The position numbers were made by a program, and so were the translations under genes. This document shows, in pieces, positions 1 to 42,637 of a stretch of 42,637 bases of DNA. The stretch spans positions 1-42,637 of the IMG/VR virus record IMGVR_UViG_3300020187_000069. One strand, 5' to 3'. Positions within the stretch are counted from its first letter, which is position 1; each line of letters begins with the position of its first letter. Under the pieces are notes generated by a model, which was not told the DNA's origin, did no database searches, and saw nothing but the letters and a program-made list of their open reading frames with translations. Origin of the DNA: a virus.

Positions 1-83
1 GCGACTTCGCCGAGAGAAAGTGAGGATGTAGTTGGGACGGCGCCCGAGGTACTCGAGCGCCTTAATTTGATAGTCTGTGCCAT
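1..83 (-). CDS. Fibre-like structural protein, 5' end only
   Basis: Only the first 27 codons lie in the window; the gene continues past the left edge. It opens with MAQTIKLRRSSTS, closely matching the start of the next gene to the right (MAQTILIKRSTST), and both continue with a short Ser/Thr/Pro stretch and a GE(V/L)A motif. The ATG is preceded by an AGGGGAG ribosome binding site. This opening is common in repeat-rich marine phage fibre proteins, so a tail-fibre or virion-decoration role is inferred. It is probably a tandem paralogue of the 132-1640 gene. Confidence 0.7.
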   Translation of the reverse strand, partial: MAQTIKLRRSSTSGAVPTTSSLSLGEV

Positions 84-131
84 GTGGCTCCCCTAAAACT
101 TGCGTATGTACGCGAGGTGGTTAAATTGTTT

Positions 132-1640
132 TTAGAATGTGCCGCCGTCTATGGTATTTGTCCAAGTTGGAGTACCTGAAGAATTTACAGAGAGTAATTG
201 ACCAACACTATGTGTGCTATCCCAAGTCCCTGCTGCAGTAACTCCCATGGTTCCTGTTCCAGCACCATAGAGTATACCATTTGAAGTGGCAGTTGTTCTT
301 CCAGTACCACCATAGGGCACTGTAAGAGCGTTATCGAGTTTTAAAGTACCAAAGTTTGCGGTACCTTTTGTTCCTGACATGACATTATTAGTGTTTGTTG
401 CATCAGGAATATATGTAAATTCTTCTGTGCTTTCGTCAAAACCGAAGAAACCAAGTTTTGCCGCAGTATCATTATGCCAACGAAATTCAATACCTTTGTC
501 AAGCGCATCGTTTGAAGAGGGGGCAGTATCTCCTGCAAGAGTAAAGAGAGGATCGTCAATTGTAACAGTAGTAGAATTAACAGTAGTAGTAGTACCGTTT
601 ACAGTAAGATTACCGGAAACAATAACATGACCACTTGCCGTTAGAGTGGTAGCAGTAATATCATCTGAAGAAAGTGTGCCGTCAACAGTAACATTATTAA
701 ACGTTACGTTATCTGTAGTTGCTACGGGCTGTCCAATTGCAATGCTTGCTTTGTTATTACTAACGGTCGTCGTTACACCCGTACCGCCTTCAATATCAAG
801 AGTTTCGGTAAGAAGAGATACTGCGTCGGAGCCGCTGTCTCCAATAATATTTAAAACAGTAGCAACACTTGTGCTTCCTGCATTAGTTAATCGACCCTGT
901 TGGTCAACTGTAAAGTTAGGTATTGCAGTACCAGAACCGTAAGATCCGGGAGTTACCGCTGTATCATCGAGGTCAATATCAATATCATTGTTGGTTACAG
1001 TGGTTGTAATACCTGTAGCGCCTGTAAATACTAAAGTATCACTAAGAAGATTAACTGCATCAGTACCTGGGGTGCTCTCTGCGTCAGCAATATTTAAAAC
1101 AGTAGCTACATTGACGGTAGAGGCGGCTGTGACAAGACCTTTTGCATTTACAGTAAGTACTGGAATTGCCGTTGTTCCACCAAAGCTACCAACATTCGAG
1201 TTAACGGTTGCTAAAGTAAGAGCTGCTGATACCGCTGCGGTACCATCAACGGATGAAAGAGTAGCAGTAGCGTCTCCTGTAAGGCTAAGATTTCGTGCGG
1301 TTTCCCAAGCTGTTGCGGTATCCGCATTACCAGTAACGTCGCCTGTTACAGCACCTGTAAGAGGTCCAACAAAGCTGTTCGCAGTAATAACATTAGAAGA
1401 GAAATTACCTGAACCATCTCGAAGTACTAATTTGCTTGCTGTGTTTGCTGCGGTTGCTCCGCTAACGATATCTGTATAATACTTACCACCAATTGCATCA
1501 ATATCACCGGAACCGCCCCCTGGACGACCTATGTATAATTTTCCTGTACCGCTTACATGAGAGTAAGCTAATTCACCGTTCGATAAGGCCGTAGGAGCTG
1601 CGGTACTAGTACTTCTTTTAATTAAAATTGTTTGAGCCAT
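132..1640 (-). CDS. Repeat-rich tail fibre/virion structural protein
   Basis: A 502-residue protein rich in Thr, Gly, Ser, Ala and Asn with no enzyme motifs. Residues 1-45 form a conserved N-terminal module (MAQTILIKRS, GELAYS, GKLYIGRPGG). Residues 150-300 carry at least two copies of a unit of the type GTAIP.(F/L)TV...G.(L/V)T.A.ST..VATVLNI. A beta-rich module (GNLTVNGTTTTVNSTTVTIDDP, split by tandem Thr/Val) follows near 345-370, then a globular part ending in IDGGTF. Such Val/Thr-rich tandem units are typical of trimeric fibre shafts. It lies downstream of the tail-tip gene and directly after two small baseplate-like genes. A fibre role is inferred; the receptor is unknown. Confidence 0.8.
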   Translation of the reverse strand: MAQTILIKRSTSTAAPTALSNGELAYSHVSGTGKLYIGRPGGGSGDIDAIGGKYYTDIVSGATAANTASKLVLRDGSGNFSSNVITANSFVGPLTGAVTGDVTGNADTATAWETARNLSLTGDATATLSSVDGTAAVSAALTLATVNSNVGSFGGTTAIPVLTVNAKGLVTAASTVNVATVLNIADAESTPGTDAVNLLSDTLVFTGATGITTTVTNNDIDIDLDDTAVTPGSYGSGTAIPNFTVDQQGRLTNAGSTSVATVLNIIGDSGSDAVSLLTETLDIEGGTGVTTTVSNNKASIAIGQPVATTDNVTFNNVTVDGTLSSDDITATTLTASGHVIVSGNLTVNGTTTTVNSTTVTIDDPLFTLAGDTAPSSNDALDKGIEFRWHNDTAAKLGFFGFDESTEEFTYIPDATNTNNVMSGTKGTANFGTLKLDNALTVPYGGTGRTTATSNGILYGAGTGTMGVTAAGTWDSTHSVGQLLSVNSSGTPTWTNTIDGGTF

Positions 1641-1661
1641 TGAGGATCTCCGTGTGTGGCC

Positions 1662-2093
1662 TTAAAAGGCTCCTGCGTCTAATGTATCGGAATCACCTGA
1701 ACTGTCTCCTACTATTATAGGTACCCATTCATAAACTCCATTACTAGTTTCGCGATATACTTTAAATTGTTCGTCGTTGGTATCGTACCAAGTATCTCCT
1801 TCTGAAAGTGTGGAGACACCGGCTACTACAGTTCCTGTAGGAGCGGTGTCTGATCTAAAACTTTGGTCTGCTAGTTGTTGTACTGCGTCTTGTAAATTTG
1901 TTGCAGTTACAGTTCCGTGAGGCTGCACTGCTATTTGAGAAGCATTTGATTCTGATATAGCAATACCTCTTAGTTGCAAAATCGTCTGATCTGGACTTAT
2001 ATCTAAGGAGATTTCTCCGCTACTATTATCTACGTCTATTTTTGTAACGCTTTCTGAAACAGTGACATTAGTATGGGGTTCACGAACTGGCAT
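1662..2093 (-). CDS. Small virion protein, baseplate/fibre region
   Basis: A 143-residue protein sharing one base with the upstream gene (TAATG-type overlap at 2093), so the two are probably translationally coupled. The first 60 residues are beta-rich (VTVSESVTKIDVDNSSGEISL). The C-terminal half contains SEGDTWYDTNDEQFKVYRE, a pattern common in phage fibre and tail proteins where a short GDTWYD..t...kvY motif closes a beta-sandwich. No catalytic residues are visible. Its position between the BppU-like protein and the fibre gene suggests a baseplate or fibre-attachment component. Confidence 0.7.
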   Translation of the reverse strand: MPVREPHTNVTVSESVTKIDVDNSSGEISLDISPDQTILQLRGIAISESNASQIAVQPHGTVTATNLQDAVQQLADQSFRSDTAPTGTVVAGVSTLSEGDTWYDTNDEQFKVYRETSNGVYEWVPIIVGDSSGDSDTLDAGAF

Positions 2094-2431
2094 TATCTAG
2101 TAACTCCCTGATTAATAACCACCTCTCCATAAAGAAGTTTAGTTACTACTAAATCAGAGCTAGTAAAGATTTCTAAATCATACTGGTAATTACCTGCGGC
2201 TATACCATTACTTACGGCATTTCCTAAAGCCATTTGGACTTTACCGTTAGTAGGTGTTGGAATAGTGCAAGTAAAGGTGCCAGTCAAAGTAGAGGAAGAC
2301 TTGGTTGGTCTTATTTGAGCCCGTGCAGAGTACCCGCTTAGATCTCTAACCGTTTCATTTTCTTTTACTGTCAATTCTATCGCAAAGTCGGAACCTTGGT
2401 CGATAACTAGGTCGTAGCGGGCTGCTGTCAT
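2093..2431 (-). CDS. Baseplate upper protein-like Ig-fold protein
   Basis: A 112-residue protein beginning MTAARYDLVIDQGSDFAIEL, followed by an Ig-like pattern: LSGYSARAQIR, then a short beta strand, GNYQYDLEIF and a final strand. This resembles the N-terminal domain of BppU-type baseplate proteins and many small marine phage proteins (family recalled from memory). It follows a consensus promoter at 2452-2480 and a GGAGG ribosome binding site, so it is the first gene of the distal fibre operon. It probably docks fibres on the tail tip. Confidence 0.75.
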   Translation of the reverse strand: MTAARYDLVIDQGSDFAIELTVKENETVRDLSGYSARAQIRPTKSSSTLTGTFTCTIPTPTNGKVQMALGNAVSNGIAAGNYQYDLEIFTSSDLVVTKLLYGEVVINQGVTR

Positions 2432-2451
2432 TTGATTTCCTCCATTACAGA

Positions 2452-2480
2452 ATTATAGCCAACTTGAGGTATTATGTCAA
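2452..2480 (-). promoter_or_regulatory. Consensus sigma70 promoter for the distal fibre genes
   Basis: On the minus strand TTGACA (2475-2480) is followed by exactly 17 bp and TATAAT (2452-2457). An A-rich block (GAAAAAAATAATTC) precedes the -35. It sits between the giant tail-tip gene and the 2431-start gene. It belongs to the six-member leftward promoter family of this genome. Confidence 0.88.
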
Positions 2481-2498
2481 GAATTATTTTTTTCATGG

Positions 2499-5400
2499 TT
2501 AAGTAGTAGTATTTGCTAAATTACCTAGATGAACACGCAAGGTGGTACCTTCAAATATTTTTAAACAATCATTCTGTAATAACATTCTGTTCGCATTACC
2601 ACCTGTTGTTCCAATTGTCATTTTACCCGCATCGATTTCGCCTGCTTGTATATAAGTAGCGATTACAGTATCAGCATTTAGTACACCTACTCGTAGATTT
2701 GATATACTTGCTCCTGCAGAATCACTGGCCAATTCATTTAAAAGACCTGTAGTACCTATTTCGGGGGTAGCCGTGGAACCATCTGTTATAGAAATGCCCG
2801 AATCAGCAACCGCAGATATCGAAGTTACACCACTTGTGCCTGCTGCATCCGCACGCCATGCAGGAACACCGTTCGCATCTGTTTTCCAAACTTTATTTGC
2901 CTGTCCGGACCCCGAAGCTACAACTCCTGCGGAACTTGCACTATTTGCGGCTACAGAAATAGCAGGAGTAGTTCCTCCACTACTTGCTATAGGTGCAGTT
3001 CCAGATACACTAGTTACTCCTGCAGAGCTGGAAGTACCTGCTCCGATTGCTGTTCTTACTTCTGCCGCTGTTATACCTGTCGCTAGTGTAGGTGTACCAC
3101 TTACATCGGTAATGGCAGGAACTGCGGCGCTAAACTCAGTACCTGTTAAAGTTATTCCTGTACCTGCACTGTAAGTAGTATTCGTATTTGTTGCACTAAT
3201 GTCAATAGTATTACCGCTGCGGCTAACAGCCGCAGATCCGCTTGCTGTAAATTTAACGGTTTCTCCCGCACTAATATTTTCTGTAGCTCCGGTCTCTGCC
3301 TGAATATTAAAGTTAGTAGTGTTTGTATTATTATCTGTACTATTAATTGTAAAGTTTGGATAAGTTCCTGATATTGTAGTTGCACCACTACCTGTTAAAC
3401 TTACTTGTGCTGGAATAGTAGGCTTATTCTCTAAACTATTATAGTTAATATGAGAGGCTATCTGATCTCCAAAGTTTGCAAGAGAGTAATACCGAATATA
3501 CGCATCATCAGAGGCGTATACTCGAGTAATTGCTTGAGTTGTTCGTGCACCAGAAGTGGTATTAATCCAACCCGCTTGAATGTAACCATTGGCATCTGTT
3601 GCAACAACACGATTAGCTACATTTGCTCTTCCAGTATTTAACTGATAACTATCAAGAGTATCTGCGTCTAACCCTGAACCTGACCCGTCGTTACCCGAAT
3701 TCCAAATTTTGCTCCAACTCGACCAGGTACCACTATATCTTGATCGGAAAAACATATTGCTTCCTGTATAAGGAATAGCAAATTGAGTCATATTACCGTC
3801 ATTATCATAGCTCGCGTACTCAAAAGAGAAGGGATGATAGTAATTATTCGTTCCTGGGCCGTTTGTCATAGCGCCCGTTAGAAGTGTATAACCTCCTCCT
3901 GATCGAGCATTTGTTGAATGATTCCAATCTTGAGTGCCACTGGTTGTTTGTGCTCCAAAGCCTCCAGAAAGTTGTCCATTCATATGGTCAGAAGTATCAC
4001 TTCTTACATATTTACTTTGTGTTGAAGAAGAGGTTAGGTATCCTGCTCCGTTACTAAGTTGGTTATTATTAGTAATATAGTTAGCATTGGTTGCTCCAGT
4101 ATATCCCAAAGTAGCCAAAGAAGGCTTGTTCCCTGAGTGATAAATCTCATAAGAGTTTGCTCCCATTGACCAACCGCCCACAGAAAGCTTATTAGTACCT
4201 CCGTCTAGTCCAAAGTAACAAGCAAAGTCACCTCCAACATGGAAAGTCATAAACGCATCATTGCCAGACCCATTATTATAAATTTCTAGGCCTCCCTGTG
4301 AACCGGAAGTAGTCGCAATAGTATCCCAATTATTTGTATTATTTGCTGAAAATGTTATTCTTTGTGTAGATGAATCGGCAGCATCGCTTCTTAGTAGCGA
4401 TGCTCCTTGAATTCCATCCAAAGTATCTGCATTTAAACCACTTGTATTAGTATCTACTGTTTTTAATAAAGTAAGAATTTCAGAAGCACTTTGATCAGCC
4501 GTTGCTCCGTTTTCCACATTTAAAACGGAGCGTATGGTAGCAGGGCTAGCAGGTCTAATATAATTATCTGTTGCAGTATTGTGCTGAACCATTATATGAT
4601 TAATATTGCTAGCGCTTGCTTGAGAATCATATTCTGAACGGAAAAGTCTAGCGTTAATATCTCCGCTACTGTTTCTTTTTACTACTCTACTAGCTGTACT
4701 GGCTTCTACCCCTCCGGTGACTGTAATATAACCCGCTCCGTTAGTAAGTTGGTTATTATTCGTTACAAGATTTGCACCTGTTGTTATGCCATCTAGCTTA
4801 TTCTTGAGAGCAGTAGTAAAGTTCTTTTGTGTAAGACCTCCATCACCTACAGCGATCGCAGAGGTGTAATGAGGCTGGTCAGTATTTGTAGCACCCGCCG
4901 CTATACCAACTAGCTTACTGTTAAGAGCAGTAGTAAAGTTCTTTTGTGTAAGACCTCCATCACCTACAGCGATCGCAGAGGTGTAAAAAGGAGTTGCAGT
5001 ATTAGTAGCACCCGCTGCTACACCGTCTAGCTTATTCTTGAGAGCAGTAGTAAAGTTCTTTTGTGTAAGACCTCCATCACCTACAGCGATCGCAGAGGTG
5101 TAAAAAGGAGTTGCAGTATTAGTAGCACCCGCTGCTACACCGTCTAGCTTATTCTTGAGAGCAGTAGTAAAGTTCTTTTGTGTAAGACCTCCATCACCTA
5201 CAGTATATTCAGTGTTAGGAGTTGTTACAGTATCTGTACTGCCGTCTCCTCTTGTTAAAGTTATTGTGCTACCGCTGATTGTCATTACATTAGTAGCACT
5301 GCCTAATGCTTGTGCTTGGTCTGTTTTAACGTAGGCAGAGGGTAAGGACCCTCCAAAAGTTGCCGCATTTCCTCCATCTGCATTTGTAACATAACCAGCT

Positions 5401-8400
5401 CCGTTTGTAAGCTGATTATTGTTAGTTACATTTGTAGCCCCTGCTGCTACACCGTCTAACTTATTTTTTAAAGTAGTAGTAAAGTTCTTTTGTGTAAGAC
5501 CTCCGTCACCTACAGCGATCGCAGAGGTGTAATGAGGCTGATCAGTATTTGTAGCCCCTGCTGCTATACCGTCTAACTTATTCTTTAAAGTAGTAGTAAA
5601 GTTCTTTTGTGTAAGACCTCCATCACCTACAGCGATCGCAGAGGTGTAATGAGGCTGATCAGTATTTGTAGCACCCGTTGCTATACCGTCTAACTTAGTC
5701 TTTAAAGTAGTAGTAAAGTTCTTTTGTGTAAGACCTCCATCACCTACAGCGATCGCAGAGGTGTAATGAGGCTGGTCAGTATTTGTAGCACCCGCTGCTA
5801 TACCGTCTAACTTAGTCTTTAAAGTAGTAGTAAAGTTCTTTTGTGTAAGACCTCCATCACCTATAGTATAAGTAGTATTAACCCAAGGAACATTCACAAA
5901 CATTTTTTGACTAGAAAGTTCTACAGGGTAATTTCTACCTGTTTCTGTATAACCAATTTTTACTAGACCAAGAGCGGAGCCAGTTGCTACGCCGTATTCA
6001 GTATTTGCAGTAGTTATTGTAAAGTTGGGATACGTACCAGTAATAGTTGCACCGCCACCGCCTGTTAAAGAAACAGTTTGATCAGGGGCAGAGTTACTAA
6101 AAGTAGTACCAGATAAACTTATACCAGATCCTGCACTATAATTAGTATCTGTAGAGCTTATAGTTACTGTATTAGCTGCATCGTCTTTAACAACAGTAAC
6201 ATTTGTACCCGCAGTAATAATACCTGCCGCTAGGTCACGAATCTCTTCATTAGTTCTTTGCGTGTTTGTATCTGTAGAACTTATAGTAACGGTATTGGCC
6301 GCATCATTTTTAACAATACTTACATTTGTACCCGCTGTAATAATACCTGCAGCTAGGTCACGAATTTCTTCATCACTTCTTTGAGTGTTTGTATCTGTAA
6401 ATAATGCTCCAGTAGGTACCGCAGTTTTTACATTATCAAAAGCCCAATTAGAGCTAATAGCCGTTGCGGTAGCTCCGTTTACGGGAGAATCGTGCACACT
6501 TGTAGTACTACTAGTAATTGTGAAGTTTGGATAAGTACCTGTAACTGTTGTACCGCCCGCACCTGTTAAAGCAACTGTTTGATCTGGTGCAGAGTTACTA
6601 AACGTAGTACCAGACAAACTTATGCCAGAACCTGCACTGTATTGAGTATTATTATCGGGTACAGTAACTGTGTCAGTGGTTCCATTTGCTCGGGCTAAAG
6701 TAATTGTATGCCCACTAATTGTCATCGCATCGCTAGCAGTTGATAAAGCTTGGTTAGAATTAGTACTAACTTTATTCCCTAAACTCGTAGTTACAGACGC
6801 TGCAAAACTTTGATCATCATTTACTGCTGCTGCGAGTTCGTTTAAGGTATTTAAGGCATCAGGAGCCCCATCTAATAAAGCGGTAATCTCATCATCAACA
6901 TAAGTTTCTGTAGCAAAACCTGAACTGTTAGCTAAGGAGGCATTACTAATAGTAACACCATTAATTGTTAGATTTGTTCCATCCCACCAAATGTACTTAC
7001 TGGCGTTACCCAGCACCATTTTACCAACACCAAGATCTAAGAAAGCACCTGCTTCCGTACCTGTAGGAGCAGAGGTTGCTTCTGGAAGAGTACCTCCTTT
7101 TAATGTACCTGCAGTAATATCTCCCAAATTAGCTGATATTGCTTCTAGATTAGTGGCTGTGATCTTATCTGCCGTAACACTGCCTGCTGCGATTCTATCT
7201 GCATTAATAGTACCTGCTGTGATATCTCCCGCATTTAAATTACCTCTTAGAGTCATGGTACCTGCAGATTGATCCCAAAAAACATACTTATCTGCAGAAG
7301 CGTCTCCAAGATAGAAGTCTCCATCTGAGTTTAAGTGAGCACCCTTACCTGTGAGAGTAGTGCCTGCAATTTTTGCAACAGTAGTTCTATTTCTTGCCTT
7401 ACCTGTGCCACTTCCTGAACCTGTTGCAGTAAAGATAGTTCCTATACTATTATCGGCTGCTCCGATTGCTGTAAAAGAAGTATTACCTGGCTCTGTAATA
7501 TAGTATTCTGTTCCTGTTACAAAAGAACCTGCTGTTATTTCATTAGAAGGTCCTACTCGAATATCACGAGTTACGATTGCATCAGAATCTAACATATCGG
7601 TATTTAATGTACCAATAGTTGCAACTTCAGCCATCAAGCTTTTGAAAACTGCGTTTGAACCCGTAATATCATCCAAATCTAAAGTGCCTCTGAAAGTCAT
7701 AGTGCCTTCAGAGTGATCATAAAATAGGTATTTATCATCAGCAAAGCTACCTATATACATATCACCGTCTTGCTTTAAATCAATACCTGCACCTGTAAGG
7801 GTAGTACCGCTTACTGTAGGGGCTGTTCCTCCTGCAGGAAATACCTGAACTTCTCGAGCGATAACAGAGTTTGCATTCAATACGTCAGTATCTACTACAC
7901 TAAAAGTTCCTACTGCCGCAACAATTTCTCCGAACCTTCCTCCGGTGGCAGTCTGATCAATGTTGTCTGCAAGAATAGTTTGGTTTGCAATTTCACTAGT
8001 AGTAACACTGCCGTCTACTACCACGTCGCCTCGAATTGCTTGAGTTATTTCTGTCCAAGCACTCCCGCTATACTGCCATATTTTTTGACCTGTAGGAGCA
8101 TTCTGATTGCCTGTAAAGAACCACGCTTCGTCGCCTGCGACAGGTACTGTAGGTCTTTCACCTGTGCCATCTCCCCATCTTGTGTTTGCTAAGGTGGCGG
8201 TGGTGGGTAAAGAGCTTACTGCAATATTCCACTTTCCTTTATGGCGAATAGGGGCTACTGTTGATACACCCGCAGTAGTATTCGGAGAAAAAACAGATCT
8301 AACTACAGTATCTCTAGTAGGTTTGATTACGTGTCTTGCCCAAAAATATTGGGTAGTGGCATCATCGTCAGCCTCAATAGTATGATCGTATCTCTCTGTT

Positions 8401-11400
8401 GTGAGATTTTCGGCTATTAGTTTAGTATTAGCATGGTCTTTATCGTTATGTGTTGTATTAGCATAAATTTCAGTAGTATGAGTATTAACATTAAAGTCTG
8501 CAGCATTTGTCCATTTTAGTACAAAAGTGCCAGGAACTTTACCTGCGCCCTGCAAACCTGTAGGAGGTGCAGGAGTATTTAAATTAACAGGAGTAGACGC
8601 AGTAATCTCTTCTCCAATAGAAGGTTTCTCTAACTTTTTAATTAAGTATGCTTCATTATTATGCTCATCTGCAGTAATATTTACTAGGCAGTCCGCATTT
8701 AATACAATATTAGAAATTCTAAATTCTTTCTCAGTCCAACCAAATCTATCATAGCTAATCTTTACAATTTGTCCTGGAAGTAAAAGCGCCCCTTTTGGCA
8801 TCATCTTAAAGCTAATACTTAAACCGAAACGAGACTCATCCAAATATTGATTAATATTAAAACGAGCATTATAATAGTTTGTTACTCCCGGCATACCATA
8901 GTTGCCTTTCTTAGGTACGCTCTTATCTTGCTTTAAATATGTAGAGTTAAAAAACGAAACAGAACGTGCCTCAAACTTAGTTTGAGGATCTTTAATACTA
9001 GTACTTACACTATTATAAGATTTTTTTAGCCCGCCATCTTTGATGGATATGGCTCCAATAATATCTTCTTCGTTTATAGTCTCTCCTACAACGAAAGTTA
9101 AGGGAGTCTGGCCCTTAATATCTAGTGCATATCTTCCATTAGAAAATCTTAGTACACCATTAAACTGTTTTAACATTAAGTTAATATTTTCAAATACAGG
9201 ATTAGAAGTTGATATAACCTGATTCATTTGATGTCGAGTAACGTTTCTCTGCTGATTAGAGTCCCAGCCTATATATTTCCAATATTTTACACTATCAGAA
9301 TCATATAAATCGTAGCCGCTACTATTAAATGTACCATTTACATAAGATTTAACTAAAGGGTTACCATCTGCTGAAAAATGCTGGGATTCCGTATTACTAA
9401 TATGTAAGGGTAGATTCGTGGTGCTATCGTCAACCTTAACCAAATTAAATGTGGTGTTAGTAGTTTGGAAGGAGCCGCTAGTAGCAGGTAAACTTGTTTG
9501 TTGTCCCCCACTAGAGTTCATTGCCCATAAGTATCCTCTATCATCCCATATAACTTGATGCGCGGCGAAAGATTCCCAGTTGTTCCATCTTCTTCCTAGC
9601 TTACCTATTACATTAGTAAATTTTACTTCTTTATAGCTAGAGCCATCTACTTGTACAGTAGGCGTAGCAGAAGAACTAGATACTACAGTTCCTTGAAATA
9701 GTATTGCACTTCCTGCTCCCGTATATTTATAAACATCGCCCGCTGTGAAACTAGTAGAGGAAGGAACAATTACTGTAATATCAGAGTTTACATCACAGTC
9801 TCGAGCTGCTGACTTAAAAGTAGAAAGATCGATATCATTCTCTAAGCTAAGACCTGCTCCGTATCTGTGGTTCGTTAAGTAGTCTAGTAGCTGCATGGCA
9901 GGGTTAAGACTTACACGTACATCAGGACGGCCTGCGGTAATTACATAGGTATCTCCCGTATCGGGAAAGAATTCTGCATCCCAGTTCTTATCAACAACAG
10001 CTGCATTTGAATTATTGTCATAGTCTACTATTGTTCTTTCTTGAATATAAGCAACATCATTGCTATCTAAACGCGTTAAAGTTATTTTCATACCATTGTA
10101 ATAGTTATCGGGTTTAGCCGTAGTATTTAAAATAATAGCGTCTTTTACAAAAACTTCAGTAAGCTCAGTTGCAACAGTTGAAATATTATCTCCAGAGCCT
10201 ACCTCTTCAAGAGTATTTGTACTACTATCCCACTCATAGTTATATATTGCTGCATTTTGAAGTTCTTCTCTTCCTTCTCCACTTAAAGCTATTGCTCCAA
10301 TTTCTGCCAAGTCCAAAGCAGAAAGCCAGGCTAATACGTTTTGAAAATTAGTATTAGAGTTTACAGTAATATCTACACCATTAGTTGTGTTATTACTGGT
10401 TGTACTTATTGTTGTTTTGGAAGGAGTACTTACTGTGCCCGATATACTATCTTCGGCGTCTTCTGGGGCAACATACCATTTTTTAGTAGAGTCAGATACT
10501 TTTTCCATATAGTGGGAAACAGTTATATCATATCCCCAATCTGTTTGAAATCTTGTTTGGTTAATACCGTCAATATCTAAGAAAGTCCATTTATCAGTGA
10601 TAATTTGAACTCCAGAAGTTGCTTCGGTAGTGCCAGTTGCCGGATGTTTTACACTACTTCCCGAGGAAGTTTTAAGGTATATTTGGTCTCCTAAGTTAAA
10701 ATCAGAAGAAGCGGCAGAAGCTTGGTTAGTAGTATTATAGCTTCTATCATAATTATGGCAATTTAATCCTTTGCCTCTTACTACAAAATCTATTTCAGGA
10801 ATACTTGTTTCGCCCGGTGCAATTGTATACTGACTAACTACATAGGCAGTATCTAGTAATCTGTGGTTATTACTCCAGTATTGGGATCTTCTAGAGGCAG
10901 GAAAATAGTCGTTCTGTATTTTAAAGCCATTAGCCGCAGCTTTATTTACTAGAGTATTATTTGCGGTTTGGTCAGGTTTACCTGCATGAAACTGAAAAGT
11001 TCCGGTGATAGGGCTGTCTATATTATGACTTTTTTGGTGCAAAATGCCTGTGGCTTGATCGGCTCCAGTTGTTCCTGTATTAAAATTTTGAACATTGTTT
11101 CTTCGAGATTGCACACCGCCTCTACCAAAATCCCATATTCCGTTTTGGCTAAAAGGTGCCCACATATCTTGAATATCTCCGGGAAAACTAGAGAATTGAC
11201 TACTGTTTGCATCATAACCATTTAAGGCATTGCCTCTGTCCATGCGACCTTTACAGGTTAAGTCCGCTTCAGAGTTATTAGAGCGCAAGGCAAGATCAGC
11301 AGCATCTACACAGATACTACTATTACCGTCTACATATAGATCTAAAAGACCTCCGACAGGCCCTTCCGCTATAGCATAAGCAACAAATATTTTAGAAGCA

Positions 11401-12596
11401 TCAGAGTTATCCGTATCTACAAAAATAGGGATAGCATCGACTTTATTAACTCCATATACTACAGGCAAATATTTAGGAGAGAGATTAAAGTTTAAATCAG
11501 TACGTCTCTCTACTACATTCTCTACTTCTCTTAGTCTTTTACCTCCTGGCCAACCACCGTTTATGTCCACTTGCTTATACGATATTTCAATATCGTTATA
11601 AAGTGCCATTACATTAATAGCTTGGTTAGCGTGCATAAAACCAAAGTCATGAGCGTATTCAGGACGTAGAACAGCGTCTTTATCGGGTATACCTCTACCG
11701 TCCAAAGCTCTATGACTCTCGTCTACCGTAAGTCTGCCAGAAACTCTAGAAAAATCTCCCCAGTGACTAGAAATAGTCCACATTATGGAGGAACCTTTAC
11801 CTGGATCTTCTTTTAATGTACCGTTTGTAATAATTCCTTTAAATATAAGATAAGGATCGCCAATAATTACATTTGTATCAATATCTAAGTGTGCTTTATA
11901 TATGAATACTTCTCTATTCATATAAGTACTATATGCATCATCTGTTTTATAAGTTGTTAGTGCCTTTAATTCTTCAGAAGATAAAGATACTGTGTAGTTA
12001 TAATTTTGAAAAGCTAATGCATACGAAGGTAAAGATTCTGTAAAGTCGATAGACCTTCCTTCATTTTTGAAAGTATCTATGACTACATAAATGCCTTGAG
12101 CATTACGAGCAACTGTAGCATCTGCTTGATTAGCCGCAATTGCAGTAGCATCTCCGACGATGTAAATCTTATCACCCTCTTGGAACCCCTCAGCTACAAA
12201 ATCAAAACCTACTGGCCCTGTTATCGTATTACTCTGAAACTGCATTTGAGTTACGGATGCAGTAGCACCGAGAGAAGCAGTATCTAGAGTTATATTTGTA
12301 GAGCTTGCTTTTGCTTCAGTACTTTCTGTGACAGAACCTATTTTTTGTAATTTATTTGCATTATACTTTTGAGTACCGTTAGCAGTACCTGTAGCATCTT
12401 TACTGCCGTCGTCCCAGACAATATCAAAAGCTCCGTCAGTAATATAAGTATAGTTTGCAGCCTTTTTAGCAGTGCTTCCATCTTGAACAGAGGTCTCTAC
12501 GGTAGGTTTTTCAAACTTTACAAGATGAGCATAATTAAATGAATCATTATTAAGCAAAGAAGTTCTTAAAGTAGAATTAAGATTACGAATTGTCAT
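2499..12596 (-). CDS. Giant tail-tip/central fibre protein (gpJ-like)
   Basis: A 3365-residue protein occupying almost a quarter of the window. Residues 1 to about 330 resemble a tail-hub N-terminal domain. Residues 330-1340 look like the gpJ-type tail-tip region. A fibronectin type III-like domain (PAPPTGLQG ... TTQYFWARHV) lies near 1345-1445. Around 1530-1800 come repeated modules of the kind DG.MYIG...DKY.F.D...GTMT.RG, as in the central fibre part of gpJ-like proteins. Residues 2240-2610 hold eight copies of a 39-residue repeat. The C-terminal third has NNNQLTNGAGY motifs typical of fibre shafts and ends with NADTVIATYIQAGEIDAGK. It follows the distal tail gene with a one-base overlap. 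Likely host recognition and tail-tip assembly; the receptor cannot be told. Confidence 0.88.
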   Translation of the reverse strand: MTIRNLNSTLRTSLLNNDSFNYAHLVKFEKPTVETSVQDGSTAKKAANYTYITDGAFDIVWDDGSKDATGTANGTQKYNANKLQKIGSVTESTEAKASSTNITLDTASLGATASVTQMQFQSNTITGPVGFDFVAEGFQEGDKIYIVGDATAIAANQADATVARNAQGIYVVIDTFKNEGRSIDFTESLPSYALAFQNYNYTVSLSSEELKALTTYKTDDAYSTYMNREVFIYKAHLDIDTNVIIGDPYLIFKGIITNGTLKEDPGKGSSIMWTISSHWGDFSRVSGRLTVDESHRALDGRGIPDKDAVLRPEYAHDFGFMHANQAINVMALYNDIEISYKQVDINGGWPGGKRLREVENVVERRTDLNFNLSPKYLPVVYGVNKVDAIPIFVDTDNSDASKIFVAYAIAEGPVGGLLDLYVDGNSSICVDAADLALRSNNSEADLTCKGRMDRGNALNGYDANSSQFSSFPGDIQDMWAPFSQNGIWDFGRGGVQSRRNNVQNFNTGTTGADQATGILHQKSHNIDSPITGTFQFHAGKPDQTANNTLVNKAAANGFKIQNDYFPASRRSQYWSNNHRLLDTAYVVSQYTIAPGETSIPEIDFVVRGKGLNCHNYDRSYNTTNQASAASSDFNLGDQIYLKTSSGSSVKHPATGTTEATSGVQIITDKWTFLDIDGINQTRFQTDWGYDITVSHYMEKVSDSTKKWYVAPEDAEDSISGTVSTPSKTTISTTSNNTTNGVDITVNSNTNFQNVLAWLSALDLAEIGAIALSGEGREELQNAAIYNYEWDSSTNTLEEVGSGDNISTVATELTEVFVKDAIILNTTAKPDNYYNGMKITLTRLDSNDVAYIQERTIVDYDNNSNAAVVDKNWDAEFFPDTGDTYVITAGRPDVRVSLNPAMQLLDYLTNHRYGAGLSLENDIDLSTFKSAARDCDVNSDITVIVPSSTSFTAGDVYKYTGAGSAILFQGTVVSSSSATPTVQVDGSSYKEVKFTNVIGKLGRRWNNWESFAAHQVIWDDRGYLWAMNSSGGQQTSLPATSGSFQTTNTTFNLVKVDDSTTNLPLHISNTESQHFSADGNPLVKSYVNGTFNSSGYDLYDSDSVKYWKYIGWDSNQQRNVTRHQMNQVISTSNPVFENINLMLKQFNGVLRFSNGRYALDIKGQTPLTFVVGETINEEDIIGAISIKDGGLKKSYNSVSTSIKDPQTKFEARSVSFFNSTYLKQDKSVPKKGNYGMPGVTNYYNARFNINQYLDESRFGLSISFKMMPKGALLLPGQIVKISYDRFGWTEKEFRISNIVLNADCLVNITADEHNNEAYLIKKLEKPSIGEEITASTPVNLNTPAPPTGLQGAGKVPGTFVLKWTNAADFNVNTHTTEIYANTTHNDKDHANTKLIAENLTTERYDHTIEADDDATTQYFWARHVIKPTRDTVVRSVFSPNTTAGVSTVAPIRHKGKWNIAVSSLPTTATLANTRWGDGTGERPTVPVAGDEAWFFTGNQNAPTGQKIWQYSGSAWTEITQAIRGDVVVDGSVTTSEIANQTILADNIDQTATGGRFGEIVAAVGTFSVVDTDVLNANSVIAREVQVFPAGGTAPTVSGTTLTGAGIDLKQDGDMYIGSFADDKYLFYDHSEGTMTFRGTLDLDDITGSNAVFKSLMAEVATIGTLNTDMLDSDAIVTRDIRVGPSNEITAGSFVTGTEYYITEPGNTSFTAIGAADNSIGTIFTATGSGSGTGKARNRTTVAKIAGTTLTGKGAHLNSDGDFYLGDASADKYVFWDQSAGTMTLRGNLNAGDITAGTINADRIAAGSVTADKITATNLEAISANLGDITAGTLKGGTLPEATSAPTGTEAGAFLDLGVGKMVLGNASKYIWWDGTNLTINGVTISNASLANSSGFATETYVDDEITALLDGAPDALNTLNELAAAVNDDQSFAASVTTSLGNKVSTNSNQALSTASDAMTISGHTITLARANGTTDTVTVPDNNTQYSAGSGISLSGTTFSNSAPDQTVALTGAGGTTVTGTYPNFTITSSTTSVHDSPVNGATATAISSNWAFDNVKTAVPTGALFTDTNTQRSDEEIRDLAAGIITAGTNVSIVKNDAANTVTISSTDTNTQRTNEEIRDLAAGIITAGTNVTVVKDDAANTVTISSTDTNYSAGSGISLSGTTFSNSAPDQTVSLTGGGGATITGTYPNFTITTANTEYGVATGSALGLVKIGYTETGRNYPVELSSQKMFVNVPWVNTTYTIGDGGLTQKNFTTTLKTKLDGIAAGATNTDQPHYTSAIAVGDGGLTQKNFTTTLKTKLDGIATGATNTDQPHYTSAIAVGDGGLTQKNFTTTLKNKLDGIAAGATNTDQPHYTSAIAVGDGGLTQKNFTTTLKNKLDGVAAGATNVTNNNQLTNGAGYVTNADGGNAATFGGSLPSAYVKTDQAQALGSATNVMTISGSTITLTRGDGSTDTVTTPNTEYTVGDGGLTQKNFTTALKNKLDGVAAGATNTATPFYTSAIAVGDGGLTQKNFTTALKNKLDGVAAGATNTATPFYTSAIAVGDGGLTQKNFTTALNSKLVGIAAGATNTDQPHYTSAIAVGDGGLTQKNFTTALKNKLDGITTGANLVTNNNQLTNGAGYITVTGGVEASTASRVVKRNSSGDINARLFRSEYDSQASASNINHIMVQHNTATDNYIRPASPATIRSVLNVENGATADQSASEILTLLKTVDTNTSGLNADTLDGIQGASLLRSDAADSSTQRITFSANNTNNWDTIATTSGSQGGLEIYNNGSGNDAFMTFHVGGDFACYFGLDGGTNKLSVGGWSMGANSYEIYHSGNKPSLATLGYTGATNANYITNNNQLSNGAGYLTSSSTQSKYVRSDTSDHMNGQLSGGFGAQTTSGTQDWNHSTNARSGGGYTLLTGAMTNGPGTNNYYHPFSFEYASYDNDGNMTQFAIPYTGSNMFFRSRYSGTWSSWSKIWNSGNDGSGSGLDADTLDSYQLNTGRANVANRVVATDANGYIQAGWINTTSGARTTQAITRVYASDDAYIRYYSLANFGDQIASHINYNSLENKPTIPAQVSLTGSGATTISGTYPNFTINSTDNNTNTTNFNIQAETGATENISAGETVKFTASGSAAVSRSGNTIDISATNTNTTYSAGTGITLTGTEFSAAVPAITDVSGTPTLATGITAAEVRTAIGAGTSSSAGVTSVSGTAPIASSGGTTPAISVAANSASSAGVVASGSGQANKVWKTDANGVPAWRADAAGTSGVTSISAVADSGISITDGSTATPEIGTTGLLNELASDSAGASISNLRVGVLNADTVIATYIQAGEIDAGKMTIGTTGGNANRMLLQNDCLKIFEGTTLRVHLGNLANTTT
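4770..5875 (-). repeat. Eight 117-bp (39-residue) coding repeats in the tail-tip protein
   Basis: Two blocks of four copies each, separated by about 195 bp of non-repeat sequence. Within a block the period is exactly 117 bp, seen from the recurring AAAGTTCTTTTGTGTAAGAC at about 4817, 4934, 5051, 5168 and again at 5480, 5597, 5714, 5831. Each unit encodes VGDGGLTQKNFTT.L..KLD followed by G...GAT. Near-identity at the nucleotide level suggests recent duplication or gene conversion. Unit number could vary between related phages by recombination. Confidence 0.95.
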
Positions 12597-13303
12597 TAGG
12601 GTAAGGTCTCCTCAAGTTTTAAAGAAAATGTATATAGCCCTTCTTTGTTCAAGGAGTACTCCTGTACATCAGTAGCTATGACCCTTACTAAAGGGTTTGT
12701 GAAAATTACGTCTGAGTTATTTTGTGTGGCTTTTTGTAGTCCAGGCATAAAATGAATTATACGCTCATCTGTTGCGGGTTGAACACTATTATAGTGAGTA
12801 TTTGTTTCCACCTGAGTAACTCTATAGGTTTTTTTGTGATTAGAATCATTGGCATCGGTGATTGTAAATAAATCTCCCGGCGTGGGATTACCTGCAGTAA
12901 ACCCATCAATCTTCATAGAAGTCGCACCTGCGATAGCCGCTCCATCTACTTTAGTTGTTCCTGCCATAGTATTATCCTGAGGATTTCTATACTGGGGCAA
13001 ACTTACAAAAAAGGGCTTTAAAGAACCTCTGCGATTGATTAAAAAATTGTAAACAGGTTCAAACTCGGTTCTGGTCATTGGATTATAAGAAATATTAATA
13101 TCCCACTGATGAGACTTTAGAGCTCTTGCAACCATTCGTCCAGAGTTTGTACGTGTTTTCATTATAGGAGACTTTGAACTTAGAGATACAGATGCAAAAC
13201 CAGGGCCGTTTGACCCTGTTGCATTACCGCTTGTTCCATCTCCTCCATCAGACCCAATTGCATAGTTGGGATCTGGAAGTACATTTTGATAATCAATAGC
13301 CAT
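12596..13303 (-). CDS. Distal tail / minor tail protein
   Basis: A 235-residue protein between the tape measure and the tail-tip gene, sharing one base with each neighbour. Residues 40-105 (MKTRTNSGRMVARALKSHQW, then NISYNPMTRTEFEPVYNFL) and the tyrosine-rich strand following resemble phage minor tail proteins in which a curved beta-sheet binds the tube end. The C-terminus (EYSLNKEGLYTFSLKLEE) is the usual closing strand. By position it corresponds to lambda gpM/gpL-type or Dit-type proteins; a precise equivalence is not claimed. Confidence 0.75.
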   Translation of the reverse strand: MAIDYQNVLPDPNYAIGSDGGDGTSGNATGSNGPGFASVSLSSKSPIMKTRTNSGRMVARALKSHQWDINISYNPMTRTEFEPVYNFLINRRGSLKPFFVSLPQYRNPQDNTMAGTTKVDGAAIAGATSMKIDGFTAGNPTPGDLFTITDANDSNHKKTYRVTQVETNTHYNSVQPATDERIIHFMPGLQKATQNNSDVIFTNPLVRVIATDVQEYSLNKEGLYTFSLKLEETLP

Positions 13304-16300
13304 TAGTCTGTGTATGCTCCATCACTGATAGTCTCTAAAAAAGGCTGTCCGTGCTCATTCGCTGCTTCGCGTATCATTCTTATTATGTGTCCTTTTTGTC
13401 TTACTAGTACATCCTCTACACCTTGAGCGTCTACTGCACTAATATTAAAGTTTACGTTTGTGGGTTCTCCGCCACCTACTCTACCTGCAGGAATTATCTC
13501 TCCTGGAGTTTCTGGCATGAATAACTCAGGACCTTGCTCTCCGACTACATAGCCTCCTGCATTTCTATGCTTATAACCTGAGAATGCTCCTGTAGGCTTG
13601 AAGTTGCTTGCTCCTGTTCCTACACCGTCTTCTCCTCGCATATAAGCCAGTTCGCCTGCTGCATTATTGCCTTTTGCGAGATCGACAGTGTTGTTTCGTT
13701 CTCCGACGGTTAGTGAAGCAGGTGCGGCAGAAACACCTGCACCACCGCCTCCGCCTTGATAACTCATCCCAGAAATAACAGCTAATTGAGCGGCACCAAT
13801 TGCGCCCATAGCTAGTGCCATCGGCATTCCTAGAGGGTAGCCTCCTGCGTTCTTAAACGATTGCATAACAGCAGTTGCAGTATTCATTACTGTTTCAGCC
13901 ATCATCATCTTTTTATTTGTATTAAAGGCTTTTCTCTTTGTCTGCTCTTTCTTCTTTTCCATAGCTGCAATTTTTGCTAAGGAAGCAGCTGACTTACCAT
14001 CTCTTTTCTTTTCAGCTTCTATTTCTTGGTCAATTGCATGAATTTTTTGTTGTGCGGCACCTTGCATTATCTGTCCTATACCAGCAATTGCTGCGGAAGC
14101 ACGTTCAGATCCAGAGATATTCTCTTCAAAAGCCCCTCCCAGAGTAGCTAAACCACCCATCATTGCAGAAGGTCCTGCACCTTCAGGGCCTAAAGCAGCC
14201 ATGTCATTTGCTGCTCCTTGTAAAGCGGCCCTTAGTCTGTCTGTATCTGATACTGCTTTTACTAGAGGTCCGTCCTCTCCTTCTCCTGCTGTTCCTAGTA
14301 TTCCGGGAACTGCGGAACCTTCTTTTGAAATCTGACTATCTACTATGTTTTCTGGCAGTTGAGGTCCCATGTTTGGAGCAAACTGTCCTCCTGCTGCTCC
14401 TCCGCCTCCTGCTGCTGTACCTGCTGCAAGAGGAAGCTCTCCTCCCATCTTTTTAAGAATTTCCTCCAAGAGTTGATTAGTCCTGCTTGCTACAGTACTT
14501 TCGTCAAAACCTTTTAGTACACCTGCGCTGAACTCTTCTACTCGTTTTGCACTTGAGGCTGAGTCTTCAGTCTTTTTATCGATGTCTGCTTGATACTGCC
14601 CAACCATAGTTTTAACTACGGCTCCGAAACCTTTATCTGCCGCACTTCCTAATTGCTGCTTGTTCGCAAGATTTGCCTCACTTTCTGCTAAGTTAGCCGC
14701 TTGTCTAGCTGCTTTTACACTTTGTTCTGAAGCGGCCATTTGAGCGTTTAATACATTTTGTTGAGCTGTAAGCATTTTTGCTTCTTGTTCAGTTATTCTA
14801 CCGTCTGCTTCGGCTTCTGCTTTCATCAACTCAAATTTAGCATTTAATACTTCCATTTCTAGATTATGAGAGATACGCGCTTGTTCAGCAGCTGCACGAG
14901 CGGCTTTTACTTTTAACATCTCTGCTTCTTTAACAATTTTTGCTGCTTTAGCAATGGACTTAGGGTTTCCGAATAAATCTGTATTATTTGCTTTTGAAAT
15001 TGAGTTAGCAACTGTCTCCATTTGAATCGCTTTAGAAACTATATCTTGTCTAATTTTTGATTCTTCTCTGACTAAAGCATTTACTTGCTCTTCTCTTTTT
15101 AGTCTTTCTGCAGCTTCTATTGCTACCAAATTAGTAGTAGCAAGTTGCATAGCTAACTCCTCTGTCTGCAACTGTGCATTTAGAGTGATATTTTGCATTT
15201 GAGTAGCAAAAGCTCCTCCCTCTCCTGTAGGAGAAAGTTCTGCGATCATTTCTTGTAGAGGAGCAATAGGTATCTTATCACCTGCTTCTCTTGTTTTATT
15301 TATATTTTGAGCTTCTGCTAATAGAACTCTTAGCTTAAACTCTTGGAGTTTTCTTTCCATGTCTATTTGTTTCTTTTTAAGCATCGCTTCTCTTGCTATA
15401 AAAGATACTTTTTGTTTTACAACTTTTTGATCTAGCTCTATTGCTAGTCTCTGGCTCTCTGTATCCTCGGCTCCGGTTTTTCTATTATCTCTTTTTTGAG
15501 CTAATTGTGATAGTTTTAATTGAGTCTTTAATCTAGTTTCGTCCTCTTTTAGAGCTTTTTTACCTAACGTTAAAAGTGCTTTTTCAACTTTTTGATTTTC
15601 TTTTAAAGCCTTAAGATACATATTTTGAAGCTCTAACTCTTTCTCTTGAGTATCGAGTTTTTTCTCTGTTAAAACTTTTCCGGCTGCTATTAGCTGATTT
15701 TCTTCTGCTTGGAGTTTTAAATACAAATTTTGATTAGCTAAGCTTAAATCCTCAAACTCTCCTAATACTTTTACTCTTCCAAACTGGAGTTTCTTCTCTG
15801 CGAGCGCGGCTTCGTTTTGACTTATTTGAGTATCTAGTAAAGAATTCTGAGCTTTTTGACGAGCTTCTAAAGTGTTTTTTGTATTTACCTCTGCTTCTTT
15901 TGCAAAAGACAACTCCGCCTTTTTAGTAGCTTCAATAAGTTTATTTTGTACTCTTGCCTCTCTAACTAGTTTAAGCCTTTCTTCTTCTGCGTTTAACGCA
16001 AAAGCAACTACGTCGGCGGCTTCTGAAGACTCCTCTTTAGCTAAGGCCAAAGCCTCTCTATTAGCCTGTACTTCCTTTAATTTGGCCTTATGCTTATCCA
16101 AATAAAGTTGTTGCGTAGCTCCTTCATATTGATTAACATAGCCCATTAACTCTACAAGTTTTTTCTCTCCTTTATTTGTGGCTTCAACTAATTTTAATCT
16201 TTTTTGGTCTTGCTTGTTTAGTTCATTTTTTTGTTTTGTAAGACCATAAACAACCGCCATATCTCCAGTTATAGCTTTATTCAGCATTTCGCTAAAATTA

Positions 16301-18405
16301 TCATCTACTTTTAACTCGGGAATTACCTCTAAAACATTATTCTCATTCTCTTTTAGTATACTGCCAGTTAAGGCACTAATAGCACCTAAAACCTCATCTA
16401 CATCTGTTTTTACCCTGGAAGAGTTAATAAACGAAGTTATTGCATCTTTGGCTCCCGTAGACGCACCATCTAAAGCTTTTACATGACCTGTCATATTTGT
16501 TACTTGAGCTAAAAATCTTGTAGTAGCTTTTGATTCATCTTCTGCACTCACAAAAAGACCGTATCCATCAGGATTGTCTTTTTTGAACTGTTCAAATTTT
16601 TGACTTAATTCAACACTGTTACCTATGAGGGCCCTTTGCACATCTATCAAAGGCCCATAATCTCCGGTTGTCGTTGCTAAAGCTGCCATTTCGGCAAACT
16701 TACTATTGAACTGACTTAGAACATTATTTAGAGCTATATAAGAAGCTGTAGCTCCATAGATTTTATTAGAAAGACCACTAAAACCGGCATCTACCTCTTT
16801 TAAGTTAGGTCCTAGTTCTTTTAGGGTTTCGTTCATGTTTTCTATTTTTTCTGAGTACTCTAAGGAAGCTTCGGATCGAAAAGAGTTTGCCAAACTTTTT
16901 AACATATCAAATAGCATAGTACCTATACTAAACGCCATACCGATAGGGCCTAGTAGTGCCATAAAAGCTCCTCCTAGAGTTTTTAGCCCTACTCCTGCTG
17001 CTTTCGCGGAAGCGCCTAAACCTGAAAAAGCCGTTTTAAGGCTAGTTGTTGTCAAAATAGACGTTTTCATTGTTGTACCAACGCCTTTTAAAACTTTCAA
17101 AGTATCTTTAAGCCCGCCTGCAAGATCACCTTGAGAAAATTTTAATAAAGCAGAAGCTGATGCATCTTGAACTTGAGAAAGGGCATGCTGTTGAGTAGCA
17201 ATTGCTAAATCTTCTATGATTAGTTTTGCATTGGCATGTTTTTGATTCATTTCTTCTTGTGAAATGCTTCCGGCCTGGTTCCATGCCGTTGCAGTCTGTA
17301 TAGACTGTGTTTGTCCAGCTATAGCTCTTTCATACTCCCCCAGTACGTCTCCGCCTTCTTCGAGAACTCTCACATATCTTTTTAGAGTCTTACTAGTACT
17401 ATTTAAACCTGTTGCCTGACTTATTGTTGCAGCGGAGAAGTCAACGGTAGCAGCAGTATTAGCTGCCGTATTTTCCGCCATATCTGAAAGACTTCCCACC
17501 ACGGCTCCGGTTATAGTAGAAGCAAATAAACCCAATACTCCGACGAGAGCAGTAGGGCTTGAGGATAAGTAACCTACTATAGGCTCTATTAACTTGGCCA
17601 ATCCTCCTATACCACTTTTTGCTAAATTTTGCAATCCAGCCGCTAATTGATCATAAACATTAACATCTACATCTGATAGGGCTCCAAACTTTCTTTCCCC
17701 CTCTTCTAAAGTCGCATTTAAAAATGCCTGGGATTTTTCATATCTACTTAAATCAGAGACACTTTTACCTATACTTTCTGCATAGTCTTTTGAAGCTTCA
17801 TCAAGACGCACCATGATACCTAATTCGTCTAGTAGTTCTGGTTCTAGTTTTGTAATACCTCGAGTAAGTCGGCTTATAGCATCTTGAGTGTCTCTACCTA
17901 GAGCTAGTGCTGCGCCTCTTGCAACCTTACCAAATCTCTCTATAGAACCGGGATCTATGCCTGCACTTGTAATTACTGCAGTAGATCTCATGGCCTCTTC
18001 TAAACTAATTGCGGCATCCGTAGCATCTACCAAGCCTTTCGCAAGAGTATGCATGGCTAAGCCGCTAGCTTGTCCTAGAGATATTAAACCGTCTTCAAGT
18101 TGAGTTGCTCTAGAAGCTCTTGATAAGGCTCCAAAAAGTGCCGTAAGAGCAAATAGATTAGCAGCTAAAGCCGCATAAGCGCCTACTAAACCGCTTCCTC
18201 CTCCTCCGATTTCATTACGCATCTTGGAGAAAGCTTTGGTACCGTTCATGCCCGCTTGGGCTACACCTTTTTGACCTTTACTATAGTTACTAGAGGCTTT
18301 AGTTGCTTTGTCTGTTGACTTAGCAGTTTTTTCAGCCTCTTGACCAATTAAAGCAAGAGATCCATCTTGGCGAATTTTAAACGTAAGTGAGACTGTATCG
18401 GCCAC
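13303..18405 (-). CDS. Tail tape measure protein
   Basis: A 1700-residue protein in the canonical place after the tail assembly chaperone genes. The N-terminus (residues 1-70) is Lys/Ala/Ser-rich. Hydrophobic segments occur near 75-97 (LVGAYAALAANLFALTALFG), 270-300 and 485-510. Residues 700-1300 are a very long Lys/Glu/Ala-rich coiled coil. A Gly/Ala-rich C-terminal region carries another hydrophobic stretch and the QGPELFMPETPGEIIPAGR motif shared by many tape measure proteins. At roughly 0.15 nm per residue it predicts a tail near 250 nm (inference). One-base overlaps with both neighbours imply coupled translation. Confidence 0.95.
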   Translation of the reverse strand: MADTVSLTFKIRQDGSLALIGQEAEKTAKSTDKATKASSNYSKGQKGVAQAGMNGTKAFSKMRNEIGGGGSGLVGAYAALAANLFALTALFGALSRASRATQLEDGLISLGQASGLAMHTLAKGLVDATDAAISLEEAMRSTAVITSAGIDPGSIERFGKVARGAALALGRDTQDAISRLTRGITKLEPELLDELGIMVRLDEASKDYAESIGKSVSDLSRYEKSQAFLNATLEEGERKFGALSDVDVNVYDQLAAGLQNLAKSGIGGLAKLIEPIVGYLSSSPTALVGVLGLFASTITGAVVGSLSDMAENTAANTAATVDFSAATISQATGLNSTSKTLKRYVRVLEEGGDVLGEYERAIAGQTQSIQTATAWNQAGSISQEEMNQKHANAKLIIEDLAIATQQHALSQVQDASASALLKFSQGDLAGGLKDTLKVLKGVGTTMKTSILTTTSLKTAFSGLGASAKAAGVGLKTLGGAFMALLGPIGMAFSIGTMLFDMLKSLANSFRSEASLEYSEKIENMNETLKELGPNLKEVDAGFSGLSNKIYGATASYIALNNVLSQFNSKFAEMAALATTTGDYGPLIDVQRALIGNSVELSQKFEQFKKDNPDGYGLFVSAEDESKATTRFLAQVTNMTGHVKALDGASTGAKDAITSFINSSRVKTDVDEVLGAISALTGSILKENENNVLEVIPELKVDDNFSEMLNKAITGDMAVVYGLTKQKNELNKQDQKRLKLVEATNKGEKKLVELMGYVNQYEGATQQLYLDKHKAKLKEVQANREALALAKEESSEAADVVAFALNAEEERLKLVREARVQNKLIEATKKAELSFAKEAEVNTKNTLEARQKAQNSLLDTQISQNEAALAEKKLQFGRVKVLGEFEDLSLANQNLYLKLQAEENQLIAAGKVLTEKKLDTQEKELELQNMYLKALKENQKVEKALLTLGKKALKEDETRLKTQLKLSQLAQKRDNRKTGAEDTESQRLAIELDQKVVKQKVSFIAREAMLKKKQIDMERKLQEFKLRVLLAEAQNINKTREAGDKIPIAPLQEMIAELSPTGEGGAFATQMQNITLNAQLQTEELAMQLATTNLVAIEAAERLKREEQVNALVREESKIRQDIVSKAIQMETVANSISKANNTDLFGNPKSIAKAAKIVKEAEMLKVKAARAAAEQARISHNLEMEVLNAKFELMKAEAEADGRITEQEAKMLTAQQNVLNAQMAASEQSVKAARQAANLAESEANLANKQQLGSAADKGFGAVVKTMVGQYQADIDKKTEDSASSAKRVEEFSAGVLKGFDESTVASRTNQLLEEILKKMGGELPLAAGTAAGGGGAAGGQFAPNMGPQLPENIVDSQISKEGSAVPGILGTAGEGEDGPLVKAVSDTDRLRAALQGAANDMAALGPEGAGPSAMMGGLATLGGAFEENISGSERASAAIAGIGQIMQGAAQQKIHAIDQEIEAEKKRDGKSAASLAKIAAMEKKKEQTKRKAFNTNKKMMMAETVMNTATAVMQSFKNAGGYPLGMPMALAMGAIGAAQLAVISGMSYQGGGGGAGVSAAPASLTVGERNNTVDLAKGNNAAGELAYMRGEDGVGTGASNFKPTGAFSGYKHRNAGGYVVGEQGPELFMPETPGEIIPAGRVGGGEPTNVNFNISAVDAQGVEDVLVRQKGHIIRMIREAANEHGQPFLETISDGAYTD

Positions 18406-18809
18406 TATTTTTTTCTCTTTAGCTTATCTCTTTCTCTTTTTAATGCTTCTTGAGAATTTTCGATTGCTCTTGACTCTAAATAAGTTAGAATCTCTAAAAA
18501 TAACTGTTGATCCTCTATACCGTATTGTTCAATATAGTAAGGTAAATTTGTAAAATCTTTACCCATGTATCCTATATCTGGGTATACTCTATCTCCTAAG
18601 TGACTAAATGTAGTCATGGCTAATACTGCTATCTCTGGAAAATCCTCCATATCAGGAGGTATTTCTTTTGGATCGGGATCTTTCCCTAGCTGTTCGCACA
18701 TTTTCAAATAACGATCTCTCGTCATTTTTCCATCACTAGTCTTGAGATACCTTTCCAACCTTTCTAGGAGTTGGTCCCTTTCGCTCTGTACGAAAGTTAT
18801 CGAGATCAA
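18405..18809 (-). CDS. Tail assembly chaperone, second frame (gpT-like)
   Basis: A 134-residue, acidic and helical frame lying between the first chaperone gene and the tape measure gene, as gpT does in lambda. It overlaps the preceding gene by 74 bp. The first possible start in this frame is TTG at 18807-18809, with GAGG six bases upstream and an in-frame stop just before it. It could be made independently from TTG or as a frameshift extension of the upstream gene; the frame relation requires +1 or -2. Lys/Arg-rich C-terminus (RERDKLKRKK). The start is uncertain. Confidence 0.75.
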   Translation of the reverse strand: MISITFVQSERDQLLERLERYLKTSDGKMTRDRYLKMCEQLGKDPDPKEIPPDMEDFPEIAVLAMTTFSHLGDRVYPDIGYMGKDFTNLPYYIEQYGIEDQQLFLEILTYLESRAIENSQEALKRERDKLKRKK

Positions 18810-19185
18810 AGACTACCTCGTTTAGCCATGTATCAAATTCTGTTGATGAACTTACGAGAGTTTCAGCGTTATCACGTGTGTACTCTAATTCTTGATCGGG
18901 ATCTTGTCCGTCAATATCTACTAAAATCAAAGTTTCTAGATGTGCTAGTGTTAAACCTTTCCAGTTTTTAACAACTGCTTTCGTAAACTCTACAATAAAC
19001 TTTTCTTCATCTAGGTCTTCGATAGCTTGTCTACTTTTTCTATCAAACTTTGTAGAAGTACACTTTTTACGAAGTCCTGTTAGTTCTTTTCGCGAAAGGT
19101 TTGCTACTTCTACTTCAAAGCCTTTCAATCCGGGGAAGTCAATCCAAACTGATTTTGTATCGACCATTAATTTTTTTAAATCCAT
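18736..19185 (-). CDS. Tail assembly chaperone, first frame (gpG-like)
   Basis: A 149-residue protein, downstream of the tail tube genes and upstream of the tape measure, the position of lambda gpG. It has a short beta region (VWIDFPGLKGFEVEVANLS), a basic helix (RKELTGLRKKCTSTKF) and an acidic helical C-terminal part. Such proteins coat the tape measure during tail assembly. The ATG follows GGAGCAAC. Its 3' end overlaps another open frame by 74 bp. A heptamer of the -1 slippery type (A AAG GGA) lies at 18775-18781, but a -1 shift there meets a stop after three more codons. Confidence 0.82.
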   Translation of the reverse strand: MDLKKLMVDTKSVWIDFPGLKGFEVEVANLSRKELTGLRKKCTSTKFDRKSRQAIEDLDEEKFIVEFTKAVVKNWKGLTLAHLETLILVDIDGQDPDQELEYTRDNAETLVSSSTEFDTWLNEVVFDLDNFRTERKGPTPRKVGKVSQD

Positions 19186-19203
19186 TGTTGCTCCTAATTG
19201 CGT

Positions 19204-20118
19204 TTAGTTATAAGTAATTTTACTACCAAGGTTGGTAGTGTTATCGTTAGAAATCCAATCGTAACTTTGCGTAAATACGTCCCCTACATTATTTCGGTTA
19301 GTAAAAGAACACTTGTTAAAATTAAATTTAAATCCTCTAAAGTCGTTTCCTGTTAATCCGTTTCCTGCTGTTATAAGTACTGGTACATTTTGTTTCCAAT
19401 TTTGTACATCGGAATTAAATGTATCCAGTATATACTGACCAACAGAACCGGAGACAATCCGCTTCTTTAAAGTGAAATTAGAGGGGTACATTGTAGTATT
19501 GACATTATGAGTATTACCAATATTCAATGCTTTATTGACAGTTTCGTAAGGAGTCCATTCAATGTTATTTTGAAGCTCTACAGCGACAGAAAACACACCT
19601 TCTGTTAAGTTGGTGGTAGACATAAACACTGACAAGTCTTTCATATACTGAGGAGTTCTTGTTCCTCCTGAAAAAGAAGTAAAAGAACTGTTTCCTCTTG
19701 TTAATCTTGATGCTTCTCCGGCAATTGTCAACTTGAGATTCTCTAATTTCTCAATTATGAATGTCCCATTAGTTATAACACAATTTTCCAGCCTGTAAAC
19801 ATCATTAGGTAATTTTATGTACATTGTAAAGGTATTTAAAGTATAAGTACCTGCTTTAAAATTAACTAGTAAATTAAAAACTGTATCCAGCGCTGTTTCT
19901 GTAATTGCTGGAATAGTAAAACTAAAATTTGCTGCATTGGCTTTCGTAATGTTGGAAGCGTCATGCAAGTTTTGCGGAGCATGTAGAGTTTTTTGCTCAT
20001 ACGTGTTATCCGTAAAAGTTTGGCTAAAACTTAAATCCTTAGTTACGTCTAGTCTTATTTTTCCTGCACCTGCATCAATATAGACCTCCGCTTCATTTTT
20101 AAAGTTGTAATTAGCCAT
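19204..20118 (-). CDS. Second tail-tube-like protein
   Basis: A 304-residue protein that looks like a diverged paralogue of the major tail protein just upstream. Both start MA(D/N) and share a strand pattern near residues 5-45 (VYIDAGAGKIRLDVTKDLSFSQ here; VFIKVGTAVWEMPVLDGFSFSQ there, aligned through the FSFSQ/LSFSQ motif) and a later (I/V)SGS strand. Beta-rich with no catalytic motifs. It follows a promoter-terminator pair (20136-20207) and an ACGGAGAC ribosome binding site. Likely a tube-cap, tube-initiator or minor tube subunit. Confidence 0.72.
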   Translation of the reverse strand: MANYNFKNEAEVYIDAGAGKIRLDVTKDLSFSQTFTDNTYEQKTLHAPQNLHDASNITKANAANFSFTIPAITETALDTVFNLLVNFKAGTYTLNTFTMYIKLPNDVYRLENCVITNGTFIIEKLENLKLTIAGEASRLTRGNSSFTSFSGGTRTPQYMKDLSVFMSTTNLTEGVFSVAVELQNNIEWTPYETVNKALNIGNTHNVNTTMYPSNFTLKKRIVSGSVGQYILDTFNSDVQNWKQNVPVLITAGNGLTGNDFRGFKFNFNKCSFTNRNNVGDVFTQSYDWISNDNTTNLGSKITYN

Positions 20119-20125
20119 TTGTCTC

Positions 20126-20160
20126 CGTATAATAAAAGGGGCTCGAAAAAGAGCCCCTTC
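20126..20160 (-). terminator. Intrinsic terminator between tail tube genes
   Basis: A perfect 9-bp inverted repeat (AAGGGGCTC / GAGCCCCTT, 20136-20144 and 20151-20159) with a 6-base loop. On the minus strand it is followed by TTATTAT after the stem TT, giving a U-rich tail. It lies downstream of the major tail gene and only about 12 bases beyond the predicted start of the 20179-20207 promoter. On the plus strand a weaker T-rich tail also follows. Confidence 0.85.
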
Positions 20161-20178
20161 TAACTTTTTCTATTTCAT

Positions 20179-20207
20179 AGTATAGTCCAAAAGACCTTCT
20201 ATGTCAA
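20179..20207 (-). promoter_or_regulatory. Sigma70 promoter immediately upstream of a terminator
   Basis: Minus-strand TTGACA (20202-20207), 17 bp, TATACT (20179-20184), preceded by the A/T-rich block GTAAAAATATTTC. Transcription would start near 20172 and meet the terminator stem at 20159 at once. Family member of the other late promoters, with a slightly weaker -10. Confidence 0.8.
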
Positions 20208-20232
20208 GAAATATTTTTACGTACCTTCTACC

Positions 20233-21528
20233 TTACACAACATCCTTACCAAAGTACTTAACAGTAAGTTCGTCGGTCTTGTCAATTGCACTAGGTAGTG
20301 CGTGGAACGTAGTCTCCAGAGAGATAACATCATCAATCGAGTGAGAAGGTAGCTCAAGGTGACAATCTAACATTGACAGCTCAACACGAGGTAAGTTAGG
20401 TGTGGTTCCACCAATAGCAAATACTAAACGGTGATTATTTGTAACCGTGGTAGTATCGCCTAAGAGATCTTCAAACAACTCTGCGCTTGAATCCGTATCA
20501 TTATTCAAGTAACAAGTAAAGCTACCTGAGACTGAACGAGCACCTGTAACGTGACCGATTGGCTGGTTCACACTTCCAAGAGTTTCTGGAGTAAGGAATG
20601 AAATGTTGTTGGTAATAGTAACATTACCGCCTGTTAATACTAGGCCATACTCAGACTCTAATGCTGCTTTACCTGTGCCGGTACCTGAAGCAGTGGTAGA
20701 GTTTGCAACAAACTCAATACCTACAGTCGCTGCAGAAGCTCCAATTGCAGTCCAGTTAGTATCACCAACTTCAGTAATCTTATAACGCTTACCAGTTACA
20801 GGTTGTGTAGCAGCATTAATTAGTGCAGGAGTACCATACTTACCCGCAGTAAGAGTAGTTAGTCGGTTACGAATAAAGTTGTTTGTTGCACTAATACCTT
20901 CATAAACAGTACGAGTAGGAACTGTAGTACCTTCATCGGTAATAATAGAACCCATGCCGGACCAGTTAATAGTTGCAATACCATCAATATCAAAGTCTGC
21001 AGAAGCTTCGTTAACAACACAATCTGCAATCTTATAAACAGTTTTTGTATCATCAGCTCCACCCATTACAAAAAAGATGTCTGCTACACCTAGAGTACTT
21101 TTGTTAGACTGACCAAAGTCAATCTCGCCTGAAGTACCGTCATGTTTAATATAGGCGGTTCCACCAGCTTCGTTTTTAAACTCGTAGCCTTGATAGTGTG
21201 CAGGACCTGCTAGCAATGCCCAAAGTACTTCTTCTACTCCGTGATGATCGCCGTCAGTTGCAGAAACTTTTCCATCTCCAGTACCTGTTGTAGTAAAAGG
21301 ACGCATATAAGTAGAAAAACTCCACTCTGCAGGTGCGAATGAATCGGTAAACATTCGTCGTCCACGACGGCTTGAGCCACCTGTACCTGACATTTCGGAC
21401 AGAGTTACCTCTGACGCGTTTGTTGCTTGTGAGAATGAAAATCCATCAAGAACAGGCATTTCCCAAACAGCGGTGCCTACCTTAATGAATACTTTCGTAT
21501 CTCTGCTAAAATATAATTGATCAGCCAT
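20233..21528 (-). CDS. Major tail (tube) protein
   Basis: A 431-residue beta-rich protein starting MADQLYFSRDTKVFIKVG, with the position (after the tail terminator gene, before a hairpin terminator) and composition expected of a tail tube subunit. Residues 60-150 include a typical tube region (WSFSTYMRPF, EEVLWALLAG). Residues 240-290 contain an inserted module (GKRYKITEVGDTNWTAIGA ... GTGKA) that also occurs in the tail-tip protein. The C-terminal part (SVSGSFTCYL ... RVELSMLDCHLELPS) is the second tube-like half. Good AGGAGA ribosome binding site. Confidence 0.87.
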   Translation of the reverse strand: MADQLYFSRDTKVFIKVGTAVWEMPVLDGFSFSQATNASEVTLSEMSGTGGSSRRGRRMFTDSFAPAEWSFSTYMRPFTTTGTGDGKVSATDGDHHGVEEVLWALLAGPAHYQGYEFKNEAGGTAYIKHDGTSGEIDFGQSNKSTLGVADIFFVMGGADDTKTVYKIADCVVNEASADFDIDGIATINWSGMGSIITDEGTTVPTRTVYEGISATNNFIRNRLTTLTAGKYGTPALINAATQPVTGKRYKITEVGDTNWTAIGASAATVGIEFVANSTTASGTGTGKAALESEYGLVLTGGNVTITNNISFLTPETLGSVNQPIGHVTGARSVSGSFTCYLNNDTDSSAELFEDLLGDTTTVTNNHRLVFAIGGTTPNLPRVELSMLDCHLELPSHSIDDVISLETTFHALPSAIDKTDELTVKYFGKDVV

Positions 21529-21592
21529 AGTTAATCTCCTATGATTATCTTGAAAAGGCTAGGACGTGAACGTTTGCTCTTGCCTGCATTTT

Positions 21593-22039
21593 CTAATAAC
21601 GAACCTCTATAACCATCTCTCCGACGCCTAAAGGTTCAAGTACACCCTCATCAGTATCGATACTGACTACAGTGATTTGTTGTGTAAACTGGCTCGTACT
21701 AGTACGATCCTGATATTCCAGTACTGAGTTTTCCTCTAATACTGTCTCCACGTCTTCTAATAAGGCATCTAGTGCTGCTACTGCATCTTCTTCTCGAACA
21801 TAACATCTTACTGTAACAGATAAAAACCTATCTTTATAGCCGCCTCCTTGATACTCTCTAGTCTCAGCGCCGGCATTTAGGTGAACGGTGGGAAACTCTT
21901 CCACTTCATCCCAAAATTTTAAACGAGGGGAAACATTTCCTGATAAATCAGTAAGAAAAGCTCCTTGCCCGTTTATGTCTTTTAGCTTTTCAGCTAGAGC
22001 ATTAGTAATACCTAAACGTCTTGTAGTATATGCTCTCAT
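21593..22039 (-). CDS. Tail terminator protein
   Basis: A 148-residue protein between the neck protein and the major tail gene, the usual place of lambda gpU-type terminators. It starts with a helix (TRRLGITNALAEKLKDING), then beta strands (FPTVHLNAGAETREYQGGGYKDRFLSV split around the Gly run) and an acidic helix (EEDAVAALDALLEDVETVL), closing with GEMVIEVRY. This alpha-beta order is that of tail terminators that cap the tube and join it to the head. It overlaps the preceding gene by one base. Confidence 0.82.
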   Translation of the reverse strand: MRAYTTRRLGITNALAEKLKDINGQGAFLTDLSGNVSPRLKFWDEVEEFPTVHLNAGAETREYQGGGYKDRFLSVTVRCYVREEDAVAALDALLEDVETVLEENSVLEYQDRTSTSQFTQQITVVSIDTDEGVLEPLGVGEMVIEVRY

Positions 22040-23484
22040 TAAACTCTCCTAGTGTATATTCTGCCTAGAGCCATCTCTGCTGCTATCTCTCTAATGGACT
22101 TATCTATCAATTCTCTAGGGTCTCTATACCCGTTTGCCCACGGAGGGCTTCCTAATCCTTCTTCAAAAACCTGATAAGGACCTTTCTGATATGTATAACC
22201 TACACTCGGAAAACCTTTTGGAGTTATTTGCACATCTGTTACCTGAGTACTATTTGCAAATCTTCCTGTTACATTGTTCAGTGCGGGTGTTCCCATATTC
22301 TTTCTTACTGTTTGAGGCAGTTTACTATTTATCTGTACTGCTAGCTTCAACATATCTTGTAAAGGAGACTTTTGTGTAGGTCTTCTTTTTGTTTTCTTAG
22401 TAGAAGCTAGAGCCGCCAAGCCTTTTACGGCTATACTACCTTTTGGCTTGACGCCTTTTCTACCTTTACTATTTTTCTCAGTTTTTACAGTTTTCTTACT
22501 GTGTTTTACAGTTAGGTCTTTTGCACTAACTGTTATATCTGGATTTTTTAATTTCTTAAAAGGTTCTGTGGCCTTTTTACGTGTTTGTTTCTTTTTTATA
22601 GTTCTGAAGCTGTCTGAACCTTCTAAATCCATCATTTTATTAAGCATAGCAGGATTATCTAATATTTGTTTAATTCTTTTCTTTGCCTCATTTAATAACT
22701 TTTTCATCTCTGAACCGGCAATAATATTTCCTCCAGCACCTATCAAAGATATATTTTGTGTCATATCTGAGGTACTTCTCATGAAAGTAATATCAACTCC
22801 CATTTTATTCAAATCACTTAATAATTGTGATTCTGTTAAAGGAGTAGAATTTACACCTTTACTGTAAACAGTACTTGCATGTTTATCAAAGAACTCTCTT
22901 GTCATTGTTTCTATGACACCCTCTCCTTCGGCGTGTCCAGAATGTCCCATTTTTCCCTTGCTCTGTATATCTTGTTCTTCTCTAAGGTTGTAGTTTTTAT
23001 TAAACTTCTGTAGTGCTTTGGAACCTTTTGCAAAACTTGCTTTAATACCAAAAAAGAATTTCCTGTATGCATCTGAATAAGAGACTTTTATCTTGTCAAA
23101 AACATCTGCTTGGCCTTGTGCCCAGTTATTAGGAGTTTTACCTGTTCTTATATCAGTAGTGAATACAAAAGAAAAAGAAATCTCACTTCCTTTAAATCGA
23201 GTTACCCCATTCTTTGCTTTTGCTGTTTCATTTATCTTTGATAAAGCATTATACAAATCTCTACTAAAAAATCCCGCTAATCTTTTTACTTCCGTCTCTC
23301 TTTTTTTCGTAAGTCTTATAGATTTGCTTCTTAATTCTCCTAACATTTCATCTATAAATACATTTTGATCATACGTGAATGTATGTGTATTTAAATTGTA
23401 CTCCAATCTTTTAGACTCTGGAGTATTTTCTGTAAACTCTTTATCAAGTTTAGTCAGAAAAGCTAAAAGACTTTGAGTACTCAC
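22039..23484 (-). CDS. Neck / head-tail completion protein with long basic insert
   Basis: A 481-residue protein placed between the gp6-like connector and the tail terminator, where HK97 gp10-type proteins normally lie. Those are usually about 100-180 residues, so this one is much longer. Residues 295-370 are strikingly basic (KKKQTRKKATEPFKK, then KTKRRPTQK). The C-terminal part (NVTGRFANST ... YQVFEEGLGSPPWANGYRDP) resembles the conserved end of gp10-like proteins, including the RDPRELI helix. The N-terminal 290 residues are not recognised. Function in neck assembly is inferred from position and C-terminus. Confidence 0.7.
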   Translation of the reverse strand: MSTQSLLAFLTKLDKEFTENTPESKRLEYNLNTHTFTYDQNVFIDEMLGELRSKSIRLTKKRETEVKRLAGFFSRDLYNALSKINETAKAKNGVTRFKGSEISFSFVFTTDIRTGKTPNNWAQGQADVFDKIKVSYSDAYRKFFFGIKASFAKGSKALQKFNKNYNLREEQDIQSKGKMGHSGHAEGEGVIETMTREFFDKHASTVYSKGVNSTPLTESQLLSDLNKMGVDITFMRSTSDMTQNISLIGAGGNIIAGSEMKKLLNEAKKRIKQILDNPAMLNKMMDLEGSDSFRTIKKKQTRKKATEPFKKLKNPDITVSAKDLTVKHSKKTVKTEKNSKGRKGVKPKGSIAVKGLAALASTKKTKRRPTQKSPLQDMLKLAVQINSKLPQTVRKNMGTPALNNVTGRFANSTQVTDVQITPKGFPSVGYTYQKGPYQVFEEGLGSPPWANGYRDPRELIDKSIREIAAEMALGRIYTRRV

Positions 23485-24068
23485 TAAAAGTTCTTATATA
23501 GATCCAAGACCCTTTTAATGTGGTCTGGGAACGCTACATTATCACGTTGACTTGAAGAAGTATTATTTTGAATACTTGCTCCTTGCATAGTTTGACGTGC
23601 TTTATGTTCGTTTTTCAAATAGTAAGTGACTAAGTCAATTACAGCTAGTTGTAAATCTGCAGGACAATCTGAATAGCCTGCTTTATAAGTAATTTTAACA
23701 GCAGCTGGTCCACCGGGCCAGTTCTTCTTTCCACCTTGTGTGCTTACCCTATATATTACATCTAAGGTAGTATCTGCAAAGTACTCGGTGGCGGGAACAG
23801 TAGTATAACTAGAACTGTAATCATCCCTTTCCTCTACAGACACAATTGAAACTAAAGGAGTTTCTGTTAGTTGTACTAAATTAGTAGCCCAGTTAATACT
23901 AAATGTTTCTACTTTATTTGAGGAGTAGTGGTCAACAATACTGTTACCGCAATAAGTTTTTACTAATTGACTTACAGATGCAATCAAAGTATTAATACGA
24001 GAGTCATCTTTCGTACTTACGATAGCTTCCGAAATTTTGTATGTATCTATGTCTATCAAGTTTGCCAT
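23484..24068 (-). CDS. Head-tail connector (gp6-like)
   Basis: A 194-residue protein with the pattern of HK97 gp6-type adaptors: an N-terminal helix (RINTLIASVSQLVKTYCG), central strands (LTETPLVSIVSVEERDD) and a C-terminal helical part (DLQLAVIDLVTYYLKNE). It starts right after the terminator that follows the capsid gene and shares one base with the next gene. In the virion such proteins form the ring under the portal. Confidence 0.83.
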   Translation of the reverse strand: MANLIDIDTYKISEAIVSTKDDSRINTLIASVSQLVKTYCGNSIVDHYSSNKVETFSINWATNLVQLTETPLVSIVSVEERDDYSSSYTTVPATEYFADTTLDVIYRVSTQGGKKNWPGGPAAVKITYKAGYSDCPADLQLAVIDLVTYYLKNEHKARQTMQGASIQNNTSSSQRDNVAFPDHIKRVLDLYKNF

Positions 24069-24084
24069 TTATAAGTCCATTAGT

Positions 24085-24111
24085 AAAAACTTGGGGGAGA
24101 TAAACTCCCCC
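24085..24111 (-). terminator. Intrinsic terminator after the capsid gene
   Basis: Inverted repeat GGGGGAG / CTCCCCC (24093-24099 and 24105-24111) with a 5-base loop. On the minus strand it is followed by AAGTTTTTAC. It separates the highly expressed capsid gene from the connector gene, so it probably lowers downstream transcription instead of stopping it fully. Confidence 0.85.
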
Positions 24112-24133
24112 TCGTTTCTATACTTTTTAAGTA

Positions 24134-26140
24134 TTAAGCAATGAAGTCAATCTTCACTACGGGCTGGTCAGCACCAGAGCCGGCATTGATTTCCTCGAAA
24201 CCAAGAGACTGGCTAGCGACGATCACTCGACGCTGGTTCATAACTTCGTAGTCCTGCTCAACGGTTACACCGCGAAGACGAGGAGTTACATAGTTACGAG
24301 TGTAACATGCAAATGCAGCTGGTCCAGCCGCAGCTTCTGCTGCAAACTGATCAGATACAACTACTGGAGTACCGTAAACGGCTCCGATAGTACCAGTTAC
24401 ACGTGCTGCAAGATCAGATCCTACTTCATCCAGAGTCTGGAAGCTAGCATCTTCTAACAGATCGTAGTAGCTGTTCTGGCTTACGATGTAGGCCAAATCA
24501 GTTGGGTTAAGACCATACTTACCCATGCCCTGACGAGCACCAAGCAACATAGCTGAAGTCATCTTAGCAGAGTTACCTGTAGCGATAGAAGCGCCATCAA
24601 GGTCAATCTTGCCAGAGTGAGTAGCTGCGTAGCCGTCAAGACCAGTGATAGAACCACCGCCCATAATGAATGCAGACTCAACAGCTTTTGCGTGAGCACG
24701 AGCTACTGATTCAACGATCATAGGCATCAAGTTAATGAGTACTTGCTCGTCAACGTCGTTGTCCATGAAAGAACTAGAAACGAGACGGTAAGCATTCAAG
24801 ATTACTTGCTTAGGCTGGAACTTGTTAGCATTGCCACCAGAGTTACCTTGGTTCTGCAAGTTTCCGCCAGTAGCGGCAGTTGCCCATGCAGCTGCGTCAA
24901 CGTCAGGCTGGATAGGAAGTACAGTTGCTGCACCATTAACTGGGATTTCACGGAACAAACGAGCTACTTTCAGCTCATTCATGATTTCTTTCTCGATGAG
25001 ATTAGAAACTTCCTGATCGATGTCTGCTGCGTTAGTAGTATAATCGATACCAGCTTTTTCCTGAAGGTCTTGAGCAAAAGAAGTATTCATACCTTTTTGA
25101 GTCATAACACCAAGAAGGTGAGCAGTCATAAAGTCCTGGCCCCACTTAGTAATATCGCCTTTACCAGAACGGTCAGAAAAAGTCTTCTTGCTATTTTTCA
25201 TAGCATCGATTTCTGCTGATTTCTCTTCCAACTCAGACTTGTACTGCTTAAGTACTTCGTCAATTTTTGCGTCTTTTTCGGTAAGCTGCTTCTGAACGTC
25301 AGCCATAAGAGCTTCAACGCCAGTTTGTACGCCCGTTTTAACGCGGATTTCTTCGGCTTCAATAGCCTGTGCTTTTTCAACTTCTGCTTCGGCGGATGCC
25401 TTTGCTTCTGCTTCATCAGCTGCTTTTTGCTCGGCTTGCTTCATAGCAATCTTAGCAGCTGTATCTTCAGCTACCTTCTTTGCAAAAGCTTCCAAGTCGA
25501 TGTTTTGATTATCCATCTTGATCTCCTGATCTGCGGAATTAATTTCCGCGCTTTGAGGTGTGTGGTCACTAGCTATTCCCGAAGTAATATCTTCATCCTT
25601 AGCCAGAGACTGACCTGCTAGATCTACACGATTTGTGAAAGTTTTTTTGAATTCTTCGTACTCTTCAGAAGAGTCAAAAGACTTCGCGAGCGAAAAAGTG
25701 GCCGATTGATTGCATGGCACAGATACTACAGATACCTCAAACAACTCAGCGTCCTTAATCATAAGTCCGTCGGTTTCCTTAATATAATCAGCATCCTTGA
25801 CTCGGAAACCTACGGAAAAGGCCCCAAGAACACCGTCTTTAACTAGTTCTGCAACATTAGCGGGTGCAGACTTGCTAATCTTACATTCTAACTCCAAACC
25901 ATCTGGTCCAGATTTCAGACCAGTAGCTCGGCCAATAGGCTTGTCATAATCATGATTAAACAAGATAATTGGATTTTTTTCAAAGTTCTTTAGTCCACCT
26001 TTTTGCCATGCTTCTGCTGAGATGGAATCACCCGCGCGATCAAAGTCAGCCGTGCTTGCCATTCCGCGAATCATCACAGATCCATCATCCTGCTCATGAG
26101 TCTTGAAAGTAGACGTCAGATTAAAGATTTTATTCATCAT
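24134..26140 (-). CDS. Fused prohead protease, scaffold and major capsid protein
   Basis: A 668-residue protein in which HK97-type functions, usually two genes, form one frame. Residues 1-165 are an S78-type prohead protease: IRGMASTADFDRAGD, catalytic His in LFNHDYDKPIG and Ser in GAFSVGF. Residues 205-320 are a Glu/Lys/Ala-rich coiled coil resembling the scaffold (delta) domain. Residues 330-668 are the HK97-fold capsid (REIPVNGAATVLPIQPD, LDGYAATHSG, YGTPVVVSDQF). An internal ATG at 25516 with GGAG seven bases upstream could yield a separate 460-residue scaffold-capsid protein. A terminator follows. Confidence 0.92.
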   Translation of the reverse strand: MMNKIFNLTSTFKTHEQDDGSVMIRGMASTADFDRAGDSISAEAWQKGGLKNFEKNPIILFNHDYDKPIGRATGLKSGPDGLELECKISKSAPANVAELVKDGVLGAFSVGFRVKDADYIKETDGLMIKDAELFEVSVVSVPCNQSATFSLAKSFDSSEEYEEFKKTFTNRVDLAGQSLAKDEDITSGIASDHTPQSAEINSADQEIKMDNQNIDLEAFAKKVAEDTAAKIAMKQAEQKAADEAEAKASAEAEVEKAQAIEAEEIRVKTGVQTGVEALMADVQKQLTEKDAKIDEVLKQYKSELEEKSAEIDAMKNSKKTFSDRSGKGDITKWGQDFMTAHLLGVMTQKGMNTSFAQDLQEKAGIDYTTNAADIDQEVSNLIEKEIMNELKVARLFREIPVNGAATVLPIQPDVDAAAWATAATGGNLQNQGNSGGNANKFQPKQVILNAYRLVSSSFMDNDVDEQVLINLMPMIVESVARAHAKAVESAFIMGGGSITGLDGYAATHSGKIDLDGASIATGNSAKMTSAMLLGARQGMGKYGLNPTDLAYIVSQNSYYDLLEDASFQTLDEVGSDLAARVTGTIGAVYGTPVVVSDQFAAEAAAGPAAFACYTRNYVTPRLRGVTVEQDYEVMNQRRVIVASQSLGFEEINAGSGADQPVVKIDFIA
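25514..25526 (-). promoter_or_regulatory. Internal ribosome binding site and start for capsid form
   Basis: Inside the fused gene the minus strand reads CAGGAGATCAAGATG, a good Shine-Dalgarno spaced seven bases from an in-frame ATG (25514-25516). It falls between the protease part and the coiled coil, where a separate capsid gene would start. Confidence 0.65.
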
Positions 26141-26462
26141 CTTTATCCTTTTTTACTGCTGGTTTAACAGCAGGCTTGACCGCAGCCTTAGGTGCTGGCT
26201 TAGGTTCTTTAGGCGGGGCAGGTTTTGGTTTAGGAGGAGGGTTTTCCTTCTTCTTAATTTCTGCCCACACATCTGGAAGAGAGCCTTCTAAAATACTTAA
26301 CATACGACTCCAGCTTCCAAAAAAGTTGAGTACAAGGCCTGCTCGAATAGGTGTGCGTGTTTCAATATGTTCATACTCACGCTTACTGAGTACCTTACCT
26401 TCTTCTAGCATTACCATTGATACTGCTTCGAGGACTTTTCCTCGTTTTCTAATACTTCCCAT
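26130..26462 (-). CDS. Small Pro/Lys-rich protein of the head module
   Basis: A 110-residue protein between portal and protease-capsid genes, sharing one base with the portal stop and overlapping the capsid gene by 11 bp. Residues 1-65 look folded (SIRKRGKVLEAVSMVMLEEG; HIETRTPIRAGLVLNFFGSW). Residues 70-110 are a low-complexity Pro/Lys/Ala tail (PPPKPKPAPPKEPKPAPK). No enzymatic motif. The flexible basic tail could contact DNA or the portal; function unknown. Confidence 0.75.
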   Translation of the reverse strand: MGSIRKRGKVLEAVSMVMLEEGKVLSKREYEHIETRTPIRAGLVLNFFGSWSRMLSILEGSLPDVWAEIKKKENPPPKPKPAPPKEPKPAPKAAVKPAVKPAVKKDKDDE

Positions 26463-27652
26463 TATTCCTCCGGTTCCTCGACAGGGCGTCCACCCTCGTC
26501 TGGGTTAGTTGCTGATCCTGCAATGTTTGCAGGAACGCGAATTTCTTCTGTACCTTCAATAGGCTCAAAGCCTAATCGGTCTCTTGCTTCTGCGGCAGTA
26601 ATAATACCGCCATTTACTAGTGAAGTATAGTAAGCTGAAGCATCTCGTAGTTCTGGTTGCAAAGCGGGAATATCGGAAATATCCTCACGTAATTCAAAAC
26701 CAAAAAATCTTTCGAGTCCATAATTAATTTTTCGGACTATAGGAAGTATAGTCTCCAAATAGTACATCCGCATATTTGGGCGAATGTTGGCGTTGTTGCC
26801 AGAATCCATCATAATTGGAGGGATTCCTAACGCCTTTAAAATAATCTTTTCATTCTCATCTATCGAAGTTTGAAAATCCAATTCTTTAAAATTTACATTG
26901 GATATCGCATCTACTTCGATTCCACCATCTAAGATAAGAGGTCGTCTTCCTCCCGCGTCTGGACGGTATCTTGCTTGCCAAGAAACCATCATACGCTCTT
27001 TAATTTTTTCCGAAAGTGTGTTAGGAGATTTAAGTACTAAACCTGGCACGGCTCCGTTCTTAAAGAAGTTATCTTGGAAGGCTCTCATGCTTTTCATCAG
27101 AACCATAGTACGTAATGCAGGCTTTAGTCTTGGAACTCCTCGATAGATTGAGTGAAAAGAGTTTTCTTTAATATGAATAATCTCATCTGGACTAAAAGTA
27201 ATGTCATGCATTGTAAACTTTTCGATATACGTTTCTTTGCTAGAATGTATTCGTACATCTGTTGCTGGCAAATGGTAGAGATGTGCTCCGTCAAAGTACA
27301 TAAAAATATTGCCATCAATTAAAAAATCAGTAATAAGATTACGTTTAAAGCTATTGATATCTTGGTAAGGATTAGGAGACTTGTTTAAAAGTACTTCTAC
27401 TTTAGACCTTTTAATACCTGGAACTACGCCCCTAAAAGCGTTGTCTCTAGAAACTAGAGTAGGAATCTCAGCTACGTCATCAACGATCATATTTACGCCG
27501 CGATTAACGATTTCTAAGTCTTCATATGCTTTTTCATAACTAAAGCTTGGCTCTCGTGAAGAGTTAATATCATTGCCCATGTGAAGCTGCGCAGGATTTA
27601 ACTTCTCCTCAACTTCTACAGGTTTTTTCTCAAAAATATTATACCATGCCAT
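26462..27652 (-). CDS. Portal protein (HK97 family)
   Basis: A 396-residue portal: it forms the ring through which DNA enters and leaves the head. Typical features are AYEDLEIVNRGVNMIVDDVA at residues 40-60, the LLNKSPNPYQDINSFKRNLI region, NIFMYFDGAHLYHLPA, FSPDEIIHIKENS, and LKALGIPPIMMDSG about residue 280. The C-terminus has the ITAAEARDRLGFEPIEGTE motif common to the family. It overlaps the HNH gene by 14 bp. Confidence 0.93.
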   Translation of the reverse strand: MAWYNIFEKKPVEVEEKLNPAQLHMGNDINSSREPSFSYEKAYEDLEIVNRGVNMIVDDVAEIPTLVSRDNAFRGVVPGIKRSKVEVLLNKSPNPYQDINSFKRNLITDFLIDGNIFMYFDGAHLYHLPATDVRIHSSKETYIEKFTMHDITFSPDEIIHIKENSFHSIYRGVPRLKPALRTMVLMKSMRAFQDNFFKNGAVPGLVLKSPNTLSEKIKERMMVSWQARYRPDAGGRRPLILDGGIEVDAISNVNFKELDFQTSIDENEKIILKALGIPPIMMDSGNNANIRPNMRMYYLETILPIVRKINYGLERFFGFELREDISDIPALQPELRDASAYYTSLVNGGIITAAEARDRLGFEPIEGTEEIRVPANIAGSATNPDEGGRPVEEPEE

Positions 27653-28007
27653 TATGTTTTTCTCTTTGAATCTCTACCCAACGCATTTGCTTTTTTGCAG
27701 TGCCTAAACCCGGGTCTTTGCCATAAATTGAGTGAAGTTTTAAATGATGAGTATGACATAGTGTAACTGTGTAATCATATAGCTCAGCATGATGCTCTTC
27801 TATAAAGTCATCCCGAAGTGCTTGTATATACTCAGGATTATGTTTGTTCTTTGTTAACCATTGATTTAACAATGGTGTTAAACTGTAAAAGTGGTGAAAA
27901 TCAAGCTGCTCTGTCTCATTACAAATCTCACAAGCGGTGCCTTTTTCATACTTGGACTTAGCCTTATCCCGTACATACTTTACAACATCACGTTTTAACT
28001 TAGGCAT
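27639..28007 (-). CDS. HNH endonuclease
   Basis: A 122-residue protein with two Cys pairs and an HNH core: CEIC near residue 26, LDFHHFYSLTPLL, and TLCHTHHLKLHSIYGK. HNH proteins beside terminase and portal assist DNA cutting during packaging in HK97-like phages (known of the family). It is the first gene after the 28040-28068 promoter. The leader has GAGG, then an overlapping out-of-frame ATG that reads only four codons before the chosen ATG; the start is slightly uncertain. Confidence 0.88.
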   Translation of the reverse strand: MPKLKRDVVKYVRDKAKSKYEKGTACEICNETEQLDFHHFYSLTPLLNQWLTKNKHNPEYIQALRDDFIEEHHAELYDYTVTLCHTHHLKLHSIYGKDPGLGTAKKQMRWVEIQREKHNGMV

Positions 28008-28039
28008 TTTCCATTAAATCCTCAATTTTTATCTAAAGA

Positions 28040-28068
28040 ATTATATCGGCTTTGGGGTAACTTGTCAA
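28040..28068 (-). promoter_or_regulatory. Consensus sigma70 promoter for the head module
   Basis: Minus-strand TTGACA (28063-28068), 17 bp, TATAAT (28040-28045), preceded by ATACCTACTCAAAAATAGTTA. It lies between the large terminase stop and the HNH gene and would drive HNH, portal and capsid. Confidence 0.88.
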
Positions 28069-28091
28069 TAACTATTTTTGAGTAGGTATCG

Positions 28092-29396
28092 CTAGAAGGA
28101 TATATTTGCAGTTTGAAATGAATATAATCCATAGCGAAGACCGTCTGCCATGTGCGAAGCCATGTTGTGCTTCGGCTTTTCCTTTAATAGATTAGGATTG
28201 GGATCCCACTGATAAGCATCTAAACACTTAAGGGACTCTTTACATTCTTGGTCAACATAAAGCTTGTCGTTGTCGATAATGCCCGATACATATCCAATTC
28301 CATCCAGTACAGACTTCTTAGCGTTAATGGTGGAGATGTCATAGTTCTGCGCGAGATCGAACCTTGTTTGCTGAGCAGCACTGTCAATATAGATATAATC
28401 AATATCCCAACGATCAATAAGTTTTTGTATCTCAAGAGCATGTTGCTCCGTGGTTCTCTCTGAATTAAAGTACTCATCAACTAAGTAAAATTTGTCCTCA
28501 TCCCAGTCATATGCAATTACACACAACGCTGTAGGATCCTTATACCCTACGTCCAGTCCTGCGAAGACGTCCATCTTCGAGGTATCCAATTGAGACAAGT
28601 CTTTTACTTGTGTCTCAAAGTTAAACTTCCATATCTGACCTTCATAAGTATTAAAGTCAGCTTCGTACTCTTGTCTAAACTCTGCTTCTGACATAGACTT
28701 ACGTGCTTCTGTTATATCTGTCTCCGACATTCGAGGGTTATCTTGATATGTTGCTCGTATGCTGCACCACTCTGGGAACTCTTCTGAAAAGCCTCTATAA
28801 AAGAACTCAGAAAACCAGTTGTTGCGACCCCGTGGCGTGGAAATAAAAAGTGCCTTAGAATTTTCCTTATCTAGTGTTGGTCTGAGCGCCACGTTGAAGG
28901 CATCTTTTCCATCAGCGAGAGCAGCTTCGTCAAAAATAATAAGATCGTAAGAACGCCCAACACAAGAATCCACTTGATTAACTGATCCCATACGGACTGT
29001 AGACCCATTCGAGATTTCAATAACTTTGTCTTTTGCATTATCTTTTGTAACCTCTAAATCAAAATGTTTAATTAGGTTTCTTTGTAGATCAAAAGAGATC
29101 TGAGACAAAGAATAGTTTGGGGACATGATAAGAATGTTAGAGCCAGGCACTAAAGACACGAGCTGTCCAATAATGTTGGCAATGTAAGTTTTGCCTTGCC
29201 TTCGGGAGACGGCGGCAGAAACAAAACGGTATTTCGGGTTGTTAATCGCATTTATAATTGCTATTTGCGAGGGCAACGGTGTGACGTTCAAAAGGCCCAA
29301 GTACGGGCCGATTGGAAGTTTTAAGAACTTTGCCTCAGATCCTAATTCAACTATTTGATCGGATATAATATCTCTCCGACTTACTTCAACTGCCAT
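28092..29396 (-). CDS. terL: Terminase large subunit
   Basis: A 434-residue packaging motor with ATPase and nuclease domains. The Walker A region is SRRQGKTY (about residue 62), Walker B is LIIFDEAAL (about 152), and the coupling motif is ISTPRGRNNW (about 186). The nuclease domain follows: FAGLDVGYKDPTALC (first Asp), YIYIDSAAQQTRFDL (second acidic) and HNMASHMADGLRYGLY near the end (third). It is separated from the small subunit gene by nine small genes. A promoter starts right after its stop. Confidence 0.95.
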   Translation of the reverse strand: MAVEVSRRDIISDQIVELGSEAKFLKLPIGPYLGLLNVTPLPSQIAIINAINNPKYRFVSAAVSRRQGKTYIANIIGQLVSLVPGSNILIMSPNYSLSQISFDLQRNLIKHFDLEVTKDNAKDKVIEISNGSTVRMGSVNQVDSCVGRSYDLIIFDEAALADGKDAFNVALRPTLDKENSKALFISTPRGRNNWFSEFFYRGFSEEFPEWCSIRATYQDNPRMSETDITEARKSMSEAEFRQEYEADFNTYEGQIWKFNFETQVKDLSQLDTSKMDVFAGLDVGYKDPTALCVIAYDWDEDKFYLVDEYFNSERTTEQHALEIQKLIDRWDIDYIYIDSAAQQTRFDLAQNYDISTINAKKSVLDGIGYVSGIIDNDKLYVDQECKESLKCLDAYQWDPNPNLLKEKPKHNMASHMADGLRYGLYSFQTANISF

Positions 29397-29397
29397 A

Positions 29398-29559
29398 TTA
29401 ATCTTCTTTTTTCAGTAGTGTCCAGATTCCATAGCCTAAACCAATCCAGGCCATCATTTTTGCTAAACCACCGAACAGTATTACTGATCCGCAGATTCCA
29501 ATAAGCATAGCACCATCCCATGATGTACGCTCTCCTACAAGTCTTTTAACTAAGTTCAT
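29398..29559 (-). CDS. 53-aa membrane protein
   Basis: A 53-residue peptide: basic N-terminus (MNLVKRLVGERTSW), then two hydrophobic stretches (AMLIGICGSVILFGGLA and AWIGLGYGIWTLL) and a KKED end, so one or two membrane helices. Its ATG overlaps the upstream stop (ATGA) and its stop is one base from the terL start. Similar small proteins accompany terL in many marine phages (recalled). Possibly holin-related; function unknown. Confidence 0.75.
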   Translation of the reverse strand: MNLVKRLVGERTSWDGAMLIGICGSVILFGGLAKMMAWIGLGYGIWTLLKKED

Positions 29560-30131
29560 ACGTGAGTACCTCTCTTTTTATGGCCATTCCAAGCCACAAA
29601 GCCTGCCGCTGCTAATGCCCAGTAAGCAAGATAATTTAAAAACTTAAATCCATTTACTTCAATACAAATGTCACGAAATAGTTTGTCTGCTTGACTTTGG
29701 TTCATTCGAGTTGTATTTGTTCCATCTTTCTTCTTCAGACAAGCAAACTTATAAACATAATCGTGAACAAGACCGCCCATTAGGAGTACTCCGGTAGGAG
29801 ATAACCACATTGCTAAAAACTTTGGTACTGATGCACCATCAAATTCAAAACCTTTAGGAACTACGTACTCTTCACCACCGAGTTTAAAATGAAAGTCATC
29901 ACAGATTTCCCATTGACGAACACCCATTAACCAATGCCAAATTCCTTTAAAAAAGCCTTTATCTTTTGTTGAGATAGGCAAAGGTTTCATATGAGGCATT
30001 TCATCATATTCAAAGCCTACACGGTAATCACCTTGGCCATCAAATTTAGTAAAAATAAAACCTACTATTACTAGTACTCCAAATACTGTCCACTGCCAAA
30101 AAGTCATCGCTAAATCAAGTAACATTTCCAT
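29556..30131 (-). CDS. DUF1353-like membrane protein
   Basis: A 191-residue protein with an N-terminal membrane helix (residues 8-28, FWQWTVFGVLVIVGFIFTKF). The soluble region contains YVVPKGFEFDGASVPKFL and GLVHDYVYK, the hallmark of DUF1353, a phage family often found near lysis or packaging genes. A second hydrophobic segment (LNYLAYWALAAAGFVAW) lies near the end. The conserved Asp, His and Asp suggest a metal or catalytic site, but no activity is proved. It directly follows the EF-hand holin-like gene. Confidence 0.8.
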   Translation of the reverse strand: MEMLLDLAMTFWQWTVFGVLVIVGFIFTKFDGQGDYRVGFEYDEMPHMKPLPISTKDKGFFKGIWHWLMGVRQWEICDDFHFKLGGEEYVVPKGFEFDGASVPKFLAMWLSPTGVLLMGGLVHDYVYKFACLKKKDGTNTTRMNQSQADKLFRDICIEVNGFKFLNYLAYWALAAAGFVAWNGHKKRGTHV

Positions 30132-30452
30132 CTATTTCTTTCCTCCTACTGCATCTGCGGCGAAAAAGGCCGACACTAGTACTGCGATTGAGGCAAAGTA
30201 AGTTGGAGCTATGTCTGCAATTAAGTTTGCCGCGGAATCTAACCCAAATAAAGAAGTTAGAAAAATACCGAAAGGGTACAATAAAAGACCTACTAAAGAA
30301 AACCAAGCCATCTTGCGAATAGCATCTCGCTGAGCATCTTTATCTTCTAGTTCTTTTCGTTTAAACTCTAGATACATCTCTTTTTCAGTTTCGGATACTT
30401 GTCCGTCACCGTTTGTGTCTGCGGGATGAAACCCTGTTTTTTCGTCTACCAT
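30132..30452 (-). CDS. EF-hand, two-helix membrane protein (holin-like)
   Basis: A 106-residue protein. Residues 12-23 (DTNGDGQVSETE) form a complete EF-hand calcium loop with Asp/Asn/Asp/Gln and Glu at position 12. An acidic-basic helix (EKEMYLEFKRKELEDKDAQR) follows, then two membrane helices at about 47-70 and 80-100. Small two-helix proteins near lysis genes are often holins; a calcium site in one would be unusual. The holin role is inferred. Confidence 0.72.
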   Translation of the reverse strand: MVDEKTGFHPADTNGDGQVSETEKEMYLEFKRKELEDKDAQRDAIRKMAWFSLVGLLLYPFGIFLTSLFGLDSAANLIADIAPTYFASIAVLVSAFFAADAVGGKK

Positions 30453-30751
30453 TTAACTTTGTCCGCCCAATATGCTGCGGACATCTTGCCCTTAGCGATA
30501 TTCTTGGCGTGTCGTGCTTTAAAAGACGCCCTCTTTTTTCTCATTGCTGTAGACTCACCAGCCTTCGGCTTCCCTGCCGTTTTAGCTCCCTGCTGGCCGA
30601 AACGAATTGTTTTTATCTTACTGCCAACCTTAGCTACTACGATGTGCGACTTCTTTGCATGACCGGGCGTACGTTTAGGTTTATTAAACCCCGCAACGCC
30701 TGCTCTCTTTAATCGAGAGTCTTTTTTCTTTGCTTTTCTTTTTGCTGGCAT
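30446..30751 (-). CDS. Lysine-rich small protein (DUF6321-like)
   Basis: A 101-residue, very basic protein: MPAKRKAKKKDSRLKRAGV, then GFNKPKRTPGHAKKSHIVVA, IKTIRFGQQGAKTAGKPKAG, and a C-terminal KGKMSAAYWADKVKW. From memory this matches a family called DUF6321, shared by phages and large algal viruses. Likely nucleic-acid binding. It overlaps the next gene by 7 bp and lies 3 bp after the previous lysine-rich gene. Confidence 0.83.
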   Translation of the reverse strand: MPAKRKAKKKDSRLKRAGVAGFNKPKRTPGHAKKSHIVVAKVGSKIKTIRFGQQGAKTAGKPKAGESTAMRKKRASFKARHAKNIAKGKMSAAYWADKVKW

Positions 30752-30754
30752 AGT

Positions 30755-31027
30755 TTATCTCTTCCTTCGCTTCATAGAAGCCTTGCGCTTCTTCTTAACG
30801 AAAGTCTTAACCATAGTAGGTTTGCCTCCAGGATTGCCTGCTTTTCTTTTTCTACTTATTGCAGACTTCTTTTGAGCTGCGGACATACGAGCTGCTTTAG
30901 CTTTTGGAACACACTTAGGGTACTTACTACTTTTTGCTTTACTTCTCCCGCACTTGGCGTAACCACCTCCTTTCTTAGGACGAGAGATATCTACCCAGTC
31001 TTCTTTAAACCATTTAGTGAGACTCAC
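30755..31027 (-). CDS. Lysine-rich small protein (DUF5872-like)
   Basis: A 90-residue basic protein opening MSLTKWFKEDWVDISRPKKG, then a Cys pair in YAKCGRSKAKSSKYPKC and RMSAAQKKSAISRKRKAG, with a KKKRKASMKRRKR tail. It resembles the DUF5872 family (recalled). The Cys pair could bind a metal. It overlaps the protease-like gene by 4 bp. Role unknown; DNA binding is plausible. Confidence 0.83.
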   Translation of the reverse strand: MSLTKWFKEDWVDISRPKKGGGYAKCGRSKAKSSKYPKCVPKAKAARMSAAQKKSAISRKRKAGNPGGKPTMVKTFVKKKRKASMKRRKR

Positions 31028-31470
31028 TTAAACAGTCTCACTACTTTGCTGATTAACATCTTAAGGGCAGTCATATATGCCCAACCATGTCCAAACCACC
31101 AATGAAACTGATGATTCTTTTCAATAGCACTTTTAGAACCGAACGTACGAGTCCAATTATCTACATAGTCTCCTTTATACCGAAGTACTGCATGAGAGAT
31201 TTTTCTTTTACTAGGTCCTACTAGACAAATTCCTGCTTGATGAGTGAGAAGCATCCACCACATTTTTAGGTGGCTTTCTCCACATAATCGGTAAAGAATA
31301 GATAGTGAATAGTCTTCGCAGTCTCCTACAAACTTACCATTACTATCTTCTGAATAAATTACCTTCCATGCATCAGCCATTCCATATTGAGTACTGTCGA
31401 GTCGATATTCCCATTTTGCAGTAAAGTCTGAGACTATTTTGTCTCGACGAGCTACTTCTTTCTTATTCAC
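31024..31470 (-). CDS. Transglutaminase-like cysteine peptidase
   Basis: A 148-residue protein with the pattern of bacterial transglutaminase-like cysteine peptidases: catalytic Cys in FVGDCEDYSLSILYRL (about residue 50), His in KISHAVLRYKGDYVDNW (about 92) with Asp of VDN as the third residue. The family is linked to processing of surface adhesins (LapG) in bacteria, but this is a minimal version without a signal peptide. Whether it acts on virion proteins or on the host is not known. It overlaps both neighbours by 4 bp. Confidence 0.72.
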   Translation of the reverse strand: MNKKEVARRDKIVSDFTAKWEYRLDSTQYGMADAWKVIYSEDSNGKFVGDCEDYSLSILYRLCGESHLKMWWMLLTHQAGICLVGPSKRKISHAVLRYKGDYVDNWTRTFGSKSAIEKNHQFHWWFGHGWAYMTALKMLISKVVRLFK

Positions 31471-31655
31471 TTCTTGACTCCCATACGGTACTTACCGCCC
31501 CTGCGTTTGTATTCTTTTACTAAAAACGCGTTTGCATATGCAGAAGGATAGACTTTAAACTTTCTTTTTACTTGGGCCTTTACTGCTGAGTACAGGCGCT
31601 TGTTCGTCGGTACTGGTTTTTTCTTTGCTACTTTCCTCCTCTTCCTTGCTGCCAT
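31467..31655 (-). CDS. Small basic protein with KVYPSAYAN motif
   Basis: A 62-residue protein: Lys/Arg-rich N-terminus (MAARKRRKVAKKK), then a conserved-looking core, VKRKFKVYPSAYANAFLVK, ending in KEYKRRGGKYRMGVKK. This core is widespread in marine phage proteins. Overlaps the upstream gene by 101 bp in another frame; both frames look genuine because this one carries the typical family core and the other keeps a normal acidic tail. Probably DNA or RNA binding. Confidence 0.72.
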   Translation of the reverse strand: MAARKRRKVAKKKPVPTNKRLYSAVKAQVKRKFKVYPSAYANAFLVKEYKRRGGKYRMGVKK

Positions 31656-31797
31656 CTAAGATCTCTTCTACTGGAGGTACCCAGCCTGCGGCTATCTTAG
31701 CCTCTTCTTCTGTTGCAAATTTATGGAGCTTTCTTATGCCTTGATCTTCGTGGATTTCAAGAAAGCACCATTTGCCTCGCTTTTCAAAAATTTCCAT
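31555..31797 (-). CDS. Small acidic-tailed protein
   Basis: An 80-residue protein. Residues 1-45 look folded (MEIFEKRGKWCFLEIHED, ATEEEAKIAAGW), resembling small phage proteins with a WCF.E and EEEAK pattern. Residues 46-80 are Glu/Ser/Lys low complexity (SKEEEESSKEKTSTDEQ). It begins one base after the 29-aa gene stop. Function not recognised. Confidence 0.65.
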   Translation of the reverse strand: MEIFEKRGKWCFLEIHEDQGIRKLHKFATEEEAKIAAGWVPPVEEILDGSKEEEESSKEKTSTDEQAPVLSSKGPSKKKV

Positions 31798-31798
31798 A

Positions 31799-31888
31799 CT
31801 ATCTACCTCGCTTCTTCTTGCCCTTACCTTTTCCTTTCTTAGCTGGACGACCGCGTTTCTTACCGTAAGTTCCTTTTCCTGCTGGCAT
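31799..31888 (-). CDS. 29-aa highly basic micro-protein
   Basis: An open frame of 29 codons, more than half Lys, Arg or Gly: MPAGKGTYGKKRGRP, then AKKGKGKGKKKRGR. It has an AGGAGA ribosome binding site eight bases upstream and lies snugly between two genes (8-base gap from the previous stop, one base before the next start). Short MPAGKGTYG... proteins recur beside terminases in marine phages (recalled). Likely nucleic-acid binding. Confidence 0.75.
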   Translation of the reverse strand: MPAGKGTYGKKRGRPAKKGKGKGKKKRGR

Positions 31889-31897
31889 AATGTTCTC

Positions 31898-32134
31898 CTA
31901 CATCTTAGTGGCTAGAGTTACTAGCACACCGGCTAGGAACAAAATAACTGTTCCACCAATTCCCATCATACGGGATTCAATTCGTGTAAGTCCTTTTTCA
32001 ACATCTTCTAAACGCTGAAAACACGTTTTCCAACGCTCTTCGCATTGTACTTCGTGCATTGCTTGTTTCTTTTCCAGTTCGTCAACCTGATCGGCTGTTT
32101 TTAAGAACCTTTCAATATTTTCAGTCTGTGCCAT
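31898..32134 (-). CDS. Coiled-coil protein with C-terminal membrane helix (XhlA-like)
   Basis: A 78-residue protein: heptad coil over residues 10-52 (EKKQAMHEVQCEERW, FQRLEDVEKGLTRIESRM) then a single membrane helix (GIGGTVILFLAGVLVTLATKM). This layout matches XhlA/haemolysin-type phage proteins that work with holins. It overlaps the small terminase gene by 14 bp. A lysis accessory role is inferred. Confidence 0.7.
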   Translation of the reverse strand: MAQTENIERFLKTADQVDELEKKQAMHEVQCEERWKTCFQRLEDVEKGLTRIESRMMGIGGTVILFLAGVLVTLATKM

Positions 32135-32582
32135 TGAGTAGTTTATCCATCAGCTTACCATAGTTACCTTGACCAAAGGGCACGGATTCATTAATCTGCA
32201 CATTAGTCTGGTTTTTGATATTGCTGCTTTCGGCTTTGGCAAGATCCGTTTGAGCTTTAATCTCATCGATACGCATTTTGTGAGCCATTTGTAGTAAATC
32301 TGCTAAGTCTTTACTAGAGTAGACACCAGACTCCTGGGCTTCTTCTAGTTTGGACGCTATCATTTCATCCAACAAGGAACCGATGTTATTCTTATTACGG
32401 TAGCCCATGTCTAAGTACACAGTATCGATATACTTTTTTACTTCTCGTTTATTAAGGACTTCAACTACCTGTTGTTCAGGTACCTGCAGGTATTCACACA
32501 CGCCGCGAATATTGCCGTATTGCAGATAACTATTCGCTATCTCCAGTCCCTCAGGAGAAATTGTGGTTAATTCTTTTGCCAT
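32121..32582 (-). CDS. terS: Terminase small subunit
   Basis: A 153-residue protein with an N-terminal helix-turn-helix-like part (SPEGLEIANSYLQYGNIRGV, CEYLQVPEQQVVEVLNKREV) that should bind the packaging site, an oligomerisation helix (SLLDEMIASKLEEAQESG) and a C-terminal tail (VPFGQGNYGKLMDKLLNG) of the kind that contacts the large subunit. The ATG lies only seven bases after the -10 of a consensus promoter and has no Shine-Dalgarno, so the mRNA appears leaderless. Confidence 0.85.
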   Translation of the reverse strand: MAKELTTISPEGLEIANSYLQYGNIRGVCEYLQVPEQQVVEVLNKREVKKYIDTVYLDMGYRNKNNIGSLLDEMIASKLEEAQESGVYSSKDLADLLQMAHKMRIDEIKAQTDLAKAESSNIKNQTNVQINESVPFGQGNYGKLMDKLLNGTD

Positions 32583-32589
32583 GGTTCAA

Positions 32590-32618
32590 ATTATACTCAG
32601 TTAGGGTTGTTTTGTCAA
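32590..32618 (-). promoter_or_regulatory. Consensus sigma70 promoter for terS (leaderless)
   Basis: Minus-strand TTGACA (32613-32618), 17 bp, TATAAT (32590-32595), with AATACCTAAGAAAAAAACTTC upstream, split by the A run. The predicted start is at or next to the terS ATG at 32582. Confidence 0.88.
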
Positions 32619-32643
32619 GAAGTTTTTTTCTTAGGTATTCGAT

Positions 32644-32745
32644 TTACAGGAAAAAAACAAGTCCTATAATAAAGCCGATATTTAAACCAAGAGAACATAC
32701 AAAGACAAAGTCTCGGGAAAAGCTTCTTTTGCGGTAAACTTCCAT
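32644..32745 (-). CDS. 33-aa single-helix membrane peptide
   Basis: A 33-residue peptide beginning MEVYRKRSFSRDFVF and followed by a hydrophobic helix (VCSLGLNIGFIIGLVFFL). Its ATG shares the last base of the preceding stop (TAATG), a classical translational coupling. N-terminal positive charges suggest the C-terminus crosses to the periplasm. Function unknown; a lysis regulator or exclusion peptide would fit the size. Confidence 0.65.
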   Translation of the reverse strand: MEVYRKRSFSRDFVFVCSLGLNIGFIIGLVFFL

Positions 32746-33203
32746 TAATCTGCTAAAGGATTATCGAGCGCTCTTTGTAATTTTTTAGTTAGTCTATCTT
32801 CTAGTTCTTTCATCTCTCGAGAAGTATCAGAACTAAGTGCGTCTCTTTTGTTTTCAAAGCGTTCGCTTGCACTATCTATCATTTCACGTACTTTCTCTTC
32901 TGAAGCACGTACTTTATCTTCTGCTCTATCTGCCTGTTTCTCGATTCGGAGTATGTCGTCTCGTAGACCTGACTTAATATCTCGAGTGTACTCGATTGCA
33001 TCATCGAGCTTTGTTTCCATAACAGCATTACGTGCTGCAATTGCATCTACATCAATATTCTGAACAATCTCTTTCATGTCCATGTAATCTTTATAAAATT
33101 CAAAGGTTGCCCAAGATGCGCCGCCAAGCGTAGAAAGAGCTGTAAGTATTACAGCCATCTTGCCGCCTTTAAAAGTCATTCCTGCAAATTCAAACTCCGC
33201 CAT
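32745..33203 (-). CDS. Membrane-anchored coiled-coil protein
   Basis: A 152-residue protein with an N-terminal hydrophobic segment (KMAVILTALSTLGGASWATFEF, residues 15-36) and a long charged coiled coil (residues 60-145: RIEKQADRAEDKVRASEEKV, MKELEDRLTKKL). The N-in, coil-out layout is that of i-spanin-like or phage envelope-associated proteins. It ends the secreted-protein operon. The spanin reading is an inference. Confidence 0.72.
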   Translation of the reverse strand: MAEFEFAGMTFKGGKMAVILTALSTLGGASWATFEFYKDYMDMKEIVQNIDVDAIAARNAVMETKLDDAIEYTRDIKSGLRDDILRIEKQADRAEDKVRASEEKVREMIDSASERFENKRDALSSDTSREMKELEDRLTKKLQRALDNPLAD

Positions 33204-33207
33204 TTAA

Positions 33208-33681
33208 TCATTTTCCTTCTCCCGTAGCTAGAATGCTTTCTGCTATAGGGGGCTGTGGTGCAGGCATATCGTCAACAAACTGCAAGTTTCTTAGATTTGC
33301 AATTTCCTGCTTTAACCTGAATACCTCCATTCTTTTCTTTTCGAGCTCTAATTGATACAGAGTATTACAATTAAGTCTCTCTTTCGGAGCTCCTATTGGT
33401 ATATTAATACGAGCATACACACCTACATCATTTGTTCTTACTTGAGGCATTGTCTGATCTACTCTATAAGGGCTATCATATCCATTATCTATAAAACCTA
33501 CAACCCCAAATTCTACATTCGTAGAGGAGCCGATAGCATTCTGGCACTCTAATTGACCAGATCTTATCCTATCGGATGCATAACTTTGGGGAGAAGCTGG
33601 CAAGTTCAAATTAAGAGAACTTGAATCGCTCCAAGCTGTTGAACATAGGAACAACAGTACTATAATTATTAAAAACTTCAC
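33208..33681 (-). CDS. Secreted protein with coiled-coil tail
   Basis: A 157-residue protein with a clear Sec signal peptide (MKFLIIIVLLFLCSTAWS, cleavage after AWS). The mature part has two Cys (LECQN and LNCNT), beta-like stretches (VGVYARINIPIG) resembling outer membrane strands, and a helix (YQLELEKKRMEVFRLKQEI). It shares the Cys...GxxxG...CxxL layout with the 185-aa protein upstream. Function not recognised. Confidence 0.72.
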   Translation of the reverse strand: MKFLIIIVLLFLCSTAWSDSSSLNLNLPASPQSYASDRIRSGQLECQNAIGSSTNVEFGVVGFIDNGYDSPYRVDQTMPQVRTNDVGVYARINIPIGAPKERLNCNTLYQLELEKKRMEVFRLKQEIANLRNLQFVDDMPAPQPPIAESILATGEGK

Positions 33682-33687
33682 AATGTC

Positions 33688-34059
33688 TCACTTTAATTTT
33701 GAACATATTCGAGAAGATACTATAGAAGGTTCCTTCACAGTTAGTAGTATCTTCGATTTAGAACAAATATATTTAGCTTTATCAACTTCCTTGCTACTAA
33801 TATATATTGTTATATATTTTCTTTCTTGGTAATCCATAGGGACTACTTTACTTTCGGCTGCGAAACGTACGGATTTCCAATCTTTATCAAATACGCTTAG
33901 TCCGTAGTATCGTATATCTTCTCTAGTATTGAAAAGAACCATCTCTGCTTTGAACACTCCTACCATGTGTGACATCTCCAACTTCGGATAAGTAGGAGTA
34001 AACTGGTGAGCATTTGCATACCCACCTGCTAAGAGTAAAAACAGTAAGATAAATCTCAT
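33688..34059 (-). CDS. Secreted Ig-like protein, pilus chaperone-like
   Basis: A 123-residue protein with a signal peptide (MRFILLFLLLAGGYANA). The mature part (EMVLFNTREDIRYYGLSVF; ESKVVPMDYQERKYITIYIS) is reminiscent of the first Ig domain of periplasmic pilus chaperones, with the pattern VVP...(R)KYI.IYI. Two Cys occur near the C-terminus. It lacks the second chaperone domain. It sits directly after the pilin-like gene (one-base overlap), which supports a subunit-chaperone pair. Assignment is tentative. Confidence 0.5.
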   Translation of the reverse strand: MRFILLFLLLAGGYANAHQFTPTYPKLEMSHMVGVFKAEMVLFNTREDIRYYGLSVFDKDWKSVRFAAESKVVPMDYQERKYITIYISSKEVDKAKYICSKSKILLTVKEPSIVSSRICSKLK

Positions 34060-34565
34060 TATTTAGCAATACACTCCGCTACAATAAGTGCGGTATAATT
34101 ACCAGAAGGAAATGCTTTTCCATATCCATATTCTGCTTCAGATGTTACATTAAACCAAACACTACCGGCTTTTACTAGGTCAAACTCTGTGGTGTGTCCA
34201 TTATTATAAATAACTTTATCTGTGTTAAATACAGACATTTCTGAATCAGACATTTGACCTGCAACAGTTGTGCTAGTCCAGTCTACACTATCCGACAAAG
34301 TAGGAGAGTTTGAAAAGTCCGTCGGAGTTGTGATTACAGCTTTGTACTTAGAAGCAGTAACAATATCGTAACGAACAATAGGCATTACACCTCCATCCGC
34401 TGATTTAGTACTTAGCTTATCTACTGTGGGGTTACCAAACATACCAGCAGTATCAGATTGAATTACACACTTAGATTCGATAAATCCATTAATCGGAATG
34501 CTTGCACCTGCTACACTTGCAGTGGCTGCTAATGCAGGAATTAATAATAGTTTTTTCATTTTCAT
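34059..34565 (-). CDS. Secreted pilin/spore-coat-U-like protein
   Basis: A 168-residue protein with a signal peptide (MKMKKLLLIPALAATASVAG). The mature part has a Cys early (ESKCVIQ) and one at the end (VAECIAK), Thr/Ser-rich beta strands, and a terminal strand PSGNYTALIVAEC, which resembles the donor-strand fold of Csu/SCPU-type pilins. It is coupled to a chaperone-like gene. No usher is visible in this window. The role is inferred. Confidence 0.55.
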   Translation of the reverse strand: MKMKKLLLIPALAATASVAGASIPINGFIESKCVIQSDTAGMFGNPTVDKLSTKSADGGVMPIVRYDIVTASKYKAVITTPTDFSNSPTLSDSVDWTSTTVAGQMSDSEMSVFNTDKVIYNNGHTTEFDLVKAGSVWFNVTSEAEYGYGKAFPSGNYTALIVAECIAK

Positions 34566-34603
34566 AAGTTTTAGGTTCCTAGTGCCTATGCACCCTTCGA
34601 TAA

Positions 34604-35470
34604 TTATTTATCGTATTGTTTTGTTACCATCTCTTCGTGTAACTTTTGCTGAGCTAGTCCGAGCCTCTTGCCTCTTTTATTTTTAGGTATCTGACTATCA
34701 GGAATCATAGGCATATCTGTATAGACACCCCCATTTAATGAACTAGTATAAGATACCGGTATATAGTTCATTGCAAAAAGGGCGGCTTCTTGAGCTGCCG
34801 CCTGTCCATCCATTGCCCCTCGATTAATACCGCCGAGCATTTTTTCTAAGTCTACTTTTACTTTCTTAATCCGCATCTTGCGCTCGTACTCTTCCTCTTC
34901 TTCGATTGCTGCTTGGCGTTCCATTTCTGCCAATACAAGTTCATCTTGTAAAGGATCATTAAACTCTACTACGGGAATAAGATCTGGATCGTAAGGAATT
35001 TTGTAACCTGGGCAGGTTGGATCACTTTGAGGGTCAAAGCAAGGATCATACTGATAAGTATAAATCACAGAAGGATCTGTTACACTTCCAGTTCCTTCTA
35101 CTTCAATTGAGCCATCGCCCCATCTTTCCAAAGGTATTGCACCAACTGGAATTACTTTATAAATTTTATTGCCTTCTAGCCCTGACCAATCATCGGTCTC
35201 TCGAAAAATATAACCATCACCTAAAGCATCTTCATTCTGTACATGCACGAGCATGTCATCTTCAATATTTTTTACTGCCGTATAGCGATAAATAACATTT
35301 CCCACAGTAAGACCTGCTTGCTGTGGAAGAATGTTTTGCATTACCCAGTTATAGGCAGTGGTCCCGCTCTCTCCGTAAACTACGTCAGAGCAAGAGTAGG
35401 AGGAGTAGGCTAGCAACGCCGCCAAGAGCCCAGCCTGTAGCTTTCGTTGTTTCGTCCATTTTACCTTCAT
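34604..35470 (-). CDS. Secreted Asp/Pro-rich protein
   Basis: A 288-residue protein starting inside the preceding gene (86-bp overlap). Residues 1-27 are a signal peptide (basic KVKWTKQRKLQ, then AGLLAALLAYSSYSC). The Cys may be a weak lipobox or just part of the mature end. The middle has PVGAIPLERWGDGSIEVEG and a Cys pair (YDPCFDPQSDPTCPGYKIP). A helical Glu-rich part (MERQAAIEEEEEYERKMR) and a basic end follow. No known domain recognised. Confidence 0.7.
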   Translation of the reverse strand: MKVKWTKQRKLQAGLLAALLAYSSYSCSDVVYGESGTTAYNWVMQNILPQQAGLTVGNVIYRYTAVKNIEDDMLVHVQNEDALGDGYIFRETDDWSGLEGNKIYKVIPVGAIPLERWGDGSIEVEGTGSVTDPSVIYTYQYDPCFDPQSDPTCPGYKIPYDPDLIPVVEFNDPLQDELVLAEMERQAAIEEEEEYERKMRIKKVKVDLEKMLGGINRGAMDGQAAAQEAALFAMNYIPVSYTSSLNGGVYTDMPMIPDSQIPKNKRGKRLGLAQQKLHEEMVTKQYDK

Positions 35471-35942
35471 CTTCTTCCTCTATTGGTTGAACTTCGGTAT
35501 GGCTTTCCCATCCTGCTTTTGCCTCCGGACCTATCAGTCCGTCATAAGGGCAAGGAGTACCTGCCATCATCATGGCATCGAATACTCGTTTATCTTGACA
35601 CATTACTGAAACTGCTGCTACCTTCATTCCCATATCATAGAGAGTTTTCGCATTCTTTAGTTTCTCACAATTCATGTCTCTTTGGGTAGTACCCATTGAG
35701 ATACCAAGTATCTGTGTTTGCACCGCACCCGCAACTCCTACTGTACAAAGATCCGAATTAGAAATATTCATCGTCGGAGTAATTGCCGAAGGCGGTGGTG
35801 ACTCTAACTTAGTAGTAGTTGTACTGTTAATGTCACTTCTTGTAGTTGAATCTGTTACTATTACGTCTTCTGCAGGTACTTCATCCTGAGCATACAAGAA
35901 TGAACTCCAAAGAAGCGCAAAAATAATAAAAAATCTTTTCAT
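35385..35942 (-). CDS. Secreted, membrane-anchored Cys-rich protein
   Basis: A 185-residue protein: signal peptide (MKRFFIIFALLWSSFLYAQ), Thr/Ser linker, then a core with four Cys (DLCTVG, DMNCEKL, VMCQDK, GTPCPYD) of the pattern CxxG...Gx(S/T)xGTT..D..C..LKNA..L..MG...AA..LMC, then an acidic stretch and a C-terminal membrane helix (GWALGGVASLLLLLLL). Similar cores occur in other phages without known function (recalled). It is the first gene after a consensus promoter. Confidence 0.78.
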   Translation of the reverse strand: MKRFFIIFALLWSSFLYAQDEVPAEDVIVTDSTTRSDINSTTTTKLESPPPSAITPTMNISNSDLCTVGVAGAVQTQILGISMGTTQRDMNCEKLKNAKTLYDMGMKVAAVSVMCQDKRVFDAMMMAGTPCPYDGLIGPEAKAGWESHTEVQPIEEEDEGKMDETTKATGWALGGVASLLLLLLL

Positions 35943-35987
35943 GTAAAGCCTATTGATTTAAGTTGGTTCTTTCCTAGTTATTTTTAC

Positions 35988-36016
35988 ATTATACCCGAGG
36001 TAGCAAATTTTGTCAA
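35988..36016 (-). promoter_or_regulatory. Consensus sigma70 promoter for the secreted-protein operon
   Basis: Minus-strand TTGACA (36011-36016), 17 bp, TATAAT (35988-35993), with GAAAAATAGTTC upstream. The leader to the 35942 start is about 40 bases. Confidence 0.9.
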
Positions 36017-36032
36017 GAACTATTTTTCTAAG

Positions 36033-36545
36033 CTAAGAAGGAACCTCTAGATTAACATATATTCCATCAACACTATATTCTCTATTATCACCTTCTACAG
36101 GACTGCTTCCTCTTATTTTTCCATAGTTTCTTGCTGAGTTGTTTGAGTCTTCGTTTGCAAAAATTGCAGACAAGCTTGTAATACCGTGTTCTGCCCAAAA
36201 GGCTAATTCTGCTGCGTTATAATCGGGGTCGTAGAGCCAAGACTTACTATTGTTTGCATTTCGAGCGGTTAGTCCAAGATACCACTCTAGATGAGTACCA
36301 TTTAAAATTCCTGTATTTACCATTAAAGTACCGCTTTCATCTGAAATTTTCCAATTAAAGGCAGGAGGCCCTGCTTTTATATATTTCATGTACTTTGCTT
36401 TAAAAAAGCCTCTCTTTTCATTCTCAGCCAGTTCTGCAGCGTCTTCAAAGTCAAAGTTATTGTCTAAAATATCTTTTGTCTCATTATAGCATTTAAAGAA
36501 GTCTTCTGCATTATATTCTATTATTTTTTCAAAAGTGTATATCAT
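36033..36545 (-). CDS. Possible GNAT-fold protein in adhesin cassette
   Basis: A 170-residue protein: N-terminal helix (EKIIEYNAEDFFKCYNETKD), a central strand pair (FNWKISDESGTLMVNTGIL; LEWYLGLTARNANN), AAELAFWAEHGITSLSAIF and then NEDSNNSARNYGKIRG. The order and the Asn-rich NxxAxxY-like motif resemble GNAT acetyltransferases, but the acyl-CoA loop (Q/RxxGxG/A) is not seen. It shares one base with the upstream gene. Either a decayed acyltransferase or a structural protein. Confidence 0.5.
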   Translation of the reverse strand: MIYTFEKIIEYNAEDFFKCYNETKDILDNNFDFEDAAELAENEKRGFFKAKYMKYIKAGPPAFNWKISDESGTLMVNTGILNGTHLEWYLGLTARNANNSKSWLYDPDYNAAELAFWAEHGITSLSAIFANEDSNNSARNYGKIRGSSPVEGDNREYSVDGIYVNLEVPS

Positions 36546-37345
36546 TATTCATTTACTCTTACAATCATTACAAAGTTTTCTGTCGGAGCTGCGTTATAGT
36601 AAAAGCCCGACCCGTTATCCTGCATTAAATCTTCATAGTCATATGTTACTGTAGTACCATTTACATATGAATTACCATTACCATTTGCATAAATGGTAAT
36701 CTCTTCGGTACTGTCATTAAAATGAGCATAGGCACCAACATTATTCATTACATTTTCAGGGCCTGGAGACCCTCCAAGTTCAAAACCTCCAAAAATTATT
36801 GCAAGGTCTTTATAAACTACACCGGGTAAAAGAACGTATAAATTATTAAAACTTCCCGCACCTGAAGGATTTTTATACTGAACAGTATCTCCAAAAGGTA
36901 ATGCAAAAGCAGCTTCTACAGTAATAACATTAGGAGTTTCGCTGCTGAAAACTACATCTCCGTTCGTATCGTAACACTCAAAACCATATCCACTTGTTGA
37001 AGGGCTGGTGATTTGGGTACTTATACCTTTTGCAGTAAATCTTTTATGCCCTCTTGCAACTCCCCAAGAGTAGTGACGACTGTCCTGTCCGAACATTTTC
37101 CAGTCGTTAGTAACTGCGCCACCGCCACCTGGCACAAAACTTCTTATAATAGTGGATGCAACTACTCCAGACTCATTATCTTGAGGGCGAGCAAAGAACA
37201 GCTCTCCGGCTCCAGGTGTGGGAAGAGCTACTCCATCACTGCTTGTATTTGTATAAGAACTAGTTCTTCTTAGAACAGAGTAAGGCTCTTCTGTTGTGAA
37301 AAGTACTTCTCCATTTTTATTCGTTAATTCAAAACCATATGCCAT
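36545..37345 (-). CDS. Virion or adhesin protein with internal duplication
   Basis: A 266-residue protein with two related units: YGFELTNKNGEVLFTTEEP at residue 3 and YGFECYDTNGDVVFSSETP near residue 120, so probably two copies of a beta-sandwich. The rest is Gly/Asn-rich (SFVPGGGGAVTNDW). No enzyme motif. It follows a larger Thr/Ser-rich protein in the same operon. A fibre tip or decoration role is likely. Confidence 0.65.
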   Translation of the reverse strand: MAYGFELTNKNGEVLFTTEEPYSVLRRTSSYTNTSSDGVALPTPGAGELFFARPQDNESGVVASTIIRSFVPGGGGAVTNDWKMFGQDSRHYSWGVARGHKRFTAKGISTQITSPSTSGYGFECYDTNGDVVFSSETPNVITVEAAFALPFGDTVQYKNPSGAGSFNNLYVLLPGVVYKDLAIIFGGFELGGSPGPENVMNNVGAYAHFNDSTEEITIYANGNGNSYVNGTTVTYDYEDLMQDNGSGFYYNAAPTENFVMIVRVNE

Positions 37346-37349
37346 CAGA

Positions 37350-38471
37350 CTACCCCTGTTTCACTACTACATAAGACATATAGTAGGAATGATTTGATGA
37401 AGTGAAAGTATTAATAAAAGTTTTTACACTAAAAGACCCAGAAGATTTAGTAACTTCTCGTAGTACTACCCCGTCTGCCTCACCTCCTTGACCAGGTTTT
37501 GTATATACAAACACTGACCATATATCACTGTTTGTCATTCCTGTAATATTTTGAGTTACAGTTTTTTCTGTGTTATCTACGTGGTTTTGAAAATGTAAGT
37601 TTCCAGAATCTACGAAACGTGCTGATCTATCATTTATATTTAGTAGTTTATTGCCGGAAGAATTAAAGAACGCCATTCCGTAAGTGGCATCAGTGTTTGA
37701 AGTGGGTCCAATTGTCCACTTTGTCATTGTATATTGACCATCTCCCTGCATTCCATAAATTTGAACCAACTTCTTGAAATCAAGAGCAGCGGGAGATTTG
37801 GCTCGAACAGTAACAGTATTTCCATTTGCAGCCTGTACCCCTAGGTGCTCTCCATTAAAGGATCTTCCTGAGTAAGATCCACTACCTACTTTCACTTCTG
37901 CGCCTCCCATAGCAAAATAAAATGCCTTTTTGCCGGAGGCTAACCCAGATACTGTAAAACTAGTGTAATAATAGGTATCTAGTGCGCTTGACGCTGTTGT
38001 TCTATCCGCAGGTGCGGTAGGTAGTCCGTCTCCAGATATTTTGAAAGGCATTCTACAGTGACTACCTAAAAAAGCTGTAAAGGTTGCTTCTACAGTATTG
38101 TTTCCTGTGGTTATACCTTGAACGGTGGCAGTATAAGTATTTCCTGGCTGAAGTAAACTTATACCCCAGCTTGTGTCAGGGTCAAAAAATTGAAAAAACT
38201 GAGGCCTGCCCATAGCAGACTGTCTTTCGTCTGTATCGAGTATAAGGGGCCTTACTTGAACTGAGGTATTATTATTGGATACAATTTTTAAACTTAGAGT
38301 GTCTCCGCCAGAAATTGTTAAAGGACTAGAATCTGTTGGAGCATTAGAAGTACTAGCTTGATTACTGTTAGATATAGGACTATTGATATTCGGGGGTGCC
38401 AAAACAGCAATATTAGACCCCTCCCCTTTATTGCCTGACGAAGTACTCAGCTGTAAATAATAAGTAGCCAT
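37350..38471 (-). CDS. Ser/Thr/Asn-rich virion protein (fibre-like)
   Basis: A 373-residue protein: low-complexity Ser/Asn start (LSTSSGNKGEGSN), a beta-rich middle (NTYTATVQGITTGNNTVEA; YYYTSFTVSGLASGKKAFYF) and a repeated-looking C-terminal part (ITGMTNSDIWSVFVYT). No catalytic residues. It follows the 21-codon gene behind a consensus promoter. Composition matches fibre or surface decoration proteins; function is inferred. Confidence 0.65.
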   Translation of the reverse strand: MATYYLQLSTSSGNKGEGSNIAVLAPPNINSPISNSNQASTSNAPTDSSPLTISGGDTLSLKIVSNNNTSVQVRPLILDTDERQSAMGRPQFFQFFDPDTSWGISLLQPGNTYTATVQGITTGNNTVEATFTAFLGSHCRMPFKISGDGLPTAPADRTTASSALDTYYYTSFTVSGLASGKKAFYFAMGGAEVKVGSGSYSGRSFNGEHLGVQAANGNTVTVRAKSPAALDFKKLVQIYGMQGDGQYTMTKWTIGPTSNTDATYGMAFFNSSGNKLLNINDRSARFVDSGNLHFQNHVDNTEKTVTQNITGMTNSDIWSVFVYTKPGQGGEADGVVLREVTKSSGSFSVKTFINTFTSSNHSYYMSYVVVKQG

Positions 38472-38474
38472 CAG

Positions 38475-38540
38475 TTACACCCAGACATCAAAGATTAAGC
38501 CTTTCCGAGGAGTTGGCCAAATTGAGTATTTCTTCCGCAT
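38475..38540 (-). CDS. 21-aa micro-protein before the fibre-like gene
   Basis: ATG with CGGAG eight bases upstream and a stop four bases before the next gene. It encodes MRKKYSIWPTPRKG followed by LIFDVWV. It is the first reading frame of the transcript from the 38578-38606 promoter. Gly/Trp/Pro content and a basic start make it look like a real peptide or a leader peptide; no homologue is known to me. Confidence 0.55.
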   Translation of the reverse strand: MRKKYSIWPTPRKGLIFDVWV

Positions 38541-38577
38541 GTAGTATCTCCGATTAGGTTTTAAGAACATATTCGCA

Positions 38578-38606
38578 ATTATACAACAGCGGAAGAAATT
38601 TGTCAA
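38578..38606 (-). promoter_or_regulatory. Consensus sigma70 promoter for the adhesin-like cassette
   Basis: Minus-strand TTGACA (38601-38606), 17 bp, TATAAT (38578-38583), preceded by ATACCTACGAAAAAAAGTTC. It starts right after the permease gene stop. Confidence 0.9.
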
Positions 38607-38625
38607 GAACTTTTTTTCGTAGGTA

Positions 38626-39570
38626 TCATGAAAAGGTATGTATCGCCAGAATAATGCCCATAGAGGCTGCAACACCAATCATAAGTTTGCCAAAGTCACC
38701 TGCGATGATAGGAAATACTTGTTTAAAGTTTTTCCTTCCACCACTGAAGGTTGCAATAGCAAGTTCTCTACCGCTCAAGAGTCCTATGAACACCCAAGTT
38801 GTTGACATTGGTATATTATTATACTGTTTAAAGTACCATAATATGATGAGATAGACAAAATCAATAAGTGTAGCAGACTTTACATAGTTCGTATCCGTCT
38901 TACTAATTACAACTTGCTGTATCTTACCTCCCTGCTCTTTAAACATAACACCCATTCCAGCAATAAACAGTACACTAATCGCTGCTAGTGCTTCCCAAGA
39001 GACTTCTCGAGGTAAAAACACTGCCATATTTGCCATGTCATGAGATAACCAAGTCCACCAGAGCCAGCCTGTAACCATCCACTGAGCAACTCTCCACTTT
39101 TGTTCTGATCCGCCAAGAGTTACGTTCTGCATCCACTTTGAAATTATGGCCCACAAGGCATAAGCACTGACAGCTGCTACTCCATAGCCTGCGAAAGACT
39201 TAACTAACATTTTTTCTAGTACAAATGTAGAGGCGAAGGCACTCAGTACGAGAAAAGATGTGCTTACAGGTACTCCAAAGCGTGTGAGTAGAAGTAAAAC
39301 ACCAGGAGCGAGTGCATGATACCACTGAGGTTCTATATACGGTATTCTATCGAGTCTACCATATGATATATCTCCTCCGTTCATCGACCAGCCATACCAA
39401 AGTGCAAAGAGTAATACACTTGAAGCTCCCATCCATAAGGTAGTCCAGTTAAATTTTTGCTTATTTGACTGAATCCAAGTACCTAAAGTCTGTATACTAT
39501 CGTTTGCGATAACAGTGTAACTTGCAAAACCAAAGCCTATGCAAGTCCACAGTAGAGTCATAAGATCCAT
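38626..39570 (-). CDS. PiT-family (Pho4-like) phosphate permease homologue
   Basis: A 314-residue, very hydrophobic protein with about nine membrane helices. It shows the internal two-fold pattern of PiT transporters: ND-type signatures at residues 21-30 (IANDSIQTLG) and 175-183 (SHDMANMAV), and STT/STS motifs at about 101 (VPVSTSFLVLS) and 256 (IPMSTTWVFIG). PiT proteins move inorganic phosphate inward with cations. The canonical GANDVAN motif is diverged (His replaces Asn in the second copy), so activity is likely but unproved. It lies one base after the exported-protein gene and below a Pho-box promoter. Confidence 0.75.
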   Translation of the reverse strand: MDLMTLLWTCIGFGFASYTVIANDSIQTLGTWIQSNKQKFNWTTLWMGASSVLLFALWYGWSMNGGDISYGRLDRIPYIEPQWYHALAPGVLLLLTRFGVPVSTSFLVLSAFASTFVLEKMLVKSFAGYGVAAVSAYALWAIISKWMQNVTLGGSEQKWRVAQWMVTGWLWWTWLSHDMANMAVFLPREVSWEALAAISVLFIAGMGVMFKEQGGKIQQVVISKTDTNYVKSATLIDFVYLIILWYFKQYNNIPMSTTWVFIGLLSGRELAIATFSGGRKNFKQVFPIIAGDFGKLMIGVAASMGIILAIHTFS

Positions 39571-39571
39571 A

Positions 39572-39862
39572 TTAATCTCCGAAGGTGTATCGGATTTCAG
39601 TTTCTAATCCGGTCTTTTTAAAATCGTTAGTTGATTCAACTTTGCCTTTAATAGTGAAGTTGTCTTTTTTAAACTTGTATCCAATTTCCGCAGAGTCCTT
39701 TCCTACCTCTGCATAGACTCTTTTAGCCTTATATCCAACTCGAACATAATTATCTTTACTTTCCTGAATTCGCAGGTCATACTTATTCTTGTATTCGATG
39801 TACGGGGCGGCGTGGGCGGTTGACGTGCAGACAAACATAATTATAAAAAATTTTTTTAACAT
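39572..39862 (-). CDS. Small exported beta-rich protein
   Basis: A 96-residue protein with a Sec signal peptide (MLKKFFIIMFVCTSTAHA). The mature 78 residues alternate polar and hydrophobic positions: YIEYKNKYDLRIQES, YVRVGYKAKRVYAEVG, AEIGYKFKKDNFTIKG, and ETEIRYTFGD at the end. This resembles beta-hairpins of outer-membrane barrels, but it is much smaller than a porin. GGAG ribosome binding site. Co-transcribed with the permease. An envelope accessory role in phosphate uptake is only an inference. Confidence 0.75.
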   Translation of the reverse strand: MLKKFFIIMFVCTSTAHAAPYIEYKNKYDLRIQESKDNYVRVGYKAKRVYAEVGKDSAEIGYKFKKDNFTIKGKVESTNDFKKTGLETEIRYTFGD

Positions 39863-39882
39863 GGTTTTTCTCCAAGGACTTT

Positions 39883-39897
39883 GTGAAAGTGTTTCAC
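39883..39897. promoter_or_regulatory. Perfect palindrome GTGAAAGTGTTTCAC (putative operator)
   Basis: A 15-base inverted repeat with a 3-base centre, lying just downstream of the extended -10 at 39905-39913, at about +1 to +15 of that promoter. Position fits a repressor site. Confidence 0.6.
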
Positions 39898-39904
39898 GAG
39901 TGTT

Positions 39905-39913
39905 ATTATAGCA
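39905..39913 (-). promoter_or_regulatory. Extended -10 promoter (TGCTATAAT)
   Basis: Minus-strand TGCTATAAT, a perfect extended -10; no -35 match 17 bp upstream. It could give basal transcription of the exported protein and permease. Confidence 0.65.
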
Positions 39914-39957
39914 TACTTTTATTAAGATTTTATTAAGATTTCATTAAATTTTTATGT

Positions 39958-39991
39958 ATTATATCATAGTTTTATGACAGTTTTGTGACAG
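39958..39991 (-). promoter_or_regulatory. PhoB-type promoter (Pho box plus TATAAT)
   Basis: On the minus strand two 11-base direct repeats, CTGTCACAAAA and CTGTCATAAAA (39981-39991, 39970-39980), followed by 6 bases and TATAAT (39958-39963). The repeats match the known Pho-box consensus (CTGTCAT plus four A/T-rich bases, twice). The 6-base gap to the -10 is the same as in E. coli phoA (recalled). There is no separate -35, as expected for a PhoB-activated promoter. Confidence 0.88.
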
Positions 39992-40005
39992 TTTTTTTGT
40001 AACAC

Positions 40006-40133
40006 CCTTTTCATTTATGAGAATTTCCCAAAGTTGTACGTGTGGGGGAGACCGATCGGTCGCCTTATAACCAGGTCGTCTAACCGCCCACCCCCTTATG
40101 CTTTTTTATTCTAAAAAGAATTTGAATTAGGTG
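40006..40133. other. Divergent intergenic region with a 12-bp palindrome
   Basis: No gene is seen between the Pho promoter and the rightward promoter. It holds the perfect palindrome GACCGATCGGTC (40050-40061) and a GGGGG/CCCCC pair with a T-rich end that could weakly terminate rightward transcription. The palindrome may be a regulator site. Confidence 0.5.
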
Positions 40134-40161
40134 TTGACTCTCTCGCCCATTCTGTTAATAT
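40134..40161 (+). promoter_or_regulatory. Rightward sigma70 promoter
   Basis: TTGACT (40134-40139), 16 bp, TAATAT (40156-40161). It is followed by about 180 bases of leader with small hairpins (CCCATG/CATGGG and ACCGG/CCGGT) before the first gene. Weaker than the leftward promoters. Confidence 0.6.
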
Positions 40162-40346
40162 GTGTACATAGGGTTGAGGTTGTGATGACCGAGGCGGTAC
40201 GCATCGACCCCCCATGCGAGATCATGGGCGCACGCGAATGCCGTAAAGCGATACACACTGACCGAGGTACTGTCCTCAATCTACAACCGGCAAAATCCGG
40301 TAGCATAACTAAACTAAAAACACAACATTCTTTAAGGAAAAAAATT

Positions 40347-40661
40347 ATGTCAAATTCAACTGTAAATTATACGCCTGAAATGGTGGCAATACTAGAGCAA
40401 AATGCTCCAATCGATTACGCGAAAGCGCAGTCACTTTCAACCCAACTTGATCGCGGTGTGCGATCTATCATAGCAAAATGCAAGCGCGAGGGTATCGAAT
40501 ACATATCCAAGCCTGCACCTGCTAAGAAAAAATTAGCACCTAGCAAGGCTGATTTGGTTGGTGGTATAGCTAAAGCGGTGGATCTTCGGCCTGAAGATCT
40601 GGCCGGTTTAGAGAAGGCCACCGGCCTTGCCCTTTCCACGCTCTTGGTGAACATACCATGA
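40347..40661 (+). CDS. Conserved small phage protein (YTPEMV / DYAKAQ type)
   Basis: A 104-residue protein with TVNYTPEMVAILEQNAPIDY, AKAQSLSTQLDRGVRSIIAK and CKREGIEYISK, then a Lys/Ala linker and LAGLEKATGLALSTLL. This layout recurs in many marine phages (recalled) as a helical, probably DNA-binding protein of unknown role. ATG at 40347 has AAGGAAA upstream. The same frame is open to 40131, and ATG at 40184 also has GAGG, so a 58-codon longer form is possible. Confidence 0.75.
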   Translation: MSNSTVNYTPEMVAILEQNAPIDYAKAQSLSTQLDRGVRSIIAKCKREGIEYISKPAPAKKKLAPSKADLVGGIAKAVDLRPEDLAGLEKATGLALSTLLVNIP

Positions 40662-40864
40662 TCGCGGTACTGGGTTGGATAGGGGCGGCCGTTATGGTCG
40701 CCGCTTCTTTTAACATGCACAAGCCTCTGGGCTTAAAGATGGCGCTTGTTGGCCTGTCACTGTTGACGGTTCAAGCGTATGACAATGAGACCTACAACTT
40801 GATTGTGCTTAACCTTTCAAGTATAATCGGCTTCTCACTCTCACTGATAAGGAAAAAATCATGA
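40658..40864 (+). CDS. Three-helix small membrane protein
   Basis: A 68-residue protein with three hydrophobic segments: residues 3-20 (AVLGWIGAAVMVAASFNM), 24-42 (LGLKMALVGLSLLTVQAY), 46-64 (YNLIVLNLSSIIGFSLSL), ending RKKS. The size and three-helix plan resemble half-transporters such as SemiSWEET, but no PQ motif is seen. ATGA overlaps with both neighbours. Confidence 0.72.
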   Translation: MIAVLGWIGAAVMVAASFNMHKPLGLKMALVGLSLLTVQAYDNETYNLIVLNLSSIIGFSLSLIRKKS

Positions 40865-41328
40865 ATTTTATATTTGATTTAGATCACACTGTGATCGACT
40901 CAAGCCACCGCCAACTCACCCGACCCGATGGGTCGCTTGATCTGGACGCATGGCGCGATAACTGCACTGCTGAAATGATCGGACGCGATTCACTGCTACC
41001 ACTGGCGCGCACTATGCGTCAAGCGTATGCGATGGGTCACAACGTGATTATCTGCACTGCTCGCGTACTGTCACGGCATGATCTGACTTATCTGGCCGAT
41101 AATGATCTGCGTTATCATGTGCTACTGTCACGCGATGAAGGTGACGATACACCCGATGCGCTCTTAAAACGTCGCGCTTTACTGTCACACTTTCACGGTG
41201 TACCTGTCGCACGATGGGCGAGGCGTTCGGTATTCTTTGACGACAATCAAGGCGTGTTAAAAATGGCAAAATCTCTGGGCATTATGACCCGCGATGCTAT
41301 CCTACTCAATCAACGCATAGGAGCGTAA
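40861..41328 (+). CDS. HAD-superfamily phosphatase
   Basis: A 155-residue HAD enzyme: motif I FDLDHTVID (nucleophile Asp and second Asp), motif II with Thr in IICTAR, Lys in LLKRR, and motif III FFDDNQ. It resembles the phosphatase domain of T4 polynucleotide kinase or 5'-nucleotidases; no kinase domain is present. The substrate is likely a nucleotide or nucleic acid end, but cannot be fixed. AAGGAAAAAATC precedes the ATG. Confidence 0.82.
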   Translation: MNFIFDLDHTVIDSSHRQLTRPDGSLDLDAWRDNCTAEMIGRDSLLPLARTMRQAYAMGHNVIICTARVLSRHDLTYLADNDLRYHVLLSRDEGDDTPDALLKRRALLSHFHGVPVARWARRSVFFDDNQGVLKMAKSLGIMTRDAILLNQRIGA

Positions 41329-41331
41329 ACA

Positions 41332-41991
41332 ATGAAGCATTATTACCTAATCGTGGACACTGAAACCACAGCACAGAACACCGTTGCAGACTTTGGCGCG
41401 GTAATTGTTGACCGTCAAGGCGTGATACATGAGCAATTCGGGGTGCTGATCGATGGGCACTTTGGCACTCTGCCACTGTTCAGCGATCACCGCGCACCTG
41501 CGGAAGCGTTTTTCTCAACTCAAATGCTCCACCGGAGGCGCAAGCATTACGATCAGCTACTCGCTAACGGTCAACGGTCGCTCTGCTCTGCCTCTCTGGT
41601 TAATCTCTGGCTTGCTAGGGTTTTTGGTCAATACAATCCGGTCTTGACTGCTTATAATCTCTCGTTTGATTTTGGCAAATGTGCAAACACTGGCATTGAT
41701 CTGGGCATTTTCTCTCAGCGTTTCTGCTTGATGAAGGCCGCAAAGCGTGTGATCGGCATTCGCGCTGATTATGTTGACTTTTGCGAATCTCGCGGATTGA
41801 TTACGCCTAAAGGCAAGCCGCGCATGACCGCTGATGCAATGGCAAAATTCATCGACGACACCAATTATGATGGGTCGCTCGAAGATGAGCCACACACTGC
41901 GCTTGAAGATGCGCGAGATTATGAGGCCATGATCTTATATGCTCTTTTGCGTGACTTAACCCGAAACAATCTTGTGGAGCTAGGACGATGA
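41332..41991 (+). CDS. DEDDh-family 3'-5' exonuclease
   Basis: A 219-residue exonuclease: Exo I IVDTETT (catalytic Asp, Glu), Exo II AYNLSFDFGK (Asp), Exo III HTALEDARD with His-x4-Asp. The spacing is that of DnaQ/RNase T-type enzymes. Alone, without a polymerase domain, it could proofread, degrade host nucleic acid or trim ends. AGGAG ribosome binding site. Ends in ATGA with the next small gene. Confidence 0.88.
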   Translation: MKHYYLIVDTETTAQNTVADFGAVIVDRQGVIHEQFGVLIDGHFGTLPLFSDHRAPAEAFFSTQMLHRRRKHYDQLLANGQRSLCSASLVNLWLARVFGQYNPVLTAYNLSFDFGKCANTGIDLGIFSQRFCLMKAAKRVIGIRADYVDFCESRGLITPKGKPRMTADAMAKFIDDTNYDGSLEDEPHTALEDARDYEAMILYALLRDLTRNNLVELGR

Positions 41992-42113
41992 GCTTGATAC
42001 CAAAAGATGAGGCGGAATTAATCCGCCTCAAAATGCAGATGGAAATAATCCGCACGATCTGCCCCATGATGATGATAATTATTCAGCTTTTTATTATCAT
42101 TCACATTTACTAG
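41988..42113 (+). CDS. 41-aa membrane peptide
   Basis: A 41-residue frame overlapping the exonuclease stop (ATGA). It starts with an amphipathic helix (MSLIPKDEAELIRLKMQ) and ends with a Met/Ile-rich membrane segment (ICPMMMIIIQLFIIIHIY). A perfect 9-bp stem (42008-42016 with 42022-42030) lies within its first codons and might affect translation. Terminator just downstream. Function unknown. Confidence 0.6.
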   Translation: MSLIPKDEAELIRLKMQMEIIRTICPMMMIIIQLFIIIHIY

Positions 42114-42119
42114 CAAATT

Positions 42120-42156
42120 GCCTCGGCCCTGTCAAGGGGTCGGGGCATTTTATTTT
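42120..42156 (+). terminator. Intrinsic terminator of the rightward operon
   Basis: GCCTCGGCCC (42120-42129) pairs with GGGTCGGGGC (42137-42146) with two G-U pairs and a 7-base loop, followed by ATTTTATTTT. Confidence 0.85.
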
Positions 42157-42169
42157 GGAGGCAAAAATC

Positions 42170-42361
42170 ATGCCAACTTTTTTACTTGCAAATGAGAACC
42201 ATTCGCATCCAGGATGTTCCACGTGGAACACTCCCAAGAAAAAAATGCAAAAAAAGCTTGACTTTCCGAAAATTTTGGCGCGCGGGCGCCAGTGCGAAAG
42301 TCAAGTATTTTTTCGAGCGTTCCTCAAAAACGTTTTTCAGCAATTGGACCAAATTATGTAG
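42170..42361 (+). CDS. Doubtful 63-aa frame
   Basis: ATG with GGAGG eight to nine bases upstream, encoding MPTFLLANENHSHPGCSTW and a Lys/Phe-rich remainder. Against it: a strong bidirectional terminator (42250-42313) and a parS-like palindrome lie inside the frame, and a leftward non-coding RNA is predicted opposite. No domain is recognised. May be non-coding. Confidence 0.25.
   Translation: MPTFLLANENHSHPGCSTWNTPKKKMQKKLDFPKILARGRQCESQVFFRAFLKNVFQQLDQIM
42215..42230. promoter_or_regulatory. parS-like 16-bp palindrome TGTTCCACGTGGAACA
   Basis: A perfect palindrome that fits the chromosomal ParB-site pattern TGTTnCACGTGnAACA exactly (pattern recalled). A single site lies near the divergent promoters. 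Confidence 0.7.
42250..42313. terminator. Bidirectional terminator with nested GC-rich stem
   Basis: Outer stem CTTGACTTTC (42257-42266) and GAAAGTCAAG (42296-42305), with an inner TGGCGC/GCGCCA stem (42276-42281, 42286-42291). On the plus strand TATTTTTT follows; on the minus strand eight T residues follow the stem, interrupted by one GC step. It would stop both the rightward operon and the leftward RNA. Confidence 0.85.
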
Positions 42362-42368
42362 TCTTTTT

Positions 42369-42384
42369 TGGCGCGGCGGCGCCA
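42369..42384. repeat. GC-rich inverted repeat, second copy
   Basis: TGGCGC, 4 bases, GCGCCA, matching the copy at 42276-42291 in arms and flanks (TTTTGGCGCG ... GCGCCAGT). Could be two regulator sites or RNA hairpins. Confidence 0.7.
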
Positions 42385-42425
42385 GTAGTAGAGTAACGAA
42401 GTTACGAATGGTATGCTCCGCGCCG

Positions 42426-42454
42426 ATTATACAGTGCGGAACTTAGCGTGTCAA
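42426..42454 (-). promoter_or_regulatory. Leftward consensus promoter, proximal copy
   Basis: Minus-strand TTGACA (42449-42454), 17 bp, TATAAT (42426-42431), followed by the GC-rich CGGCGCGG, of the kind found in promoters that respond to growth rate or ppGpp (known of host promoters). Confidence 0.88.
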
Positions 42455-42510
42455 GTCTTATTTGCACGAATGGTGAAAATAGTTTAAAATAACAGTCTCC
42501 GCCGGCGCCG

Positions 42511-42539
42511 ATTATACAGTACTCCAGCTACGCTGTCAA
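42511..42539 (-). promoter_or_regulatory. Leftward consensus promoter, distal copy
   Basis: Minus-strand TTGACA (42534-42539), 17 bp, TATAAT (42511-42516), followed by CGGCGCCGG. It shares GCAAATA upstream, CGGCGC downstream and a later ACCATTCGT with the proximal copy, so the unit seems duplicated. Confidence 0.88.
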
Positions 42540-42585
42540 GTACTATTTGCAAATTGCCGCAGATTTGAGCAAATTTAGTTTAGTC

Positions 42586-42614
42586 TTGACAAACCTGGGC
42601 GGGTGCGATATAAT
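42586..42614 (+). promoter_or_regulatory. Rightward consensus promoter at the right edge
   Basis: TTGACA (42586-42591), 17 bp, TATAAT (42609-42614), followed by an A/T-rich start. The CGAAAATTTTGG at 42618-42629 also occurs at 42267-42278. It must drive genes beyond the window. Confidence 0.88.
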
Positions 42615-42637
42615 TTACGAAAATTTTGGACAATTTG

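Follow-up and report, generated by a model that had tools for sequence, protein, structure and literature searches.

A predicted phosphate-uptake operon with a divergent PiT-fold permease behind a Pho-box promoter in a phage genome

The DNA analyzed here, referred to as the window, is a stretch of 42,637 nucleotides, namely the IMG/VR virus record IMGVR_UViG_3300020187_000069. It carries a two-gene operon encoding a small exported protein and a PiT-like permease, preceded by two CTGTCA-type repeats and, six bases further, a TATAAT hexamer. We estimate at roughly 70% the probability that this locus is a phage phosphate-uptake operon switched on by the PhoR-PhoB system of the host. In a phosphate-starved host, PhoB~P would bind the 11-bp repeats, stand in for the -35 element, and bring the host sigma-70 polymerase to the TATAAT located six bases on (class II activation). 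The first product would be a small exported beta-sheet protein, probably of the outer membrane, and the second a short inner-membrane permease of the PiT fold, importing inorganic phosphate that would feed phage DNA synthesis. An original prediction, made from the letters of the window, had described the repeats with their spacing to TATAAT and the operon of an exported protein and a permease homologue; both are found in the window (Table 1).

The small ORF ends one base ahead of the ATG of the PiT-like gene. The Shine-Dalgarno sequence of the latter is contained in the terminal part of the small gene, so translation of the two genes is likely coupled. The PiT-like gene is located on the genome of a marine phage, as the record also encodes an HK97-type portal, a prohead protease, and a T5-like large terminase (~51% identity to Vibrio T5-like phages). 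The putative siphophage assignment rests on this terminase. No tRNA genes, which might have given a clue to the host, were found in the window. The minus strand at 2499-12596 encodes a 3365-aa protein with many near-identical repeats (AVGDGGLTQKNFTTTLKTKLDGIAAGATN), which is probably the tail tip and fibre.

Table 1. Coordinates of the operon features in the window.
Feature	Position	Strand	Basis and remarks
PiT-like permease gene	38626..39570	-	ORF, 314 aa; fold model, motifs; optional cassette, absent from L291 and L292
Shine-Dalgarno GGAGAT, PiT-like gene	39575..39580	-	Sequence; within 3' end of small gene
Small exported beta-rich protein gene	39572..39862	-	ORF, 96 aa; first gene of operon
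Shine-Dalgarno GGAG, small gene	39870..39873	-	Sequence
P2 -10 element TATAAT	39905-39910	-	Sequence
P2 array TTTAATGAAAT CTTAATAAAAT CTTAATAAAAG + 5 bases + TATAAT	39905..39948	-	Sequence
P1 -10 element TATAAT, extended TGATATAAT	39958..39963	-	Sequence; 6 bases after box
Pho box, two 11-bp units CTGTCACAAAA + CTGTCATAAAA (joined: CTGTCACAAAACTGTCATAAAA)	39970..39991	-	Matrix score

We built a PhoB 2x11 matrix from the E. coli consensus, which may differ from the preference of the phage host; on it, the Pho box of promoter P1 reaches 25.1. On the same matrix the E. coli sites of pstS, phoB, phoE, and phoA score 22.9, 20.7, 18.0, and 15.4, respectively. When the whole window is shuffled 60 times under a Markov model and scored on both strands, no site exceeds 17.3; in the real sequence the second-ranking independent site reaches 13.2. 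The box is thus not a chance occurrence. As in PhoB promoters, two direct 11-bp CTGTCAT-like repeats are present in the window, and the box replaces the -35 element with the -10 at a fixed distance, an arrangement common to the window, six further distinct viral loci, and E. coli phoA, phoB, and phoE. The offset of 6 is also that of E. coli phoA (-10 TATAGT) and phoB (-10 CATAAT), and in phoE the best -10-like hexamer (TAAAAA) is located at offset 6. The claim of a PhoB-activated promoter layout is borne out by this shared offset and by its recurrence in viral relatives. A weak Pho-box-like site (score 13.2) is observed at 39997-40018 on the plus strand, opposite to the operon and directed toward the rightward genes from 40131 onward.

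A second array (P2), missed in the original prediction, consists of three 11-bp repeats that match the CTTA-N7-CTTA pattern, the cyanobacterial Pho-box consensus (PMC3037559). Its homologue is kept in loci L291 and L292, as the sole array there. P1 and P2 appear to form a stacked promoter pair driving the small gene. We regard it as very improbable that P1 works independently of phosphate, either as a constitutive host sigma-70 promoter through its extended -10 or under another regulator of the OmpR family. The extended -10 itself, the second array with its own TATAAT downstream, and the retention of only a degenerate array in L291 and L292 would all fit such a promoter, but PhoB promoters are matched exactly in the repeat period of 11 bp, in the core CTGTCA, and in the constant spacing of 6 bp to the -10, and their geometry requires no -35 hexamer.

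Conservation of the promoter was surveyed in the regions preceding a non-redundant set of 94 viral PiT-like genes and at 47 cellular loci (the best 80 per scan). Upstream of the viral genes, ten pairs of TGT[AC]A are found at 11-bp spacing, against 0-3 at other spacings, and no same-strand pair is found upstream of the 47 cellular homologues. A matrix score of at least 16 is reached at 16 of the 94 viral loci (mean of 0.1 in shuffles), and matrix hits have a density of 0.247 per kb upstream of the viral PiT-like genes, compared with 0.0018 per kb in the remainder of these loci. An exact TATAAT follows ten of 29 distinct boxes, in seven cases at offset 6; the box, the six bases, and TATAAT are combined in seven distinct loci, i.e. 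the window and six further viral loci. Against the uptake-operon reading, a box at threshold 12 is absent from 67 of the 94 viral relatives and from the cellular homologues; beyond the group of the window, the majority of relatives lack a clear box. Inheritance of the Pho boxes from cells along with the PiT-like gene is unsupported (0/47 cellular loci). Four other contigs (L111, L040, L312, and L068) have [CT]TAAATA at the place of the -10, exactly 6 bp past the Pho box and upstream of the PiT-like or the small gene. These elements resemble T4-type late promoters, and the arrangement may couple phosphate control to late phage transcription.

The PiT-like protein of the window gives zero matches in Pfam, NCBIfam, and PHROGs, including none to Pfam PHO4 (PF01384) at the curated cut-off, and phmmer against the PDB returned nothing useful. 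Its relatives come closer to PHO4: at a cut-off of 33.7 bits, L211 (~55% identical to the window protein) scores 35.3, L187 32.4, and L170 23.1. An AlphaFold2 model computed from 62 aligned relatives, viral and cellular, has a pLDDT of 86.2 and a pTM of 0.84 (with 13 close relatives as input the pLDDT is 36), and shows the PiT fold of two inverted repeats. In a Foldseek search of solved structures, the sole significant match of the model is TmPiT (6l85; E 2e-4, probability 1.00), the sodium-dependent phosphate transporter of Thermotoga maritima. The superposition on TmPiT gives a VIA Z of 20.3 and an rmsd of 3.7 over 289 of the 314 residues, while the next-best structure is an unrelated transporter with a Z of 7.0. 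A search of BFVD for a viral structure resembling the model found none at E 0.001.

Each half of the protein contains one (N/H)D and one PxSTT/S motif (N23-D24, P101VSTS, H177-D178, P254MSTT). The order ND-PVSTS-HD-PMSTT parallels the canonical ND-PVSTT-ND-PVSTT, and HD stands in place of the second ND motif throughout the 62 aligned sequences. Direct profile comparison argues against the uptake-operon reading, as the window protein is unseen by Pfam/HMMER and its profile-profile alignment to canonical PiTs is weak. In hhalign against 20 canonical PiTs, the local alignment of the family is confined to the PVSTS core and the global one pairs the N half of the family with the canonical C half; hmmsearch of the PDB with the family alignments A1 and A2 gave no matches. 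Since hhalign is weak and misregistered, the sequence link to PiT rests on the Pfam matches of the relatives together with the fold. Based on the TmPiT fold match, the motif order, and the relatives near or above the PHO4 cut-off, the window protein is best described as a predicted divergent PiT-fold transporter with HD for the second ND. Lacking a PHO4 match, it is classed among divergent relatives with the PiT fold and not as a Pfam-defined member. The earlier designation as a PiT-type permease therefore stands for the fold but not for a Pfam match of the protein itself, and in the profile search proposed along with it the cut-off is passed by the relative L211.

The PiT-like family is found in at least 581 stretches of uncultured viruses in IMG/VR and in at least 582 cellular stretches (SAR11, other Alphaproteobacteria, Flavobacteriales, and one Legionellales MAG), with none among the INPHARED phages at E 1. 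A tree built on 85 rows separates viral from cellular sequences with 3 label changes, compared with 26 in shuffles, and places the window protein within a large viral clade. Given this strong clustering of the viral sequences, recent capture of the gene from a host is unlikely. T4-type gp23 is encoded on 3 of 20 tested virus records with the PiT-like gene, and three others of the 20 have a terminase 73-79% identical to that of the window; the gene is therefore not confined to a single type of phage. The PiT-like gene of one MAG contig, L171 (Rhodobacteraceae Water_Bin34), groups inside a viral clade; the contig is probably of phage origin and binned with the MAG.

The cellular homologues adjoin genes of phosphate and arsenate metabolism. 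In Flavobacteriales (L187, L195, L199, L210, and L227) the PiT-like gene is found beside phoB-phoR and an ACR3-like exporter of the SBF family; in L187 (4176-8104) the order is phoB-phoR-PiT-like-SBF/ACR3 exporter, similar in the other four, and the PiT-like protein of L187 is extended to 362 aa. In the Alphaproteobacteria L170 and L172, ppk1 adjoins the PiT-like gene, and in L170 (965-4565) and the like region of L172, both MAGs, genes for a small exported protein, the PiT-like protein, and polyphosphate kinase lie in series. The neighbours in SAR11 (L208) are an LMWPc (ArsC-like) protein and MIP, and in L203 and L185 a phosphate-selective porin O/P. The domains of these neighbours were confirmed with Pfam for L187, L170, L208, L203, and L185, and were assigned from gene layout for the others. 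Arsenate enters cells via phosphate transporters. The proximity of phosphate and arsenate genes points to phosphate as the substrate of the PiT-like protein.

Some hosts (e.g. L173) additionally encode a canonical PiT with its DUF47 partner, which leaves room for another substrate. We consider it decidedly unlikely that the protein transports a different oxyanion instead of phosphate (sulfate, as CysP of Bacillus, phosphite, or arsenate). Its distance from canonical PiTs and the H in place of N in the second ND motif, along with the DUF47-PiT pair, are in line with such a change, but the viral Pho-box promoters and the cellular neighbours phoBR, ppk1, phosphate porin, and arsenic detoxification genes favor phosphate, and sulfate is plentiful in sea water.

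The small protein has a type-I signal-peptide-like start and ends in ETEIRYTF. Its family is present in 70 viral loci and shows a marked alternation of polar and apolar residues (beta-moment z of 24.9 versus shuffles), with an aromatic residue within the last three positions in 46 of 47 members. This alternation and the C-terminal aromatics suggest an outer-membrane beta protein. The cellular 95-aa exported protein ahead of PiT in L170 and L172 was considered as a homologue, which is unsupported (beta-moment z of 1.0). In another clade (L015, L020, L025, and L033) an exported beta-rich protein of 181-184 aa takes the place of the small gene.

The two genes of the operon differ in constancy. 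The same locus is present in L291 and L292 (97% and 93% identical, respectively), but the alignment skips the PiT-like gene; the missing stretches correspond to 38644-39568 and 38625-39580 of the window, in that order. In L293, L294, L295, L298, and L314, the small gene follows a strong promoter of box, six bases, and TATAAT with no PiT behind it. On these comparisons, the constant Pho-box gene is the small exported protein, with the PiT-like gene as an optional cassette of the unit. Loss of the PiT-like gene from the closest relatives while the small gene remains speaks against the uptake-operon reading. Of the uptake operon as predicted, the PiT fold, the two-gene layout, and the promoter geometry hold, but the constant gene is not the PiT-like one.

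The main rival explanation, which we judge unlikely, takes the small protein as the key Pho-controlled product, masking or altering a PhoB-regulated outer-membrane receptor (superinfection exclusion), with the PiT-like gene as a later hitch-hiker. The lipoprotein Llp of T5 masks the receptor FhuA, and the terminase of the window is T5-like; the small gene adjoins apparent tail or receptor genes, and it has the strong promoters without PiT in the five loci named above. On the other hand, several phage types (a T4-like contig included) keep the small gene in tight association with the PiT-like gene, phosphate porins accompany the PiT-like genes of cells, which fits uptake, and no lipobox was seen in the small-protein sequence. 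Within the uptake-operon reading, a more specific proposal, which we put forward tentatively and would not yet favor, is that several types of marine phage share a two-membrane module, in which the small outer-membrane beta protein would be the conserved and primary PhoB-controlled product, working as a minimal phosphate channel, and a virus-specific PiT-fold permease would follow as an exchangeable cassette.

The similarity of the window protein to PiT/PHO4 (PF01384, SLC20; TmPiT) includes the entire fold, the two inverted halves, and the (N/H)D and PxSTT/S motifs in each, whereas it is shorter, below Pfam detection, has HD in the second half, and its gene has no adjacent DUF47/PhoU_div partner. 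Cyanophage pstS and other phage genes are under host PhoBR control (P-SSM2, S-PM2d; PMC10976474). As with cyanophage pstS/phoA, a phage phosphate-acquisition gene is predicted here to be read via host PhoB. In contrast to those genes, the window encodes a secondary permease and not an ABC binding protein, the box is of the Proteobacteria-type CTGTCA, and the gene is not a cyanophage one. The earlier remark that such a permease is little described holds with some exceptions. Algal viruses carry pho4, also a marine virus-borne transporter of the PHO4 superfamily, and one Pacific pho4 clone is phage-derived (Monier et al. 2012, PMC3429862). The pho4 genes of that study are mostly from eukaryotic viruses, and its phage clone comes without promoter, operon, or family analysis. 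In 2024, pit was called as an auxiliary gene in soil phages by annotation (PMC10987575), and is not listed in the survey of public viral genomes in that paper. The soil-phage pit likewise is a phage-borne auxiliary gene, but annotation-based, from soil, and without Pho-box analysis. The novel elements are a PiT-fold lineage largely specific to viruses, how abundant it is, its Pho-box promoters with their exact geometry, and its place as a cassette beside the small exported protein.

The influence of phages of heterotrophic marine bacteria on phosphate has been ascribed mainly to pstS, phoA, and phoH, genes known from cyanophages. Standard profiles miss the PiT-fold lineage, found in both T4-like phages and phages with a T5-like terminase and often located behind sites of exact PhoB-promoter geometry. 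If the proposed reading is true, the phage would exploit the starvation sensor of the host to obtain phosphate for replication. Where the sea is poor in phosphate, infected cells would then import it for the virus, with the switch thrown by the host itself.
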